Of a DNA stretch of 64,000 nucleotides, positions 1 through 64,000 are shown one piece after another (the first letter of the stretch is position 1; each line of letters opens with the position of its first letter). Under the pieces are notes generated by a model. It had not been told where the DNA came from, did no database searches, and was given only the letters and a program-made list of their open reading frames with translations. The DNA is from Pedobacter sp. BAL39 (GTDB lineage: Bacteria > Bacteroidota > Bacteroidia > Sphingobacteriales > Sphingobacteriaceae), in contig NZ_ABCM01000014.1 of assembly GCF_000170795.1 (NCBI RefSeq), forward strand, positions 62,001 to 126,000. The letters are read 5' to 3'. The position numbers and the translations under genes are program-made.

Positions 1-366
1 AAGTATGTTTTGCTTGATTTCTGGGCGTCATGGTGCGGCCCCTGTCACGAACAGACGCCCTACCTAAACAAATTGTATAAATTGTATCATGAAAAAGGGC
101 TGGAAGTTATCGGTGTTTCCGGGGATTCCAATGATGAAGTTTGGAACAAGGCTATACAGGCAGATGGGGTCGGGCATTGGCAGCACATCAGTTCAGGCAG
201 GGGAAGGAATGTGAAAGACGAAGAGGCTATTGAAAAAAAATATGCTATAGGCACTTACCCTACACTCATTCTTATAGACAAGGATGGTAAAATCGTTTTT
301 CGTGAGGAAGGATATAGTGAGATCAAGTTGAAAGAGCTCGAAGATTTGCTGACAAGATTGCTGTAA
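1..366 (+). CDS. TlpA/ResA-like thioredoxin, C-terminal part (cut by window edge)
   Basis: The reading frame is open from base 1, so the 5' part lies outside the window. What remains is about 121 residues of a thioredoxin fold. It has a hydrophobic strand, then WCGPC (residues 11-15 of the visible part), a long helix, and the TYPTL cis-proline loop followed by LIDKDGKIV. This is the usual C-terminal half of the TlpA/AhpC-TSA proteins that Bacteroidota export to reduce periplasmic disulfides. Such proteins often carry a DUF4369-like N-terminal domain, as the two complete copies in this window do; whether this one does cannot be seen. The stop codon is at 364-366 and the next gene starts 137 bases later, so they are probably not one operon. 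Confidence 0.9.
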   Translation, partial: KYVLLDFWASWCGPCHEQTPYLNKLYKLYHEKGLEVIGVSGDSNDEVWNKAIQADGVGHWQHISSGRGRNVKDEEAIEKKYAIGTYPTLILIDKDGKIVFREEGYSEIKLKELEDLLTRLL

Positions 367-414
367 TAATATTTATTTCAGGGTATTGTTTTTATCATTT
401 GTTTGAATTACATT

Positions 415-422
415 TACTTTCG
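415..422 (+). promoter_or_regulatory. candidate -7 promoter box for the protease triad
   Basis: TACTTTCG resembles the Bacteroidota -7 consensus TAnnTTTG with one change and lies 81 bases before the protease start codon. No well-spaced -33 TTTG was found, so the assignment is weak. Confidence 0.25.
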
Positions 423-503
423 TTTTAGGTTGATTACCAGTTAGTAAGGTGTAGACATTCACTTTTGTCTAATCATCATATTTTGAATTAACGCTCTCCT
501 TAG

Positions 504-1055
504 ATGAAATTAAATTCTTCGTTGCAGTCATCCAATGCAGCTGCCTTGAAAGGGGGACAACCGGACTCCCTTGTTGGTTTTCCTATTCAACAGCAACGGA
601 TGTCCAACTGGTGCTGGGCCGCGGTTACCTCCAGCGTTTGTGAGTTTTACAATGGGCCGGTTCTAACCCAGCGACAGATCGTAGCCCAGGTTAAAAATAA
701 ACCGATTTGCGCAACCAGTCCGCCGATCCCGTTCTGTAATGATACTGCTGATATAGGTCAGGCATTTAATCATGTAGGGCATCTTCATCAAAACTTTAAC
801 GGTCCGCTGTCACCTGCCGATGTTATCCATTTTTTAAGCAATCACCACCTGATCGGTTGTCAGTTGTACATGCCGTCGCTGGGAGGTGGCCATGCAGTGC
901 TCATCTACGATGCCTATAGTGACTCACAGGGCAACCTGTTTCTCAGGGTAGCCGACCCTGCAGATGCCATGCTACTGAGTATCTCGCACCAAAAGTTCCT
1001 GCAGAATTATCGTGGTGTAGGAGGGCAATGGCGTCGCTCCTATACTACACAGTAA
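504..1055 (+). CDS. papain-like cysteine protease (AvrRpt2/C70-like fold)
   Basis: A 183-residue protein with the hallmarks of the small papain-like (C70/C39-like) peptidases. The motif NWCWAA places the nucleophile at Cys37. GGGHAVLIYDA supplies the catalytic His130, and VADPAD supplies an acidic third residue at Asp151. The order Cys-His-Asp and the roughly 90-residue Cys-His distance fit that family. No signal peptide is visible at the N-terminus, so it is either cytosolic or exported by another route. It is the first gene of a tight three-gene unit, followed by an unrecognised 178-aa protein (24 bases after the stop codon if the second ATG is used) and a large secreted protein. Family assignment is fairly sure; the substrate is unknown. 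Confidence 0.8.
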   Translation: MKLNSSLQSSNAAALKGGQPDSLVGFPIQQQRMSNWCWAAVTSSVCEFYNGPVLTQRQIVAQVKNKPICATSPPIPFCNDTADIGQAFNHVGHLHQNFNGPLSPADVIHFLSNHHLIGCQLYMPSLGGGHAVLIYDAYSDSQGNLFLRVADPADAMLLSISHQKFLQNYRGVGGQWRRSYTTQ

Positions 1056-1078
1056 ATTTTATTTTAACGACCTCAGCC

Positions 1079-1615
1079 ATGCTTACCAATAGCTACGACT
1101 ACCAATCTTCTGTTTTTCGTTTGATCACCAGACAGTTGCGTGCATTAATTAAAAAAGATGTCATTCGCTTTCCCGATGTCGGAGGCAATAATTACTCCAT
1201 TGCAGCCATTTTTGCGATTCAGCTGCTGCGGGATTATAATGAACCTGAAATCAAGATCTCTGCACCCGAAGGATATCGCGTATTGATCAACGATAAAGAT
1301 GGAGACGTGGTTTTATCTGCAGACTTTTACTACCGTCGGAAAAATCTCTATTTCTCACACAGCTTTGATAGTGATACATTGAAGCTTCAGATTGAAGCCC
1401 TCAATGCAGCACAAGAGTCCTACCGTCATAAAAAAGGGGAATTCCACGTGTGTTACGTTGAGTTTCTTCTTGCCGGACAACCTTATTTGGTGGTTTATAA
1501 TCGGCGACAGCTGAATCTTTATACCTATCAGGATAGTCTTTTGAAAAAGATCAGTAAGGCTCATCTGAAAAGTAAACTCTTAAAAATCCAATCTAATATT
1601 CAACCTCTTTATTAA
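1079..1615 (+). CDS. unrecognised 178-aa protein of the protease unit
   Basis: I do not recognise this protein. It is soluble-looking, mixed alpha/beta and rich in Tyr and Leu, with a basic C-terminus and no signal peptide or transmembrane segment. The open frame extends up to an ATG at 1028, inside the protease gene. The ATG at 1079 is preferred because the extra 17 residues would overlap the protease and the downstream sequence starts cleanly. It lies between the papain-like protease and the large secreted protein, 9 bases before the latter, so co-expression is very likely. Possible roles are a chaperone, inhibitor or substrate of the protease, but nothing in the sequence proves any of these. 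Confidence 0.6.
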   Translation: MLTNSYDYQSSVFRLITRQLRALIKKDVIRFPDVGGNNYSIAAIFAIQLLRDYNEPEIKISAPEGYRVLINDKDGDVVLSADFYYRRKNLYFSHSFDSDTLKLQIEALNAAQESYRHKKGEFHVCYVEFLLAGQPYLVVYNRRQLNLYTYQDSLLKKISKAHLKSKLLKIQSNIQPLY

Positions 1616-1624
1616 TAACTCCTT

Positions 1625-3958
1625 ATGAGACCTTTAAACTATTTTATCACCCTGGTCGTCTTGGCTGTCCTGTTTACACTTCCTGCGACCGCCCAAAACC
1701 AACAATCCGCTATTTATGATGCCATAGCCTTAATGAATTTAAAACATGGTATCAATGTGATCATGATTCCTGATGCCATTGGATACTACACGGTCGATCC
1801 ATTAACAGGAGAGAAAGGTGCCGCTGGGCAAACTGCCCCGCTGGATAACTCTTTAACCAATGTTGCCAATTCAAGGGGGATCATGATCCAGATCCTGGCT
1901 CGCAATGCCGGTCTTGCTGCAGGAAGTCCGGAAGCAACAGTATTGGCTGCCTATGCAACCAATCCTTTTTTGAAAAACATCATCACCACTGCACCGGTGG
2001 CATTTACAGGTGGGGCAAGTACGCTACGGAACGCCATCACTCCCTTTAATGTTGATGCCAATGCAGGGGCAGGTTTAACGAATATACTTACAAATGTTGC
2101 CAATGGCACCGCAGATTTCCTGATCAAACGTGCAAATGAAGAAATCTCCGTGTCAGTCATCCAGAAATTGAAGGACTTTACGGCGCACTACCCGGAGTTT
2201 GATGTGCTATTCCCCAGGACAATTAATCTGATTAAACCTGTGGCTGCATATGATTACGCGAAAACCCTCAATGCGCTCAAAATTGCTCTAAGGGAGGATC
2301 TGGATCAATTGCCTAAGCGGCTTCCGAAGTTATACCATCTGCATCGTTACCAGAAGCTCAATGCCAGGGTTCCTGTAATGACCCTCATCTTTACGGCATC
2401 GGAAATGCTGAACTCGCTGAATGACAAAAAAGGCCTTAGCTGGAGCATTCACGATCTTGACACTTGCAATTTTCTGACCGCTGAGAATAATTATGCTGGA
2501 TTTGTACGTGTCGTGGGATTGGCCTCCGACAATCTCCGAAAGAAAACCCTGGCTGATGAGGAGGGGCAGAATTTCGAATATATATCACTTTTTGATATCA
2601 ATGAAGTCACCAATCGAAAAACGGAGAATAAGGCTGAGCTGACTAAGTTTTTTCTTGGTTTACTTTACCAGCGAGGGGAGAAGATACCTTTCTGGACTGG
2701 TTCTGGTAAAAGGAATGCAGGGGAGTTACTTTCCGCATGGGCCTCTTCTTCTGACGTCGTTTTTGAAAATCTAATCGATAGGATTGCCACAGCATCATCA
2801 AAAGTTCAGAAGCTTGGTATAGAGCTGAATAAGATCAAAGACAATGACATGGCGATGAGCCAGATCTCTGGTAAAACATCTTTTTCTGTGGAAAGGTATG
2901 CGACCATTAATCAATTGGTGGTTGCCTCATTGCAGCTTTGTGAGCCCTTTGTTACCGGATCGGACATGGCTGCGCCACTTAAGGAAGAGTTTCGGAGGAT
3001 CAGCAATTACTGGCCAGATTTCTCCGGTCATACCATAGATATGCTGAAGGCATTGGGTGAGAAGGAATATAGCCTTGCCGTGAATGACCTGAGCCAGATG
3101 CTCAATGTCGCCAGTCGTTATATGGAACAAAGAAAAGCAGATGCGACATTCAGAAGTCAGGCGGCATCGGCAGTGAAAGCAGATGCCGATGCGGATGTTG
3201 CCAGGGTAAATGCGCGCATAGCCACTGTCGATGCTAAAATAAAATCCTTGAAGGCCTCTGCTCCGGCATCACCGCAGGATGTAACTGCTATCGAGGGACA
3301 ACGGGAAGCGCTGCAGTCGGAAGCAGTCAGCCTTGCTACGGAACTTAGGGAGTCCAAATGGCAGCGGGATAACGCGGAAAAATTCATTTTTACCTTGTCG
3401 AAGGTGACAGAATACTATCAGCTGTTCGCTGCAATAAGTGAGGCGGAAAGCGGAAAAGAAGTGGAAGCCTTGCTGGAGACCTACGCATTGCCGTCCGGTA
3501 GTTCGAGGATCAAGAAGGTGACCAATTTCAATGTAGCCCTGAATGCTTACGTGGGAGGCTTTTTTGCACGGAGTAAAACAGAAGGTACCGGATTTAGCAA
3601 TCAATATGGCTTAACGGCACCGATTGGTTTTACCATTAGTCATGGTTTTGATAAGGGTGGAAGCCTGAGTTTACTTGCAGGGCTGTTTGATATTGGCGGA
3701 GTGATCAAGTATAAACTCGACAATGAAGGTGCTTATCAACAGGATGTGAACCTGGTTGGGTTGATCTCGCCAAGTGCCCATATAGCGTATGGGTTGCCAT
3801 TCTATTTGCCGCTTTCTGTTGGAGCTGGATGTCAGTGGACCACACCCGCAACAGCAAGTAGCAATAGCATCAACCTGAAGCCGCATTTTAATCTTTTTCT
3901 TGCGGTAGATATCCCACTGTTCAATTTATCGGCAGTGAGAAAGAAAAATGGAAATTGA
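1625..3958 (+). CDS. large secreted protein with coiled coil and barrel-like C-terminus
   Basis: A 777-residue protein with a clear signal peptide ending at ATAQ (about residue 24). Residues 25-480 are a mostly helical region of unknown family. Residues about 515-590 form a heptad-rich, Ala/Glu/Lys-rich coiled coil. The last 150 residues are Gly/aromatic-rich alternating strands that look like a small outer-membrane beta-barrel or adhesin-like translocator, although the protein ends in basic residues rather than a terminal Phe. It is third in the operon with the papain-like protease. Outer-membrane placement is inferred from the strand pattern only. An analogy to a protease-processed surface protein is possible but not shown. 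Confidence 0.6.
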   Translation: MRPLNYFITLVVLAVLFTLPATAQNQQSAIYDAIALMNLKHGINVIMIPDAIGYYTVDPLTGEKGAAGQTAPLDNSLTNVANSRGIMIQILARNAGLAAGSPEATVLAAYATNPFLKNIITTAPVAFTGGASTLRNAITPFNVDANAGAGLTNILTNVANGTADFLIKRANEEISVSVIQKLKDFTAHYPEFDVLFPRTINLIKPVAAYDYAKTLNALKIALREDLDQLPKRLPKLYHLHRYQKLNARVPVMTLIFTASEMLNSLNDKKGLSWSIHDLDTCNFLTAENNYAGFVRVVGLASDNLRKKTLADEEGQNFEYISLFDINEVTNRKTENKAELTKFFLGLLYQRGEKIPFWTGSGKRNAGELLSAWASSSDVVFENLIDRIATASSKVQKLGIELNKIKDNDMAMSQISGKTSFSVERYATINQLVVASLQLCEPFVTGSDMAAPLKEEFRRISNYWPDFSGHTIDMLKALGEKEYSLAVNDLSQMLNVASRYMEQRKADATFRSQAASAVKADADADVARVNARIATVDAKIKSLKASAPASPQDVTAIEGQREALQSEAVSLATELRESKWQRDNAEKFIFTLSKVTEYYQLFAAISEAESGKEVEALLETYALPSGSSRIKKVTNFNVALNAYVGGFFARSKTEGTGFSNQYGLTAPIGFTISHGFDKGGSLSLLAGLFDIGGVIKYKLDNEGAYQQDVNLVGLISPSAHIAYGLPFYLPLSVGAGCQWTTPATASSNSINLKPHFNLFLAVDIPLFNLSAVRKKNGN

Positions 3959-3993
3959 TAAATTCAAGTTGGTGAAATAAATACAAAAATTCA

Positions 3994-4001
3994 TATCTTC
4001 G
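3994..4001 (+). promoter_or_regulatory. candidate tRNA promoter -7 box
   Basis: TATCTTCG is a near match to TAnnTTTG. It is 8 bases before the tRNA and has a TTG at 3969-3971, 22 bases upstream, which is an acceptable -33 spacing for Bacteroidota. Confidence 0.4.
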
Positions 4002-4009
4002 CGGACTTC

Positions 4010-4081
4010 GTCTCCGTAGTTCAATGGATAGAATTTTGGTTTCCGGTACCAACGATATGAGTTCGAATCTCGTCGGGGACA
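4010..4081 (+). tRNA. tRNA-Arg (anticodon CCG)
   Basis: A 72-base cloverleaf can be folded by hand. The acceptor is GTCTCCG against CGGGGAC with one T-G pair. The D stem is GTTC/GAAT. The anticodon stem TTGGT/ACCAA encloses loop TTCCGGT, whose central triplet is CCG. The T stem ATGAG/CTCGT encloses TTCGAAT. The discriminator base is A, and CCA is not encoded in the DNA. CCG reads the arginine codon CGG. A hairpin terminator follows directly. Confidence 0.93.
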
Positions 4082-4084
4082 CTT

Positions 4085-4122
4085 AAAAAAAAGGGAATTT
4101 CAGCACTGGAATTCCCTTTTTT
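4085..4122 (+). terminator. intrinsic terminator after tRNA-Arg
   Basis: GGGAATT (4093-4099) pairs with AATTCCC (4110-4116), flanked by an A-run and followed by six T residues. The extended A/T pairing also makes it usable from the other strand. Confidence 0.85.
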
Positions 4123-4390
4123 GTTGACCACCTCCTTCGTTGGACATAATAATACTTTATTTGTCTATCATCATTAAAATCGCGGGGAGATAAATGTACG
4201 CTCTGAACGCTTCGTCTCCTCATCAATATGCTGCGGTGTCTTGCCATTGGCAGATCCAGTCTAGACATAAAAGCTATGCTGATATTTGATCAAAATATAT
4301 CTTTAGAACCTTAGAAATGAATACCTTTAATTTACGTAAAGTAAACGCACATTTAAAAAAAAGCCTACACCTGGACACAACTCGAAATTT
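4123..4390. other. gene-free spacer
   Basis: No convincing coding frame lies between the tRNA terminator and the next gene. The only structure noticed is a perfect 10-base palindrome TTTACGTAAA at 4331-4340, just after TACCTTTA (4322-4329), which resembles a -7 box. No copy of the tRNA 3' end, as expected for an integrated element, was seen. Confidence 0.5.
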
Positions 4391-4834
4391 ATGGAAAGAA
4401 TAATAATCATGATAGTGTTCTGCTTGCTATTGTCGACAAGAGGTTTTTCGCAAGACAGAAAAGAAATACATTATCTTGCTGATACATTGTCGACTGACAA
4501 GTCAAACCGGATTCTTGAAATTGGAAAGGAAGCGAGCTTTACTTACTATATGTTTTTTTGTCCATGTGTTCCTCCCTATGGTATGGGTTATAATTTATCT
4601 TTTGCTTCCTATAAAGAAGATAAAATTACGCTCAGTGATACCCTGCCGAAATTTGAATTCTTGAGCTGGAAAGAGCTTTCCAAGCTAGGTGCTACCCAAC
4701 ATGCAGATTTCAATGATAAATTTAAATTCTTTATAACTGAGTTACTACCCGACAAGAAGTATTTAACTCGTGAAGTTCGAATTGTTCGTTATCGCGAGCC
4801 AATCAGAGATTTTACCATCATCTCTCCCCGCTAG
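4391..4834 (+). CDS. small exported protein of unknown family
   Basis: A 147-residue protein with a signal peptide (about residues 1-20, ending TRGFSQ). The mature part includes a Cys pair in FFCPCVPPYG that might form a disulfide or bind metal, followed by beta-like segments ending in several Arg residues. I do not recognise a family. It is flanked by the tRNA spacer and an NTF2-like gene 51 bases downstream. The region is noticeably A+T-rich compared with the metal-efflux and receptor loci. Expression and location (periplasm or surface) are inferred from the signal peptide alone. Confidence 0.6.
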   Translation: MERIIIMIVFCLLLSTRGFSQDRKEIHYLADTLSTDKSNRILEIGKEASFTYYMFFCPCVPPYGMGYNLSFASYKEDKITLSDTLPKFEFLSWKELSKLGATQHADFNDKFKFFITELLPDKKYLTREVRIVRYREPIRDFTIISPR

Positions 4835-4885
4835 GATGATCATCAGGATAAATTTTGCTAGATTTATTGCTCAATTCTAAAGTTT

Positions 4886-5236
4886 ATGGAATCCAAATAC
4901 TGGAACTTGATCAGTAAAGCTTACGATGGATTTAATGCCCGGGACATTGACAGCACCTTTTCTGTGATGGACGCTGATGTACATTGGCCAAAAGCTTTTG
5001 AGGGTGGCCATGTTGTTGGAAAAGACGAGGTGAGAGCTTACTGGCTTCGACAGTGGTCGGAAGTAAACCCCAGGGTAAATCCGGTTTCAGTAACTGAGCG
5101 CCCGGATGGAAAAGTTGAAGTGCTGGTCGATCAGCTGGTCAAGTCGCTGGATGGAGCAGTGCTGTTTGATGGAAAAACTAAGCATGTATATACTTTTATT
5201 GACGGGGTTATCCATCGCATGGATATTGAGGCCTAA
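4886..5236 (+). CDS. NTF2-like / SnoaL-like protein
   Basis: A 116-residue protein that follows the SnoaL/NTF2-like cone fold throughout. It has an N-terminal helix with YDGFNARDIDS, then DVHWP, the GxxVxGKDEVRAYW segment, and strands ending in HVYTFIDGVIHRMDI. These proteins bind small hydrophobic molecules or act as small isomerases or hydrolases. The members in Bacteroidota are usually annotated only as nuclear transport factor 2 family protein. There is no signal peptide, so it is cytosolic. The substrate cannot be predicted. Confidence 0.8.
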   Translation: MESKYWNLISKAYDGFNARDIDSTFSVMDADVHWPKAFEGGHVVGKDEVRAYWLRQWSEVNPRVNPVSVTERPDGKVEVLVDQLVKSLDGAVLFDGKTKHVYTFIDGVIHRMDIEA

Positions 5237-5330
5237 TAGCGAATTTCTCGCTTTCTGTCGAGCTGCATAAATTGTAGATGAAATGCACAGATGCTTAAAT
5301 ACATGCTGATTCTCAGGATTCGTACTCAAT

Positions 5331-6023
5331 ATGCTAAAGAGAATTATCATATTTTTGACTAACAACAATTGGCTTATGCAAAGTGCTTTTTTACTCATCA
5401 GTTTATTGTCCTGCATTTTGTATGTGTGGGGAACTGGGAAAAAGCCGACAGGCTTGCTGGTTTACCTGGTCTGGATTGCCGTCATTGGAACATTGTCTTA
5501 CATAGGCTTTTTCCAGAACACGAGCTCATTGCCACCCCGTATGTTGCTTGTGATCCTTCCCGCAGTTATTTTCGTAACATACGCTTATAAAAATACAGTT
5601 ACAGGGGCTCTAAGTTATCCTTTTCTCCTCGGCATACATATTCTTCGTATCCCAGTAGAACTTAGCTTATACAGCCTATTTTTGAATGGACAGGTGCCTG
5701 AGGCAATGACATTCCAGGGCTGGAACTTTGATATCCTGATGGGAGTATCAGCTGTTCTGATGCTCATTGTGTTTTTCGTGAAAAATACTGTGATTCTTAG
5801 TTCGTTATTTTTATGGTGGAACAGAATAGGAATTTTGTTTCTCGCGATCATTGTTCTCACTGCGATTCTCGCAGCGCCCTCACCTTTACAAGTTTTTGGC
5901 TTGGAACAGCCCAATGTTGCGATATTGAAATTTCCTTATACCTTACTTCCTGCACTGGTGGTGCCATTGGTATTATTGTCTCATCTGCTTTGTCTCAAGG
6001 CTGCAAAACGAGGAGGAGATTAG
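5331..6023 (+). CDS. multi-pass inner-membrane protein of unknown family
   Basis: A 230-residue, very hydrophobic protein with about seven predicted membrane spans separated by short loops, ending in a basic tail (AAKRGG). The frame could also begin at the Met codon at 5376, which starts directly with the first strong hydrophobic segment. The first ATG is kept because the short basic extension is compatible with an inside-positive N-terminus. No transport or enzyme motif was recognised. The neighbours (NTF2-like protein, small exported proteins) give no functional clue. Confidence 0.65.
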   Translation: MLKRIIIFLTNNNWLMQSAFLLISLLSCILYVWGTGKKPTGLLVYLVWIAVIGTLSYIGFFQNTSSLPPRMLLVILPAVIFVTYAYKNTVTGALSYPFLLGIHILRIPVELSLYSLFLNGQVPEAMTFQGWNFDILMGVSAVLMLIVFFVKNTVILSSLFLWWNRIGILFLAIIVLTAILAAPSPLQVFGLEQPNVAILKFPYTLLPALVVPLVLLSHLLCLKAAKRGGD

Positions 6024-6077
6024 CTTTTAACCATCGCATTACCATTAATTGAGCTATAAGTCTGGAGGCAGATTAGC

Positions 6078-6221
6078 CTACAGCTTATTTGAATGCTGTT
6101 CAGTCTTTGTAATATTCATTGCCATCTGTTGATCACGGTCAACCGCAACAAAAATCCCGGTAATAAAGCTTGCTACAATCATAATGATCAATAGCCATTC
6201 GAAGGAGTCTAATTTATTCAT
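6078..6221 (-). CDS. 47-aa single-span membrane protein
   Basis: A small frame on the minus strand inside the otherwise empty 6024-6390 spacer. It starts with ATG at 6221 and ends with TAG at 6078-6080. The product begins MNKLDSFEWLL, has one hydrophobic span of about 17 residues (LLIIMIVASFITGIFVA), then an acidic/Gln-rich tail. The layout of short N-terminus, one transmembrane helix and polar tail, framed by a clean start and stop, is what real bacterial micro-membrane proteins look like. The evidence is composition only; no family is recognised. Confidence 0.5.
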   Translation of the reverse strand: MNKLDSFEWLLIIMIVASFITGIFVAVDRDQQMAMNITKTEQHSNKL

Positions 6222-6390
6222 GTTGTATTAACTCCGACTGAAAAATAATTGTTTTAGAAAATCAAAAAAAAATACAGCGATTACGTCTCTATACTGACCA
6301 ACCCCTGCCTGGTGGCCAGATTAAAATGACCATTCTTGATGAAACATAATATTGGTACAGCGCGTCAAACGGTAACTAAATCATACCACT

Positions 6391-7176
6391 ATGAAGGATC
6401 AAACTTACGTTTTCAAAACATTTCAATTCATCATCGTCAGTCTCATCTTTCCAACGACGCTCGTTGCGCAGTCAAATGAAGACGCTGCAAGAAAGATTGT
6501 AAAGTTAACAGACAGCACTTTCTGGGCGGGCTACAACACCTGCAATTATGAAATACAAGGAAGTTTGATTGCCGAAGACATTGAACTCTACCATGATAAA
6601 GGGGGCATCACGCTTGGGAAGGCTGCGATGATGGAGAGCCTGAAAGGGCTCTGTGGGGCGGACTTCAGGTTACGAAGGGTTGGGCTGGACAGCACCATCA
6701 GGATCCACCTGCTGAAAGCAAAAGATACGATATACGGTGCGGTCATCTCCGGCACGCACCAGTTCTACCTGACGCCAACCGGCAAACCGGAACGACTGGA
6801 TGGCCAGGCGCTGTTTGATAACCTTTGGCTATTGAAGGGCGGTCAATGGAAGTTAGCCAGGGTATTCAGCTATGACCATGGTCCTGCAAAATACATCAGC
6901 AAAAGAAAAGAAATCAAGTTGCCTAAGGAGGTACTTCAGAGATACACCGGAACTTATATTGGCAAGCAGACCGGTAAAATGGTCGTTAGCGTAGACGGCG
7001 ATCACCTGTTGCTCTTGATTGGGGGCAATCCTTACCTGATCTACCCGGAATCCGAGCGGCTTTATTTCGCAAAAGACAGGGATCTGACCTTTGAATTCAG
7101 TCCGCAAACAGCGGGGAAGAGAAAGCTGATCGTCAGGGAGTTTAATGCGCTTGTGGAAGAGGCCTTGCAGCAGTAG
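6391..7176 (+). CDS. exported NTF2-like protein with DUF3471-like tail
   Basis: A 261-residue protein with a signal peptide (to about residue 26, TLVAQ). Residues about 30-165 look like a DUF4440/SnoaL domain: ELYHDKGGITLGKAAMM, then a conserved core ending NLWLLKGGQWKLARVFSYDH. Residues 175-258 match the small beta domain often found at the end of periplasmic beta-lactamase-like proteins (DUF3471-like: LPKEVLQRYTGTY and GDHLLLLIGG). The combination suggests a periplasmic ligand-binding or hydrolase accessory protein. Its 3' end overlaps the converging TlpA gene by 35 bases. The exact function is unknown. Confidence 0.75.
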   Translation: MKDQTYVFKTFQFIIVSLIFPTTLVAQSNEDAARKIVKLTDSTFWAGYNTCNYEIQGSLIAEDIELYHDKGGITLGKAAMMESLKGLCGADFRLRRVGLDSTIRIHLLKAKDTIYGAVISGTHQFYLTPTGKPERLDGQALFDNLWLLKGGQWKLARVFSYDHGPAKYISKRKEIKLPKEVLQRYTGTYIGKQTGKMVVSVDGDHLLLLIGGNPYLIYPESERLYFAKDRDLTFEFSPQTAGKRKLIVREFNALVEEALQQ

Positions 7177-8347
7177 TTTTAACAAACTGCGCGACTTTTT
7201 TCTCCAGCAGACCTTCACTATAACCAACCCAGGAATCCAGTAATACAGACTCAGGGGAGATCAGGATATAATGCGGAATACCACTGACGCCGTACTTGGA
7301 AGCCAGACCGGTCATACCTTTTCCATCGCTCAGATCTGTCCAGTCAACTTTAAGCTCCGCAGAAGCTTTTTTCCAGGTTTCAGCCTTTTGATCGAGGCTG
7401 AAGCTGATGACCATCAGGTTCTCATTTTTGCTTTCGTGCAGTCGTTTCAGTTCAGGCATCGCAGCAATGCAGGGACCGCAGCCAATGCTCCAGAAGTCGA
7501 TGAGTAGGTATTTGCCTTTATAGTCGGCCAGCTGATGGGTGTTGCCAGCCAGGTCCCTAAGTAACGTGTCGGCGATCTTTTCACCAATTTTGACAGTGAC
7601 CGGTGGATATAGGAGCTGATAGATCTCCATGGCTTCGTTCCCGCTTCGCTTGTCTTCTGGCAGGGAACGATACAAAGCTATGGATTCGGCCTTCACGATG
7701 GAATCGTTGCTGTACTTGGCGATGTTGGCCAGTCCTTTTAGCACATCCATCCATACGGTTCCTTTTTTCGTTGAGGCTTTGAGTACCTGGATTTGGTGTT
7801 GGCTCACGATTTTTTGGATAGAATCGCCAACAGCACGCAGGGAGTCGATGCCCTTTTTGGTTCTGGCTCGCACTGCAGCGTCTCCACCTTCGCGTTGTGC
7901 GAATAAGACGTTCTCACTGACCGAGAGCTCCTGTAGTTCGTCGAGCTGCTTGCGACTGGCATCTGTGAAGTGTTGCAGGTCTTTCTGCTCGGCAAGGTCG
8001 CTGCTGACTTTCCATGTTTTTAATAACATTCCTGTACCCTCAATCGTGACCTTGCTGCCTGGTTTTACCCAGACGTCCAGCCATTGGTTCGGAAAACCTG
8101 TATTGAAACCCATCAGGGCATATTTAGTGAGGTCTTGTATAGGTGCCGAAAACTGGAATTTACCCGCCTTAACAGTGTCGCTGGCCACGGTGCTGAACAG
8201 GTTGCCTTCATTGCTCATGAGCGTCATGACCATCCCATCAGATAAACCATTGATCTTTCCCTGAATCAAATAAGGTTTTTGAGCATTTGTATTGACCTGC
8301 ACGAGGGCCAGGAGCACAGTGTATAGGAGGATGAGGCTAATTTTCAT
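7142..8347 (-). CDS. TlpA-family disulfide reductase with DUF4369-like N-terminus
   Basis: A 401-residue exported protein with a signal peptide to about residue 22 (NTNAQ). Residues 25-120 are a beta-rich domain resembling DUF4369, residues 120-245 a helical linker, and residues 250-390 a thioredoxin domain. The active site is GCGPC with Cys290 and Cys293, and the cis-Pro loop is SGIPHYIL. Such proteins are anchored or soluble in the periplasm and keep disulfides of exported proteins or cytochromes reduced. There is no lipobox. It lies 115 bases downstream of the histidine-kinase gene on the same strand, so it may share its transcript. The 3' end overlaps the opposing exported NTF2-like gene. 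Confidence 0.9.
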   Translation of the reverse strand: MKISLILLYTVLLALVQVNTNAQKPYLIQGKINGLSDGMVMTLMSNEGNLFSTVASDTVKAGKFQFSAPIQDLTKYALMGFNTGFPNQWLDVWVKPGSKVTIEGTGMLLKTWKVSSDLAEQKDLQHFTDASRKQLDELQELSVSENVLFAQREGGDAAVRARTKKGIDSLRAVGDSIQKIVSQHQIQVLKASTKKGTVWMDVLKGLANIAKYSNDSIVKAESIALYRSLPEDKRSGNEAMEIYQLLYPPVTVKIGEKIADTLLRDLAGNTHQLADYKGKYLLIDFWSIGCGPCIAAMPELKRLHESKNENLMVISFSLDQKAETWKKASAELKVDWTDLSDGKGMTGLASKYGVSGIPHYILISPESVLLDSWVGYSEGLLEKKVAQFVKTTAARPLPQAH

Positions 8348-8462
8348 ACAGATGGTTTGGTTGTTCTAAAGCTAAGGTTTTTTTGATAACATATTGAGAA
8401 TAAATCTGTCATGTCACTAACGTACCGAACGCGCCGGGACCATATAGCCGATGCTTTTCAGA

Positions 8463-10652
8463 TCAGGAGAAATAAGGCAGGCAGATCCTCGCGACGGTTC
8501 CTTGTTGGTCAATTCCCGGACCGATGCTGAAACTGGCCTTGTTGCCGCCTTGCTGTTCGTTGATCATCTCAATTCTCTCCTTAATGGATGCCAGTCCGAT
8601 AGACTGTTCCTTGATGCTAATGCGATGTTTTTTCTGTACTTTATTTTCAATGCCAACGCCGTTATCTGCTACGGTGATACAAATGCCATCATCATTCCTT
8701 TCCATGGTTACGGCGACATGTGCATCAGCTTTCGCCGATGGCAGCAAGCCATGTAAAATCGCATTTTCTATCAGGGGCTGAATCAGCATGGGGGGCAGGA
8801 GCAGGGTGTTCAATTGTATGTCATCGGCCACTGTGAAGGAATACGTAAAAACATCCGCAGAACGCATGGCTTCCAACTCCGTATACAACATCAGTGCCTT
8901 CCATTCCTTTTCCCCGGTGGTTAAACTTTTCGTGGAGTTTTCCAGGATCAGTCTGCTGAGGCTCGCAAATTTTTGAATCAGTCGGGAGGCCTTTTTCTTT
9001 TCGTTGTCAATCACATAGGATTCAATAGAGTTGAGCACATTGAAGATGAAGTGCGGGTTCATCTGGGACCTGAGGGCCTTCAGTTCACTTTCAGAAAGCT
9101 GATACTGATGTTTGAGCTCCAGCTCGTTCTGTATCGCCTGGTGTTGTTGGAGGGTGTTTTTAAATTTGAGTTGTCTGATTCTATAAAGGTTCAGGAGGTA
9201 GACCAGTACCGACACCAGGATGACTATGGTCAGGATGGCATATAGCCAAAACTGATTCAGTTCCAGTCTGCTGAGCCGCTGCTGTTGGGAGAGCTGCTTC
9301 AGCCTGCTGGCCTGCAGTTTTTCTTTTTCACTGGCAATGAACAGTTGCTTTTCTTTTTCCCGGGACCTGAGTTTTTCATTTTGTAATTCCGAAGCCTGCA
9401 GCTTTTTTAACTGCAGCTCCTTTTGTAACTCGACCTCGTTAAGTGCGAGTTGTAATTGCTGCTGTCTGATCTGCGCCTCGCTGAGTAGTTCTTTCTGTTT
9501 ATAGGTGAATTCCTTTTTGTCAAAATCGAACTGGATACCCATCCGGGTGATCTCATTTTTCTTGATGTCATTGCTGATGGAGTCAGCGTACATGGTATGT
9601 TCTTTATAATAGATCAGGGCACTATCGGGCATTTTCAGGGCCTGGTAGACCTCGCTTAGGTTCAGGCTGGCATCTCTCTTGATTTCTGTGACGTTCACCT
9701 CCCGGCCGGCTTGCAAGGCATTGAGGCCATAAGATTTTGCCTTTCTATAATCTCCGAGGCCCAGATAGGCGGCAGAGACATTCTGCATATTGAAACCCAG
9801 GCTCTTTTTATTGTTGTTTTTGATGTTCAGGTCGATGGCTTTCAGTCCATACTCCAGCGCAAGGTCATGTTTCTTCAACTCATTGAAATAGGCGGAAAGG
9901 TTTCCGGTTTCCCTGGCACTGGAACGGGAGTCGCCAATGGAATCTGCAATGTTTAATGACATCCGGCTATACCTGATGGCTTCGGGGATATTCTTGTTCT
10001 TAAAATTGACGATGCCAATGTTGGCCAGTACGCCCGACTGGGCAACGTAATTTTTTAGTTTGGTCAACAGCGGCAAAGACCGCTGCAGGTAGTTCCTGGC
10101 AGCATTGTAGTCGCCCATTTCTGTATACACCACGCCAATATTGCCCATCACACTCGCGGCCTGAAGATCGCTGTTGGTTTTCTCAAACGTCTTCAACGCA
10201 TCGAGGAAATATTTCAGTGCTTCGGGGAACTTCGACTGTGTCATGTACACCAGTCCGAGGTTAGCCTGGGCTGCAGCGCAGCCCAGTTCATGTTTTAAGC
10301 CGAGGTCTATGTTGTACGCTTTGTTTAAGGCATTTAGTGCTTCCGGATACATGGCCAAATGGTAATGGATAACGCCCTTAGTACGATAGGCTGTGGAGAC
10401 GAGTTTCTTGTCTTTAACCTTATTTTCGAAGGTTAACACTTCTTCCGGATATTTTAAAGCCTGTTTTGCATTGTATTGCAGAGTTCTTGTGCAGAGGTCC
10501 AGCAGCAGTAGTGCTCTGGCATCGTCCTGCTGCGGGTGCCTGGCAGCAACCTGAATAAGGGAATCAATGATTTTGTTCTGGCCGAAAATGACATCAGCAC
10601 TGATCATCCAGAAAAATGGTATCATTAGATAAACCCTTGAGTTGCGCTTCAT
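8463..10652 (-). CDS. TPR-containing LytS-type sensor histidine kinase
   Basis: A 729-residue protein starting at the ATG that begins a signal peptide (MKRNSRVYLMIPF). An upstream in-frame start at 10763 gives a non-secretory extension and is rejected. Residues about 30-390 are tetratricopeptide repeats (several NLGxxY/A patterns). A long Gln/Leu/Lys coiled coil runs to about 470, then one membrane span, then a His_kinase domain with MNPHFIFN (phospho-acceptor His534) and a GHKL ATPase with DNGVGI. The design implies a periplasmic TPR sensor and cytoplasmic autokinase that normally pairs with a LytTR regulator. None is adjacent; the nearest in the window is at 55313. The product may therefore work with a regulator elsewhere. 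Confidence 0.9.
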   Translation of the reverse strand: MKRNSRVYLMIPFFWMISADVIFGQNKIIDSLIQVAARHPQQDDARALLLLDLCTRTLQYNAKQALKYPEEVLTFENKVKDKKLVSTAYRTKGVIHYHLAMYPEALNALNKAYNIDLGLKHELGCAAAQANLGLVYMTQSKFPEALKYFLDALKTFEKTNSDLQAASVMGNIGVVYTEMGDYNAARNYLQRSLPLLTKLKNYVAQSGVLANIGIVNFKNKNIPEAIRYSRMSLNIADSIGDSRSSARETGNLSAYFNELKKHDLALEYGLKAIDLNIKNNNKKSLGFNMQNVSAAYLGLGDYRKAKSYGLNALQAGREVNVTEIKRDASLNLSEVYQALKMPDSALIYYKEHTMYADSISNDIKKNEITRMGIQFDFDKKEFTYKQKELLSEAQIRQQQLQLALNEVELQKELQLKKLQASELQNEKLRSREKEKQLFIASEKEKLQASRLKQLSQQQRLSRLELNQFWLYAILTIVILVSVLVYLLNLYRIRQLKFKNTLQQHQAIQNELELKHQYQLSESELKALRSQMNPHFIFNVLNSIESYVIDNEKKKASRLIQKFASLSRLILENSTKSLTTGEKEWKALMLYTELEAMRSADVFTYSFTVADDIQLNTLLLPPMLIQPLIENAILHGLLPSAKADAHVAVTMERNDDGICITVADNGVGIENKVQKKHRISIKEQSIGLASIKERIEMINEQQGGNKASFSIGPGIDQQGTVARICLPYFS

Positions 10653-10846
10653 GTTTCTGCTTGTGGTTGATTTACAGTTAGATCGAATGGTTTTAATCAA
10701 ATGTAACGATAAGCAGTGAGAGTACATATGGCCCTCCCTAATTCTAAAGACCAGTTCACTCATTGGTGATCCGTTTTCGTTCCGCTCAGTGCATTGCCAG
10801 CTTCACTCATCAGCAGCTGGTCTTCAATCAATATAGCAAAATATAG

Positions 10847-10905
10847 GGTTGATGATAGATAAGTTTGGTTGATGATCATGAATAATCTGGTTAGAGAATG
10901 ATAAA
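10847..10905 (+). repeat. degenerate 20-22-base direct repeats in a 5' leader
   Basis: Units begin with GGTTGATGAT at 10847 and 10867, and a decayed one (GGTTAGAGAATGAT) at 10889. They sit just before the start of the lipoprotein gene at 10924 and overlap a promoter-like box. Confidence 0.5.
10860..10867 (+). promoter_or_regulatory. candidate -7 box TAAGTTTG
   Basis: TAAGTTTG is a perfect match to TAnnTTTG, 56 bases before the lipoprotein start at 10924. No good -33 element was seen at the usual distance. Confidence 0.35.
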
Positions 10906-10923
10906 GGAATAAAAATCAATCTT

Positions 10924-11571
10924 ATGAAAACGCTAAAAACAATTGTTGTGATTCTTGTTGTGATTGGCTTTAATGCCTGCAAAAAAGAAAAGGATACTTC
11001 CACCATCCCCGCTGCTGATCTGCTGGACTATCAGCTGGTGGTCACTCTTTTAAATCAGGGAAGTTCCAGTTTGGGGGTCATTTACTTCAGCCAGACTGGC
11101 ACGGAGGTGATGGCAACTATGGAAAGCATAGATCAGATGCATTCTCAAACCGTAAAGCTCAAAAATGATACTTTCAGGTTTGACCAGAATGGAGATGGTA
11201 AGATCACCTACGATTTTGAATTGGTCAAAAATGCAGACGGATCATTAAGTGTTAAATCCTTTACCTATCGGAATGCAATCGATCAAACTCTGAAGGTTGA
11301 GCGTCACTACCTGACGAAAGTGGGAGCACTGCTGCCGATAAAAAACATGGTTTATGATGGGGGAAGCTATATGCTGAAGTTCAGCAACACGACCTGGACT
11401 TATGTTCCAAGATACAATTCCGAAGGTACATTCACAGAGTTCAGCAAAGGTGCCTGGAAGGGACGGCTCGGCGACAAAGCCTACATGGGCGTGTTGATCC
11501 GTGAAGAGGGAAAATTGTACATGCTCTTTCAGACCGCCGACGAAGGTTTCGTCAGGTTTCATGTGGTGTAA
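10924..11571 (+). CDS. lipoprotein of unknown function (first of three)
   Basis: A 215-residue protein with a type II signal peptide: basic start, hydrophobic core and lipobox FNAC (Cys near residue 19) followed by Lys/Glu residues. The mature part is beta-rich, with an EF-hand-like loop DQNGDGKITYDFE around residues 80-93 that could bind calcium. No family recognised. It is first in a same-strand series with two further exported proteins of similar size, and all three show a small beta-rich domain with a late Gly/aromatic segment. The likely location is the periplasmic face of a membrane or the cell surface. Confidence 0.7.
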   Translation: MKTLKTIVVILVVIGFNACKKEKDTSTIPAADLLDYQLVVTLLNQGSSSLGVIYFSQTGTEVMATMESIDQMHSQTVKLKNDTFRFDQNGDGKITYDFELVKNADGSLSVKSFTYRNAIDQTLKVERHYLTKVGALLPIKNMVYDGGSYMLKFSNTTWTYVPRYNSEGTFTEFSKGAWKGRLGDKAYMGVLIREEGKLYMLFQTADEGFVRFHVV

Positions 11572-11593
11572 TAAAATTGTTCAATTTCAACTG

Positions 11594-11656
11594 CATCATT
11601 ATCTAAATGCATCACCAGTCAATGTATCACTATTTAAATGAATCACTAATTCAATC
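11594..11656 (+). repeat. four degenerate 15-16-base tandem repeats
   Basis: Units starting CATCATT (11594), CATCACC (11610), TATCACT (11625) and AATCACT (11641), most ending in AAATG or AATG, fill the leader immediately before the ATG at 11661. Confidence 0.6.
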
Positions 11657-11660
11657 AACC

Positions 11661-12317
11661 ATGAAAAATATAATTAAATTAACCGCCATAATGCTGTTGG
11701 CCATATTTGCATCCTGTAAAAAAGATGCAAAAGTAGCAGACACGCCAACAGACCTCAATCAGTATTACGTCGCTGGCAAGTTCAGCTATCAGGAGGGACC
11801 CGCCATTCCATTTGCATTCATCCCATCTTCCGCTACCAAGGGGCTGTTTGTCTACCTTGGCGAGCAAAAGGACGTCGACTATACCTTTGAAAATAATCAA
11901 TTGAGCACTACCATCAGCGGGGCCAAATTTACCTGCGACATAAAAGGGGGGAAGATTGAAAACATCATTGTAAACTCTGCTATGCTCGACATTGTAGCTG
12001 CAGTGCTCAACAAAAAGCAGGATCCTTCGCTGACATTTACCGGTAAAAGGTTTGAAGCGCCCCTTAAGAAGCTGGATGAGACAGTTGTATATGATCATTA
12101 TTATTTCGAGTTCAACGCGGATCCTCAACAGTTAATCTACAAAAGCAATCCGGTATCGGGATCGTACCTCATCTTCGCGAAAAGCTACGAGCTACTGGTT
12201 GATGGATGTTTTCATAATGAAGACACCGATACATTCGCTGTGATGATGAACGGCAAGCTGGAGCTGGAAACAAAAATTGGCAATGACTACGTACTCTTTA
12301 GTGGAACAAAAAAATAA
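11661..12317 (+). CDS. lipoprotein of unknown function (second of three)
   Basis: A 218-residue lipoprotein. The ATG at 11661 is preferred over the upstream frame start at 11607 because it begins a standard signal peptide ending in FASC followed by KKD, and because the upstream part is made of tandem repeats. The mature protein is beta-rich and starts with NQYYVAGKFSY, similar in layout to the segment KEYCIVGYYGP of the next gene. No family recognised. Spacing of 4 bases to the next gene shows tight coupling. Confidence 0.7.
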   Translation: MKNIIKLTAIMLLAIFASCKKDAKVADTPTDLNQYYVAGKFSYQEGPAIPFAFIPSSATKGLFVYLGEQKDVDYTFENNQLSTTISGAKFTCDIKGGKIENIIVNSAMLDIVAAVLNKKQDPSLTFTGKRFEAPLKKLDETVVYDHYYFEFNADPQQLIYKSNPVSGSYLIFAKSYELLVDGCFHNEDTDTFAVMMNGKLELETKIGNDYVLFSGTKK

Positions 12318-12321
12318 CATC

Positions 12322-12966
12322 ATGAAAAATATAAAATTTACCCTCATCCTGTTGATGCTACTGGTAGCATCCAAAAGTTACAGTCAGGACATTAACCTTA
12401 AGGAATATTGCATCGTCGGCTATTATGGCCCCTCAGCAATTGATAATTTCAAGCTCCCTTTCATCATTACCTTTGGTGAAAACAACACCGCCGAGAAACT
12501 GGAAAGTGATGGACGAAAATTTCCTGGTAAAGTAGCTATCGTAAATGGCACGATCAAGGTGGATTATGGTGCTGACGCTACGGAGGACTTCAAAATGAAT
12601 GGCCTCAACCTAACGCCAAGACTGAGCAGGACCTTCGCCGTGTTGCAAAAGATTCCCTACGCCAATATATTGAAGGAAGGTAGGTATACCGGTCTTTTAT
12701 TCAAGCAACGTGTGAACACGGCCATGAAAACCAATTATCAGTTTATAGGGGAGAAGATTGGTATATCGGATGACAACTCCAGAGGTATGCTTTTCCATGA
12801 GTATACGCTGATCAATAACATGGCAGGGTTCAGAAGGGGAAACATTAAATCAAACCTGTCATTCTCCATCTTTGTGCGTTACGGCAACCAGCTGCTGGTG
12901 TTGAACAATTTTAAGAATCCGAATGAAGGGGCGACCTATGGTACATTTGCGAAGCTGAATAAATAG
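12322..12966 (+). CDS. exported protein of unknown function (third of three)
   Basis: A 214-residue exported protein. The ATG at 12322 (4 bases after the preceding stop codon) starts a signal peptide ending KSYSQ; the frame itself opens 45 bases earlier inside the previous gene. The mature part is beta-rich and shares general layout with the preceding lipoprotein (KEYCIVGYYGP; later GRYTGLLFK), so the two may be diverged paralogues. Unlike its neighbours it lacks a lipobox. Role unknown. Confidence 0.65.
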   Translation: MKNIKFTLILLMLLVASKSYSQDINLKEYCIVGYYGPSAIDNFKLPFIITFGENNTAEKLESDGRKFPGKVAIVNGTIKVDYGADATEDFKMNGLNLTPRLSRTFAVLQKIPYANILKEGRYTGLLFKQRVNTAMKTNYQFIGEKIGISDDNSRGMLFHEYTLINNMAGFRRGNIKSNLSFSIFVRYGNQLLVLNNFKNPNEGATYGTFAKLNK

Positions 12967-13052
12967 ATCTCAAACTTTGTTAGCCATAGCCATGGAGCTT
13001 GACACTCTATAAACTTATATTTCCATATCTTGCTGCCCCAGAAGAACAAATC

Positions 13053-13445
13053 ATGATCAATCCCAACGAACTAAGAATAGGCAATTACTATATCGATCTA
13101 AACGGTAATCCTACAATCTGGGAATTTGGCCGGCACGACTGGGACTACTTTACACCCGAAGAGCTCGAGGCCATTTCACCAGTCCCGATTACAGACGATT
13201 GGTTGGAAAAGTTTGGCTTTATTGAAATGGAAGATACAGTTCCTGAAGGTTATCCGACATTCAGACCACCAATGGGACGGTCAAGGATTTACTACACAGA
13301 TACCACTGAAATGTACGCTTGGGCAGTATATGAAGGCCTTAATGTCGATGAACAAATCGTCATTGCCTCATTAAAATACATACATCAGCTTCAGAATCTT
13401 TATTTCGCGTTATCAGGAGAAGAGCTGCTGCTTTCTGCGCAATAA
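13053..13445 (+). CDS. small conserved protein with NELRIGNYY start
   Basis: A 130-residue protein whose start at 13053 (MINPNELRIGNYY) matches the opening of a widespread family of small Bacteroidota and phage-associated proteins that end with a KYIHQLQNLYFALSGEEL segment, as here. The function of the family is not known to me. The longer frame from 12999 adds 18 unlikely residues. It is acidic, cytosolic and followed by a strong bidirectional hairpin. Confidence 0.75.
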   Translation: MINPNELRIGNYYIDLNGNPTIWEFGRHDWDYFTPEELEAISPVPITDDWLEKFGFIEMEDTVPEGYPTFRPPMGRSRIYYTDTTEMYAWAVYEGLNVDEQIVIASLKYIHQLQNLYFALSGEELLLSAQ

Positions 13446-13447
13446 TG

Positions 13448-13555
13448 ATGCGCTTCGCAGGTTTGCATCCAAATAAAAAAGCCTGTGTGCGATGAGGACA
13501 TGTAAAATCTTTCCTTCAAAAGATTTTGAGTCCGAAGCGCATACAGGCCTTTTTT
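13448..13555. terminator. bidirectional terminator with alternative pairing
   Basis: GCCTGTGTGCG (13481-13491) pairs with CGCATACAGGC (13539-13549), flanked by A6 and T6 runs, separating two converging genes. Within the loop AAAATCTTT (13503-13511) pairs with AAAGATTTT (13519-13527), and GGAC with GTCC. In addition ATGCGCTTCG (13448-13457) can pair with CGAAGCGCAT (13533-13542), which would compete with the terminator stem. Confidence 0.8.
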
Positions 13556-13600
13556 ATAAATAAAAACCTAACCAGGCTTTAAATGTCTGATAAATGCAGA

Positions 13601-14695
13601 TTAAACGTTAAACCTGAAGTGCATGATGTCACCATCTTCAACAACGTAAGTTTTACCTTCAACACCAAGTTTACCAGCATCCTTACAAGCAGCTTCAGAA
13701 CCTAAAGTAACGAAGTCAATATATTTGATCACCTCTGCACGGATGAAACCTTTCTCGAAGTCGGTATGGATCACACCAGCAGCCTGAGGAGCGGTGAAAC
13801 CTTTGGTAATCGTCCATGCGCGAACTTCCTGAACACCAGCAGTAAAGTAAGTGTACAAGTCCAGCAGGCGATAAGCAGCAACGATCAGTTTGTTGACACC
13901 GGATTCTGTCAGGCCAAGATCAGCAAGGAACTCCTGACGCTCTTCATAACTTTCCAGTTCAGCAATTTCAGATTCGATTTTAGCGGAGATCACCAGTACC
14001 TCAGCATTGTCGTCTTTTACCGCTTCTTTAACACGCTCTACATAAGCATTCCCATTGATGACAGAACCCTCATCTACGTTACACACATACATTACCGGTT
14101 TTTGCGTTAGTAAACCAAGGTCAAGGATATAGTCAAAATCTTCAGCAGTTAAGGCCGCAGAGCGGACAGACTTACCCGATTCCAGGTGAGTTTTCACCAC
14201 AGTCAGGATGTCGAAAGTCTTTTTGGCGTCTTTATCAGTTTTCGCCATTTTCTCTACTTTCTGGATGCGTTTCGTAACGGTGTCCAGATCTTTCAGCTGA
14301 AGCTCAGTATCGATAATTTCTTTATCACGGATAGGGTCAACAGAACCATCAACGTGGATGACATTACCATCATCAAAACACCTTAATACGTGGATGATGG
14401 CGTTTGTAGCACGGATGTTTCCAAGGAACTGATTACCGAGACCCTCACCTTTAGAAGCACCTTTCACCAGACCGGCAATATCTACGATTTCAATGGTATT
14501 AGGTACAATACGTTGAGGTTTGACCAGTTCTGATAATTTTGTCAAACGCTCATCCGGCACGGTGATGACACCGATGTTCGGTTCAATCGTGCAGAAAGGG
14601 AAGTTTGCAGCCTGAGCTTTAGCGTTCGATAAACAGTTAAATAGGGTAGATTTTCCAACATTTGGTAAACCAACTATACCACATTGTAATGCCAT
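13601..14695 (-). CDS. ychF: GTPase/ATPase YchF (Obg family, OLA1-like)
   Basis: A full-length, 364-residue YchF. The P-loop is GLPNVGKST (residues 8-16). [18 protein letters not shown] switch/G3 region follows, with a central coiled-coil insertion and the C-terminal TGS-like domain ([15 protein letters not shown] ... [12 protein letters not shown]) ending in HFRFNV. The family preferentially hydrolyses ATP, binds ribosomes and is linked to translation and redox-stress responses. The gene is monocistronic, with a perfect TAnnTTTG-type box 26 bases upstream and a bidirectional terminator downstream. Codon use and length are ordinary. Confidence 0.98.
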
Positions 14696-14720
14696 GAATG
14701 ATTTTTTTCTAGATTTGGCG

Positions 14721-14728
14721 CAAAGGTA
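14721..14728 (-). promoter_or_regulatory. -7 promoter box of ychF
   Basis: Read on the minus strand the sequence is TACCTTTG, a perfect TAnnTTTG, placed 26 bases before the ychF start codon. Confidence 0.55.
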
Positions 14729-14796
14729 CCAATTTTTTAAAAATATTCTTTATGTTTAAGGTTAGCAAACATTATTTAAGGATCAGCTAGCCCATT

Positions 14797-15282
14797 ATGG
14801 AAAATTTAGAAGAAACAAACCCTGTTCAAGAAAGCGAAAACGAAGCACTGATCATTACGGAAGACATCCGCAGTTACATCTATGATACCGCGAAATGGAC
14901 GAAATTCTTGTCTATTGTAGGATTTGTAGGCTGTGCCCTCACGGCGATGGCCGCCTTTAGTGCATCCGCAGTCATCTCGGCTGTGAGTGCGATTGACCCC
15001 TCCAACCCGCTGGTGAAGCTTGGTGGAGGTGCCCTGACCGCATTTTACCTGTTTATAGCTTTGCTTACCTTCTATCCGAGTCTATTATTGTTTAAATATT
15101 CGACATCAGCAAAAACTGCGGTTTTATATGGCGACCAGGAAAATCTGGCGGAGGCAATGAATAAAATGAGGTCCCTGTTTAAGTTCTGGGGCATCTTTAC
15201 CATCATCATCATTGCCATATATGTAGTGGTCATCCTGCTGAGCATTGTTGCCGGTATTGCTGCTGCAGGCGGGGGTGCCTAA
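14797..15282 (+). CDS. DUF5362-like membrane protein
   Basis: A 161-residue protein with an acidic N-terminus (about 35 residues), then a span over AKWTKFLSIVGFVG, an Ala/Ser-rich hydrophobic stretch, a second span group FYLFIALLTFYPSLLLF, the YSTSAKTAV loop, a helix with LAEAMNKMRSLFKFWG, and a final long span rich in Ile and Val. This arrangement corresponds to DUF5362 proteins of Bacteroidota. Function unknown. It is divergent from ychF and converges on the SRPBCC gene. Confidence 0.75.
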   Translation: MENLEETNPVQESENEALIITEDIRSYIYDTAKWTKFLSIVGFVGCALTAMAAFSASAVISAVSAIDPSNPLVKLGGGALTAFYLFIALLTFYPSLLLFKYSTSAKTAVLYGDQENLAEAMNKMRSLFKFWGIFTIIIIAIYVVVILLSIVAGIAAAGGGA

Positions 15283-15315
15283 GCCCGTAAAGTAAATACT
15301 GGATCAGCATGTCCT

Positions 15316-16011
15316 TCAGGAAGCACTGAAGTATGGGATCCGGTGTTCGATCACATGTTTAAAGTTTTTGATTTCTTTTTTCAGCAGACTTTCCAGTATA
15401 GGATTGGCCAGTTGTGCCAGTCCTATGCCTATTCCACCGGCAGCCGGGTGGTAGGAGAGGACGATTTTCAGCACGGTGAACCGACCATCGGGAGTAGGTT
15501 CGAACGCTACTTTTCCCACATGGCGAAAGATTGCGCCAGCAACAGATTGCCATCCGATCAGTCTTCCGGGTTCATCTTTAACGATCTCCGCATCCCATCT
15601 TACAGAGAATAAGTTGCCAATGGCTTTAGACTTCCACTGCGACAAGTGTTCGTCGATCATCTTCACATCCAGCAGGTGGCTGATGCTGCCGGGCAGGTTG
15701 TTCAGGTTGCGCCAGTAATGATAAACCTCATTGCTGGGTTTTTCAATGATAAATTCACCCCTGATGTTGATCGCTTTGGGATTTTTGGCATCAATCCCCA
15801 GCAACTCATAAAACCAGCACTTGCCCGTCGCCGCACGATAGGCCAGGTAACCACCGTAAAGAAACTTGTTCAGCGAAGGCTTCCTAAATCCCCGGGCAAT
15901 CAATGCGCCGCTTAAAAACATGGACACCATGCGTTCCGTTAAACCTATATTTTCAAATTGATGTTTCTCAATCGAGAAACTGCCTGATTTAAGTTTTAAA
16001 TAAGTATTCAT
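15316..16011 (-). CDS. DUF2892-SRPBCC fusion protein
   Basis: A 231-residue protein. Residues about 20-75 resemble the YgaP-type DUF2892 membrane hairpin (ERMVSMFLSGALIARGF ... GGYLAYRAATGKCWFYELLG). Residues about 85-228 form an SRPBCC/cyclase-like ligand-binding domain (FIIEKPSNEVYHYWRNLNN). The fusion would place a START-like lipid- or hydrophobe-binding pocket at the membrane. The leader before the start codon is made of four 14-base tandem repeats. Similar fusions are known in Bacteroidota and some proteobacteria; no ligand is established. Confidence 0.8.
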   Translation of the reverse strand: MNTYLKLKSGSFSIEKHQFENIGLTERMVSMFLSGALIARGFRKPSLNKFLYGGYLAYRAATGKCWFYELLGIDAKNPKAINIRGEFIIEKPSNEVYHYWRNLNNLPGSISHLLDVKMIDEHLSQWKSKAIGNLFSVRWDAEIVKDEPGRLIGWQSVAGAIFRHVGKVAFEPTPDGRFTVLKIVLSYHPAAGGIGIGLAQLANPILESLLKKEIKNFKHVIEHRIPYFSAS

Positions 16012-16021
16012 GGTGTTGCTG

Positions 16022-16077
16022 GTTAAGTTGACGGTGTTAAGTTGATGGTATTAAACTGATGGTGTGATGTTGATGGT
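16022..16077 (-). repeat. four 14-base tandem repeats before the SRPBCC gene
   Basis: Plus-strand units GTTAAGTTGACGGT, GTTAAGTTGATGGT, ATTAAACTGATGGT and GTGATGTTGATGGT follow each other without gaps, ending 11 bases before the minus-strand start codon at 16011. Confidence 0.8.
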
Positions 16078-16123
16078 CGAATCCGGAATGCTTCAAGCTG
16101 GTGATGAAGTGCCCGATGAAATC

Positions 16124-16363
16124 CTATTTCCTGATTTTGTTGCCAATGGCATCAATGTCTTCCTGATCAAGGGTACCCCAAAGTTGTTCCCACTTACCAT
16201 CCGTTTCTTCGCGGATTTGTGTGAGTGTCTCACCGTCAAGAATGCAGTTGTAATAACGTGCACCATCACTGGTCTCATCCGGTTTTACCAGTATGGTCTG
16301 CTCTTTTCCTTTGATGTTGAGCTGTATCTCAAATGATGGCGGAAGGGCCTCTAGATCTGTCAT
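16124..16363 (-). CDS. small conserved-looking protein, 79 aa
   Basis: A 79-residue acidic protein (MTDLEALPPSFEIQLNIKG...) predicted as a small beta-rich, soluble domain: two strands, a YYNCILDG turn and a C-terminal helix. The regular alternation, good start context and lack of competing frames suggest a real gene. I do not recognise the family. It lies upstream of the repeat-bearing leader of the SRPBCC gene on the same strand and might share its transcript. Confidence 0.6.
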   Translation of the reverse strand: MTDLEALPPSFEIQLNIKGKEQTILVKPDETSDGARYYNCILDGETLTQIREETDGKWEQLWGTLDQEDIDAIGNKIRK

Positions 16364-16632
16364 AATTCCTCATTTTAGGAATATAACAGAAATAGGGTGC
16401 TTTCTGTTTTTGCTGCCGTTATTTTTGCGCAGCGGTTCATTCGCGCCAGGCCTGAAGGGTACCTGAGCAAAAAACGGCCGCTGTACAAGACGGCGACCGT
16501 TCAAAAAAAACAAAGGAAATTCTTCTTATTAATGTTGTTGTTTAGCGTTATGTTTCTTTTTTACTCATCATTGTTCTTTTCATTTTACTGATGATTTCAT
16601 GTGAAACGTTGTTTCACTGGAGCTATTTTCAT
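16364..16632. other. spacer with a short inverted repeat
   Basis: Holds GTGAAAC gtt GTTTCAC (16601-16617), a 7-base perfect inverted repeat 16 bases beyond the stop codon of the RND pump gene. It has no T-run, so it is either a weak transcript-end hairpin or a protein-binding site. A 64-codon open frame at 16397-16591 is not convincing as a gene. Confidence 0.4.
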
Positions 16633-19600
16633 TTAGTGCTTCACAATTGCCAGCTCCAGGTGTTTTACTTTTTTCTGGTACGACCAGTAAAACACAATCG
16701 GGTAAACGAACAGGTTAAACAGTGTATTGGTGATGAGTCCGCCAATGACCACAATGGCCAGTGGTTTTGAGGCTTCAGAACCAATGCCGGTCGACAATGC
16801 TGCGGGCATCAAGCCGATCGCGGCCATGAGGGCTGTCATGATGACGGGGCGCATCCTTGCGGCAACACCATCCTTCAGTGCATCTGCGAAAGTCCAGTCC
16901 GGGCGGTGTTTGAGCTCTGCAATATTGCTTTTGAACCTGGTAATCAGGATCACCCCATTCTGCACACAGATCCCAAATAGGGCGATGAAACCGATCCCTG
17001 CAGAGATGTTGAAGTTAACACCGGTGGCCAGCAGGGCAAGGATCCCACCCACCATGGCAAAGGGCACATTGTTGAGCACAAGCAGGGAATCTTTGATGTT
17101 TCCAAAGAGTACAAATAAGATAAAGAAAATGAGCAATAAGCTGATCGGAACGGCTTGCGACAACCTGCTGGTGGCGCGCTGCTGGTTTTCAAAATCACCT
17201 GCCCATTCCATTTTATATTCCTTAGGCAGTTTGATCTGCGCCTTAACTTTTTCCTGCGCCTCCGCGATGACACTCCCCATATCGCGACCGCGGATGGAGA
17301 ACTTGATGGCACCATAGCGCTGGTGTTTGTCGCGGTAAATCATGCTCGGGCCGGTAATCTTGCGGATCGCAGAGATCTCGCCCAGTGGCACCTTCGATCC
17401 CGAGATGGTGGGGATCATCAGGGCACCAATGGCACTTTCGTCCCGGCGGAAATCTTCCGGATAACGGATGATCAGGTCGAACTTACGCTCCCCCTCATAG
17501 ATTTCCGTTGCTGCTTTTCCGCCGATGGCCATTTCAATCACTGCATTGGCATCGGCGGTGCTGACCCCATAAAGTGCCATTTTCTTCTGGTCCAGGTTGA
17601 TCTGCAGCTCCGGCTGTCCGAGGTTCCTCAGGATCCCCAGATCTTCAATGCCGTTCACTGTTTTCAGGATGTTCTCAATCTTTTCTTCTTGTTGTTCAAT
17701 AAAGTTAAAGTCGTCTCCAAACAGTTTCACTACAATGGAGCCTTTCACCCCCGATACCGCCTCCTCGACATTGTCGGAGATGGGCTGGGAGAAGTTCAGG
17801 CTAATGCCGGGGAACCCTTTCAGCTTCTCCTGCATCCGCTCAATCAGCTCTTCTTTTGTTTGCTTGCGCTTCCATTCTTTCCTTGGATAGATGTCCACAT
17901 GGAACTCCATATTGTAGAAGCCTGTCGCATCGGTGCCGTCATTCGGGCGGCCGGTCTGCGACATGACCTGTTTGACCTCATCGAAGCTGAGAAATATCTT
18001 TCTCATCTCATTGGAAAGCTTTTTTGTTTCATCCAGGGAGATGCTCAGCGGGCCGGTAGCCCTCACATAGATGGAGCCCTCGTCCAGTGTGGGCAGGAAC
18101 TCCGAGCCCAGGAACTTGAAGCTGAAGAGACCGGCGATCAGCATGATCAGCGAAAGGCCAAATGCCAGCTTGCGGAATTTGAAACAGCGCTCATAAAAAC
18201 GGAGTGTATATTTAGTGATGAATTCCAGGAAGATGTTGTGCTTCTCGGCGACATTCTTCTTCAGGAGGACGCTGGCCATGGCTGGGACCAAGGTGAAGGT
18301 AAGGAGTAGCGCACCGAGCAATGCAAAGCTCAGCGTCCATGCCAGTGGTGAGAACATCTTGCCTTCGACCTTCTCAAATGTAAAGATGGGCAGGAGCCCG
18401 GTGATGATGATCAGCTTGGCAAAAAAGATCCCTTTTCCATTTTCAAGACAGGCCTTTTTGATCAGTCCGAGTTTGCTCATCCTGTTGAATTTCTCCATGC
18501 CTGCAGATTTTGCCTTGTGGTCCAGTGCCACAAAGATGCCTTCCACCATCACCACGGCACCGTCAATGATGATCCCGAAGTCGATCGCCCCCATGGAGAG
18601 CAGGTTGGCCGACATGCCCTTTAGTTTAAGGCAGATGAAGGCAAAAAGCAATGCGAGGGGAATGATGATCGACACGATCAGGGTCGTGCGCCAGTCGGCC
18701 ATAAAGAGAAACACAATGAGGGTTACAAAGATGATCCCCTCCATCATATTGCCCATCACGGTATGCGTGGCATAGTTTACCAGGTCCTCCCTGTCATAAA
18801 AAGGATGTATCTTGACATCGCCAGGAAGCATTTGGTTGACTTCGGCAATTTTGTCTTTCAACCGGGCGATGACTTCACTCGGGTTGCCGCCTTTGCGCAT
18901 CACCACAATACCTTCTACTACGTCCGGATCCTGGTCGCGCCCCACCTGTCCTAACCTTGGTAGTGCCGATTCGGCGACGTCCGCAATGGTTTTTACATAT
19001 ACCGGTGTGCCGTTAAAGTTGTCTACGACCACATTTCTGATCTCATCAATGTTGTTGAGGATCCCAATTCCGCGGACCACATAAGCCTGTCCGCTTTGGA
19101 TGATCACGTCACCCCCCACATTGATGTTGCTTTTTGAAACTGCTTCGAACAGCTCCGTAGCACTCACCCCATATTGGATCGCTTTCTGCGGGTCAACGGT
19201 AATCTGGTAAGTTTTCACTTCGCCGCCAAAGCTGACCACATCGGCGATGCCCGGAACGGAGAGGAGCTCCCGCTGGATCACCCAATCCTGCAGGGTTTTC
19301 AGCTCCCGTACCGATTTTTCGTTGCTGCTGAGGGTATAGCGGAAGATCTCACCTGTAGGGCCGTAGGGAGGTTGTACCTCTGGCTGAAGCCCATCAGGAA
19401 GGTCGGCCTCCTCAATGTGGTTGTTCACCTGCACACGTGCAAAGGCATAGTCGACGTCGTCATCGAAGGTGATCTTGACGATGGACAGGCCAAAAAGAGA
19501 AGAAGAACGGATACTGGTTCTCTTTTCCGTGGGGTTCATGGCAATCTCCAGAGGTCTGGTGACGAACTTTTCCACCTCCTCTGCACTTCTGCCCGGCCAT

Positions 19601-19764
19601 TGGGTAATGATGGTGATGTTGGTATTGGTTACATCCGGAAAGGCCTCAATGGTGGTGTTCCTGAAGCTCAGGTATCCTGCCAGCACCATGATGAAGGTGG
19701 CAAAGAAGATGAAATATTTGTTTTTAAGCGCGAAGCCTATGATGGTCTTAATGAATTTATTCAT
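16633..19764 (-). CDS. heavy-metal efflux RND pump (CusA/CzcA family)
   Basis: A 1,043-residue inner-membrane RND transporter, full length for the HME family. It has 12 predicted spans in the typical 1+5+1+5 pattern. The first is at residues 15-34, and two large periplasmic loops follow spans 1 and 7. The span-4 signature DFGIIIDGAVVMVEG (396-410) carries the acidic residues of the CzcA/CusA proton relay. Such pumps export Cu/Ag or Zn/Co/Cd together with an adaptor and a TolC-like channel, both encoded directly upstream. The metal cannot be decided from motifs alone. The gene is last in the efflux operon, 27 bases after the adaptor. Confidence 0.95.
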   Translation of the reverse strand: MNKFIKTIIGFALKNKYFIFFATFIMVLAGYLSFRNTTIEAFPDVTNTNITIITQWPGRSAEEVEKFVTRPLEIAMNPTEKRTSIRSSSLFGLSIVKITFDDDVDYAFARVQVNNHIEEADLPDGLQPEVQPPYGPTGEIFRYTLSSNEKSVRELKTLQDWVIQRELLSVPGIADVVSFGGEVKTYQITVDPQKAIQYGVSATELFEAVSKSNINVGGDVIIQSGQAYVVRGIGILNNIDEIRNVVVDNFNGTPVYVKTIADVAESALPRLGQVGRDQDPDVVEGIVVMRKGGNPSEVIARLKDKIAEVNQMLPGDVKIHPFYDREDLVNYATHTVMGNMMEGIIFVTLIVFLFMADWRTTLIVSIIIPLALLFAFICLKLKGMSANLLSMGAIDFGIIIDGAVVMVEGIFVALDHKAKSAGMEKFNRMSKLGLIKKACLENGKGIFFAKLIIITGLLPIFTFEKVEGKMFSPLAWTLSFALLGALLLTFTLVPAMASVLLKKNVAEKHNIFLEFITKYTLRFYERCFKFRKLAFGLSLIMLIAGLFSFKFLGSEFLPTLDEGSIYVRATGPLSISLDETKKLSNEMRKIFLSFDEVKQVMSQTGRPNDGTDATGFYNMEFHVDIYPRKEWKRKQTKEELIERMQEKLKGFPGISLNFSQPISDNVEEAVSGVKGSIVVKLFGDDFNFIEQQEEKIENILKTVNGIEDLGILRNLGQPELQINLDQKKMALYGVSTADANAVIEMAIGGKAATEIYEGERKFDLIIRYPEDFRRDESAIGALMIPTISGSKVPLGEISAIRKITGPSMIYRDKHQRYGAIKFSIRGRDMGSVIAEAQEKVKAQIKLPKEYKMEWAGDFENQQRATSRLSQAVPISLLLIFFILFVLFGNIKDSLLVLNNVPFAMVGGILALLATGVNFNISAGIGFIALFGICVQNGVILITRFKSNIAELKHRPDWTFADALKDGVAARMRPVIMTALMAAIGLMPAALSTGIGSEASKPLAIVVIGGLITNTLFNLFVYPIVFYWSYQKKVKHLELAIVKH

Positions 19765-19791
19765 TTCAATTGATGATCAGGATGAATAGAA

Positions 19792-20889
19792 TTAGTTTTT
19801 CAGGCTTTCAAAGAGGAACACCTGCCTGGAAGCAATGATGCGGTCGCCGGCAGTCAGTCCTTTGCTGATGTATACTTTGTCGGCCGTCTTGCGGCCGATT
19901 TCCACCTCCTGGATTTTAGGCTTTCCTGAAGCGTCCAGCAGGAGCACATAGTTTTTATTGTCGTCGAAGATGATCCCCCGGGAGTTGACCACAGGCAGGT
20001 TGATGCCCGTCTTGGCCGCAATCTTCACGGTCGACATCATTCCCGGTTTCAATTGATACCCCGGGTTAGGAATGCTGATCCTGGCGTTCATCACTTTACT
20101 CTCATTGTCGATCTGGTTGTATATCCGGTCGATCTTCCCTTTAAACTCTTGCTCAGGGTAGGAGAGCAGGGAGATGCTGGCCTCGTCGCCCTCCCTGATC
20201 CTGGAGATGTCGGACTCGTAAATGTTCACCATGGCCCATACCGTAGACAGGTCTGCCACCGTAAACAAGGCATTGTCGTTATCCGGGCGCAGGATCATAT
20301 TGGCGTTGACATTTTTCTCGATGATAAATCCGGAGATGGGCGATTTGATGGTATAGCTGCCGCTGCTGGACCCTCCGTTCAGCCTGAGGATGGCCCTGGC
20401 GCGCCTGTCTTCCGCCTGTTTCACCAACAGGTCATTTTTGGCTTCTTCCAATTCTCTTGCTGAGCTCATTCCGCTGTCGAACAGCTGCTGTGCCTGCTTT
20501 AGGGCACGCTCCGCATTGCGCAGTTCCGCAGCCGAGCTGATGACTTCCTTGTCGAATCCGGCCATCTCACCGCTGCCCAGGGTGGCCAGTACCTGGCCTT
20601 TGCCTACACGGTCGCCCAACCTGACAGGAACGCTGCTGACAGTGCCGCTGACCATTGGGAAAATCTCGGCCTTGCGTTCTTCATCCGCAGTAATCTTCGC
20701 GGAAAACATCAGGTCGGTCCTGCTGTTCGCCGGACTAACGGTATCTATGATCAGTTTTTTGACCAGGGAGTCGGTAATTTCAAATTGTTCTTTTACAGGA
20801 GTCTCCGGAGCGCTGGTGCAGCCCTGCGCGGCGATGAACAGCATGCCTAGCAAGGATAATCTGCTGATATGGGTAGTAATTTGTTGCAT
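19792..20889 (-). CDS. RND efflux periplasmic adaptor lipoprotein (CusB/CzcB type)
   Basis: A 365-residue membrane-fusion protein. The ATG at 20889 is chosen, not the earlier frame start, because it gives a lipoprotein signal with AAQGC and avoids overlapping the TolC-like gene. It contains the barrel-sandwich half motifs (SGTVSSVPVRLGDRVGKGQV and later SPISGFIIEKNV), a helical hairpin between them, a beta-barrel domain and the membrane-proximal region. It bridges the pump and the outer-membrane channel. No Met-rich or His-rich metal-binding extension is seen at the N- or C-terminus, unlike CzcB/CusB of some proteobacteria. Confidence 0.93.
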   Translation of the reverse strand: MQQITTHISRLSLLGMLFIAAQGCTSAPETPVKEQFEITDSLVKKLIIDTVSPANSRTDLMFSAKITADEERKAEIFPMVSGTVSSVPVRLGDRVGKGQVLATLGSGEMAGFDKEVISSAAELRNAERALKQAQQLFDSGMSSARELEEAKNDLLVKQAEDRRARAILRLNGGSSSGSYTIKSPISGFIIEKNVNANMILRPDNDNALFTVADLSTVWAMVNIYESDISRIREGDEASISLLSYPEQEFKGKIDRIYNQIDNESKVMNARISIPNPGYQLKPGMMSTVKIAAKTGINLPVVNSRGIIFDDNKNYVLLLDASGKPKIQEVEIGRKTADKVYISKGLTAGDRIIASRQVFLFESLKN

Positions 20890-20896
20890 GGATGGG

Positions 20897-22162
20897 TTAT
20901 TTAAAGATGACAGAACCGGTGACGTAATTGATTTCTTCTTTGGCATTCATACGCTCGTATCTGAGGTTGTTCATTTGTAGGGTGTTTTCTTTGTAGGAAT
21001 CATAGAAGTCCAGGAATTCAATGAGGCTGATGTTCCTGCTGTTGAAGTTTTTGGTCACTTCCGTGATGAGGCGTTGGAAATCACCGTTAAACTGCTGGTC
21101 GAGGCTCTGGTACAGCTGCTCGGTGCGCAAAGCAGAGCGGTAGCTGTTGTAGACTTCATTCTCCAGCAGAGATTCCTGCTGACTCAGGTTATTTTGCGCC
21201 GCCTCAATGGCTACCCGTGCCTTTTTGATTTCTCCCTGGTTCCTGTTGAACAGGGGCAGGGGCACTGTGATTCCCAGGCCGGTATATTTCTCAGGATAAT
21301 TTCCTTTGAGGTCATAACTTAACGACAGCTCCACATCGGGGATGGCCATGGCCTTTTGCAGACTGAGGTTGCGCTCGGCATACAAAACGGAAGTTTTGCT
21401 CAGCTGGAGGTCGGCGCGGTTGGCACGTGCAGAGTCTAGCAGGGCAAGGTATGGATGCTGACTTAGCTCGTTGTGCTGGTCTTCTGCCTTGAGCACCAGC
21501 TGTAATGGCGTATCTGCTTTGATGCGCGTCATCAGGCGCAGTTGGGTCTGCAGGTCTTCAATGTCGTTCATCAGTGTGCTGTATTCTGCTTTAAGGTTGT
21601 AGAGGAGCGACTTGATCCTGATGACGTCTTTCAGGGCGATGTTACCCATGTTGTACTGTTGTGTGGAAGCATTTAACAGCTGCTCAAGTGCTTTGATCTG
21701 CTCCTGGTAAACTGCTGCCGACTGTTGTCCATAGTAGGTTTTGTAGAAATTGCTGCGGAGGTCGTAACGCAGGGTGCGCATGAGGTCGAAGTAAGCATCC
21801 GAAGACATCTTGACACCGGTATTGGCCAGCTTGATGTTTTTGTTTCTTTTGCCCGCCAGTTTGATCAGCTGTGAGATGGATGCCGCATACTGACCGGTGG
21901 CCATGGAGGTCTCCAGGAACTTTTTTGTTTCATGGTTGTAGAAAAGGTTCTCATAGTTGAGTTCCGGGTTGTCAAACAGCTTCGCTGTGATGACATCGGC
22001 TTTTGCCTGTTCTGTTTCGTAACGCTGTGCAATCAGCTCGTAGTTTTCTTTCAGGAACAGCTGCTCTGCCTGTCGCAGGTCCAGCTTCAACGTGTCCTGT
22101 GCAATGCTGACCGAGGTTAGCCCCAGCAGCAGAAAGCCCATTAAGATTAAGGTTGTCTTCAT
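20897..22162 (-). CDS. TolC-family outer-membrane efflux channel
   Basis: A 421-residue exported protein with a signal peptide ending SIAQ, then two OEP repeats of long helices and paired beta strands (LFDNPELNYENLFYN; later IPDVELSLSYDLKGNY and GLGITVPLPLFNRNQGEIKKA). This is the CzcC/CusC-like outer-membrane part of the tripartite pump, although it lacks a lipobox. It precedes the adaptor by 7 bases and follows a repeat-filled spacer behind the kinase gene. Confidence 0.93.
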   Translation of the reverse strand: MKTTLILMGFLLLGLTSVSIAQDTLKLDLRQAEQLFLKENYELIAQRYETEQAKADVITAKLFDNPELNYENLFYNHETKKFLETSMATGQYAASISQLIKLAGKRNKNIKLANTGVKMSSDAYFDLMRTLRYDLRSNFYKTYYGQQSAAVYQEQIKALEQLLNASTQQYNMGNIALKDVIRIKSLLYNLKAEYSTLMNDIEDLQTQLRLMTRIKADTPLQLVLKAEDQHNELSQHPYLALLDSARANRADLQLSKTSVLYAERNLSLQKAMAIPDVELSLSYDLKGNYPEKYTGLGITVPLPLFNRNQGEIKKARVAIEAAQNNLSQQESLLENEVYNSYRSALRTEQLYQSLDQQFNGDFQRLITEVTKNFNSRNISLIEFLDFYDSYKENTLQMNNLRYERMNAKEEINYVTGSVIFK

Positions 22163-22299
22163 CGTGATGGCAAAACTATCCCCGCTGAATTAAATGCGAC
22201 TTAAAGCGAAATTAAAAAGGGATTAAAATTGCGGTGTTCAGGCAGGTTTTGTTTTGAGAAACAGTTGGATGAGAGGGTACAGTACGCGTCAGGGTTGCG

Positions 22300-22386
22300 C
22301 ATCAGGATGGTCATCACGATTGTCATCAGAATTCCTCATAAGAAATTCTCATCAGGATGCCTCATGATATGGCACATCAAGTTTTT
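22300..22386 (-). repeat. degenerate 12-13-base repeats between kinase and channel genes
   Basis: About seven units starting CAT (CATCAGGATGGT, CATCACGATTGT, CATCAGAATTCCT, CATAAGAAATTCT, CATCAGGATGCCT, CATGATATGGCA, CATCAAG) lie head to tail in the spacer downstream of the kinase gene. Confidence 0.6.
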
Positions 22387-22400
22387 TCATTAAGAATGAG

Positions 22401-23771
22401 TCAATGAGCCCTGAGCTGCGGTAGCGTGACGATAAAGGTACTGCCGGAACCAGGGTTTGTAGAGACATCAAGTGTTCCACGGAATAGCGTGATGATCTTG
22501 TGCGCCATGTAAAGGCCCATCCCGTTTCCGGCATGGCCGCTGTCCTTGGAAGCACTGAAAAAAGGTTCGTAGATTTCCGGTAGTACCGAAGCATCGATGC
22601 CGGGCCCTTTGTCGGTGATGGCGATGGTCAGTTCTCCTTTTTTTTCATTGACCTGGAGCATGCAATCCACAGGTTGCTGGTCGGAGAACTTGAAGGCATT
22701 GGAAATGATGTTGTTGATGGCAATCAGGAGCAGGGGGGCATTGACCTGGACGAGCAATGCATCGGCAGTTTCGGGCATGTTGTCAATGCTGACATTCAAA
22801 GTGTTCCCTTTTTTCTGCCATTCCGTAGCGAGGGTCCACAGCAGCTCGTCGATTCGCAGTGGAGCCAGCTCCTGCGCCCCGAATTCCAGGTCTGCCTGGG
22901 CAAGGTTGAGGAGGCTGCTGATGATGCTGTCCATATTACCGGCATCTTCCATGACGGAGCTCAGCGCTTCACGGTAGGCCTCCGGTTTTCTTTCCTGGGA
23001 TAGGGAGAGCTCTGCGGTCATCATCATCCGCGTCACTGGTGTACGCAGCTCATGGGAGGCATTGGCGATGAAAGTCTTTTGCAGGACAAAAGCCTGCTCC
23101 AGGTGTTCCATCAGGCTGTTGAAGTTCTGTGCCAGCAGGTTGATCTCATCTTTATTTTGTCCTTCCTGCACCCTGAAGTGCAGGTTGCTGGATTTGATCT
23201 GTGCGACCTCGCCGATGAAGAGGTCCAGCGGTTTGAGGACCCTGCGGGCGATCCATCTGCCCAAAAAGAGGAGTACGATAAAGATGGCTGCAAAAATGAC
23301 GATCATGATTCTCTTGAGCTTCTCAATCCTGTTCAGTGTGCTGCTGTCGACGGCTGAGGCAAGGATCACAAAATCCCCCTGGTTGTCTTTGTAGAAGATG
23401 CCCACCACCTGGCGGTCCCCTTCCCGGTATTTAATTTTCTTTTGCTGCCTGACCTTGTTGATGGTGGCGGCCGTCCAGTACTGCTGGTCGTCGCCAATAA
23501 AAGCAGCGCCGTTTTTGGAGTTGTAAATGCGGATCACCTCCGAGTTGAGCGTAACAAGATATTGATTGCGGACTTTGTCGAGCGCCTCCGGGGAGATCTC
23601 ATCCGCCTCAAGGTATAACTTGGCCGTCACCATGGTACGGTCGGTGAGCCGGTCGAAGAAATCAGATTCCATGAACTTTACGAAGGTGAAGTATACCGCC
23701 GAGAGCACGGCAACCAGGATGATGGTCGTGCTGAGTGTAAAGTATAAGGAAAGCCGGTCTTTAATCTTCAT
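22401..23771 (-). CDS. CusS-like sensor histidine kinase
   Basis: A 456-residue kinase. Span 1 covers about residues 10-30, a periplasmic sensor loop follows to about 153, and span 2 covers 154-172. Then come a HAMP segment, HisKA with NASHELRTP (His240), and HATPase_c with N (NNIISNAFKF), G1 (DKGPGI), and G2 (GNGMGLYMA) boxes. Its place between the response regulator (upstream) and the RND operon (downstream) fits metal sensing in the periplasm and control of the pump. The metal-sensing residues of the loop are not obvious. Confidence 0.93.
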   Translation of the reverse strand: MKIKDRLSLYFTLSTTIILVAVLSAVYFTFVKFMESDFFDRLTDRTMVTAKLYLEADEISPEALDKVRNQYLVTLNSEVIRIYNSKNGAAFIGDDQQYWTAATINKVRQQKKIKYREGDRQVVGIFYKDNQGDFVILASAVDSSTLNRIEKLKRIMIVIFAAIFIVLLFLGRWIARRVLKPLDLFIGEVAQIKSSNLHFRVQEGQNKDEINLLAQNFNSLMEHLEQAFVLQKTFIANASHELRTPVTRMMMTAELSLSQERKPEAYREALSSVMEDAGNMDSIISSLLNLAQADLEFGAQELAPLRIDELLWTLATEWQKKGNTLNVSIDNMPETADALLVQVNAPLLLIAINNIISNAFKFSDQQPVDCMLQVNEKKGELTIAITDKGPGIDASVLPEIYEPFFSASKDSGHAGNGMGLYMAHKIITLFRGTLDVSTNPGSGSTFIVTLPQLRAH

Positions 23772-23833
23772 GATGTGCTCAATGTGTCCTGGTTGATTTC
23801 TTTTTAGCCTTTCACTATCGTTTCAACCGGTTG

Positions 23834-23887
23834 TTTTCTTCTCAAATCGTTATTACTTCAACTATATTTTCTTTTCAAATCGTTATT
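23834..23887 (-). repeat. 33-base-period direct repeat between regulator and kinase genes
   Basis: TTTTCTTCTCAAATCG plus TTATT at 23834-23854 recurs with one change at 23867-23887. A third decayed copy lies upstream around 23798. The repeats fill the spacer between the two genes of the metal two-component system. Confidence 0.65.
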
Positions 23888-23888
23888 C

Positions 23889-24569
23889 TCATTTCAAAAT
23901 GTACCCCATTCCGATTTTGGTATGGATCAGCTTCCTGTCAAATCCTTTTTCAATTTTGTTGCGAAGGAAGTTCATGTAAACGTCAATGACATTGGTGCCG
24001 GTGTCGAAGTTTACATCCCAGACGCGTTCAGCAATATACTGTCGCGAGAGGAGGCGGTTGGGGTTACGGAGGAAGAGCTCCAGCAGCAAATATTCCTTGG
24101 CAGTGAGGCTGATGGGCTGTCCGGCACGGCTGACCTCCTTGCTGTAGGTGTCGAGGCTGATGTCATCAAAACGCAGCAGATGATCTTCCTGAACGACAGC
24201 CTCTTTTTTATGGCGGCGCAGCAGTGCTTCGATACGGGCCAGAAGTTCCTTGAAGTGAAAAGGCTTCAGGAGGTAATCGTCGGCACCCGAGCTGAGCCCT
24301 GTTACCTTGTCGTCGATAGAACCCAGGGCGGTAAGCATGAGGATGGGCATTTCACGTTGCTGCTGGCGCAGGCTTCTGCAGATTTCCACACCGCTCATGC
24401 CGGGCATCATTACATCCAGGATGAGCAGCTGAAAGTCATTGTCGAGAAAGGTCTGCAAGGCAACCTGGCCATTTGTCGATACTGTGACGTCGTAACCTTG
24501 TTCTTCAAGACCGCTCCTGATGAGCCCTGCAATTTTAACGTCGTCTTCTGCTATTCCGATTTTAAACAT
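23889..24569 (-). CDS. CusR-like OmpR-family response regulator
   Basis: A 226-residue regulator: receiver domain with the acidic pocket EDD (8-10), phosphoacceptor Asp52 in LILDVMMPG and the conserved Lys in LLKPFHFKELLAR, followed by a winged-helix DNA-binding domain (LTAKEYLLLELFLRNPNRLLSR ... TNVIDVYMNFLRNKIEKG). The ATG at 24569 is preferred over the upstream frame start at 24638, because MFKIGIAEDD begins the receiver domain directly. A perfect -7 box lies 19 bases upstream. First gene of the metal-resistance locus. Confidence 0.95.
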   Translation of the reverse strand: MFKIGIAEDDVKIAGLIRSGLEEQGYDVTVSTNGQVALQTFLDNDFQLLILDVMMPGMSGVEICRSLRQQQREMPILMLTALGSIDDKVTGLSSGADDYLLKPFHFKELLARIEALLRRHKKEAVVQEDHLLRFDDISLDTYSKEVSRAGQPISLTAKEYLLLELFLRNPNRLLSRQYIAERVWDVNFDTGTNVIDVYMNFLRNKIEKGFDRKLIHTKIGMGYILK

Positions 24570-24587
24570 ACTGATGGTCCTCAGCCA

Positions 24588-24595
24588 CAAAGGTA
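24588..24595 (-). promoter_or_regulatory. -7 promoter box of the metal regulator gene
   Basis: On the minus strand TACCTTTG, a perfect TAnnTTTG, 19 bases before the start at 24569. The same spacer carries a divergent box for the J-KTSC gene. Confidence 0.5.
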
Positions 24596-24705
24596 AGAGA
24601 AAATAAAACAGTGTTTTTGCATTGTCAGGTGCTGCCATAGCTATCTTGCACTGCGTCAGTAGTTTTGATGATGGAAACTTAGTCTTTCTTTAACATTTAA
24701 AAGTG

Positions 24706-24713
24706 TACCTTTG
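24706..24713 (+). promoter_or_regulatory. -7 promoter box of the J-KTSC gene
   Basis: TACCTTTG, a perfect TAnnTTTG, 76 bases upstream of the ATG at 24789, implying a leader of roughly 70 bases. Confidence 0.5.
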
Positions 24714-24788
24714 CAAAAATTATTCCCGGAGGCATTTGTAATCTATACAATGTTGCTTATTGCAGGTGATGATTGTATGTAAAAATTT

Positions 24789-25235
24789 ATGAAGAAGATT
24801 GTTGATTACAGAAAGCTATTGGGTGTACAAAAGGATACCGAATTAAAAGAATTGAAGACCATTTACAGGAATTTGATGAAAGACTGGCATCCTGATAAGT
24901 TCCAGGACAGTGAAGAGGCAAAACTGGAAGCAGAAACCAAGAGTAAGGAAATCATCGAAGCTTATCATTTCCTGGTGAGCATCGCGCCGGAAACACTGGC
25001 CCTTTCTATTGATGAGTATAACCAGACTACCAGCACCTGCGGTATCGCAGATTACAACTGGGCAGGATTGGTGCTGACGGTACATTTCCTTGATGGCAGT
25101 GCCTATGAGTATTTTGAAGTGCCTAAGGCGATCTATGTGAAACTGGTAAATGCAGATTCTCCAGGAAGGTTTGCACGTCGTCACATCTTCAACGCATTCC
25201 CTTATAGGAACATCGCTAAGCTGGCAACAGCCTAG
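24789..25235 (+). CDS. J-domain plus KTSC-domain protein
   Basis: A 148-residue two-domain protein. Residues 5-68 form a J domain with helix I/II, the HPD motif at 34-36 and helix III/IV (KSKEIIEAYHFLVS). Residues about 80-145 match a KTSC domain: STC (82-84), then strands VLTVHFLDGSAYEYFEVPK and the end segment PGRFARRHIFNAFPYRNI. J domains stimulate DnaK ATPase; KTSC domains are small folds found in many phage and bacterial proteins with uncertain roles, in some cases RNA-related. The combination suggests delivery of a specific client to DnaK. There is no membrane segment. Confidence 0.85.
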   Translation: MKKIVDYRKLLGVQKDTELKELKTIYRNLMKDWHPDKFQDSEEAKLEAETKSKEIIEAYHFLVSIAPETLALSIDEYNQTTSTCGIADYNWAGLVLTVHFLDGSAYEYFEVPKAIYVKLVNADSPGRFARRHIFNAFPYRNIAKLATA

Positions 25236-25390
25236 TCAGTTTTATTCATTTAACCGGAATTGGCCTTCCAGGTCGTCGTTGGTTGAACTGTAGGAGATGG
25301 GGGCGATCCGAACGATAAGGAGATCACCAGAATAAGAGATCATTAGCATAAAAAATAATAGATAAATAGCGCTGAGGTCAATAATAGTTA

Positions 25391-25398
25391 TAGTTTTG
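25391..25398 (+). promoter_or_regulatory. candidate -7 box before the GHL10 gene
   Basis: TAGTTTTG matches TAnnTTTG and lies 30 bases before the TTG start codon at 25428. Confidence 0.4.
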
Positions 25399-25427
25399 TG
25401 ATTACCAAACCACCAAACTAAATTACA

Positions 25428-26981
25428 TTGAAATCATCAGTTAAGATCCTTAAAAACAGGTTGCTGGCATTGTGCTGTTGCAGCCTGTTTTTGTTTTATT
25501 CCTGCGGTACAAAAAAGGCTGCGGTAGATACCACAGTTGTAAAACCCATGCGCCCGCAGGTCATGAAAGAGTTTCGTGCAGCATGGATCGCCTCCGTAGC
25601 GAACATCAACTGGCCGTCCAAACCCGGGCTACCCGTGGCGACGCAGCAGAAGGAAGCCATCGCGATGCTCGACTTCCTCAAAAAGAACAATTTTAATGCA
25701 GTAATTTTCCAGGTGCGGCCGCAGGCTGATGCCCTGTATAAAAGTACGCTGGAGCCATGGTCGTATTTTCTGACCGGCACAGCGGGCAAAGCGCCTGATC
25801 CGGTATACGATCCGCTGAACTTCTGGATTGAGGCCGCTCACGACCGCGGCATGGAGCTTCACATCTGGATCAACCCCTACCGGGCACACCATAGCTCCGC
25901 GAAGGCCGTGTCCAAAGTATCACTGGTCAGCAAAAAGCCGGAACTGATGGTCAAGCTGAAGGATGGACAATGGTGGATGGATCCTTCCAAAAAAGGGACA
26001 CAAGACCACGTGTCGGCGGTAGTGAAAGACCTGGTGAAACGTTACGATATTGATGGGGTGCATTTTGACGATTACTTCTATCCTTATGAATCCTATAATG
26101 GTGGTGAAGATTTTCCGGACCAGGAAAGCTGGGCGCGTTATCAAAAATCCGGTGGACAACTGCCTAAGAAGGACTGGCGCCGCGACAATGTGAATACTTT
26201 CGTGGAGCGCATCTACAAAGAGGTCAAGGCACAAAAGAAATATGTGAAGTTCGGGATCAGTCCCTTTGGCATCTGGAGACCAGGGTTTCCGGCTTCTATC
26301 GAAGGAATGGATCAGTATGATCAGCTGTATGCCGATGCGAAACTCTGGCTGAACAAGGGCTGGATTGATTATTTCGCACCGCAACTGTATTGGAAGATCA
26401 ATGACCTGCCGCATAGTTTTCCATTGCTGCTGGGCTGGTGGGCATCAGAAAATACCATGAACAGGCACCTCTGGCCGGGGATGAATGTAGGGCTGGGTGG
26501 TGACGACCAGAACACGGATGAGATTGTCAACCAGGTCATGATTTCAAGGGCTATGCTGCCGCAAAGTGCGGGCACCATTCATTGGAGCATCGATGGCTTG
26601 CTGAAAAGCGAAAAGCTGACCAAAGGGCTGCTGGACGGCCCCTATAAAAAACAGGCATTGGTGCCCGCCAGTCCCTGGCTTAATGAACTGTTGCCTGCCG
26701 CTCCGATCGTGGAGACCACTAACCAGCAGGGGCAGGTCAGGATCAGCTGGACGCATCCGAATGAAAAAGAAGTGTTCAGGTGGGTGGTGTATTATCAATA
26801 TGGGAAAACATGGAATTATACGATCCTGAACCGTAAGGACCGCTTCCTGCTGAAGTCGTCGCTGGCTGAGCTGCTGCCAGGTCAAAAAGCTGGCACAGCA
26901 AGGGCGGGTTTAAATCGTGTTGCAGTGACAGCAATTGACCGCACGGGGAATGAGAGTGTGTATAAAGAGATTGTATTTTAA
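25428..26981 (+). CDS. GHL10 (DUF187) family glycosyl hydrolase lipoprotein
   Basis: A 517-residue protein with a type II signal peptide ending FYSCG. Residues about 45-380 form the GHL10/DUF187 TIM barrel, with conserved segments EFRAAWIASVANINWPSKPG, VIFQVRPQADALY, DRGMELHIWINPYR, DGVHFDDYFYPYE and FGISPFGIW. A C-terminal fibronectin-like domain follows from about 425. These enzymes are thought to act on peptidoglycan-related or polysaccharide substrates at the cell surface. The start codon is TTG; no ATG is available upstream. Immediately followed by a DUF7336-like gene 12 bases later. Confidence 0.92.
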   Translation: MKSSVKILKNRLLALCCCSLFLFYSCGTKKAAVDTTVVKPMRPQVMKEFRAAWIASVANINWPSKPGLPVATQQKEAIAMLDFLKKNNFNAVIFQVRPQADALYKSTLEPWSYFLTGTAGKAPDPVYDPLNFWIEAAHDRGMELHIWINPYRAHHSSAKAVSKVSLVSKKPELMVKLKDGQWWMDPSKKGTQDHVSAVVKDLVKRYDIDGVHFDDYFYPYESYNGGEDFPDQESWARYQKSGGQLPKKDWRRDNVNTFVERIYKEVKAQKKYVKFGISPFGIWRPGFPASIEGMDQYDQLYADAKLWLNKGWIDYFAPQLYWKINDLPHSFPLLLGWWASENTMNRHLWPGMNVGLGGDDQNTDEIVNQVMISRAMLPQSAGTIHWSIDGLLKSEKLTKGLLDGPYKKQALVPASPWLNELLPAAPIVETTNQQGQVRISWTHPNEKEVFRWVVYYQYGKTWNYTILNRKDRFLLKSSLAELLPGQKAGTARAGLNRVAVTAIDRTGNESVYKEIVF

Positions 26982-26993
26982 ATTGGTATCAAA

Positions 26994-27218
26994 ATGAAGG
27001 TTGTTTATTCGTTATACCATATCCACATTGATGAGCGCCTGGAAGGCGGCGAGGACATCAAATTAATCGGAATTTATAGCTCTTACGATAGTGCGTTAAA
27101 TGCTCAGCAGCGTGCATCGAAGCTGGAAGGGTTTAGAGATACTCCTGAGGAATTTGAAATATTCGAGAATACCCTTGACCAAGATGACTGGACTTCAGGA
27201 TTTGTTACTCAAACTTAG
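26994..27218 (+). CDS. DUF7336-like small protein
   Basis: A 74-residue protein beginning MKVVYSLYHIHID and containing EDIKLIGIYSSYDSALNA, GFRDTPEEFEI and a final DQDDWTSGFVT. This is the pattern of small DUF7336-type proteins, which are widespread and of unknown function. It is 12 bases after the GHL10 gene and probably shares its transcript. Followed by a strong terminator. Confidence 0.8.
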   Translation: MKVVYSLYHIHIDERLEGGEDIKLIGIYSSYDSALNAQQRASKLEGFRDTPEEFEIFENTLDQDDWTSGFVTQT

Positions 27219-27266
27219 TCAGTTGATAAGTAGGTTGGTCAAAAAGAAGCATTTGAGAAAACTTAT

Positions 27267-27307
27267 AAAAAAAGATTCCAGCCCGATGAAGGCTGGAATC
27301 TTTTTTT
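27267..27307. terminator. bidirectional terminator between converging genes
   Basis: GATTCCAGCC (27274-27283) pairs perfectly with GGCTGGAATC (27291-27300), with an A-run in front and seven T after. It closes the plus-strand unit and the minus-strand SusCD operon. Confidence 0.9.
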
Positions 27308-27331
27308 ATAACTGTACCCATAAATGGGTGA

Positions 27332-29404
27332 TTACAATAATGTTAATCTGATCGTTTTCGTCGTTGGCTGCAGACATTTTGTTTCATCGCAGGATTGATA
27401 GGAAAGGCCGCAATTGATCACATCGCCAGCTTTTGCATTCTCCATATTCAGGATGGCATTAAACGATGATTTTCCTTCGAAAACAAATACACCTTCCAGT
27501 CCCGGGTAGGGGATAGGAGCAGTGCTTTCCCAGTCTTTCTTTTTACTGACACCTGCAGGAAGTTCGAGAATGGTCTCCGTCTGAATAAAAGGACTGTCCT
27601 TAGAAACATAGGCATAAATGTGCCATCCTTGCAGGATCTCAGTATTAATGGTGAGCGTTGCCGTCTTTTTATCCTCACTGTATTTTAAACTTGCAGAAAC
27701 TGAGACCGGATCTTCGGCTGTTGGAAGCTCTGCCCTGGTATTGATCTCCAGTACCGTCGCGACTTTGGATGGAGCAGATGCTGTGTTTGCAGAGGCTGTG
27801 TTTGCAACTGGTGTAGCTGCAGATATGGTGGTAGCATTTGCCGTGCCTGAAGTTGCAGGAGTTCCGGCTGGTGACATTTGAACACTTCCATTGGCCGGTT
27901 TGCCGGGAGCAGCGGCAGTTGAACTTCCAGCGGTTGTTACAGGATGTTCCGGTTTGCTGGAGTTTCTGCCATACGTATTGACCATAAACTTAAAGCCACC
28001 GGCTTCTGTATAGAACAATTGTTCTCTGTTTTTATTGAACCATTTTCTCCAGTCTGCTGCTGTGCTGAACTTTTCTTTTGTATATCGGCTGAGCAGACGC
28101 TGTCCCATTTCCTTATCCTGATTGTTTTCCATCAGCTGGATTGCTTTTTCAAGGATTTCAGGGTTTCTGTTGGAAATGCCCAGCTGCTGAGCATCCTGAT
28201 CCAGCTGCAGGTTGTAACTGTCTAGCGGATAGAAGTATTCGTAGTTGTCGCGATAGTATTTATGGTACAAAGGGATGTTGGTGCCGAAAGCTTTGAAAAG
28301 CTCAGGCGTAGCATACATCCTGATGTAATCTTCGAAACTTTGCGTCTGATCCGTTACCGGCATTTTCAGAAACATTTCATTGTTATAACCGATGTCTTCG
28401 CCTTTTGCCTTTTTATCAACGAGCTCTTGTTGAAGTTTTTTCATGCGCAGGTTGCCTTCGATTCTGGAGGCTATGGCTTTATCAAACAGCTCTTTATCCA
28501 GACGGAAGATTTTCTCATCTATGCCATGGCGGGTTTCAATCTGGACTTTCATAACGATAGGTGGCTGACGGTCGAATTTCTTGATGTAACAGATGGAGTT
28601 GACGAATACCTGTTGAGCTTCCCTGGTCATGAAGTCCGGAGATCCGGAGAAACCCCACATGAGGAAGTTCCCTTGTCTGCCGATGGCCACAGCTTCTGCA
28701 TTTTTAAGGCATACACCGCCGGAGATTACTTCCGCGTCGGGAGAGTCATCAAACCCTTCACCATGGGAAACCATACCGATGAGGTACTTGGTGTTGCTGG
28801 AAAACCCTTCGGTCACCACTTTCCAGCGGGGCATGGTTTTGGCGATACCCGCACCCTGAAATCCATTGAAGAAAGATTCCGGGGTAGGTTTGTCTACCAT
28901 GGTCAATTGCACCTTATTGGGTGAGTTGAAGATCTCGTGACTGGTTCTGAGGTTTAGTGCTTCATCATCCAGACACTGGCAGTACCAGTCGAACTTCAGC
29001 CCAAGTGGGAGTCCGATATTGGGGGCCATTGCAGACATCAGGATGGCAGGCCTGTTGAATCCCGAAGGAAGTTTTAAAGGACCTGCGTCAATGATCGTTA
29101 CGTCATACTGGTCGGACATTGCAGGTTGATAATCGCGGACATCTACCGCAAAAGCCTTTCTGAAGTTGCGCTCCAGGAAACGTTTGAAGTCGCCCATCCT
29201 GTTTTTATAGATCTCCGTATACCGTTCTCCGGAGGGCATGTAGTGTACGAAATCTTTGCCCTGGGGCATTGGTTTTTCAGGATTGTAGCCTACATAAAGC
29301 ACGCTAAGTTGCACTTTGCCGGGCTGCTGGCTCCCTTGTGTCTGTACGCTGATCATCATGACCAGCAGGAGCAGGGAAAAGGATATCCTGTTGAAGTTTT
29401 TCAT
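27332..29404 (-). CDS. large exported protein ending in a DsbD-alpha-like domain
   Basis: A 690-residue exported protein with a signal peptide ending SVQTQ. Residues about 25-520 form a domain I cannot name; it begins with VQLSVLYVGYNPEKPMP, resembles a glutamine-amidotransferase-like alpha/beta fold (YDVTIIDAG, GMVSHGEGFDD), and continues as a helical region. An Ala/Ser/Thr/Pro-rich linker (about 525-585) leads to a C-terminal DsbD N-terminal-like (DsbC) domain (590-690) with the redox pair Cys672/Cys677 (SYQSCDETKC) and an extra Cys665. It is last in the SusCD operon, 18 bases after a TlpA gene, so it probably acts in periplasmic thiol transfer for that system. Confidence 0.75.
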   Translation of the reverse strand: MKNFNRISFSLLLLVMMISVQTQGSQQPGKVQLSVLYVGYNPEKPMPQGKDFVHYMPSGERYTEIYKNRMGDFKRFLERNFRKAFAVDVRDYQPAMSDQYDVTIIDAGPLKLPSGFNRPAILMSAMAPNIGLPLGLKFDWYCQCLDDEALNLRTSHEIFNSPNKVQLTMVDKPTPESFFNGFQGAGIAKTMPRWKVVTEGFSSNTKYLIGMVSHGEGFDDSPDAEVISGGVCLKNAEAVAIGRQGNFLMWGFSGSPDFMTREAQQVFVNSICYIKKFDRQPPIVMKVQIETRHGIDEKIFRLDKELFDKAIASRIEGNLRMKKLQQELVDKKAKGEDIGYNNEMFLKMPVTDQTQSFEDYIRMYATPELFKAFGTNIPLYHKYYRDNYEYFYPLDSYNLQLDQDAQQLGISNRNPEILEKAIQLMENNQDKEMGQRLLSRYTKEKFSTAADWRKWFNKNREQLFYTEAGGFKFMVNTYGRNSSKPEHPVTTAGSSTAAAPGKPANGSVQMSPAGTPATSGTANATTISAATPVANTASANTASAPSKVATVLEINTRAELPTAEDPVSVSASLKYSEDKKTATLTINTEILQGWHIYAYVSKDSPFIQTETILELPAGVSKKKDWESTAPIPYPGLEGVFVFEGKSSFNAILNMENAKAGDVINCGLSYQSCDETKCLQPTTKTIRLTLL

Positions 29405-29422
29405 TGCTTTGTGTTTATTGGT

Positions 29423-30571
29423 TTATTTGCCCAGCAGTTCCGCAAGTTTGTTGTTCAGGGATTCACCACGTAGGTCAGTGGCAATGATTTTTCCGCTGCC
29501 ATCGACGAGAAAACATGCAGGAACAGCCCTGACACCATATAAGCGGCCTACCGCATTGTTCCATCCTTTAAGGTCAGACACGTGGATCCATGGCAGTTGA
29601 TCTTTGGCAATGGCATCCACCCATTTGGCCTTATCGCTATCCAGGGATACCGCAAGGATCTCAAAACCTTTGTCCTTATAGGTTGCATACTGTTTGCGCA
29701 GGTTCGGGTTTTCGGCCCTGCACGGCGCACACCAGCTTGCCCAGAACTCAACAAGCACCAGTTTTCCTTTCAGGTCGGCCAGGGATACCGGCTTACCATT
29801 AACGTCATTCTGTGTGAAGGCAGGTGCATCTACACCCTTTGCAGTGCTGCGCATGGCATTGATCCTCTGACCCAGCTCCTTGCCGGTGTCATTTCCGCGC
29901 AGACTGGCATTCATGGCATTGTAGATCGGTTCAATTACAGGAACATCAACCTTGCCGCCAGCAGCTTCCGAAAGTGCCACCATCCCAAAGAAAGAGTTGG
30001 GGTGATCTTTCGCGAATTGTAACTGCTTTTCAGCCCTGTTTTTCAGGTTTTGACGGTAACGGGTATCTACCGCTTTGGCGTAGGCCGTATCTTTCTGCTG
30101 TTCCGGAGTCCCCTTTGCAAAGTCGGCATTGACAGCCTTGGTGAGCTCCATGATGGAACCGCCAATGGTCTTGTTGTAGGCGACGGCTTCATCGTATACC
30201 TTTGAACCGCTGAAGGCCGCATTACTCAATGAGTCTTTGGAACTGATTTTTACCTTTTCCTTACCGAAGTAAAAGTAGATGGCATCTGCATTCGGGGAGT
30301 AGATGGCATGGGGTTTACCTTTACCTTCATGAGACAGGGCCATGCGTGCATAAGAGTTGCCGCTGACGTTGCCTTTGAAGGTAAAAGCACCATTCACCAG
30401 TATTGTGGAATCTTCATGGCTGACGCCATTGTCCATGTAATCGATGTACACCTTTGCCAGAGCGGACAGGTTTCCTATTTTTCCTTCCAGGGAAAAAGGA
30501 GCACTTTGTGCCATGCCCAATACGGGGATGCCGGCAAGTAAAATGAGAACTAAACTATTTTTCAATTTCAT
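29423..30571 (-). CDS. TlpA-family disulfide reductase of the SusCD operon
   Basis: A 382-residue exported thioredoxin-fold protein. The signal peptide ends GMAQ, residues 25-110 are a DUF4369-like beta domain, 115-245 a helical linker, and 250-382 a TlpA domain with WCAPC (Cys281, Cys284) and the VRAVPACF cis-Pro loop. It is encoded between the PKD-like lipoprotein and the DsbD-alpha chimera, so it is a likely electron partner for that chimera and for disulfide-bearing receptor components. An intercistronic hairpin precedes it. Confidence 0.92.
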   Translation of the reverse strand: MKLKNSLVLILLAGIPVLGMAQSAPFSLEGKIGNLSALAKVYIDYMDNGVSHEDSTILVNGAFTFKGNVSGNSYARMALSHEGKGKPHAIYSPNADAIYFYFGKEKVKISSKDSLSNAAFSGSKVYDEAVAYNKTIGGSIMELTKAVNADFAKGTPEQQKDTAYAKAVDTRYRQNLKNRAEKQLQFAKDHPNSFFGMVALSEAAGGKVDVPVIEPIYNAMNASLRGNDTGKELGQRINAMRSTAKGVDAPAFTQNDVNGKPVSLADLKGKLVLVEFWASWCAPCRAENPNLRKQYATYKDKGFEILAVSLDSDKAKWVDAIAKDQLPWIHVSDLKGWNNAVGRLYGVRAVPACFLVDGSGKIIATDLRGESLNNKLAELLGK

Positions 30572-30588
30572 GTTTTTGTGTGTAAAGA

Positions 30589-30618
30589 GCTGCCGCAGCG
30601 GGGGAATGCTGCGACAGC
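30589..30618 (-). promoter_or_regulatory. intercistronic hairpin before TlpA
   Basis: GCTGCCGCAGC (30589-30599) can pair with GCTGCGACAGC (30608-30618) with one mismatch around an 8-base loop. It lies between the PKD-like gene and tlpA on the same transcript and has no T-run, so it more likely affects mRNA decay or partial termination than full termination. Confidence 0.6.
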
Positions 30619-30654
30619 AGGTTGTTGTTTTAATTGAGGCGTAATTAAATGAGC

Positions 30655-32088
30655 TTATCTGATGGTCATGTCCACAACAGTGCCGGGAATGCCTTCGATT
30701 TTTTTGATGAAAGTACCATATTGACCTACACCGATGTTTACAAAGTAGATGGTGCCTTCCGTTCCTACCATTAAAGATTCCTGGTCATCAGAAATCTTGA
30801 TCATGGTGATCTTCTTGCCGCCGAAATTCGTTACCAATTCCCTTACTTCTTGATTTAAAGGGTTGTAACGGTAAACTTTTGTTCCTGAAGCGATGTAGAT
30901 GACTCCATTGTTGGCACCTTGCCATTTGGTATCCTCATTAATCAGATCTGGACGGATGAACAGGCGCTTGTGCTGGGGCTTGAAGGTGAAAGGTCCATTA
31001 AATTCAACGTTAAATTTAAGTTCATAGAGCTGTCCATCTGCCGCCTTACAATAGGCAAAGGTGTCGTCTCCATTCAGCTGTATCATCTGCACCAAGTCTA
31101 AACCAACATTAATCGGGTCAAATATGGAAGTACTGTTCACCGAATACTGAGTTCCGAAGTACATTGGGCCTCCGTAGAAATTGAAGCGCAGAAACTGCTT
31201 ACGGTTTTTGTCGAAAGCGATAAAATAATTAAAGGTTTGACCATTTACCTGCGAAAAATTCATTACAAACGAAGATGCAAGCTGGTAGTCACCCTCACTT
31301 GGCAATCCGAACATACCATAAGTGTTGGATTGATCCCATGTATTGGTGGTGCCACCGTAGAATGAGCCGTTAATAATCCCCATCATGACGCCTTGGGGAT
31401 GTGCAACTATGCTGCCTACTTCAATCTCGTCAGGTGCCAGGAAGAAGTTATCCTTCAGACTATTTGGGTATTTTGGGTTTAGAAGCATGGTATTAGCATC
31501 CAGTGCGACACCACCATTTTTGGTGATAATCCAATAGCCCATGATGGAATTGTTAGTAAATCGGTTCCTCAACAAGAAAAGATTTTTTGGATTCGACGGC
31601 AGATCTTCTCCATGTATAGCCCTGTACAGACGAGCCTGCACGGAGCCATCAGGTTTCACAAACGACAATTGCGTGGTTCCATCCTCAATGCTCAGAACTG
31701 CTGTTCCTGCGGCGAAATCCGTGGCTCCTTCGATGAAGAAGTTGTGGAAGTACTTCATGCCGTTGGTTTTGTTATACACGGTAAGTCTTGCTTGATAACG
31801 CTTAGCTTCGAGACCAAAAATGGTTCTCAGCGCCGGACCTACGAAATTAAGTTCCGGACCATTGATAACGCTTATGCGCCACTGCAATTCAATCTCTGCA
31901 CCATCCACATTACTGATGGTCGGTTTGATGATGAGGCTGTCGCCCACATTCGCCATATATACAGAATCAAGATTGGTTACCTGTGGTGTTCCAGGCATAT
32001 TGATATCATAGTCACCCAGATCTTTGTGGCAGGCAGAAAGCAACATGGCCAGGCTTACCATCAATAAGGTTAATTTTCTAATGTTCAT
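30655..32088 (-). CDS. PKD-like family lipoprotein
   Basis: A 477-residue lipoprotein. The ATG at 32088 is preferred since it begins the signal peptide with LLSAC and clears the preceding gene. After the lipidated Cys come a PKD-like/Ig-like segment (PGTPQVTNLDSVYMANVGDSL) and a long repeating beta region with Tyr/Phe-rich turns, consistent with a surface beta-propeller. This protein type occurs in SusCD loci that also contain DUF4843 and SusD-like proteins, where it probably binds the ligand at the cell surface. The ligand is unknown. Confidence 0.85.
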   Translation of the reverse strand: MNIRKLTLLMVSLAMLLSACHKDLGDYDINMPGTPQVTNLDSVYMANVGDSLIIKPTISNVDGAEIELQWRISVINGPELNFVGPALRTIFGLEAKRYQARLTVYNKTNGMKYFHNFFIEGATDFAAGTAVLSIEDGTTQLSFVKPDGSVQARLYRAIHGEDLPSNPKNLFLLRNRFTNNSIMGYWIITKNGGVALDANTMLLNPKYPNSLKDNFFLAPDEIEVGSIVAHPQGVMMGIINGSFYGGTTNTWDQSNTYGMFGLPSEGDYQLASSFVMNFSQVNGQTFNYFIAFDKNRKQFLRFNFYGGPMYFGTQYSVNSTSIFDPINVGLDLVQMIQLNGDDTFAYCKAADGQLYELKFNVEFNGPFTFKPQHKRLFIRPDLINEDTKWQGANNGVIYIASGTKVYRYNPLNQEVRELVTNFGGKKITMIKISDDQESLMVGTEGTIYFVNIGVGQYGTFIKKIEGIPGTVVDMTIR

Positions 32089-32098
32089 GTCTTTAGAT

Positions 32099-32917
32099 TT
32101 AAACAACTTCTTTACCATTTTCATCTATAAAGTAATACCTGCCGCTTTGCGGATTTTTCCTGAGCAGGGTTTTCTTTGCTGGGTTTGCTGTATTATAGAA
32201 ATAATAATTATCGGTATTTCCGGTAACTACTTCCTCCAGTATGTATCCCTTTGCAGTATTCTTGTTCACCCAGTTGAAGGGGTTGTTCAGCATACTGCTG
32301 AGCAATCCTGTAAAGTAAAGGTTCTTAGGTGCTTCAAGTCCGCCTTGAGTCCCTGTCGAAAGTGTAATTTGTCCTGTAGTCAGGATGAAAAGTTCATGTT
32401 TGGTACGGGAATAATTGGTGAGCCATTGGTCCCACCATCCTGGTTTCTCCAACTTTGCAGAGAAGACTACTTTTGCTCTGATCAGGTGAGGGTTTTCGAT
32501 GCCGAAATCTTCTGAGGCAGTAAGCTTGATGATCAGGGAAACGGCACGCTCTTCCATAGCCTTGTCCTTATTGAAAATAATAACCGGGATGGACATGCCA
32601 CCACGATTGGCAGGTATGGTGTAAGAATTTTGCAGTGTTTGATAGTGCAGTTCTGGTACGGCAGTAGAGGAATCCTGCTCAATACGGATATTGAACGTTC
32701 TGTCGCGATCTACTCGTACGCCGGAAATGCGGACAGGAATCATAACCGTATCCCGGGCCCTTGTAGGCTCATAGGCGAAGGTACTGACCAGGCTGTCCTT
32801 ATCGCCGTTATAGATGTCAAAGTAGACCCCTGCAGCATGATCAAAGCGCTGTTCCTCTGCTTTTTTACAGGAAGCGAATGCCAGCAGGGCACATATGATG
32901 AAGTGATGTAATTTCAT
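32099..32917 (-). CDS. DUF4843-like lipoprotein
   Basis: A 272-residue protein with a lipoprotein signal (LLAFASC) and a beta-sandwich layout typical of DUF4843: GVYFDIYNGDKDSLVSTFAYEP, VMIPVRISGVRVDRDRTFNIRI, then IPANRGGMSIPVIIFN. DUF4843 proteins accompany SusD and a PKD-like lipoprotein in many Bacteroidota uptake loci. The C-terminal part is less conserved and may contribute specificity. Spacing of 10-30 bases to both neighbours indicates one operon. Confidence 0.85.
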   Translation of the reverse strand: MKLHHFIICALLAFASCKKAEEQRFDHAAGVYFDIYNGDKDSLVSTFAYEPTRARDTVMIPVRISGVRVDRDRTFNIRIEQDSSTAVPELHYQTLQNSYTIPANRGGMSIPVIIFNKDKAMEERAVSLIIKLTASEDFGIENPHLIRAKVVFSAKLEKPGWWDQWLTNYSRTKHELFILTTGQITLSTGTQGGLEAPKNLYFTGLLSSMLNNPFNWVNKNTAKGYILEEVVTGNTDNYYFYNTANPAKKTLLRKNPQSGRYYFIDENGKEVV

Positions 32918-32945
32918 AATTTCTGATTTAGTGTATTGCTATCGG

Positions 32946-34439
32946 TTATCTGCCTCCGTAAACGATTTCATCATTTGGAAGCGGCAATATGTAAATGTTA
33001 TCTGATGCCGGTATGAAGGATCCTGTCTGACCAGAAATGGGCCTGTTGAGTCTTTTATACATGTAGAACATTTGCCCTTCTGCCAGCCATTCCTTGCGCG
33101 CTTCTTTCAATAATTCCGTCGTTAACTGTTCTTCGGAAGCAGCTTCAATACCCACCATACCTCTTGCCGCGCGTACTTTGTTGAGGTAATCTGCTGCGCC
33201 AATCAAATTGCTTGTAGCAGTACATTCGGCAGCGATGTAGTACATTTCGCTAAGACGTAATGCAGGTGCCATCAGGTAATGGAGATTGGCATTTTCTTCC
33301 TTGCTTAATGGATTCCTTCTGTACTTCACGATGTCGGAAGTTCGCTCACCGGAAGGCTGGGCTATGGAGGAAAGCCATTGTTTGTAGCGATTATCATCGG
33401 CACCAGTGCCAGCGGTTTCATAAATGATCTTGCCGAGGTCATCCTGTAGGTAAAATTTACTTGTTCCAGATGTGAACCATTTGTCTCTTATATCGTCTGC
33501 TGCACCTGGGATGTACCATCCAAAAACAAGTTCTTTATACAAAATCCTGTCTTTTTTTGCTTCTTCGAAAGCAATGAAGTCACTTGGCGAAGTCCATGGG
33601 AACTTTTTCGAATTGATTACTTCCAGTGCGTTGCTCAATGCTTTTACCTTATCGTTTTTATAGAGATAAATTCTCGCAAGGGTGCCGCAAACGGCGTAGT
33701 AGTTGAGGTGGTGTCTTCTGTTCTGAAGGAAAAGCTGAGGCGATTTTTCTTCACCATTCAGTGTGGTGTCTGTTTGCACAGGGTAGCCTACCACGTAACT
33801 TGCGCTGCGGATCGGGTCTATGGTAAGCAGTTCCTTTGCGGCTTCAAGATCCTTGATCATCAGGTCAATACTTTCGGCAACTGTGGACATTGGAGTGACA
33901 TCTTTGGAGTATTTCGTAACATAAGGAATTCCTTTAGCGGAGGGGTTCCTGACGTAGGATGCTGCAAACATACGTAGGGCATCAAAATGAAGATAGGCGC
34001 GGAGTGCCAATGCTTCGCCCTTCACTACACTGTAATTGTTGCCGTTAAAGATGTTTTTCTTCTCATCAATATTTTCAAGTATGAGGTTTGTATTGACAAT
34101 CCCATTGTACAAACCGATCCATATTTTGTCTTTACGGTCAATGAATTCACGATTTTTATAGTTAAACAAACTGGTTTGTCTGTACTTCATGTTGTCGTCC
34201 TGGTTCATGGTATAGTTCTGTGCCAGTACTTCCAGTGTGCCGAAGGTCAGTTCCCCTCCATAAAGGTCAGATTCTGTACACCGGTTATAGATTCCATTGA
34301 GTGCTTCAATGAAACCACTTTCTGTACTGAAAAGGATGGGAGCGGAAATCTCCGATTCCGGCTGTACCTCCAGCCATTTTTTGCAGGAGCTTAAAAACCC
34401 AGAAAGTAATATCAGACCGATTAACAATTTGATATTCAT
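32946..34439 (-). CDS. SusD/RagB-family surface lipoprotein
   Basis: A 497-residue lipoprotein. The ATG at 34439 starts a signal ending LSSC; a slightly earlier in-frame ATG (34460) is also possible. The mature protein shows the SusD signature LEVQPESEIS near the N-terminus, helical TPR-like packing, GNNYSVVKGEALALRAYLHFDALRMFA and a C-terminal domain ending LPNDEIVYGG. SusD proteins lid the SusC transporter and bind its ligand outside the cell. Directly downstream of susC. Confidence 0.95.
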   Translation of the reverse strand: MNIKLLIGLILLSGFLSSCKKWLEVQPESEISAPILFSTESGFIEALNGIYNRCTESDLYGGELTFGTLEVLAQNYTMNQDDNMKYRQTSLFNYKNREFIDRKDKIWIGLYNGIVNTNLILENIDEKKNIFNGNNYSVVKGEALALRAYLHFDALRMFAASYVRNPSAKGIPYVTKYSKDVTPMSTVAESIDLMIKDLEAAKELLTIDPIRSASYVVGYPVQTDTTLNGEEKSPQLFLQNRRHHLNYYAVCGTLARIYLYKNDKVKALSNALEVINSKKFPWTSPSDFIAFEEAKKDRILYKELVFGWYIPGAADDIRDKWFTSGTSKFYLQDDLGKIIYETAGTGADDNRYKQWLSSIAQPSGERTSDIVKYRRNPLSKEENANLHYLMAPALRLSEMYYIAAECTATSNLIGAADYLNKVRAARGMVGIEAASEEQLTTELLKEARKEWLAEGQMFYMYKRLNRPISGQTGSFIPASDNIYILPLPNDEIVYGGR

Positions 34440-34471
34440 ATTTTTATATTTTAATTCCATTAGACGAAAAT

Positions 34472-37400
34472 TTAAAAGATGGCATTTATTGAGAAGGTGA
34501 CACTCCTTGCGAAAGGATAGTCAATTCCACGTTCCTGTTTCACTGAAGACCAGCGTGCGATGTCGTTTGCCGTTAGAGAAAGCCGCAGGTTGGACATAGA
34601 GATTTTCTTTGCCAATCGCTGGTCTACGTCATACGAAAAGTTAACCGACTGCAGGTTGATCGAGTTGTCTGGCTGCACAAACCTGGAGCTGACGTCAGTC
34701 GTTCCCAGGTCGGCGATATTTTTATAAAACGTACGATCGCCTGACGTTTTCCATTTATCTTCAAATACACGACGGTCTACGTTGAATCGGGCATCTGCAT
34801 TTTCTACGCGGTCTACCAATGTCTGGTTATACATATCTCCACCAACACGTGTTTGGAATACGGCATTCAACATAAACCTTTTGTAAGTAAAAGTACCACC
34901 AAAAGAACCATCGAGTTTTGAATCTGCATTGCCGACTACTACAATATCTTTTATGTCATAGTCATAGGTAAGTGTACCATCTCTTTTGATGTAGAGTTCG
35001 CGGCCATTCTCCGGGTCTATGCCCAGGGACCGTACGGCATAAATGGCGTTGATGGACTGACCTTCATTAAACCTCAACAAAGGAATGCCTTTAAATCCAT
35101 CTTCAGATACAGGCTTGGTCTGCTCGTTATCCACACGGTCATTGTAACTTTTCAATGAATTGGAAATTCTGACGATCCGGTTTTTATTACTGACAAGGTT
35201 GGCCATCAGATTCACAGACCAGTCCTTGCTGCGCACAACATCCCACCTCATGTTCAGCTCCGCACCCTTGTTTTCCATATCGCCCAGGTTCTCCTTGTAA
35301 GAAAGGAATCCGGTAGAAGGAGGCAGTGTAATATCGGCGAGGATGTCCTTGGTGAACTTACGATAGACTTTCGGAGAGATGTACACCCTGTCGTGGAACA
35401 AGCCGAGCTCCAGGCCGATATCTGTATTTAACGTTTTTTGCCAGGACAGGTTTTCATTTCCATAATTTCTAACATTGGCACCAATTCCTGAAGAATACCA
35501 GTTGCCGCCCACGTAGTTATAAGTGGTGCGGGAGAGGTAGGGGTCAAAGAGTACGGATCCTGTAAGTCCTGTAGATGCTCTCAGGCGCAGTTGGCTGATC
35601 ACAGGGTGGCCTTTCAGGAACTCTTCATTGTGGAGGTTCCAGCCAAGCCCCAGCGACCAGAATGGCGCCAATTTATTGTCAACACCAAATTTAGACGATC
35701 CGTCGATACGAACCGAGGCATCCAGCAGGTATTTATTTTTGAAGGAATAGTTGAGTCCTACAAAAGAACCGAAAAGCCTTGACTTTTCTATCCTGCTGTT
35801 AGGCTTACCATCCTCTGCATATCCTTTAGCAAAGCCAATGCTGCTGAAACGGTCATTCGCAAAGCCGATAGCGGTAAACTCTTTGGCGTCGGAAAGTTCC
35901 GTACGCATATTTACTCCAGCCAGAACGTTAAAGTAGTGGTCAGCAATTTGTTTCAGCCAGGTCAGACGGATGTTTCCGTCCCAATAGGTTTCTTTACGTT
36001 CCCGGCTGGTGTAAGAGCCTTTTTCGTCTATTTTCGCGGTCTCATAGAAATAAAATTCATTAGACTGCGGCGACTTGAACAGGTCGTCGTTGCCCATGCG
36101 GCTGGTTAAGCTCATCTGTCCTTTCAGACGCAGGTCTTTGGCGATCTCCATTTCTGCAGAAAGGTTATCGATGATCTCCGTGTAGGAAGATTTGTCAAAG
36201 CTGCTAAGCGTGGCATCATAAAGCGGGTTCAGAATGATCTCCGGGTTATTTGTGTCTTGTTTGTCCCAGATGTCAATTTCCCGGATCACCTTGCCGCTCG
36301 CATCTGCAAGAGGGTAGTAGGGATTGGTCTTTACATAATTTGAAAAGGCGCCGTATGGAGACTCCTTACCATTTACCTGCGTAATAGACAAATCGTTTCG
36401 GAATTGTAGTTTATTTAGGTTATAAGAGAAGTTCATACCTCCGGAATATTGGTCCCTGCCGGAACCTTTCATTACTCCCGGCCTTGTCTGATAGCGCAGG
36501 TCGACACCGTAACGAAATGCTTGAGATCCACCTTCAAGATACAGGGAATGCTTCTGTCCGGCTGTCGTTCTGACTGGTTGCGAAAGCCAGTAGGTATTTA
36601 CGCCGCCAACAACATTAGCCAGCCTGTGATAGTAGGCTGCATCGAGGATATCCTGAGCCGCTTTTGAGTCCCCGGTGGTGTAAAGACCTGCAAGCACTTC
36701 GTATTCCAATTTATCTTTCGCATTAAGTACATTGTAGTCGGAAAGGTCGGCGCCGGTTACGTTGACTTCATAATTGTAGCTTACACGTAGTTTGCCTTCC
36801 TGAGGTGCCTTGGTAACGATCACGAGAACACCATTCGCCGCACGTGCACCGTAAATAGCTGTCGCTGCTGCATCTTTCAGCAAGGTCACTGATTCCACCC
36901 TGTTGATGTCCAAATCGAAGATTTTCTGTGCATTTACCTCATATCCGTCAAGGATAAAAGCTGGCATGTTGACGTTACCCTGGATGTTGTCCCTTCTCAA
37001 TACGTCAGTACTTCCTGTAGGCAGTGCTGAAGAACCACGTACATTGATGGAAGGAATGGCATTTGGATTCGAGCCCAGGAGGTTATTGTCGATCAGCTTA
37101 AACGATGGGTCGAAGGTCTGGATACTGGCCAGCAGGTTCTGTGGGTTGACTCTTTTTAGGTCTGCTCCCTTAATCGCTATGGCCGTACCCGTAAAGCTGT
37201 CCTTTTTGATGGTCTGGTATCCGGTGACGACCACGTCGTTCATGGTGTTCACCTCCGATTCAAGGACCACGGTCATATTTGCATCAGTGATCTTGACCTC
37301 TTTTAACTTGTAACCTATGTAGCTGAAGATCAGTACATCACCAGGGTTAGCCTCGATTTTGAAATTTCCATCACCATTGGTCTGACTTCTTACGCTCCTG

Positions 37401-37873
37401 TTGCTTTTTAAAGAGATGTTTACACCCGGAATCGGCTGGTTGGTTTCTTTATCGACGACCCTTCCGCTGATAGAGACGATGGCTGAGGTTTTTCCGGTAG
37501 TCTGTTCGGTCGCTTTCGGGCTCAGGACGATGGTCTTATTCACGATGGTGAAATTTAGGTTGTCGTTCTGCAGGCAGATTTTCAGGGCTTCATTCAGCGG
37601 CACATTTTTAAGCTCTACATTCAGGCGCTGATCAGAGGCCTTTACTTTGCCGGTATAGAAAAATAAATAGCCTGTCTGTTGTTTGATGTCTTTGAATATC
37701 GTCTCCAGCGTTGCATTTTTCCTGGAGATGGTCACACTCTGGGAGAAACTGGCAGCCGATAAATGCAAAGTGCCGATCAGTAATAAAATAGCGGTCAATT
37801 TCATCACTATTAATAGTTTGTACTTTACCCTCTGTATCTGAGATACAGGGTTGTAAAGAAAAGTTAATTTCAT
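34472..37873 (-). CDS. SusC/RagA TonB-dependent transporter with STN domain
   Basis: An 1,133-residue outer-membrane transporter. N-terminal signal sequence (SAASFSQS), then an STN signalling domain (about 50-110), a carboxypeptidase-like regulatory domain (IVSISGRVVDKETNQPIPG ...), the TonB plug (KKDSFTGTAIAIKGADLKRVNPQN ...), and a 22-strand barrel ending SINAIF. The STN domain means that ligand binding is signalled through FecR to the ECF sigma factor encoded upstream. The first ATG is kept because a long N-terminal stretch is common in this family. The ligand is unknown; the presence of TlpA/DsbD partners suggests a thiol- or metal-containing or proteinaceous substrate, but this is a guess. 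Confidence 0.95.
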   Translation of the reverse strand: MKLTFLYNPVSQIQRVKYKLLIVMKLTAILLLIGTLHLSAASFSQSVTISRKNATLETIFKDIKQQTGYLFFYTGKVKASDQRLNVELKNVPLNEALKICLQNDNLNFTIVNKTIVLSPKATEQTTGKTSAIVSISGRVVDKETNQPIPGVNISLKSNRSVRSQTNGDGNFKIEANPGDVLIFSYIGYKLKEVKITDANMTVVLESEVNTMNDVVVTGYQTIKKDSFTGTAIAIKGADLKRVNPQNLLASIQTFDPSFKLIDNNLLGSNPNAIPSINVRGSSALPTGSTDVLRRDNIQGNVNMPAFILDGYEVNAQKIFDLDINRVESVTLLKDAAATAIYGARAANGVLVIVTKAPQEGKLRVSYNYEVNVTGADLSDYNVLNAKDKLEYEVLAGLYTTGDSKAAQDILDAAYYHRLANVVGGVNTYWLSQPVRTTAGQKHSLYLEGGSQAFRYGVDLRYQTRPGVMKGSGRDQYSGGMNFSYNLNKLQFRNDLSITQVNGKESPYGAFSNYVKTNPYYPLADASGKVIREIDIWDKQDTNNPEIILNPLYDATLSSFDKSSYTEIIDNLSAEMEIAKDLRLKGQMSLTSRMGNDDLFKSPQSNEFYFYETAKIDEKGSYTSRERKETYWDGNIRLTWLKQIADHYFNVLAGVNMRTELSDAKEFTAIGFANDRFSSIGFAKGYAEDGKPNSRIEKSRLFGSFVGLNYSFKNKYLLDASVRIDGSSKFGVDNKLAPFWSLGLGWNLHNEEFLKGHPVISQLRLRASTGLTGSVLFDPYLSRTTYNYVGGNWYSSGIGANVRNYGNENLSWQKTLNTDIGLELGLFHDRVYISPKVYRKFTKDILADITLPPSTGFLSYKENLGDMENKGAELNMRWDVVRSKDWSVNLMANLVSNKNRIVRISNSLKSYNDRVDNEQTKPVSEDGFKGIPLLRFNEGQSINAIYAVRSLGIDPENGRELYIKRDGTLTYDYDIKDIVVVGNADSKLDGSFGGTFTYKRFMLNAVFQTRVGGDMYNQTLVDRVENADARFNVDRRVFEDKWKTSGDRTFYKNIADLGTTDVSSRFVQPDNSINLQSVNFSYDVDQRLAKKISMSNLRLSLTANDIARWSSVKQERGIDYPFARSVTFSINAIF

Positions 37874-38044
37874 ACTTTTGGAATAGGATAAGGTGAATAA
37901 TTGCAGCCTGGTTTTCGACGGCTGGCTGCCGACCTTTTTTCAAGCCGGGAGAGGTGAGATGCTTCCGGCTTTTTTAGTCTTCAATCTGTGGTGGTTCTAG
38001 ACGAGTAAATTTTCTTTCATGCGAAAAGCTTTTAGCAGTAAACA

Positions 38045-38125
38045 GTTTAGTTAGTTGGTATAATGGTTTAGGGTTGATGTTAATGGTATCGGTTTGTGGT
38101 GGTGATGGTATATGCTGTTTAGTTG
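38045..38125 (-). repeat. degenerate repeats between fecR and susC
   Basis: Four units beginning GTTTAG or GTTTGT with a later ATGGTAT or similar (at 38045, about 38066, 38092 and 38117) lie in the 252-base spacer between the FecR stop and the SusC gene. Imperfect. Confidence 0.4.
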
Positions 38126-39280
38126 TTAGTTGCAGGTAACATTGATGGTCTTGCCCTTAACTTCAAAATGTACGTTGTTAATTTCCAGTATTTTAAACAC
38201 ATCGGATAGTTTGTCATTCCTGGAAATCTCCCCGTAGAACTTCTCTTCACAGGGTTTTCCTGAATAGGTCACATCGACGTTGTACCAGCGTTCAATCTGA
38301 CGCATTACGGTCTGCAGGTCATCCGCTTCAAAGGCAAATACACCATTTTTCCAGGCAATCTCCTTGTTGAAGTCAACGTTCTGGACGTTGATTTTTCCAG
38401 GCTGACTATAACTTACCCGTGCCTGCTGTCCGGGCGCGAGCACACTCTGGCTTCCGTTGACGCTGACCTTTACTGCCCCTTCGATCAGTGTGGTACGGAT
38501 GTCCTGTTCATTTTCATAGGCATTCACATTGAAATGTGTGCCCAGCACTTCTACCGTTTGTACGCCAGATTTGATAATGAAAGGCATGTTTTTATTCTTA
38601 GCCACTTCAAAATAGGCTTCACCCTTTAAATTGACTGTTCTTGAATTGCCCTTAAAAGATGAAGGATAACTCAGGGAGGTTGCCGCATTTAGCCAAACGT
38701 GCGTACCATCAGGAAGTACCACCTGGTATTGACCCGCCCTGGGTGTGCTGATGGTATGCAATGCTGTTGAGCTGTTGTCATTTTCCGTTTGATCGGACTC
38801 AATGACGGTATAGATCAGCTCACCGTTAGCAGTTTTACTGATGCTGATGCCTGGGAATTCGCCGATGGCCCCATTTGCAGCATCATCAAGTACGATCTTC
38901 TTACCATCCGCAAGTGTCAGTACCGCTTTATTGCTGCCAGGGTAAATCGTGGAGGCCGAATCTGCAACAGGCTGAGGACTTTGTAAATAGAAATAAGCAC
39001 CTATTGAAAGGGAGAGCACCACCATTGCTGCGGCTGCATAGCGGAACCAGCTGCTCCTAAATAGAGGCGAAGGCTTTGGGTTGATCTCTTCCTCCACCTG
39101 CAGGCGGATGCGTGCTTTAAGGTCGCTGAAATATTGTTCATTGTCGGCCGTAATCAAATCCTCATTCAGATCGAATACATTATAGTAGGTCTCCAGGAAA
39201 CTGATTTCCTCTGCAGTGGCCTGGTCAAGACGATATTTTTCTAAAATAGCTATGAAGTGCTGTTTGTGTATTTCTTTCAT
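38126..39280 (-). CDS. FecR-family anti-sigma/sigma-regulator protein (first set)
   Basis: A 384-residue inner-membrane regulator. Residues 1-75 are the cytoplasmic sigma-binding region (SFLETYYNVFDLNEDL), the span lies about 78-98 (YAAAAMVVLSLSIGAYFYL), followed by the FecR domain (about 110-230) and the C-terminal DUF4974 domain (VFAFEADDLQTVMRQIERWYNV). It transmits the signal from the STN domain of SusC to the ECF factor upstream. A 21-base tandem repeat precedes its start codon. Confidence 0.95.
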   Translation of the reverse strand: MKEIHKQHFIAILEKYRLDQATAEEISFLETYYNVFDLNEDLITADNEQYFSDLKARIRLQVEEEINPKPSPLFRSSWFRYAAAAMVVLSLSIGAYFYLQSPQPVADSASTIYPGSNKAVLTLADGKKIVLDDAANGAIGEFPGISISKTANGELIYTVIESDQTENDNSSTALHTISTPRAGQYQVVLPDGTHVWLNAATSLSYPSSFKGNSRTVNLKGEAYFEVAKNKNMPFIIKSGVQTVEVLGTHFNVNAYENEQDIRTTLIEGAVKVSVNGSQSVLAPGQQARVSYSQPGKINVQNVDFNKEIAWKNGVFAFEADDLQTVMRQIERWYNVDVTYSGKPCEEKFYGEISRNDKLSDVFKILEINNVHFEVKGKTINVTCN

Positions 39281-39294
39281 CTGTATGGCTGATG

Positions 39295-39340
39295 ATCGGT
39301 TTCCCTATCTTTATAATCGGTTTTCCCTACCCTTTATATA
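39295..39340 (-). repeat. two 21-25-base tandem units before fecR
   Basis: ATCGGTTTCCCTATCTTTAT (39295-39314) is followed directly by ATCGGTTTTCCCTACCC plus TTTATATA (39316-39340), in the spacer between the sigma gene and fecR. Confidence 0.6.
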
Positions 39341-39528
39341 TACATGAGTCGGAAATTTCGAAATAGCCCACGCGGATGTAAAATATTTTTCAATTTTTCT
39401 ATCGAAAGTGAGTACGTGTGGTTTTTAGGTCTGTTGTTTTGTTTCAAAACCTGATTTTCGCGGAAGGTTTGTCGTCTTTTGTAGAATAATGGTAGATATT
39501 CGGGAGGATGTAGAGATCTTATGGTGTT

Positions 39529-40119
39529 CTACCGTCTCATCGCTTCGTAAATCATGAGGAAGTTGAAGACCATCATCGAAGTTTTCAGTGTAGCAAGTGC
39601 TTTGCCCATCTGGTTTCTTACCGTTTTTGGGGAGATCTGGAGTTTTTCCGCAATCTCCTGGCTGCTCATTTCTTCTTCAAAACGCATCCTGAAGATGGCC
39701 TGTTGTTGTGTGGGTAGCGAGTTGACCAGCACATTAAAGGCCTGCAGAAATTCTTTGTGCAGCATGCCCGCATCGGCACCTCCATGGCGGGCTTCCAGCT
39801 CATGGGCAGCATCCTGGGGAACGCCCATGAACTTCCCTGCTTTTTCCATGTGTTTGAACACACTGTTCCTGGAGGCGACAAAAAGGTAGGCGGGGAGGTT
39901 GTCTATGGGTGATTTCGTACCACGGACCCAAAGCTGAACGAACACATCCTGGGCAATGTCTGCCGCCTGGTCTGCATCATTGAGTCTTTTGTAGGCGGCA
40001 TTGTATACCTGTTTCCAGTATTTGTCATACAGCACGTCAAAAGCAGCTTTGCTGCCCTCGCTCAACTGCCGAAGCAGCATCGCGTCTTCTTCGCTATGGA
40101 CTATTTTATCCTGATACAT
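39529..40119 (-). CDS. ECF sigma factor (first set, FecI-like)
   Basis: A 196-residue ECF factor. The ATG at 40119 is preferred to the GTG at 40125. Region 2 (FDVLYDKYWKQVYNAAYKRL ... DIAQDVFVQLWV) and region 4 (LPTQQQAIFRMRFEEEMSSQEIAEKLQISPKTV) are clear. It precedes fecR and the SusCD operon and is expected to activate that operon when SusC binds its ligand. A perfect TAnnTTTG-type box lies 18 bases upstream. Confidence 0.95.
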   Translation of the reverse strand: MYQDKIVHSEEDAMLLRQLSEGSKAAFDVLYDKYWKQVYNAAYKRLNDADQAADIAQDVFVQLWVRGTKSPIDNLPAYLFVASRNSVFKHMEKAGKFMGVPQDAAHELEARHGGADAGMLHKEFLQAFNVLVNSLPTQQQAIFRMRFEEEMSSQEIAEKLQISPKTVRNQMGKALATLKTSMMVFNFLMIYEAMRR

Positions 40120-40136
40120 GCTCACCCTCTGTAAGT

Positions 40137-40144
40137 CAAATCTA
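40137..40144 (-). promoter_or_regulatory. -7 box of the first sigma gene
   Basis: On the minus strand TAGATTTG, a perfect TAnnTTTG, 18 bases before the ATG at 40119, in the short spacer shared with the divergent fecR gene. Confidence 0.45.
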
Positions 40145-40251
40145 TAAATAATACTTCACCATCTTCTCCGTCCCAAAAAAATAAATTGTAAAAAAACAGG
40201 CACATGGGATAAAACGGAGTCTTCCTGCTGTATGGTAGTTGTACAATAACT

Positions 40252-41319
40252 ATGAACAGAGACAAAAACTATTCCGACTATACATTATACGACTTCCTGA
40301 TGGATGCACATTTTAAAAAGTGGGCAACACAGGAAGGTGATGACCGCGATGATGCCTACTGGCTGGGGGTGATGGACGACTATCCAGCGAAAAGACAGCT
40401 GATCCTGAGTGCCAGAAAAACTGCCCGGTCTTTAAAAAATAGTAGGTCGGGAAAAAATACAAGCTCAGTTAAGACCGCAAACACGGCTCCGGCATTGAAC
40501 AAAGCGGCCATCTGGCAACAGATTCAGGAACATAAACAAGAACCTTCAGCCCCTGCAATGGTAGTCAGAAAAAGCAGGCTGACCGTTTTTTACCGTTACG
40601 CAGCAGTGGTTGCAGTGATCGGGATCGCGGTGATGGTATGGTTTTCGACTAGTGTGCCTTACATTACCGTAACTACCGGCAACGCCGAAACAAAAACGCT
40701 CGTACTGCCTGACCATTCGGTGGTGCAGCTGGCCTCAAATTCCACATTGCGTTATCCGGCCAAAATACGGGACCATGAAGCCAGGGAGATTTTCCTTAGC
40801 GGAACGGCACGTTTCCAGGTGGTACACCTCAACAGAGATCCTTTAAAGGTCAGCGAAGGAGAACGTTTTATCGTTCACCTTGCCCATAAGGTGAATGTGG
40901 AAGTGCTGGGGACCACCTTTAGCGTCGATGACCGGCGTGGAAAGGCACAGGTCAACCTCGAATCGGGATCGGTGAAAATTTACACACAGCAGCAACAGCT
41001 GCTCCTGAAGCCTGGGGAGACGGCGGAAACGCAGGCAAATCAAGTCAAGCGGATAAGTGTTCAGCAGCATCGGGCATTGAAGCGAAGCTGGCAGCAGCCG
41101 GAACTGCTGATGGACCGGATCACCGTCAGCGCTGTGATTGCAGCCCTGGAAGATAACTATGGCCTCAAAATCAGGGTGGAAGATCCACAGGTGCTGGAGA
41201 AACAGCTGGATGGCAGCCTTCCGCTGAATGATGAACACCGTGCCTTGCGGATATTAAGCAGCATCACCGGAACGCACATCGATAGAAAGCTGGATTCCAT
41301 TACCTTAAGCAAGCCATAA
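40252..41319 (+). CDS. FecR-family regulator (second set)
   Basis: A 355-residue FecR/DUF4974 protein: cytoplasmic part to about residue 110, membrane span about 114-132 (YAAVVAVIGIAVMVWF), FecR domain (about 140-260, including EVLGTTFSVDDRRGKAQVNLESGSVKIY), and DUF4974 (from about 275). It heads the plus-strand operon with the TonB receptor directly downstream (1 base gap). No ECF gene is encoded on its own strand upstream; the divergent ECF gene belongs to the SusCD set. The best partner candidate in the window is the ECF gene at 49618. Confidence 0.93.
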   Translation: MNRDKNYSDYTLYDFLMDAHFKKWATQEGDDRDDAYWLGVMDDYPAKRQLILSARKTARSLKNSRSGKNTSSVKTANTAPALNKAAIWQQIQEHKQEPSAPAMVVRKSRLTVFYRYAAVVAVIGIAVMVWFSTSVPYITVTTGNAETKTLVLPDHSVVQLASNSTLRYPAKIRDHEAREIFLSGTARFQVVHLNRDPLKVSEGERFIVHLAHKVNVEVLGTTFSVDDRRGKAQVNLESGSVKIYTQQQQLLLKPGETAETQANQVKRISVQQHRALKRSWQQPELLMDRITVSAVIAALEDNYGLKIRVEDPQVLEKQLDGSLPLNDEHRALRILSSITGTHIDRKLDSITLSKP

Positions 41320-41320
41320 T

Positions 41321-44300
41321 ATGAAATACAGGTTACTGTTATGTTGTCTTGGATGTATGTTGTGTATTACCCATGCCCATGCACAGTCGGTGAGCTCCCT
41401 GAAACAGGCTTTGCAGGAGTTCAGCAAAGCACGGAAAGTCAGGTTTGCCTACGAACATCAGCTGATTGCAGGGAAGACCGTTAGCTACGACGCCAGGCAG
41501 CTCAATACAGGCACAACGGAAGTTGCTTTGAAGCTGCTTTTACAACATACAGGCCTTGGCTTTGAGCAGATCGGCAAAGATTATTTTACCATTCTCAAAG
41601 TGCCCGTGGCCTCAGAAAAGTCCCTGGAAACAAAGCCGGCGTTAACCATTATTGAAGAAAACATTGCCGGTACTTCAGCCGGTGCCACTCATATTTCTGT
41701 ATCGGGCAAGGTTTCCTCCGCGAGTAGCGGGAGGCCAATAGATCATGCAACAGTTGGAATCGCGCAGCTGGGCATCAGCAGCATGACAGATGAAAAGGGA
41801 GAATTTAACTTTGCAGACCTGCTGCCGGGAAGGGCGACGGTAAAAGTTCAGTTCCTGACGATGGCCATGCAGGAGCGCGAACTGCAGCTGGAGGCGGGGA
41901 AAAGTTATCGCCTCAACTTCCTGCTCGAAGACAATGTACTGAACCTTAAGGAGGTTGTTGTCGTCGCCTCGGAGAGCAAGGCCGGTAGTGCTACCGCGTC
42001 ACTCATCTCCCAGAAAGCCATAGAACACCTGCAGGCCACCAGTCTGAATGATGTCCTGCAGCTGCTGCCTGGGGCACTGGCCAGCAACCCCGACTTCTCT
42101 AATGTGAACAGGGCCGCCATCAGGCAGATCAACGCCAACAACATGGGGAGCCTCGGTACGGCGGTGCTCATCAATGGCATCCCGGTGTCCAACAATGCCA
42201 ACCTGCAGGTCCTGAACCCCGCCACGGGAGGTGCAAACGCTTCTTTTTCGACCAGCACGGGCAGCGGTACGGATTTACGCCAGATCTCGGCCGACAATAT
42301 TGAGTCTGTGGAGGTTATCCGTGGGGTGCCATCAGTAGAATACGGCGACCTGACCAACGGTGCTATACTTGTAAAAACGAAAGCAGGAGTAAGCCCATTG
42401 CAGCTGAAAGCAAGGATCAACCCGGTGCTCACGCAATTCTGGCTAGGCAAGGGCATTGACCTTGGGGCGGAGGGGGGAAGCCTCAACGTAGATTTTGATT
42501 ATACCAAAGCATATACCGACCAGCGTTATTCTTTTGACGCCTATAACCGGGTAACAGGCAGCCTTCTGTATTCAAAGCGTTTTTTTAAAGAACAGCCCCT
42601 GATGACGACCACAGGCTTTTCTTATGCCATGAACCTCGATGAGCTGAAGCAGGACCCCGACGACCTCAAAACACACACAGTGCGTTCAGCGCAGGATTAT
42701 GCCTACCGCTTCAATACTTCCGGACGATGGAACCTCAACAGGCGTTTTGCCCGGATGCTGAATTATGATGTCAGCGTCAACTATGCAATACAAAAAGGTT
42801 TCCAGCAGGAGCTGCTCAGCAATTACATCTATCCGATATCTACGGCGACCAAAGATACCACCATGGCTGGTCAGTATGTGCCCAGCGAATACCTCAGTAA
42901 AGTCTGGATTGATGGTAAACCCATGAACCTTTTTGCCAAGCTCAGCAACAGTTTTTACCTGAAGACCGGCGCTTTTGGACATCGCTTTCTGATGGGTGGA
43001 GAGTGGCGCATGGATGCAAACTTTGGCGCAGGGAAAACCTTTGATACCAGTCGCCCGCCCCGCATGGGCAATGGCGCTGCCAACAGGCTGTTCTCCTATA
43101 AAGATATTCCTGCCCTCAACCAGCTTTCGTTATATGCTGAGGACAACATTTCTGCGACGATCCTCAATCGCGAACTGCGTATCCAGGCGGGGCTCCGCTT
43201 CGATCAGATGCAGCCCTTTGGCATTGCCGGTGGCAACATGGGAAATGTGCTGGCACCAAGGGTCAACTTTGCCTATGAGCTTGCCAAAAAGGTAAACCTC
43301 CGTGCTGGTTATGGCACCACCGCAAAGGCACCTACATTATTGTACCTCTATCCGCAGGATGCCTACTTTGATCTGCTCAACCTGAATTACTATGCTGACA
43401 ATCCGGCCGAGCGCCTGGTGATCGTCACCACAAGGGTGTTTAACACCAGGAATGAGCAGCTGAAGATTGCCACCAATAAAAAGATGGAGTTGGGTTTTGA
43501 TGTGACCTTCATGGAGGACAAGAGACTGGCGGTTACCGCCTACAGCGAGCGATTGAAAAATGGCTATTCCTTCAATACTACTTTCGAGAGTCTGCGCATG
43601 GTGCCCCTGGCGAGCTATGAGGTCGCTTCGGCACCAGTCGGGCAGCCGCCGGTGCTCAATCCTGTGCCCGTGAGTGTGAGCAATTTTGCAGTCGACTATA
43701 ACATGCCCACGAATGAGCTGGAAACTAGAAATAAAGGGTTGGAGTTTGACCTGGATCTGGGCCGATTTGAAGCCATCCGCACTTCCTTCGTGCTGAATGG
43801 CGCATGGATGAACACCGACACCCGGAGCACAGGTTATTACATCATCAAAAGACAGCTCAGCAACAGTGAGCCGGAGCGCATCCCTGTATACGCTCCAGGA
43901 AGAGGAAATGAATACAGTCGCACGAGCACTACTTTACGCATGATCCACCACATCCCACAGTTGCGGTTCATTGTGACCCTTGCGGCGCAGACCATCTGGT
44001 CGGATAAAAACAAATACATCGGTTATGAGTCGCTGCCGGTAGCTTACATCAGTAACACTGACGGGCAGCTGACCTGGCTCTCTGAGGCGGAGCGCAACAA
44101 CCCCGCTATTGTCAACAATGCGGAGCTGAACCTTCATGTGCAGCCTGAATACTATAAAACCGAAAGCTGGAAACCTTTATGGCTGTTCAACCTGCGGCTC
44201 ACGAAAGAGATGGGCAAGGCGATCAGCTTTTCCTTTTTTGCCAATAATGTGCTGATGGACCGCCCGCTGGAGGAAAGTTCACGCTGGACGGGCCAGTATA

Positions 44301-44353
44301 GCCGTAGAAACCCAAGACTATTTTTTGGAACCGAACTAAGCATCAAATTTTAA
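41321..44353 (+). CDS. STN-containing TonB-dependent receptor
   Basis: A 1,010-residue outer-membrane receptor. Signal peptide to about residue 22 (HAHAQS), STN domain (about 25-92: LKQALQEFSKARKVRFAYEH), a carboxypeptidase-like regulatory domain (about 126-208), TonB plug (about 220-345) and a barrel ending LSIKF. No SusD partner follows, so this is a classical signal-transducing receptor of the FecA kind, not SusC. It precedes a DUF4876-type lipoprotein. Substrate unknown; siderophores, haem or peptides are possible. Confidence 0.93.
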   Translation: MKYRLLLCCLGCMLCITHAHAQSVSSLKQALQEFSKARKVRFAYEHQLIAGKTVSYDARQLNTGTTEVALKLLLQHTGLGFEQIGKDYFTILKVPVASEKSLETKPALTIIEENIAGTSAGATHISVSGKVSSASSGRPIDHATVGIAQLGISSMTDEKGEFNFADLLPGRATVKVQFLTMAMQERELQLEAGKSYRLNFLLEDNVLNLKEVVVVASESKAGSATASLISQKAIEHLQATSLNDVLQLLPGALASNPDFSNVNRAAIRQINANNMGSLGTAVLINGIPVSNNANLQVLNPATGGANASFSTSTGSGTDLRQISADNIESVEVIRGVPSVEYGDLTNGAILVKTKAGVSPLQLKARINPVLTQFWLGKGIDLGAEGGSLNVDFDYTKAYTDQRYSFDAYNRVTGSLLYSKRFFKEQPLMTTTGFSYAMNLDELKQDPDDLKTHTVRSAQDYAYRFNTSGRWNLNRRFARMLNYDVSVNYAIQKGFQQELLSNYIYPISTATKDTTMAGQYVPSEYLSKVWIDGKPMNLFAKLSNSFYLKTGAFGHRFLMGGEWRMDANFGAGKTFDTSRPPRMGNGAANRLFSYKDIPALNQLSLYAEDNISATILNRELRIQAGLRFDQMQPFGIAGGNMGNVLAPRVNFAYELAKKVNLRAGYGTTAKAPTLLYLYPQDAYFDLLNLNYYADNPAERLVIVTTRVFNTRNEQLKIATNKKMELGFDVTFMEDKRLAVTAYSERLKNGYSFNTTFESLRMVPLASYEVASAPVGQPPVLNPVPVSVSNFAVDYNMPTNELETRNKGLEFDLDLGRFEAIRTSFVLNGAWMNTDTRSTGYYIIKRQLSNSEPERIPVYAPGRGNEYSRTSTTLRMIHHIPQLRFIVTLAAQTIWSDKNKYIGYESLPVAYISNTDGQLTWLSEAERNNPAIVNNAELNLHVQPEYYKTESWKPLWLFNLRLTKEMGKAISFSFFANNVLMDRPLEESSRWTGQYSRRNPRLFFGTELSIKF

Positions 44354-44371
44354 TCTATATACAATCCAATC

Positions 44372-45580
44372 ATGAGAAAATCAATCTATACTTCTTTTAT
44401 CTTACTGCTCCTGGCTGTTGCAGGCCTGCAAAGCTGCAAAAAGTCGGACAATGAAACACCGACAGTCAGCTATACGGTAAATGTAAGTTTCCCTAACAAT
44501 TACGCCACTACAAAGGCTGCCAATGCGGAGGTGACGCTGACCAACTCCACTACCAATGTGAAGGTTACGGCAACAAGTAATGCCGATGGTGTTGCCGCAT
44601 TTACCGGCCTGCTCCCAGGTAACTATCAGGTGACCGCCAGTCGCACGCTGACAGCAGCCGAAGCACTGGTACAAACTGGTTTTGAGACCGAGGTTTTCCT
44701 GAATGCTTCCGCTACCAATCAGCTGATTGCTGCTGATGCAAGCCTCGACCTGAAATTACAGGGCAGCAAGGTGGGTGGTCTGGTATTCAAGCAGATCTAT
44801 TATACCGGGTCGAAAACTCCTGCCAATGGAAACTACCAGGCAGACCAGTTTTATGAGATTTACAACAACTCTCCGGAAGTGATCTATGCGGACAGCCTTT
44901 ACCTTGGCGAAAGCGGTGGTACGCCTGGGATTTCTGCAAGCGCAACTCCCTTTGCATTTTCTAAAACAGCGGGCAATGTGTACTTGCAGAATGTGTGGAT
45001 GATCCCCGGAACAGGAAAGTCGCACCCCATTGAACCAGGTGCCTCTATTGTGATCTCCAGCAATGGCATACACCATAAAACTGACGCTGCGGGCAACGTG
45101 AACTCTGTAGACCTGGGTGCGGGTATCTCCGACTTTGAAGGTTATGTAGCCAGCACGGGCAGGGATGTGGACAATCAGGCGGTGCCGAACATGGACCTTC
45201 CTTACTTTGCCGCTTCCACCTTTACCTGGCTGACCTCCGTTTATGGACCGGGAATGGTGATCTTCAAAACCAAGGATTTCGAGAGCCTCAACAAGCTGCA
45301 GGAGCCGGGAAGCAGCAATGCCCGCTTGTATGTGGAAGTTCCGGGGTCGGATGTGATTGATGCCATGGAAGCACTGGCAAATGCAAATGCGGTGAACTTC
45401 AAGAGGATTCCTGCGGCGCTGGATGCCGGTTTTGCTTTTTGCACGGGTACTTATAACAGACAGGCCATCATCCGCAAGATCACGACCACGGTGAATGGCA
45501 GAAGGGTCCTTCAGGATACGAATAACTCCAGTGCCGACTTTGTAACGACGACCAACATCTTGCCTAAAGGATGGCAATAA
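44372..45580 (+). CDS. DUF4876-like lipoprotein
   Basis: A 402-residue lipoprotein with LQSCKK. An N-terminal Cna-B/carboxypeptidase-like beta-sandwich (about 30-120, with GLLPGNYQVTASRT) is followed by a domain of the DUF4876 kind (GLVFKQIYYTGSKT ... QFYEIYNNSPEVIYADSLYLGES). Such proteins are found with TonB receptors and DUF6850 barrels in Bacteroidota. Probable surface-exposed ligand-binding component. Its stop codon overlaps the start of the next gene (TAATG). Confidence 0.75.
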   Translation: MRKSIYTSFILLLLAVAGLQSCKKSDNETPTVSYTVNVSFPNNYATTKAANAEVTLTNSTTNVKVTATSNADGVAAFTGLLPGNYQVTASRTLTAAEALVQTGFETEVFLNASATNQLIAADASLDLKLQGSKVGGLVFKQIYYTGSKTPANGNYQADQFYEIYNNSPEVIYADSLYLGESGGTPGISASATPFAFSKTAGNVYLQNVWMIPGTGKSHPIEPGASIVISSNGIHHKTDAAGNVNSVDLGAGISDFEGYVASTGRDVDNQAVPNMDLPYFAASTFTWLTSVYGPGMVIFKTKDFESLNKLQEPGSSNARLYVEVPGSDVIDAMEALANANAVNFKRIPAALDAGFAFCTGTYNRQAIIRKITTTVNGRRVLQDTNNSSADFVTTTNILPKGWQ

Positions 45581-47157
45581 TGAAAAAGATATGGACGGTG
45601 GGGATCCTGCTGTTTGCGTTTACCTGTGCACATGCGCAGGTAACGCAGACAGATTCGCTGCGTCTGCTGCCGCAGCAGTTTGAGCTGCTGCCGCTGCGCT
45701 ACAACTGGCTGGAGGGTACCAATGCTGCAGGTATGCAGCGGGACAGCCTGTATGCGCTTGGTAAAACCCAGCTTTCCTTTGCTTCGGAAAAGGGAGACCT
45801 CAGGCGCATTCAGCAGCCGGAAAGCCGCGATCAGTTCCGCTTCCAGTCGGAGCGCTACCAGCCGCTGGGTAAAAGCGTGTTTTATGGTAGCTTTTCCTAT
45901 ACCCAGCGCTGGGATAATGAGGTGCATTTTTCTGACGTGCTTGATCCCTATCGCGGCACGCCATACCTGCTTGCGGATTCTGTGGGCGGCGACTGGAAGT
46001 TGCAGCTGTATGCATTGAAGCTCAAGGCTGCAGCACCGAAACTGTGGAATGACCGACTGGTCTTTGGAATCGGGGCAAATCTGGAGGTGTCTACGGGTGC
46101 AAGACAAAATGACCCCAGGCCATTGAACACCGCCAACAAGCTGAGCATCCTGCCTGCGGTAACCTTGGCGTTGAATGACCACAGTACTTTCGGACTGAAC
46201 GGCTATTACGGCCGTTACCAGGAAGACATCTCCCTGGAGATCAGGAACACCTCGGTGAACCATTTTCTATATAAACTGCTGGGACTAGGACAGTATGAGC
46301 TTCCGGGGATCTTTTCTGTAGGGAGCTCCCGCAATTACGGGGGCAATACCTATGGTGCTGACCTGCAGTACGAATGGCGCATGAATGGCTGGAGCTGGCT
46401 GAGCACGGCTGGCTTTCGCAGCTTAAGGGAAGCGGTATCGGATGGCAACAGTGTGCCCCGCAAAGCGGGCACCTGGGAACAAAAAGACTACCATGCTCAG
46501 ACTATGCTCGGCCGTGAAGGAGAAGCCTTTTTTCAGAAGTTAAGGCTGCAGCTGGAGCGACTGGAAGATACAGGCATCGAGTTCCATGAGTTTTACAATA
46601 CTGGCACACAGATGTGGCAGACAATACTTGAAGCGCCGTTTTATACGGCAGAGACCACCAGCGCAACATTGAATTATACCATCCTCAGAAAAGAGGGGAA
46701 TGATAGCTATAAGTGGTCCGCCCAGGGGGAGCTGAAATACATTTCCGTAGATCAGCGCTACAGTGTGCCCCGTTCTTCGCAAAGGGTAACACAGCTCCAT
46801 GCGGCCATTAAAGGAGGCCGGAACTGGATGATGTCCCATGGCAGAAGCTTGCAGCTGAACCTTAAGCTGAACTATGAAATGGCACTCGACCAGGCTTTGT
46901 CGTACGTCCCGATTACCGGCGACAGGACCTTGATCGCCAGGGAGGTACTGTTGCCCGACTATGATTATGGCGCGGCAGACCGCATAGGGGGCAGCTGCGA
47001 CCTGCAATATAATTTCTGCATACCGTCGGTTCCGCGTACCAGCTTCTATGCAAAAGCTGTGGCCCAGGTGCTGGGCAACCTTAGTTCCGCGGCACGCTAT
47101 CCTTCAGCAAGAGGAAACAGGACCATGTTTAACCTGAGCCTTGGCGCTTATTATTAA
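45580..47157 (+). CDS. DUF6850-like outer-membrane beta-barrel
   Basis: A 525-residue exported protein. The ATG at 45580 overlaps the preceding stop codon by one base and begins a signal peptide ending CAHAQ. The rest is made of alternating hydrophobic strands with Tyr/Trp girdles (YGSFSYTQRWDNEVHFSDV, GLNGYYGRYQEDISL) and ends GAYY. It has no plug. This matches the outer-membrane barrel partner seen next to DUF4876 proteins. The last codons are repeated as a 19-base duplication just downstream. Confidence 0.75.
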   Translation: MKKIWTVGILLFAFTCAHAQVTQTDSLRLLPQQFELLPLRYNWLEGTNAAGMQRDSLYALGKTQLSFASEKGDLRRIQQPESRDQFRFQSERYQPLGKSVFYGSFSYTQRWDNEVHFSDVLDPYRGTPYLLADSVGGDWKLQLYALKLKAAAPKLWNDRLVFGIGANLEVSTGARQNDPRPLNTANKLSILPAVTLALNDHSTFGLNGYYGRYQEDISLEIRNTSVNHFLYKLLGLGQYELPGIFSVGSSRNYGGNTYGADLQYEWRMNGWSWLSTAGFRSLREAVSDGNSVPRKAGTWEQKDYHAQTMLGREGEAFFQKLRLQLERLEDTGIEFHEFYNTGTQMWQTILEAPFYTAETTSATLNYTILRKEGNDSYKWSAQGELKYISVDQRYSVPRSSQRVTQLHAAIKGGRNWMMSHGRSLQLNLKLNYEMALDQALSYVPITGDRTLIAREVLLPDYDYGAADRIGGSCDLQYNFCIPSVPRTSFYAKAVAQVLGNLSSAARYPSARGNRTMFNLSLGAYY

Positions 47158-47173
47158 ACATGGCGCTTATTAT
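47142..47173 (+). repeat. imperfect 19-base tandem duplication across a stop codon
   Basis: TGGCGCTTATTAT occurs at 47142-47154 and 47161-47173; the first copy contains the last codons of the barrel gene, the second follows its stop codon. Confidence 0.8.
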
Positions 47174-47197
47174 GAACAGCATAAAAAAGATAACATC

Positions 47198-49444
47198 ATG
47201 AATATCAAGAAAAAATCAGCCTTAGTTTTGTCGGCCGCCACGGTCATGCTCGGACTCTATACGGGAGCCGCAGCACAGCAAATCGAAAAGCCACTGAAGA
47301 AAAATACGGCTACGACCTTCGCCATTGTGGTCGACCAGGAGACCTACAACAAGGCGAAACAGGAAATCAATGCGTACAAGTCGGCGCTGGAGAAACAAGG
47401 CCTCGGCACCTATATCGTTAGTCACCAATGGACAAAACCTGAAGAAATCAAGGTCGTCCTTCAGAAGTTGTATTCCGATAAAAACAGGCTGGAAGGTGCC
47501 GTGCTCATCGGCGACATCCCGATTCCGATGGTGATGGATGCCCAGCGGTTAACTTCCGCTTACAAGTTTGATCAGGCCAGGTTTGGCTTCAGGGCGGCAG
47601 TACCTTCTGACCGTTTCTATGACGATTTCAACCTGAAGCTGAACTTCATCAAACAGGATTCCCTGAAGGCAGGTAATTTCTACTATAGCCTGGCTCCTGA
47701 ATCCGCACCGGAGATTCACCCTGATATTTATACGGCGAGGATCAAGGCGCCAGCAATTAAAGGCAAGGATAAATACGAGCTGATCCGTACCTACCTCAGC
47801 AAAGTGGTGGCAGAAAAAGAACAGCAGAACCGCCTGAACCACCTGATGGTATATAGTGGTATGGGCTACGCTTCGGAGTCGCAGACTGCCTGGGCGAGCG
47901 AGCAGGTGGCCCTCAGGGAACAGCTGCCACAGCTGTTCAGGGCTGGGTCGTCGGCGAAGTTCGTCAACTCCAGAATGCAGGGTGATCTTAAACAACGCCT
48001 GCTGACGGAAGTGCAGCGTGAGGATCTTGACCTGGCAATTTTTCATCAACATGGCGAGTCGGATGTGCAGGTGATCAGTGGTTATCCGAATGTTTCTTTC
48101 CCGCAGCCTTCCATCGAAAATGTGCGACGTTACCTGCGCAACAAGATCCAGGCAGCCAACCGCAAGAAACAGGATGTAGCGGAAACAAAAAAGAGATTTC
48201 AGGCTACGCTGGGCGTACCTATGGCCTGGATGGATGATGCCCTGACCGACTCTGTGGTGCTTGCCGATTCTCTGTTTGAGGCCAATGGAAACATTATGAT
48301 GGAAGATGTGGATAAAATCAGGTCCAATGTGCGCATGCTGATCCTTGATAACTGTTACAACGGATCTTTTCATAAAGACGATTATATGAGTGGTCACTAT
48401 GTCTTTGGCAGTGGAAAAACCATCGTCGCCATGGCCAACTCGATCAATGTACTTCAGGATGTGTGGACTACCGAGCTGATTGGTCTGCTGCAGCATGGTG
48501 TGCGGGCAGGAAACTGGTTCAAGGAACAAGCCTACCTGGAAACACACCTGATTGGTGATCCTACCTTTGCCTTTACTGCTGAAGGCAACACGGACTACAA
48601 CGAGCTGATCGTGAACAAGGATGGCAGTGATCCGGTATGGAAGCAGTTGCTGAAAACCGGTGATGCAGACCTGCAGGCCCTGGCGCTCACAAAGATCTTC
48701 TATGCACAGGGCGCTGCCTCCAGCTCCTTATTGAAGGATGTTTACTACAGTGCTGCTGATGCAAGCACGAGGATGCAGGCATGGAAACTGTTGAGCACAC
48801 TGAACAATGCAGATTTTAAGGCGGTATTGAAAGATGCGCTCACAGATCCATATGAATACCTGAGGAGACGCTCGGCAAATATGGCCGGTGATTTTGGTAC
48901 CGATGACCTGGTGCCCGCATTGGTGGCTTCTGGAATCGAAGACTGGGCCTCGAAAAGGGTAGCCTACAACTCCGGAAACTCGATGTCTTTCATGAATGCT
49001 GACCTGGTGATTGCTCAGTTGCAGGAGTACCTTAAAAAGCCTGAATTTGCAGGGAATACCGACATTCAGCGCCTGATTAAAAGGCAGGAAGGCACGAGGG
49101 AAAAAGTGCTGAAGGAAGGTAAAGTGATGGAGGATAAAAAGGCTGTTGCCAAGGAACGCGCTTTTGATGTCAATATGCTACGTACCTATACCTATCACGA
49201 ACTGGTGCCTCAGGCAATTGCAATTGCTGCAGATGCTGCTGAAGATCACAAACTGAGGCTCGCTGCTGTGGAGGCTCTGGGCTGGTTCCCTTATTCTTAT
49301 CAGAAAGATAAAATCGTGGCCCTTTGCGATCAGCTGATTGCTGACAAAAACAGTACTGCCCAGTTGAGGGAAGAGGCCATGCGCACCAAAACTTATCTCC
49401 TTCATTTTTCTGCCGAAAAATATCAGACTGTGGCTAAAAAGTAA
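47198..49444 (+). CDS. secreted clan-CD-protease-like domain fused to HEAT-like repeats
   Basis: A 748-residue exported protein; the ATG at 47198 starts the signal peptide (GAAAQQ). Residues about 40-450 form an alpha/beta region reminiscent of gingipain/caspase-fold (clan CD) enzymes: GAVLIGDIPIP (100-110), DLDLAIFHQHGE with His285-Gly286, and VRMLILDNCYNGS with Cys386, i.e. hydrophobic strand-HG and hydrophobic strand-xxC in the right order. Residues about 500-740 are helical pairs resembling HEAT repeats (LRRRSANMAGDFGTDDLVPAL, LRLAAVEALGWFPYS). It closes the operon and is followed by a terminator. A peptidase role is inferred, not shown. Confidence 0.75.
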   Translation: MNIKKKSALVLSAATVMLGLYTGAAAQQIEKPLKKNTATTFAIVVDQETYNKAKQEINAYKSALEKQGLGTYIVSHQWTKPEEIKVVLQKLYSDKNRLEGAVLIGDIPIPMVMDAQRLTSAYKFDQARFGFRAAVPSDRFYDDFNLKLNFIKQDSLKAGNFYYSLAPESAPEIHPDIYTARIKAPAIKGKDKYELIRTYLSKVVAEKEQQNRLNHLMVYSGMGYASESQTAWASEQVALREQLPQLFRAGSSAKFVNSRMQGDLKQRLLTEVQREDLDLAIFHQHGESDVQVISGYPNVSFPQPSIENVRRYLRNKIQAANRKKQDVAETKKRFQATLGVPMAWMDDALTDSVVLADSLFEANGNIMMEDVDKIRSNVRMLILDNCYNGSFHKDDYMSGHYVFGSGKTIVAMANSINVLQDVWTTELIGLLQHGVRAGNWFKEQAYLETHLIGDPTFAFTAEGNTDYNELIVNKDGSDPVWKQLLKTGDADLQALALTKIFYAQGAASSSLLKDVYYSAADASTRMQAWKLLSTLNNADFKAVLKDALTDPYEYLRRRSANMAGDFGTDDLVPALVASGIEDWASKRVAYNSGNSMSFMNADLVIAQLQEYLKKPEFAGNTDIQRLIKRQEGTREKVLKEGKVMEDKKAVAKERAFDVNMLRTYTYHELVPQAIAIAADAAEDHKLRLAAVEALGWFPYSYQKDKIVALCDQLIADKNSTAQLREEAMRTKTYLLHFSAEKYQTVAKK

Positions 49445-49449
49445 TGTTT

Positions 49450-49508
49450 AAAGCAAAGCGCTATCGGTGCAATTAATTAGCGCAACTTCAGCGCTTTGCT
49501 TTAAATTT
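49450..49508 (+). terminator. strong terminator after the receptor operon
   Basis: AAAGCAAAGCGCT (49450-49462) pairs perfectly with AGCGCTTTGCTTT (49490-49502), a 13-pair stem, followed by AAATTTTT. It separates the operon from the downstream sigma gene. Confidence 0.85.
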
Positions 49509-49575
49509 TTATTGTCACAGAAATGCAACTTCAATTTCTGACCGCCCTTATAGTTAGAATAAAGCCCTATAATTG

Positions 49576-49604
49576 TACTTATCTATAATCAGTCTAGATA
49601 AGTA
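49576..49604 (+). promoter_or_regulatory. 10-base inverted repeat before the second sigma gene
   Basis: TACTTATCTA (49576-49585) and TAGATAAGTA (49595-49604) form a perfect inverted repeat with a 9-base spacer, 13 bases before the ATG. It may be an operator. Confidence 0.55.
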
Positions 49605-49617
49605 TTAAGGGGTAGGC

Positions 49618-50190
49618 ATGGAAAAAACTTATTGGAATTCGTTCGTTAATGGAGATCAGAAAGCCTTTGAAATGCTGTACAATATACATTTCGACGCGCT
49701 GGTCGGTTACGCCGGAAAATTCAGTAGTGATGTGCCTTTCATTGAAGAAGCGGTGCAGGACCTGTTTGTAAAACTCTGGCAAAACCGTGCCAATCTGAAG
49801 AGACCCGAGTCTCTCAAATATTACTTGTTTAAAGCCTTAAGGAATACCATTTACAATAAGCTGAAATCTTCAGCCCTGGAGGTTTATGTGGGCGACGAAG
49901 CGGATATGATTGCATTTGACCTGTCTGCAGACCTGGCAGATGCGGAGGGGCCGCATGAAGACTGGAATGTGCTTAGCCATAAATTTATGGGGAACCTTAC
50001 CGATCGTCAGAAGGAAGCGGTGTATCTTTTCTATGTGGAGGAGATGAGTTATAAGGAGATCGCTGATTTGCTGCAGATCAAGGTTGGTGGTACCTATAAG
50101 CTGATTTACCGGGCGATGGCCGGCATCAGGGAGCAGGCCCGCGACTTCGAATCGCAGGCCGGCAATGTCCACCTGGTACCTAAAGGTTAA
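49618..50190 (+). CDS. ECF sigma factor (second set)
   Basis: A 190-residue ECF sigma factor: region 2 (FEMLYNIHFDALVGYAGKF ... EEAVQDLFVKLWQNRANL) and region 4 (LTDRQKEAVYLFYVEEMSYKEIADLLQIK). It starts 173 bases after the receptor operon, behind a terminator, so it has its own promoter with the palindrome described above. It ends in an 11-base overlap with the converging DUF4142 gene. It is the likely partner of the FecR at 40252, given that the other ECF gene sits in the SusCD set. Confidence 0.92.
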   Translation: MEKTYWNSFVNGDQKAFEMLYNIHFDALVGYAGKFSSDVPFIEEAVQDLFVKLWQNRANLKRPESLKYYLFKALRNTIYNKLKSSALEVYVGDEADMIAFDLSADLADAEGPHEDWNVLSHKFMGNLTDRQKEAVYLFYVEEMSYKEIADLLQIKVGGTYKLIYRAMAGIREQARDFESQAGNVHLVPKG

Positions 50191-50800
50191 GTTTTTTGCT
50201 GATGTCAACAGCCATCTGGTGGTGCTGCTGTAATGTAGGCAAAGTGGTCGATGCAAAGTCCTTCAGTGCATTTGTCCTCAGACTGGCTGCATTTTTAAAA
50301 AGATCAAGGGTCTTGACATGATCTTTGACCATCATGTTCATATAATGGCGGTCAAAATCTTTTCCTTTCATTTTCTTCATCATGTCCATATGCGCCTGGT
50401 CGCTGGCAGGATAAGCATCCGGCAGGAGCACACCCATTTTAGTCGCCAAAGCCTTGATTTCCATATTTGCTTTGGTATGGTCTTCTACCATCTTCGCAGC
50501 GAAAGATTTTACATTAGCATCAGCAGCATTGGTCTCTGCAATTGTTGCCAGGTCCACTTCCATCATTCCTCCTAATGCTGCGGTCTTCAGGAAGGTCGAC
50601 TCATCTTCGTCGGCCGTGGTTTTATTGGTTTCGTCTTTTGGGTTTTTACCCGCCTGCTGCAAGGAATCGTTGTTCAGCGAATCGGCCTTTGTGGAATCTC
50701 CGGTGGTCGACCTGGTTTTATCGTTAGCCTCTGGGCTGCGACAGGCACCAACGCTGCAGGCGATGGCAATTAATGCAATAAATAGCTGGTTATTTTTCAT
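50180..50800 (-). CDS. DUF4142 lipoprotein
   Basis: A 206-residue lipoprotein (VGACRS), with an acidic low-complexity region rich in Asp, Ser and Thr (about 25-68) followed by a four-helix DUF4142 bundle (FLKTAALGGMMEVDLATIAE ... KMVEDHTKANMEIKALA ... MVKDHVKTLDLFKNAA). DUF4142 resembles ferritin-like bundles, though no di-iron ligands were confirmed. It is a common stress-associated periplasmic protein. Function unknown. Confidence 0.9.
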   Translation of the reverse strand: MKNNQLFIALIAIACSVGACRSPEANDKTRSTTGDSTKADSLNNDSLQQAGKNPKDETNKTTADEDESTFLKTAALGGMMEVDLATIAETNAADANVKSFAAKMVEDHTKANMEIKALATKMGVLLPDAYPASDQAHMDMMKKMKGKDFDRHYMNMMVKDHVKTLDLFKNAASLRTNALKDFASTTLPTLQQHHQMAVDISKKLNL

Positions 50801-50972
50801 AATGGTTGTCTTTTGTTACTCCATAGGTTAGGAATCATCAAAAGAACAACGCTGGGCAGGCCTTTGTTTGATGTTGCCTTGTCAATCCAGTGAGACGGCT
50901 CCGCGACGGTTTAAGATTACCTGGGGGTAGACATGACCTAAACCCGGTAGTTACGGTATAAACTCATGATGG

Positions 50973-51437
50973 TTATAAAGGATAGGCCGTATCACTTTTA
51001 GTTTCCGACAGCACAAAAAAGCTCTGGACGGTACTGATGTTCGGCAGGGTGGCCAGCTTGTTCCTCAGGAAAATATGATAGGTATCCATGTCGCTGGTGG
51101 CAATGCGCAGGATAAAGTCGAAGGCCCCGGTCATCTGAAAGCATTCCATGACCTCCGGGAATTTCGCGACATCGTTCTCGAACTCCACCAGGGTAGTGGC
51201 GGTATGTTCTTTCAGCAACACCTGTGAGAACGCAATCAGGTTCCTGTTGATCTTCTTGCGGTCGAGTATCGCGACTACACGTTTGATATAACCTTGTTCC
51301 TTCAAACGCCTGATGCGTTCGTGTACGGTAGCAATGGATTTGTTTAAAGTGTAGGCCAGTTCCTTATTGGTATAAGTGGCATCCTTCTGAAGGAGTTTCA
51401 GGATTTCAACGTCAACGGGGTCCAGATCTGTCTGCAT
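50973..51437 (-). CDS. Lrp/AsnC-family transcriptional regulator
   Basis: A 154-residue Lrp/AsnC regulator. N-terminal HTH (DPVDVEILKLLQKDATYTNKEL ... TVHERIRRLKEQGYI) and C-terminal RAM/effector domain (VLLKEHTATTLVEFENDV ... GAFDFILRIATSDMDTY). It is divergent from the cysteine-synthase-family gene 203 bases away and is a good candidate regulator of it, as Lrp-like proteins often control a neighbouring amino-acid gene. Confidence 0.95.
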   Translation of the reverse strand: MQTDLDPVDVEILKLLQKDATYTNKELAYTLNKSIATVHERIRRLKEQGYIKRVVAILDRKKINRNLIAFSQVLLKEHTATTLVEFENDVAKFPEVMECFQMTGAFDFILRIATSDMDTYHIFLRNKLATLPNISTVQSFFVLSETKSDTAYPL

Positions 51438-51640
51438 GGTATGGATTCAATAAAAAGGGGGGAATTTCGCCGATGAAAAAATATCAATTATCAACCTTTA
51501 TTATAACTCAAAAATAGAAAAAATAACAATTTTAACAAACGATTCCGAATAATTTATGGAATAATTGGTTTCTATTGCTATTATAAATTGAAATATGGAG
51601 TTTTATCGAATAATTGATCACACAACTAAATCGATAATCA
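51438..51640. promoter_or_regulatory. divergent control region between Lrp and cysteine-synthase genes
   Basis: A very A+T-rich spacer. It contains an imperfect palindrome ATTCC-N11-GGAAT (51542-51562) and inverted halves TTATCGA (51603-51609) and TCGATAA (51631-51637). These are plausible regulator sites but unproven. Confidence 0.4.
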
Positions 51641-52690
51641 ATGGTAGCTGAAGGTAAAGAAGCAGTCTGTTTAACAGGAGCTCTTGCGGATAAATTTGAG
51701 CATTTATGGCATCTGGTAGGAAACACTCCGATGCTGGAACTACACTACACCTACAAGGGTAAACCTGGGAAGGTATATGTGAAATGCGAGCATTATAACC
51801 TGACAGGCAGCATCAAGGACAGGATGGCACTAAACATCATGTACGAAGCCTATAACAACTGCGCCATCAAACCAGGAGATACGATTGTCGAAGCTACCAG
51901 CGGAAATACCGGGATTGCATTTGCGGCCATCGGCCGTGCCCTTGGACATCCCGTAAAGATCATCATGCCGAACTGGCTGAGCAAGGAGCGCATTGACATC
52001 ATCAGGAGCATGGGTGCAGAGGTAATCCTTGTCAGCAAAGAAGAAGGCGGTTTCCTGGGCAGCATCAAAATGTGTGAAGAGATGGCTGCCAAAGGGGGTG
52101 TATTTCTTCCGCGTCAATTTGAAAACCGTTACAATGAAGAAGCTCACGAGAAAACCACAGGAATGGAGATCTGGGAGCAATTGAAAAATAATGGGCTTAC
52201 ACCCGATGCGTTTGTTGCAGGAGTAGGTACTGGTGGTACGGTAATGGGCGTAGGGAAATGTCTGAAGGCATTGAACCCTGCGGTGTCCATCCATCCATTG
52301 GAGCCTGCAGAGAGCCCAACGCTGACTACAGGATATAAGGTGGGCAGTCACCGCATCCAGGGGATTTCCGATGAGTTTATCCCGGAGATTGTCAAGCTTG
52401 ACCAGCTGGACAGCATCATCCAGGCGAATGATGGTGATGCCATCATCATGGCGCAGAAACTGGCAAAGGAGCTGGGACTGGCGGTAGGGATTTCATCGGG
52501 AGCAAACGTCATTGGTGCCATCAAGCTGAAAGAACAGCTGGGTGACGAGGCCGTGGTGGTGACCTTACTTTGCGATAGCAACAAGAAATATTTAAGTACC
52601 GATCTGGTAAAAGAAGAAGCCATTAAACCGTCATTTCTTTCTACTGACACAATTTTTACAGGATATCAACCAATTTGTAGACTGAAATAA
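51641..52690 (+). CDS. PLP-dependent cysteine synthase family enzyme
   Basis: A 349-residue fold-type II PLP enzyme. VGNTPMLEL, the PLP-lysine Lys59 in [21 protein letters not shown] (84-95) for substrate binding, and [12 protein letters not shown] for the phosphate loop, with a serine near the end (ISSGANV). It belongs to the O-acetylserine sulfhydrylase/cystathionine beta-synthase group. Whether it makes cysteine or acts on another beta-substituted alanine is not decidable. The N-terminus is slightly longer than usual. It is divergent from an Lrp-type regulator and 36 bases ahead of a DsbD-alpha gene, which links cysteine metabolism with thiol redox handling. Confidence 0.92.
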
Positions 52691-52697
52691 CGTTATT
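52686..52697. promoter_or_regulatory. 12-base perfect palindrome after the cysteine-synthase gene
   Basis: AATAACGTTATT includes the stop codon of the PLP enzyme gene and lies 29 bases before the next start. Possible operator or chance. Confidence 0.35.
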
Positions 52698-52726
52698 CGA
52701 CCAATTAATCAACTTAACCACACAAC

Positions 52727-53173
52727 ATGAAAAATCTATTTTTACTCGTTGCGGGTCTTTTTCTGAGTTTCTCTGCGAGCAGCCAGATTTTAAAACCCGT
52801 AAAATGGAGCTACGCAGCGAAGAAAACTTCTAAGACTGAGGCTGTTTTGTACCTGAAAGCAACAATTGACCAGGGATGGCACCTGTATTCCCAGTACATG
52901 GCTGACGGTGGACCTGTGAAAACTACGTTCACATTTGCACCAGGAAAAGGATATGCCGTAAATGGAAAGACGGTTGAGCCTAAGCCGATCACGAAATTTG
53001 AGAAAACCTTTGACATGAACGTCAGCTACTTTGCAAATTCAGTAGTATTTCAGCAAAAGGTGAAACTGACCGGAGCAACAGCAGTGGTAAAAGGAACAGT
53101 GGAATATATGGTTTGTGATGATCAGCAGTGCCTTCCGCCTGAGACGATTGAATTTTCAATTCCGGTAAAATAA
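52727..53173 (+). CDS. DsbD N-terminal (alpha) domain as a separate protein
   Basis: A 148-residue exported protein with a signal peptide ending ASSQ and one immunoglobulin-like DsbD-alpha (DsbC/DsbD_N) domain: WHLYSQYMADGGPVKTTFTF, then a Cys pair in YMVCDDQQCLPP (Cys130, Cys135) that receives electrons from DsbD. In enterobacteria this domain is the N-terminus of DsbD; here it is a separate gene 7 bases before the DsbD membrane part. Confidence 0.88.
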   Translation: MKNLFLLVAGLFLSFSASSQILKPVKWSYAAKKTSKTEAVLYLKATIDQGWHLYSQYMADGGPVKTTFTFAPGKGYAVNGKTVEPKPITKFEKTFDMNVSYFANSVVFQQKVKLTGATAVVKGTVEYMVCDDQQCLPPETIEFSIPVK

Positions 53174-53180
53174 CAACTTG

Positions 53181-54884
53181 ATGAACATGAATAGATATAC
53201 CATGCACCTGAAGGTGTTTGTGTTGGGGTTATTTCTGGTTTTGGGAAGTCTGGTGCCTGTCTTTGCGCAGGATGCAGATACCTCCATGGCAGATATTGAG
53301 TTTACGGATATTGAAGCTGCGCCGCCTGCGGCAGACAGCACAATGAAAGCAGATACAGCTGTAAAAGCTGCCGTGGCAGACACGGTGAGCAAAGCCGCTG
53401 TTGTTGCTGCAGGCAAACAAACCGACCAGTCGGAGCAGGAAAAAACCTTATGGCAGACGTTCATCGCCGGCCTTGTGGGCGGCTTCCTTGCCTTTCTGAT
53501 GCCTTGTATCTTCCCTATGGTGCCACTTACAGTAAGTTATTTTACCAAGCGCGCAGGAAGTAAACAGAAGGGGATTGGGACGGCGCTCATCTACGGACTA
53601 TCCATCATCGTCATTTATGTGGCTTTTGGATTGGTGATCACCCTCGTATTTGGATCAGCTATGTTGAATGAGCTAAGCGCGAGCGGCTGGTTTAACTTTG
53701 CATTTTTCATTTTGCTAGTAGTTTTTGCCATCTCCTTCTTTGGTGCTTTTGAAATCACGTTGCCAAGTGCATTTGTAAATAAAATTGATCAGAAAGCTGA
53801 TGATAGCAAAGGTCTGGGTGGCATTTTCTTTATGGCCGCTTCGCTGGCCTTAGTTTCCTTTTCTTGTACAGGACCCATCATCGGTACCCTTTTGGTGCAG
53901 GCGAGTTCCAAGGGCGAGATTCTGGCCCCCGCGATCGGTATGTTTGGCTTCGCGCTGGCATTGGCACTGCCCTTTACTTTGTCGGCCATCTTCCCTGGAT
54001 TCCTGAGCAGCATGCCTAAATCCGGCGGCTGGTTGAACAGTGTGAAGGTATGTCTGGGTTTCCTGGAGCTGGCTTTAGCGTTGAAGTTTTTGTCGGCTGC
54101 CGACCTGGTATGGCACTGGGAGTGGTTCGACAGGGAGATTTTCCTGGTATTGTGGATCGTGATTTTTGTGCTGATGGGATTGTACATCCTGGGCAAGCTT
54201 AAATTCTCCCACGACAGCGACCTGCCTTTTGTGTCTGTGCCGCGTTTATTTTTTGCGATGTTCTCACTTGCCTTTGCCGTATACCTGGTACCAGGTTTAT
54301 GGGGAGCTCCGGTGAATATTTTAAGTGGTATTGCACCGCCGATGAATACGCAGGACTTCATCCTGACGGCCGGTGGATCTGCTGCTCCTTCGGGATCTGC
54401 GGATGGATTTCCTTCAAAAGTGAAGTATAGTGAGACATTAAAACCACCTGTAGGATTTAGTGCCTTCTTTGATCTTGATGAGGGAATGGCTTATGCCAAA
54501 AAGGTAAATAAACCGATATTGATCGATTTTACAGGGCATGCCTGCGTGAACTGCAGAAAGATGGAAGATAAGGTCTGGATTGATCCTGAAGTCGGCCGTC
54601 TGATCCGTGAGGAGTTTGTGCTGATCCAGCTGTATGTAGATGAGCGCAACATCAAGATGCCGAAAGAGAAAGTTCATTATTCAGAAGTGCTGCGTACCAA
54701 CACCGATGACCTTGGACGTTGGAATGGCGACTTCCAGGCTACAAAATACGTGTCCAACTCCCAGCCTTTTTATGTGATGGTGGGTCAGGACCTGAACCCT
54801 CTGGTGAAACCTCAGGGTGCCGTTTTTGACGCAAAAGAATATGCAGCCTACCTGCAAAGCGGGTTGGATGCTTTTAAAAAGTAA
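53181..54884 (+). CDS. dsbD: DsbD/CcdA-type thiol:disulfide transporter with C-terminal thioredoxin
   Basis: A 567-residue protein. The ATG at 53181 is used; a TTG codon just before it is unlikely to be the start. Signal peptide to about residue 30, an Ala/Asp-rich linker, then the eight-span CcdA-like core with its reactive cysteines Cys109 (LMPCIFPMV) and Cys229 (SFSCTGPIIG). A C-terminal thioredoxin-like gamma domain has CVNC (455-458). It moves electrons from cytoplasmic thioredoxin to periplasmic partners, here probably the separate alpha protein just upstream and the TlpA proteins encoded elsewhere in the window. Confidence 0.93.
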   Translation: MNMNRYTMHLKVFVLGLFLVLGSLVPVFAQDADTSMADIEFTDIEAAPPAADSTMKADTAVKAAVADTVSKAAVVAAGKQTDQSEQEKTLWQTFIAGLVGGFLAFLMPCIFPMVPLTVSYFTKRAGSKQKGIGTALIYGLSIIVIYVAFGLVITLVFGSAMLNELSASGWFNFAFFILLVVFAISFFGAFEITLPSAFVNKIDQKADDSKGLGGIFFMAASLALVSFSCTGPIIGTLLVQASSKGEILAPAIGMFGFALALALPFTLSAIFPGFLSSMPKSGGWLNSVKVCLGFLELALALKFLSAADLVWHWEWFDREIFLVLWIVIFVLMGLYILGKLKFSHDSDLPFVSVPRLFFAMFSLAFAVYLVPGLWGAPVNILSGIAPPMNTQDFILTAGGSAAPSGSADGFPSKVKYSETLKPPVGFSAFFDLDEGMAYAKKVNKPILIDFTGHACVNCRKMEDKVWIDPEVGRLIREEFVLIQLYVDERNIKMPKEKVHYSEVLRTNTDDLGRWNGDFQATKYVSNSQPFYVMVGQDLNPLVKPQGAVFDAKEYAAYLQSGLDAFKK

Positions 54885-54908
54885 TAAATTTAGATAGTTA
54901 ATCATATA

Positions 54909-54943
54909 AACAAAGGTCGGTGGATGCCGGCCTTGTTTATTTT
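54909..54943. terminator. terminator between dsbD and the Hpt gene
   Basis: AAGGTCGG (54913-54920) pairs with CCGGCCTT (54927-54934), with one G-T pair, followed by a T-rich stretch. Confidence 0.65.
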
Positions 54944-54953
54944 AAGGCCTTTT

Positions 54954-55307
54954 TTAAAAGCTGCTACGCAGCAGGATGATGGCCTCGAGCCTAGCCTTGG
55001 TACAAAGGAAGCAGATCCTGTCGATGTGGTCAATATGCCTGGCGGTATTGGGCTGCTCATGATCCAGCGCATCCAGCTCTTCACGCAGGCGCAGGTCCAG
55101 TCCGACAATGGACATATTGGGCAGCATGTAATGCAGAGTTTTCCTCAGCTGATGGTAGTCGCCGGCGTCAAAATGAACTTTGACAGTTTCCAGATCGGTC
55201 AGCATGCATTCTACGAACAACTCCAGCACTTCCTTCTCATAAGCCTTGTCGCCATTGCTTACTTGCTCGATGTAACTCAGGTCTATAAAATCATAAGAGG
55301 TGGACAT
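54954..55307 (-). CDS. Hpt-like phosphotransfer protein
   Basis: A 117-residue all-helical protein with the features of a histidine phosphotransfer (Hpt) domain: YEKEVLELFVECMLTDLETV, then LRKTLHYMLPNMSIVGL, in which His59 would be the phosphorylation site. The residues that normally follow (LKGSS-like) are changed to MLPNM. It is 5 bases after the LytTR regulator gene on the same strand, so the two are co-expressed. There is no kinase gene beside them. Confidence 0.7.
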   Translation of the reverse strand: MSTSYDFIDLSYIEQVSNGDKAYEKEVLELFVECMLTDLETVKVHFDAGDYHQLRKTLHYMLPNMSIVGLDLRLREELDALDHEQPNTARHIDHIDRICFLCTKARLEAIILLRSSF

Positions 55308-55312
55308 GGTAT

Positions 55313-56011
55313 CTAAAGAATCTGCATGCGGTTATTCAAAAGGGAACGGTAAGCATCCGAAACAGGAATGACATGTTTATGGATAATTATCGTTTTTCCT
55401 TCTAAGGTATCAATTTTGCCGACATTGATGATAAATGAACGGTGGATTCTGAGAAATAAATCTGCAGAAAGCTTTTCTTCAACAGATTTCAGGGTCGCAT
55501 GGATATGGTATTGTTTCTCCTCAGTGAAAATCTGGACATAATCGCCTTTAGCTTCCAGGAAGAGGATGTCCTTTGCCTTGAGGCGTCTGACGACGTTGGA
55601 GTCCCTGATGAAGATGAATTCGTTGCTGGCAGTGGCACTAGCTGTTGTGGGTTTCTTTTTAAAGCTGGCTTTTGCTTTCTCCACTGCCTGAAGAAAACGA
55701 ACGGGCGTAACCGGTTTGGTGATGTAATCTGCCACCTGCAGGTCGAAGGCTTCCGCCGCGTATTCCTTTTTGGAGGTGGTGAAGATGATGAGCGGCTGGT
55801 GTTGTCCGAGGCTTTTTACCAGCTCTATGCCGCTCATTCCGGGCATTTCCACATCCAGGAAGATGAGGTCTATGGGCTGCTGCAGGATTTTCTGGTAAGC
55901 GTCGGTCGCATCAGGACACTCCCCGACAAGTACCAGTGAAGGGTCTAGCGATACCATTTTTCTCAGGGTAATGCGAGCGATTTTATTATCATCAACAATC
56001 AGACAGTTCAT
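55313..56011 (-). CDS. LytTR-family response regulator
   Basis: A 232-residue regulator. Receiver domain with DDN (7-9), phosphoacceptor Asp53 in FLDVEMPGMSG and Lys in YITKPVTPVRFL; then a Thr/Ala-rich linker and a LytTR DNA-binding domain (EFIFIRDSNVVRRLKAKDILFLEA ... FLRIHRSFIINVGKID). This type normally receives phosphate from a LytS-type kinase such as the one encoded at 8463, far away. Its operon partner is an Hpt protein. Confidence 0.95.
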   Translation of the reverse strand: MNCLIVDDNKIARITLRKMVSLDPSLVLVGECPDATDAYQKILQQPIDLIFLDVEMPGMSGIELVKSLGQHQPLIIFTTSKKEYAAEAFDLQVADYITKPVTPVRFLQAVEKAKASFKKKPTTASATASNEFIFIRDSNVVRRLKAKDILFLEAKGDYVQIFTEEKQYHIHATLKSVEEKLSADLFLRIHRSFIINVGKIDTLEGKTIIIHKHVIPVSDAYRSLLNNRMQIL

Positions 56012-56194
56012 AGGGAGGGATTAACCTAATACTAAATTATATATTATTGATTAGAAAAAGAAACTATCCTGTGTAAATGCTTTTTCACCGACAGATTTTG
56101 CCTTTCCGTCTATTAGGTGTTTCAACATCAATGCCACCTGTATATCTTTGTTTCACAATGAGTAACTAAAACTACCGGATGGGACAGGTTAAGG

Positions 56195-56230
56195 GAATGA
56201 TGGGATTGATTAAAGAAATGATGGGATTGA
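56195..56230 (+). repeat. 21-base tandem repeat at the start of the M16-like gene
   Basis: AATGATGGGATTGA occurs at 56196-56209 and again at 56217-56230, a 21-base period that multiplies in-frame ATG codons. Confidence 0.8.
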
Positions 56231-56817
56231 AAAAGAGGATGTTGGTGATGGTGGCTGCGGGTATCATGATGGTACAATTTGCGCAGGCACAGCGGATGAA
56301 AGACCCTGTGAGTTTTAAATTGAAAAACGGGTTGAATGTGATCATTGCGGAGAATAGTGGGATGGGAAAAGTGTATGCCAGCTTCAAAACAGAAGGTGGC
56401 ATACTCAACGAAAACTTCTCGGCGCTGGTGGGAGAGATTTGGAGCAGGAGTACCCTTGCGGGATACAGAGCTGTTTTTGAAGAGGGAGAGCGTGCGGGGA
56501 TGCCCAAGCTGAGCGTAGCGCATGGCGATGGGAATGTATCTGCGAAGGCCGCAGATTTTGAAGCCGCTTTTATGGCAATGTCGGACGTATGGCAGTCATT
56601 TGATGCCAGTCAGGATTTGCTCGATGTGGCACCGAAATCGGCTGAGGTTGCAGATATCACGTTGGAAACGTTGAAAAACTATTATAGCAGGCAGGTAGTC
56701 CCTGAGCATACGTACATTACGATTGCCGGCGACATCACTGTAGCAGACGCTAAAATGCTGGTAAAAAAAGCATTTGGATCCTGGGCAGTCAGAAGCGATG
56801 ACGTATTGTCGCGCTAA
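56221..56817 (+). CDS. degenerate M16 (insulinase-family) peptidase half-domain
   Basis: A 198-residue protein if read from the ATG at 56221, which begins a signal peptide (MGLKKRMLVMVAAGIMM ... FAQAQ); in-frame ATGs at 56179, 56197, 56200 and 56218 extend it through a short repeat. The pattern SFKLKNGLNVIIAENSGMGK ... YYSRQVVPEHTYITIAGDIT ... AFGSW matches one M16 domain. The zinc motif HxxEH is absent, and the segment that should carry it is shortened, so it cannot be an active metallopeptidase. Full-length M16 proteins have two or four such domains. It may be a non-catalytic partner or a decayed gene. Confidence 0.75.
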   Translation: MGLKKRMLVMVAAGIMMVQFAQAQRMKDPVSFKLKNGLNVIIAENSGMGKVYASFKTEGGILNENFSALVGEIWSRSTLAGYRAVFEEGERAGMPKLSVAHGDGNVSAKAADFEAAFMAMSDVWQSFDASQDLLDVAPKSAEVADITLETLKNYYSRQVVPEHTYITIAGDITVADAKMLVKKAFGSWAVRSDDVLSR

Positions 56818-56986
56818 GCACAGGAAACGCAAAAGGCATTAAATAGGGGGAGAGAGAGGGATGTGCAGGTGGCAAGACACTCAGGTGTTTTCCATCTGCA
56901 TTATTTTTTTGTGCCCTGCGGGAAAGTCACGCTCCACAATTTTCTATTTGGATCCCTTATCTTTACAGCCGAAAAAACGGAAAGTT

Positions 56987-57580
56987 ATGGATCACGATCA
57001 TCTGAATTTGCTGCCTGTGCCTTCGCAGGCATTTTTCTTTGACGGTTTTTTCGGGGAGGAGCTTTCTGCACAGTACTTCGAGCAGCTATCTGCAAATGTT
57101 CCCTGGAAGCAGGAGCCCATAAAGATCTTTGGGAAGACCGTCTTACAGCCACGGTTTACTGCCTTTTATGGTGAGGAGGGCGTCAGCTACAGTTATTCGG
57201 GCATTACGATGAACGCCTTGCCCTGGACTCCCGAGTTGGCGGAAATCCGCAGTGCCATCCAGCAAAAGACGGCGCATCAGTTTAATGCCTGTCTGCTGAA
57301 TTTCTATCGTGATGGCAGTGACAGCATGGGCTGGCACCGGGATAATGAACGGAACCTCGGGCCTTATCCTACCATTGCCTCCGTCAGCTTCGGCGCCCAT
57401 CGCACTTTTCAGTTTCGCCGTTATGTAGAAAAGCTGCCTGTGGTATCTCTTGACCTGACTTCAGGAAGTTTGTTGCTGATGAAAGGTGAAACACAGCACC
57501 TTTGGGAACACCGTCTGCCAAAGACGACGATGCCCATTGGACCGAGGATCAACCTTACCTTCCGGTTAATCCATCCTTAA
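56987..57580 (+). CDS. AlkB-like 2OG-Fe(II) dioxygenase
   Basis: A 197-residue protein from the ATG at 56987 (the frame is open further upstream but without protein-like sequence). Iron ligands are His117 and Asp119 in WHRDNE and most likely His175 in LWEHRLPK; Arg187 and Arg193 in the final RINLTFR bind 2-oxoglutarate. ABH2/AlkB-type layout with an N-terminal PRFTAFYG substrate region. These enzymes reverse alkylation damage of nucleic acids by oxidative demethylation. It is an apparently independent gene. Confidence 0.92.
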   Translation: MDHDHLNLLPVPSQAFFFDGFFGEELSAQYFEQLSANVPWKQEPIKIFGKTVLQPRFTAFYGEEGVSYSYSGITMNALPWTPELAEIRSAIQQKTAHQFNACLLNFYRDGSDSMGWHRDNERNLGPYPTIASVSFGAHRTFQFRRYVEKLPVVSLDLTSGSLLLMKGETQHLWEHRLPKTTMPIGPRINLTFRLIHP

Positions 57581-57759
57581 AGATGTCAAAACCGGATCAG
57601 TAAACTTTCCTTTGGCATGCCATTTCTCCCATCAGAATTTGCCATCCTATTTTTGCTGAGGTATGTTGGCTGGCGCTCGAATAAGGATCGGCGGAATTCC
57701 TGTTTGTTGTATTTAAGTCAGAATGAAATTTCAGGTGCTTAATTTTGCTTGTTACCTAT

Positions 57760-57767
57760 TACTTTTG
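57760..57767 (+). promoter_or_regulatory. -7 box of the tetR gene
   Basis: TACTTTTG is a perfect TAnnTTTG, immediately followed by an inverted repeat. Confidence 0.45.
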
Positions 57768-57780
57768 TTAACACTGTTAA
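57768..57780 (+). promoter_or_regulatory. 13-base palindrome, candidate TetR operator
   Basis: TTAACA C TGTTAA is a perfect inverted repeat directly after the -7 box and 15 bases before the start codon, covering the expected transcription start. Suits negative autoregulation. Confidence 0.55.
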
Positions 57781-57795
57781 TTAAACTATAGAGCG

Positions 57796-58401
57796 ATGGG
57801 CATTGCAGAACGTAAAATCAGGCAAAAGGAAGAGTTCAGGGCAAGTATTCTGGAGGCGGCATGGCTGCAGGTGCTGACGGATGGCTGGCAGTCATTGTCT
57901 ATCCGTAAGATTGCTGACGCCATTGAATACAGCATTCCTGTGATCTATAACCATTTTGAAAACAAGGAAGCCATCCTGATGGAATTTACCAAAGAAGGAT
58001 TTCAGAAACTGGGCCTTGCACTTCAGGAGGTGAAAGAGCAGCATCAGCGCCCGGCAGCGCAACTGGAGGCCATAGCGAATGCGTACTGGGATTTTGCATT
58101 TGAGAATACAGAATATTACCAGCTGATGTTCGGCCTGGGGATTCCGGCATGTGAGCAAGCCAGGCAGATCCCGGAAGTTAAGGAGATGACCAGCGTGATG
58201 ATCAGCACCATCAAAACGGCAATCGCTGAGAGCGGAAACCCGGATGCAGACGGTTACCTGAAGTACCATACCTATTTATCCATTCTTCATGGGCTGGTAT
58301 CCATACAGATGATCCAGAAAGATGCGAAGTCTGATCTTTCCAAAAGGATGATCCTTCAGGATGCGATTTCAGGATTTATCATTACTTTAACCAGTAAATA
58401 A
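57796..58401 (+). CDS. TetR-family transcriptional regulator
   Basis: A 201-residue TetR protein. N-terminal HTH (RASILEAAWLQVLTDGWQSLSIRKIADAI ... YNHFENKEAILMEF), followed by a helical ligand domain of the WHG type (YWDFAFENTEYYQLMFGLG). It sits 76 bases ahead of a DoxX gene on the same strand and may control it. The palindrome on its promoter suggests autorepression. Confidence 0.94.
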   Translation: MGIAERKIRQKEEFRASILEAAWLQVLTDGWQSLSIRKIADAIEYSIPVIYNHFENKEAILMEFTKEGFQKLGLALQEVKEQHQRPAAQLEAIANAYWDFAFENTEYYQLMFGLGIPACEQARQIPEVKEMTSVMISTIKTAIAESGNPDADGYLKYHTYLSILHGLVSIQMIQKDAKSDLSKRMILQDAISGFIITLTSK

Positions 58402-58405
58402 ATTA

Positions 58406-58468
58406 TTAGTTTTAAATTAGGAGCTTCTGATGATTCATCTGGAAGGCTGTCAATTATTTTAAAACTAA
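58406..58468 (+). promoter_or_regulatory. widely spaced 11-base inverted repeat between tetR and doxX
   Basis: TTAGTTTTAAA (58406-58416) and TTTAAAACTAA (58458-58468) are exact complements, 41 bases apart. Could be paired operator halves or a long hairpin. Confidence 0.4.
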
Positions 58469-58477
58469 ATCATTCTA

Positions 58478-58909
58478 ATGAAAAGACTTTTCAATACGAA
58501 CATTAATCACGGCGGGCTCAACTTTGCACTGCTGGTGTTACGCGTTGCTTTTTCCGCATTTATGATGGTACATGGCTATGGCAAACTGCAGTCACTTACC
58601 GCGGGAGGAGAAATCCAATTCGGGGATCCTATTGGTATCGGAGCTCCTGCTTCCCTTGCCCTGGCGGTCTTTGCGGAGTTCTTCTGTTCTATATTGCTCA
58701 TTCTGGGTCTGGCGACCAGGCTTGCGGTGATTCCTTTGATCATCACGATGCTGGTAGCTGTATTTATCGCCCACGGAGGAGATGATTTCGGAAAGAAAGA
58801 AATGGGGCTGCATTACCTTGTGGTCTATCTTTTCATCTTTATTGCTGGCCCTGGGAAATACAGCATCGATCACCTGATTGGTGGCGGTTCCGGCAGACGC
58901 AGGAGATAA
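58478..58909 (+). CDS. DoxX-family membrane protein
   Basis: A 143-residue protein with four membrane spans, GYGKLQSL after the first and a FAEFFCSILLILGLATRLAVIPL core, ending in a basic tail. DoxX proteins are small quinone- or thiol-related membrane components found with stress genes. Likely co-transcribed with or regulated by the TetR gene upstream. Confidence 0.92.
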   Translation: MKRLFNTNINHGGLNFALLVLRVAFSAFMMVHGYGKLQSLTAGGEIQFGDPIGIGAPASLALAVFAEFFCSILLILGLATRLAVIPLIITMLVAVFIAHGGDDFGKKEMGLHYLVVYLFIFIAGPGKYSIDHLIGGGSGRRRR

Positions 58910-59008
58910 GTCTTTTTCATTACATATCATTTTTACAAATCAGGCGTTATTGCTTTGATGATGGCGATGCAGCAGCGCTTATGCTTGCTGCTGCACCGGC
59001 TTCTCTTT

Positions 59009-59020
59009 ACACACACACAC
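59009..59020 (+). repeat. (AC)6 dinucleotide run
   Basis: ACACACACACAC lies 2 bases before the ATG at 59023; possible length variation could affect translation start. Confidence 0.7.
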
Positions 59021-59022
59021 AA

Positions 59023-59622
59023 ATGAAAAAGATCGTTTTATTTTGCCTGACGGCAATTGTTATTTCAAGCTGTGGCGTCAATAAACAGGCGCAGCAGATC
59101 AAGGCACTGGAGAAGTGTACCTACCGCATTACTTCTGCCGACCAGGTGACGCTTGGTGGAGCGGACGTCAAAAAGTTGTTTGACGGGCAGGACCTGAACC
59201 TGGCCAGTTTGCCGGCGCTGGCATTGGGCCTGCTGAGACAGGATGTACCCCTGAAAGCAAGGTTAAACCTGGAGATTAAAAATCCATCGTCCAACGTGGC
59301 TGCAATCAATGAGTTTGAGTATAAGATCCTGATCAACAGGCAGGAGCTTGCCAATGGTTTTGTGAACCAGGAAGTCAACGTCGCGCCGGGAGGTACTACT
59401 GTAGTTCCGGTGGACATGATTGCGAACCTCTATCCCTTTGTGACCAATAGCAAGGTGATGGGAGAAATCACTGAATTTATGAAAGGTGCCAAAGGAGGCC
59501 CTGAAAAGAAGGGCATCCTGACGCTGAAGATCCGCCCGAGCATCAAGGTGGCCGGGGGACTGGTGAAGTACCCTGGGTTCATCACCATTGATAAAGAGGT
59601 GAGCAGCAAAATTTTATTGTAA
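59023..59622 (+). CDS. LEA14-like exported lipoprotein
   Basis: A 199-residue lipoprotein; the ATG at 59023 starts the signal peptide (IVISSC). A longer frame from 58981 crosses a dinucleotide repeat and is rejected. The mature part shows the LEA14/LEA2-type beta-sandwich pattern (LKARLNLEIKNPSSNVAAIN ... FVNQEVNVAPGGTTVVPVDM). Such domains bind nothing known in bacteria and are thought to stabilise the envelope under stress. Follows doxX and may be co-expressed. Confidence 0.75.
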   Translation: MKKIVLFCLTAIVISSCGVNKQAQQIKALEKCTYRITSADQVTLGGADVKKLFDGQDLNLASLPALALGLLRQDVPLKARLNLEIKNPSSNVAAINEFEYKILINRQELANGFVNQEVNVAPGGTTVVPVDMIANLYPFVTNSKVMGEITEFMKGAKGGPEKKGILTLKIRPSIKVAGGLVKYPGFITIDKEVSSKILL

Positions 59623-59728
59623 CACAGAGGCCTTTCTTAGGCGGCATTGCCTACAAAATACGTCGTAATTTTGCAGGAATGTTACCGGGTATTGACGGAT
59701 AAAAAACTGTTTACTAGTCAATTTTTTT

Positions 59729-59736
59729 TACTTTCG
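59729..59736 (+). promoter_or_regulatory. candidate -7 box before the PIG-L gene
   Basis: TACTTTCG resembles TAnnTTTG (one change) and lies 17 bases before the ATG at 59754. The same variant occurs ahead of the protease triad at 415. Confidence 0.35.
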
Positions 59737-59753
59737 AGGATTAAGAATTGTTT

Positions 59754-62195
59754 ATGAAACTCCGTCAATACCTTTTTCTATTTGTTTTCCTCAGTCCCTT
59801 CCCGCTTGTTGCGCAATCATCGTTGCAGCTGAATGCCGCAGAGATCAAACAAGGCCTTGAAACCTTGAATACCAGCGGTAGCGTGCTTTACATTGCTGCG
59901 CATCCTGACGACGAGAATACCCGCCTGCTGGCCTATCTCGCGAGGGAGAAGAAGGTGAGGACAGGTTATTTGTCGCTTACCAGGGGTGATGGCGGTCAGA
60001 ACCTCATCGGTACAGAGCAGGCGGAGCTGCTCGGCCTGATCCGCACGCAGGAACTGCTTGCGGCAAGGCGCACCGATGGCGCGGAGCAGTTTTTTACCAG
60101 GGCCAACGATTTCGGCTTCTCCAAAAATCCGGAAGAAAGTTTTAAGATATGGGATAAGGCAAAGATACTCGCCGATGTGGTATGGGTAATCCGTAAGTTT
60201 CAACCCGATGTGATCATCACCCGTTTTCCTGAAGATTCAAGGGCCGGACACGGTCACCATTCCGGTTCTGCGATCCTTGCCCGTGAAGCCTTTACTGCTG
60301 CTGCAGACCCCGGGCAGTTTCCGGAGCAACTTAAATATGTGAAGCCATGGCAGGCCAGGCGCATCGTCTGGAATACCTTCAACTTTGGTGGCAACAATAC
60401 CACAGCTGAAGACCAGATCAAGCTGGATGTAGGTCTTTACAATCCCTTGCTGGGAAAAAGTTATGGCGAGATCGCCGCGGAAAGCCGCTCCAACCACAAG
60501 AGCCAGGGCTTCGGCTCTGCGCGGCAGCGCGGATCTTCCATTGAGTATTTCAGTCCCATTGCTGGCGTAGCTGCAAAAGCAGATTTGTTTGAAGGGGTAG
60601 ACTTCAGCCTGAACAAGATCCCGGGAGCTGCAGGCGTCCAGAAACTACTCAACGAAATCAATAGAGAATATGAGGTGTCCAACCCCTCAAAGTCCATTGC
60701 CAAATTATTAACATTGAGAACATTAGTGAAAGGCGTTCCTTTCAAACATGAACTGCTGGATGAGCTCATCCTGGCCGCGGCGGGAATCTGGATTGAGCGT
60801 GGAGCAGTACAGCCCGCTTATGCCCTCAATGATCCCATACAGCTTAAGCTGCAGGCCATTGCCAGGGTGGGTGCCGGTTTTTCGTTACCCATCAACATAC
60901 AGGAAGCCGGAAGCACAGAGCAGATTAAACTTGCCCCGAATCAGTTTGTAAGCATCGACAGGACGGTGAGCAGCGAAGGACTTGGACTTACGCAGCCTTA
61001 TTGGCTGGAGAAAAGACATCAATTGGGAACATTTACAGTTGATGATCCTTTGCTCATCGGCCTGCCCGAAAATGCTGCTGTAGGTGCAACTGACATCAGC
61101 ATAAAGATCGGCGACCAGACCATCGTCAGGAAATACCCTGTTGTATATAAATCGACAGACCCCGTAAGAGGTGAAGTGTATCAGCCGGTGGTGATTGCAC
61201 CTCCGGTGACCGCAACTCTGGCGGAGAAGGCTTTTGTATTCAATGGCGATGAGCCCAAGACGGTTACCGTTCAGCTGAACAGCTTTGGAAATCAGGTGTC
61301 CGGAAAATTGCAGCCGCACGTTCCTGAAGGTTGGAAAGTTACCCCTGAGGAGATTGATTTCAGCTTTAAAGACAGTGGAGACCAGCAACTGGCTGTGTTC
61401 ACGGTCAAACCGGGAACAGCATCTGGAGGCACACTGTCTGTGGATGTGATTGTAGCTGGCAAAACCTATCATCAGGGGCTAAGGGTGGTTGATTATGACC
61501 ATATCCCGGTGCAGACGCTTTTCCCTTTTGCAGAAGCAAAAGTAGAAAAAGTAGACCTGAAGTTTACAGGAAAGCGCATTGGTTATATTAACGGCGCTGG
61601 CGACCTGATCCCTGAATCTTTAAAACAGATCGGTTATGAGGTGGTCATGCTGACGCCGAAACAGGTGACGGACAACGATCTGTCTGCTTTTGACGCCATC
61701 ATTACGGGTGTTCGCTTGTACAACATCAATGAGCAAAGCAATGTGATCCAGCCCAAGCTGATGAAATATGTGGAAAACGGAGGCGTATTGCTCCTGCAGT
61801 ACAATGTCAACTCGCCTTTAAAAATCAATGACCTCGGCCCATATCCTTTCCGGCTGACCCGCGACCGGGTGACCGAGGAAGATGCGGTTGTCGATTTTCT
61901 TTCTCCTTCAGATCCGGCATTGAACTATCCGAATAAAATTACGGCAAAGGATTTCGAAGGATGGGTACAGGAACGTGGCCTTTATTTTACAACCGAGTTG
62001 GACAGCCACTATACCGCTGTATTGGGCATGCACGATCAGGGCGAGTCTCAGAAAAACGGCGCATTGATCACCACCAATTATGGGAAGGGCAGGTTTGTGT
62101 ATACTGGTCTTTCTTTCTTCAGGCAGTTGCCTGCAGGGGTACCGGGTGCCTATCGTTTATTTGTGAACCTGATCTCCAAACCTAAGGGACGCTGA
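59754..62195 (+). CDS. periplasmic PIG-L/LmbE-family deacetylase
   Basis: An 813-residue exported protein; the ATG at 59754 is preferred to the TTG two codons earlier. Signal peptide to about residue 21. The PIG-L domain (about 43-200) has AHPDDE (49-54) and HGHHSG as zinc-binding motifs; a long beta-rich C-terminal part follows (about 400-600), then an alpha/beta end domain (about 610-810, GKRIGYINGAGDLIPESLKQIGYEV ... YTGLSFFRQLPAG). PIG-L enzymes remove acetyl groups from N-acetylglucosamine-containing substrates. The export signal and tail show this is not the small cytosolic BshB type. It is translationally coupled (TGATG) to a 30-aa membrane peptide. Confidence 0.9.
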   Translation: MKLRQYLFLFVFLSPFPLVAQSSLQLNAAEIKQGLETLNTSGSVLYIAAHPDDENTRLLAYLAREKKVRTGYLSLTRGDGGQNLIGTEQAELLGLIRTQELLAARRTDGAEQFFTRANDFGFSKNPEESFKIWDKAKILADVVWVIRKFQPDVIITRFPEDSRAGHGHHSGSAILAREAFTAAADPGQFPEQLKYVKPWQARRIVWNTFNFGGNNTTAEDQIKLDVGLYNPLLGKSYGEIAAESRSNHKSQGFGSARQRGSSIEYFSPIAGVAAKADLFEGVDFSLNKIPGAAGVQKLLNEINREYEVSNPSKSIAKLLTLRTLVKGVPFKHELLDELILAAAGIWIERGAVQPAYALNDPIQLKLQAIARVGAGFSLPINIQEAGSTEQIKLAPNQFVSIDRTVSSEGLGLTQPYWLEKRHQLGTFTVDDPLLIGLPENAAVGATDISIKIGDQTIVRKYPVVYKSTDPVRGEVYQPVVIAPPVTATLAEKAFVFNGDEPKTVTVQLNSFGNQVSGKLQPHVPEGWKVTPEEIDFSFKDSGDQQLAVFTVKPGTASGGTLSVDVIVAGKTYHQGLRVVDYDHIPVQTLFPFAEAKVEKVDLKFTGKRIGYINGAGDLIPESLKQIGYEVVMLTPKQVTDNDLSAFDAIITGVRLYNINEQSNVIQPKLMKYVENGGVLLLQYNVNSPLKINDLGPYPFRLTRDRVTEEDAVVDFLSPSDPALNYPNKITAKDFEGWVQERGLYFTTELDSHYTAVLGMHDQGESQKNGALITTNYGKGRFVYTGLSFFRQLPAGVPGAYRLFVNLISKPKGR

Positions 62196-62287
62196 TGAAA
62201 GAATATCAGACATTTTATAAAGTACTGGTGGGCTGGCTGATTTTCCTGATCGTCATTTTTTATGCATTTACAAAATATTTTGAATGA
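62195..62287 (+). CDS. 30-aa membrane peptide between PIG-L and symporter genes
   Basis: A short frame that starts with ATG overlapping the PIG-L stop (TGATG) and ends TGA overlapping the next start (ATGA). Product: MKEYQTFYKVL, a hydrophobic stretch of about 17 residues (LVGWLIFLIVIFYAFTK) and YFE. Perfect end-to-end coupling on both sides plus a single-span design strongly suggest a translated small membrane protein, possibly a symporter subunit. It is not a known family to me. Confidence 0.7.
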   Translation: MKEYQTFYKVLVGWLIFLIVIFYAFTKYFE

Positions 62288-63999
62288 GTAATATCGACTG
62301 GGCAGTACTGGTGCTCACCTTGGTGGTGATTGTGGTATATGGCATCTATAAGAGCCGTGGTGCACAGAATATTCAGGGTTACCTGCTGGGGAACCAGAGT
62401 CTGCCCTGGTACCACGTATGTTTGTCGGTGATGGCCACACAAGCCAGCGCCATTACTTTTTTGTCGGCCCCCGGACTGGCCTATTCCTCGGGGATGAGCT
62501 TTGTCCAGTTTTACTTTGGCCTGCCCCTGGCGATGATCGTCCTGTGTATCACCTTTGTGCCGATCTTCCACCGGCTGAAGGTGTATACTGCCTATGAATA
62601 CCTGGAACAGCGTTTTGACCTCAACACGAGGGCGCTGACGGCCTTTTTGTTTCTCGTGCAACGTGGTTTGTCTACAGGGATCACCATCTACGCACCATCA
62701 ATTATCTTGTCGACCATACTGAACATCAATACTACTTACACCACCCTTTTTATGGGAAGCCTGGTGATCTTTTACACCGTTTATGGTGGTACAAAAGCCG
62801 TTTCCTACACACAGATGCTGCAGATGAGCATCATCTTCTGCGGCCTTTTTGCGGCGGGGATCATGGTGGTGCACCTGCTTCCGGCGGAGATCGGCTTCAC
62901 AAAAGCCATCAGCATCGCCGGGAAGATGGGGCGGACGAATGCCATAGATTTTACGTTTGACCTGAACAACCAGTATACGGTATGGTCGGGCCTGATTGGA
63001 GGTTTCTTTTTGCAGCTTTCCTACTTCGGTACAGACCAAAGCCAGGTTGGCAGGTACCTTTCCGGGGCTTCTGTCAGCCAGAGCCGCCTGGGATTACTCA
63101 TGAATGGCATGGTGAAGATCCCGATGCAGTTTCTGATCCTGCTGATCGGGGTGCTGGTGTTTACCTTTTACCAGTACAACAAACCACCTATTTTCTTTAA
63201 CAGCTTTGAGCTGAACAAACTGGAGAAAAGCAGCTATGCAGGGGAGCTGAAGGAGATTCAAGCAGATTATGACCTGGCCTTTGCGCAGAAACAGCAAACG
63301 GTAATGCAGATGAACAAGGCGCTGGACCGGGATGATCAGCAGGCAATAGGGCAGCAGCGTAAGGCACTGCAGCAGGCAGACGAAAAGGAGAAATCCATTC
63401 GTCAGCAGGCGACAGACCTGATGTTAAAAAATGATAAAAATGCCAATGTAAAAGACAACAATTATATCTTTCTGAGTTTCGTGACGAAGTATTTGCCTCA
63501 GGGCCTGATCGGATTGCTGATTGCGATCATCTTCCTCGCTTCAATGGGCTCTACAGCGAGTGCGCTGAATTCACTGGCATCGACTACTGTAATCGACATC
63601 TACAAACGGCTGATCCGAAAGAATGGAACAGACCATGAATACCTGCAGGCGTCAAGGCTAGCCACGGTATTTTGGGGCTTGGTTTGCATTGGGATGGCAC
63701 TCGTGGCCAGCCAGATCGGCAACCTGCTGGAAGCGGTAAATATCCTGGGTTCTTATATCTACGGAACGATACTTGGCGTATTCCTGGTTGCCTTTTATGT
63801 GAAACATGTCAATGGGCGGGCTGTATTCTTTGCGGCATTGCTGACGGAGGGGATCATCATCCTGATTGGACGGAACGACTGGGTAGCTTACCTTTGGCTC
63901 AATGTGATTGGTTGCGTACTGGTCGTGCTGCTGTCGGTGGTCATCCAGTTTTTTATTGGAAAGGACAAAAAAGGAAAGGCTGTAGTTAGTCAAGTATAA
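62284..63999 (+). CDS. sodium:solute symporter (SSS family) with a long helical loop
   Basis: A 571-residue symporter with 13 or so spans. The Na+/substrate features are ASAITFLSAPGLAY (54-67) and GSTASALNSL (422-431). Between spans at about 285-297 and 396-419 there is an 90-residue polar loop (about 303-393) rich in Gln, Lys and Asp with coiled-coil character, unlike classical SSS members. It follows the PIG-L gene and the 30-aa peptide with a 4-base overlap, so the three are one operon; the natural idea is uptake of the sugar or sugar-conjugate released by the deacetylase, but the substrate is not shown. The gene is complete, ending one base before the window edge. Confidence 0.93.
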   Translation: MSNIDWAVLVLTLVVIVVYGIYKSRGAQNIQGYLLGNQSLPWYHVCLSVMATQASAITFLSAPGLAYSSGMSFVQFYFGLPLAMIVLCITFVPIFHRLKVYTAYEYLEQRFDLNTRALTAFLFLVQRGLSTGITIYAPSIILSTILNINTTYTTLFMGSLVIFYTVYGGTKAVSYTQMLQMSIIFCGLFAAGIMVVHLLPAEIGFTKAISIAGKMGRTNAIDFTFDLNNQYTVWSGLIGGFFLQLSYFGTDQSQVGRYLSGASVSQSRLGLLMNGMVKIPMQFLILLIGVLVFTFYQYNKPPIFFNSFELNKLEKSSYAGELKEIQADYDLAFAQKQQTVMQMNKALDRDDQQAIGQQRKALQQADEKEKSIRQQATDLMLKNDKNANVKDNNYIFLSFVTKYLPQGLIGLLIAIIFLASMGSTASALNSLASTTVIDIYKRLIRKNGTDHEYLQASRLATVFWGLVCIGMALVASQIGNLLEAVNILGSYIYGTILGVFLVAFYVKHVNGRAVFFAALLTEGIIILIGRNDWVAYLWLNVIGCVLVVLLSVVIQFFIGKDKKGKAVVSQV

Positions 64000-64000
64000 A

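Follow-up and report, generated by a model that had tools for sequence, protein, structure and literature searches.

The last gene of a TonB-dependent receptor operon in Pedobacter sp. BAL39 encodes a predicted exported protein in which a putative cysteine peptidase domain, divergent from but related by profile to family C25 of clan CD, is fused to a HEAT-like solenoid. In our preferred reading, to which we give a probability of about 55%, this is an active periplasmic C25-type protease with HEAT repeats that cuts a protein or peptide ligand imported by a module of TonB receptor, DUF4876 lipoprotein and DUF6850 protein. All coordinates refer to the 64,000-nucleotide stretch that was analysed (the window), and features of the window lie on its plus strand unless noted.

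Domain organisation and predicted location of the protein

The open reading frame at 47198..49444 is genuine, with an ATG at 47198, a stop codon ending at 49444 and a product of 748 amino acids. The original prediction that this product carries a signal peptide holds: the N-terminus, MNIKKKSALVLSAATVMLGLYTGAAA|QQ, is by sequence a Sec-type signal peptide (residues 1–26, AAA|QQ; 47198..47275) without a lipobox. When homologues were scanned, a lipobox pattern was found in 6/81, mainly in over-extended N-termini. Residues 36–466 form a two-subdomain catalytic domain, which comprises an N-terminal alpha/beta subdomain (residues 36–210; 47303..47827), placed by hhalign against C25 and by the AlphaFold model, and a C-terminal catalytic subdomain (residues 213–466; 47834..48595) that matches the C25 profile. 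AlphaFold modelled both the whole protein and the isolated catalytic domain with a pLDDT of 94.

From about residue 467 onward the model is all-helical, and residues 467–747 (48596..49438) are assigned to a HEAT-like alpha solenoid. This region matched HEAT_2 (PF13646; E=1.9e-9) with 38.1 bits against a Pfam cut-off of 27.7, and PDB profile and fold searches matched it to alphaRep/HEAT structures. A C-terminal HEAT-like solenoid had also been predicted, and both the HEAT_2 score and the all-helical model bear it out. HEAT_2 was the only Pfam match of the 748-residue protein, and searches of NCBIfam and of PDB sequences gave nothing usable; the protease family is recognised in family libraries merely as a HEAT-repeat protein.

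The T9SS sorting domain (Por_Secre_tail) was absent from 13 full-length relatives, and the protein itself terminates in the HEAT solenoid. A PF01364 search of the window's genome, in a run in which the control genomes were likewise without a match, found nothing, PorU included; we consider this absence meaningful because the same search was positive in 85/118 genomes of the phylum. Given the signal peptide, the lack of a T9SS tail and the absence of any PF01364 or PorU match from the genome, the mature protein is likely to be retained in the periplasm. The genome has one copy of the protease gene.

Evidence for a divergent C25 peptidase

The suspicion of a clan CD peptidase arose from two hydrophobic strands that end in His285-Gly286 and Cys386. 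In the AlphaFold model, beta strands 279–283 and 380–384 do precede these residues, and they are the third and fourth of six strands in the catalytic subdomain (215–220, 252–257, 279–283, 380–384, 410–414 and 449–453), with helices between them. Clan CD is defined by a His after strand 3 and a Cys after strand 4 (PMC4357240), and the order of the modelled strands along the sequence fits the caspase/haemoglobinase fold. The candidate catalytic His285 (48050..48052) lies in the context LDLAIFHQH285G286ESDVQ, and the candidate catalytic Cys386 (48353..48355), the sole Cys within the catalytic domain, lies in VRMLILDNC386YNGSF, with a DxCxNGSF motif. Both residues occur in every one of the 81 main-copy homologues and are kept in 25/33 tandem paralogues. 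Gly286, Gly389, Asp278, Gln291, Gln420, Asp421, Glu448, His450 and Gly453-Asp454-Pro455 are also invariant in the 81 main-copy sequences, in which 38/430 domain columns do not vary. The G453-D454-P455 motif (48554..48562) corresponds to the C-terminal GDP signature of C25, and in the N-terminal subdomain a conserved SDRxYDD (137–143) and Y178..R181-I182 align with the C25 motifs tD..Y and GRl.

We used hhalign to compare the family with 20 C25 domains from genomes of the phylum. The intact domain aligned over its full length (prob 95.3, E=2e-8), and each half aligned by itself (N-terminal part, prob 91, E=1e-6; catalytic part, E=3e-5). In the intact-profile alignment the His is left unpaired, as the alignment is shifted by a helical insert of 67 residues between the His and Cys strands (residues 302–368; 48101..48301) that is missing from the C25 domains compared. 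Because of this insert the His–Cys spacing is 95–102 in the relatives, compared to 30–55 in the 20 C25 domains. Deleting the insert columns, a deliberate alteration of the profile, gave prob 96.9, E=1.4e-10 and a score of 81, and placed His285 on the C25 GHG, Cys386 on the C25 Cys and GDP on GDP; 20 column-shuffled control profiles scored 10.6–21.3. The window protein did not reach the gathering score of PF01364, with no match in that search. PF01364 was, however, touched by 10/82 relatives at E<1 (best E=7e-5), one of which spans profile positions 90–371 of 374 with 19.8 bits against a cut-off of 23. Since the homology extends over the whole domain with His and Cys paired, the shuffled profiles fail and relatives touch PF01364, the assignment of the catalytic domain to a divergent branch of C25, and so to clan CD, is supported at the level of sequence profiles, and the original prediction of a clan CD domain is upheld.

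The expectation of a caspase-like fold was borne out in part. The strand order of the model is caspase-like, but a Foldseek search of the PDB with the catalytic domain had no gingipain, caspase or other clan CD entry in its top 50, which were mainly Rossmann-like with TM scores of 0.13–0.20. The clan CD fold assignment rests on profile homology and strand order, not on Foldseek. With the full-length model, Foldseek matched HEAT/alphaRep proteins in the PDB as well as a CHAT (caspase-like) filament at E=1.7e-3, and no protease emerged when PDB sequences were searched with either the protein or the family profiles. A match to the NCBIfam family caspase_w_EACC1 was set aside (E=0.008–0.017, 15 bits against a cut-off of 140, Cys region only).

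Residues that may form a substrate pocket are also conserved. In RgpB, the P1 Arg is read by Asp163 on helix 1 together with Gln282 and Trp284 after strand 5 (PMC4357240). By comparison with this gingipain pocket, Q420-D421-x-W423 after strand 5 (48455..48466) are candidate S1-pocket residues (Gln420 and Asp421 in 81/81, Trp423 in 79/81), and position 235 on helix 1 is acidic (Glu or Asp) in 78/81. From these RgpB-like positions it is reasonable to guess, as a starting point, that basic residues are preferred at P1.

Loss of the dyad in tandem paralogues

The loci contain 33 further copies of the protease, of which 25 keep both His and Cys and eight have lost both. The eight dyad-less copies are found in four Sphingobacterium loci, as tandem pairs of ~635-residue paralogues (L055 17343-21169, L059 12628-16544, L063 13429-17231 and L088 12859-16682). 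They also lack Gln420, and their insert is reduced to 2–4 residues from 65–72. In contrast, D138, R139, D278 and GDP are present in all 33 extra copies, so that the dyad-less ones appear to be pseudo-peptidases with the motifs of the fold kept. Since the eight copies are two tandem paralogue types from one genus, in a region of uncertain alignment, the dyad was probably lost independently one or two times. The joint loss of insert and dyad in these copies ties the insert to catalysis, and suggests that dyad, Gln420 and insert act as a single catalytic unit, which argues strongly that the intact copies are enzymes. Elsewhere, DUF6850 is followed by a tandem array of three diverged, active-looking protease copies (Bacteroides, Alistipes, Prevotella and Odoribacter; L069, L070, L079, L099, L103, L104 and L106).

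A conserved operon with a TonB-dependent receptor

The original prediction placed the gene last in an operon with a TonB receptor and a lipoprotein. This arrangement is confirmed and conserved. The window operon includes a FecR-family anti-sigma factor (40252..41319; PF04773, E=6e-14), a TonB-dependent receptor with a CarbopepD_reg domain (41321..44353; PF00593, PF07715, PF13715) and a weak STN-like N-terminus (PF07660, E=0.028 only), a DUF4876 lipoprotein with the lipobox LQSC (44372..45580; PF16215, E=1.4e-36), a DUF6850 protein that is presumably an outer-membrane barrel (45571..47157; PF21012, E=9e-117), and the protease. Directly after the protease stop codon, the operon is closed by an intrinsic terminator with perfect 16-bp arms followed by a T run (49447..49515; RNA fold -29.3 kcal/mol, z -5.7). 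An ECF sigma factor gene, identified by profile match and by gene order in relatives, follows at 49618..50190 and probably pairs with the FecR/receptor set; it is 3' of the protease in Pedobacter relatives and 5' of fecR in Chitinophaga. A separate sigma/FecR-like/TonB-receptor set lies upstream on the minus strand (34472-40125), divergent from the operon.

When 84,980 species were scanned, each represented by one genome, relatives were found encoded in 540 stretches. The best 80 of the 540 come from Bacteroidota (Pedobacter, Sphingobacterium, Chitinophaga, Bacteroides, Alistipes, Prevotella and others), Ignavibacteria, Marinimicrobia and KSB1. The HEAT fusion had been described as unusual; it is not peculiar to this genome and instead is fixed across the family of ~540 loci. 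The family is well separated from other HEAT proteins: among 395 genomes of the phylum, seven had matches at E<1e-290, and the next match was at 1e-9, with such matches mainly covering the HEAT part only.

In 80 loci, genes near the protease included a TonB receptor in 72, DUF4876 in 69 and DUF6850 in 73, and the loci missing a partner family include ones on short contigs. Linkage of the four genes spans Bacteroidota, Ignavibacteria and Marinimicrobia. DUF6850 was detected above cut-off in 7/7 protease-bearing genomes compared to 37/395 genomes overall (Fisher p=4e-8), and protease-linked DUF6850 proteins cluster in a quick tree with long branches (3 label changes, compared to 19.5 in shuffles). 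Conversely, 30 of the 37 sampled phylum genomes with DUF6850 have no protease. In 8/20 protease-free DUF6850 loci, a gene 3' of DUF6850 encodes a di-haem cytochrome c peroxidase of the MauG type (PF03150, E ~1e-50; L123 5902-7044, L125 8940-10097 and L129 8800-9948, as well as L130, L132, L135, L136 and L138), and in Sphingobacterium rhinopitheci (L051) the protease and MauG flavours are adjacent, with the MauG-type gene at 13171-14334. Because protease-free loci carry the peroxidase and one locus has both, the periplasmic enzyme of the TonB/DUF4876/DUF6850 module appears to be exchangeable.

Other genes adjoin the set in particular lineages. A conserved, secreted-looking protein of ~206 residues without a Pfam match is found beside it in 24 loci from Sphingobacteria and Chitinophagaceae (for example L039 9312-9962, L041 12224-12859 and L057 9075-9758). 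Ignavibacteria loci have Sortilin/BNR-type propeller proteins flanking the receptor set (L052 18-2168 and 7717-9939; also L056, L066, L073 and other Ignavibacteria loci); these are candidate surface ligand binders, and both of the two checked have a T9SS tail. In Faecalibacter (L100 5632-7329) the TonB receptor gene is in fragments, yet two intact protease genes follow it.

Expression data from species other than that of the window connect similar operons to iron. In a published study, iron depletion increased expression of B. thetaiotaomicron BT1933-39 by 3.5-7.4-fold and of P. gingivalis PG1019-22 by 20.8-214.5-fold (PMC10434189). The same study describes BT1933-39 as a transposase, hypothetical proteins, a HEAT protein, DUF4876 and a TonB receptor (PMC10434189). 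As listed there, their number and order match our Bacteroides locus L103, which contains a receptor, DUF4876, DUF6850 and three proteases. From this gene order and annotation, BT1934-36 would be orthologous to the window protease.

Proposed function and alternative explanations

We propose that the TonB receptor, the DUF4876 surface lipoprotein and DUF6850 would capture a protein or peptide ligand, probably one carrying iron or another metal, and carry it across the outer membrane. The protease, as a clan CD cysteine peptidase exported to the periplasm, would then cleave the ligand and release peptides or the cofactor, while the HEAT solenoid probably holds the substrate. The receptor would report the presence of ligand to FecR and the ECF sigma factor. 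We infer each of the steps on which this scheme depends, namely that the enzyme is catalytically active and resides in the periplasm, that the imported ligand is proteinaceous and that metal is released. The original prediction had offered processing either of a proteinaceous ligand or of the receptor complex itself. Processing of an imported ligand fits better, since most DUF6850-bearing genomes have no protease, and the occurrence of modules without it indicates that the receptor does not depend on the protease.

The same distribution bears on the possibility that the enzyme is a maturation protease, trimming DUF4876, DUF6850 or the receptor for assembly or signalling much as the C25 sortase PorU trims T9SS cargo. 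FecR/sigma systems often rely on proteolysis, and the strict co-occurrence of the protease with three envelope proteins is what such a role would predict. However, in 30/37 sampled genomes DUF6850 proteins work without the protease, and the tandem arrays of Bacteroides, Alistipes and Prevotella, with their two or three divergent copies, are more in keeping with varied substrates, so we regard maturation as unlikely. Catalysis itself would be dispensable if intact copies were periplasmic binding scaffolds of C25 fold and HEAT repeats, in which His and Cys have a structural or metal role. The persistence of the dyad-less Sphingobacterium copies does suggest a non-catalytic role for some family members, but in these copies loss of the dyad went along with loss of Gln420 and the 67-residue insert, while D138, R139, D278 and GDP stay in 33/33, which makes this explanation improbable for the intact ones.

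A receptor-linked periplasmic protease could also confer immunity by destroying a bacteriocin or host peptide that enters via the receptor, and HEAT solenoids bind peptides. Matches to PADLOC defence families were noise only, though, and iron regulation of similar operons points to nutrition instead; we consider protection very improbable. Cleavage of an imported ligand by an active periplasmic protease is the reading that we carry forward. More tentatively, and at less than even odds, protease-associated protein import may have evolved independently a second time, with these loci of Bacteroidota and neighbouring phyla as the second class. In that case the module would import an intact protein or peptide that carries a metal, and the cargo would be freed in the periplasm by an exchangeable enzyme, either the gingipain-like HEAT protease or the MauG-type di-haem peroxidase.

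The analysis places a putative cysteine protease family, with several hundred members and present in gut and soil Bacteroidota, in operons with TonB receptors that are ligand orphans. If imported ligands are cleaved, protein piracy through TonB receptors would no longer be confined to Proteobacteria and to M16 proteases, and there would be a way to find the ligands of a conserved class of receptors linked to iron.

Comparison with known systems

Like C25 peptidases (RgpA/RgpB/Kgp and PorU), the window protein has a two-subdomain catalytic domain with GHG-like and GDP motifs, His after strand 3, Cys after strand 4 and Q..W after strand 5, and its extra N-terminal strands are reminiscent of the ten-stranded RgpB sheet. 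It differs in the 67-residue insert and the wider His–Cys spacing (95–102 compared to 30–55), in having C-terminal HEAT repeats in place of an Ig/adhesin/T9SS tail, with no T9SS signal, and in falling under the Pfam cut-off and being tied to a TonB operon. BT1933-39 and PG1019-22 share with the window a TonB receptor and DUF4876, in their case in an iron-responsive operon, and B. thetaiotaomicron shares the HEAT protein; in the accessible part of the report these proteins are labelled HEAT or hypothetical and no protease is named (PMC10434189). RagAB and SusCD importers similarly combine a receptor with a surface lipoprotein, but the window lipoprotein matches DUF4876 and not SusD. Membership of the SusCD/RagAB group was rejected for the receptor (TIGR04056, 59.6 bits against a cut-off of 368).

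A receptor plus a periplasmic protease has precedents in Fus and PqqL, where the enzyme is an M16 metalloprotease (PMC6793856). We found no description of a C25-type partner of TonB import in the open-access literature. In Fus/FusC and YddB/PqqL, as here, a TonB-dependent receptor and an exported protease are encoded in one conserved cluster with iron-linked regulation, which in our case comes from species with a similar operon. Unlike those systems, which have been published from Proteobacteria, the window family is found in Bacteroidota and their neighbours, its receptor set includes DUF4876 and DUF6850, and its enzyme would be a C25-like cysteine peptidase with HEAT repeats instead of an M16 metalloprotease. 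By this analogy, we favour the interpretation that the logic of the operon is convergent with that of the Fus/PqqL protease-associated import systems.
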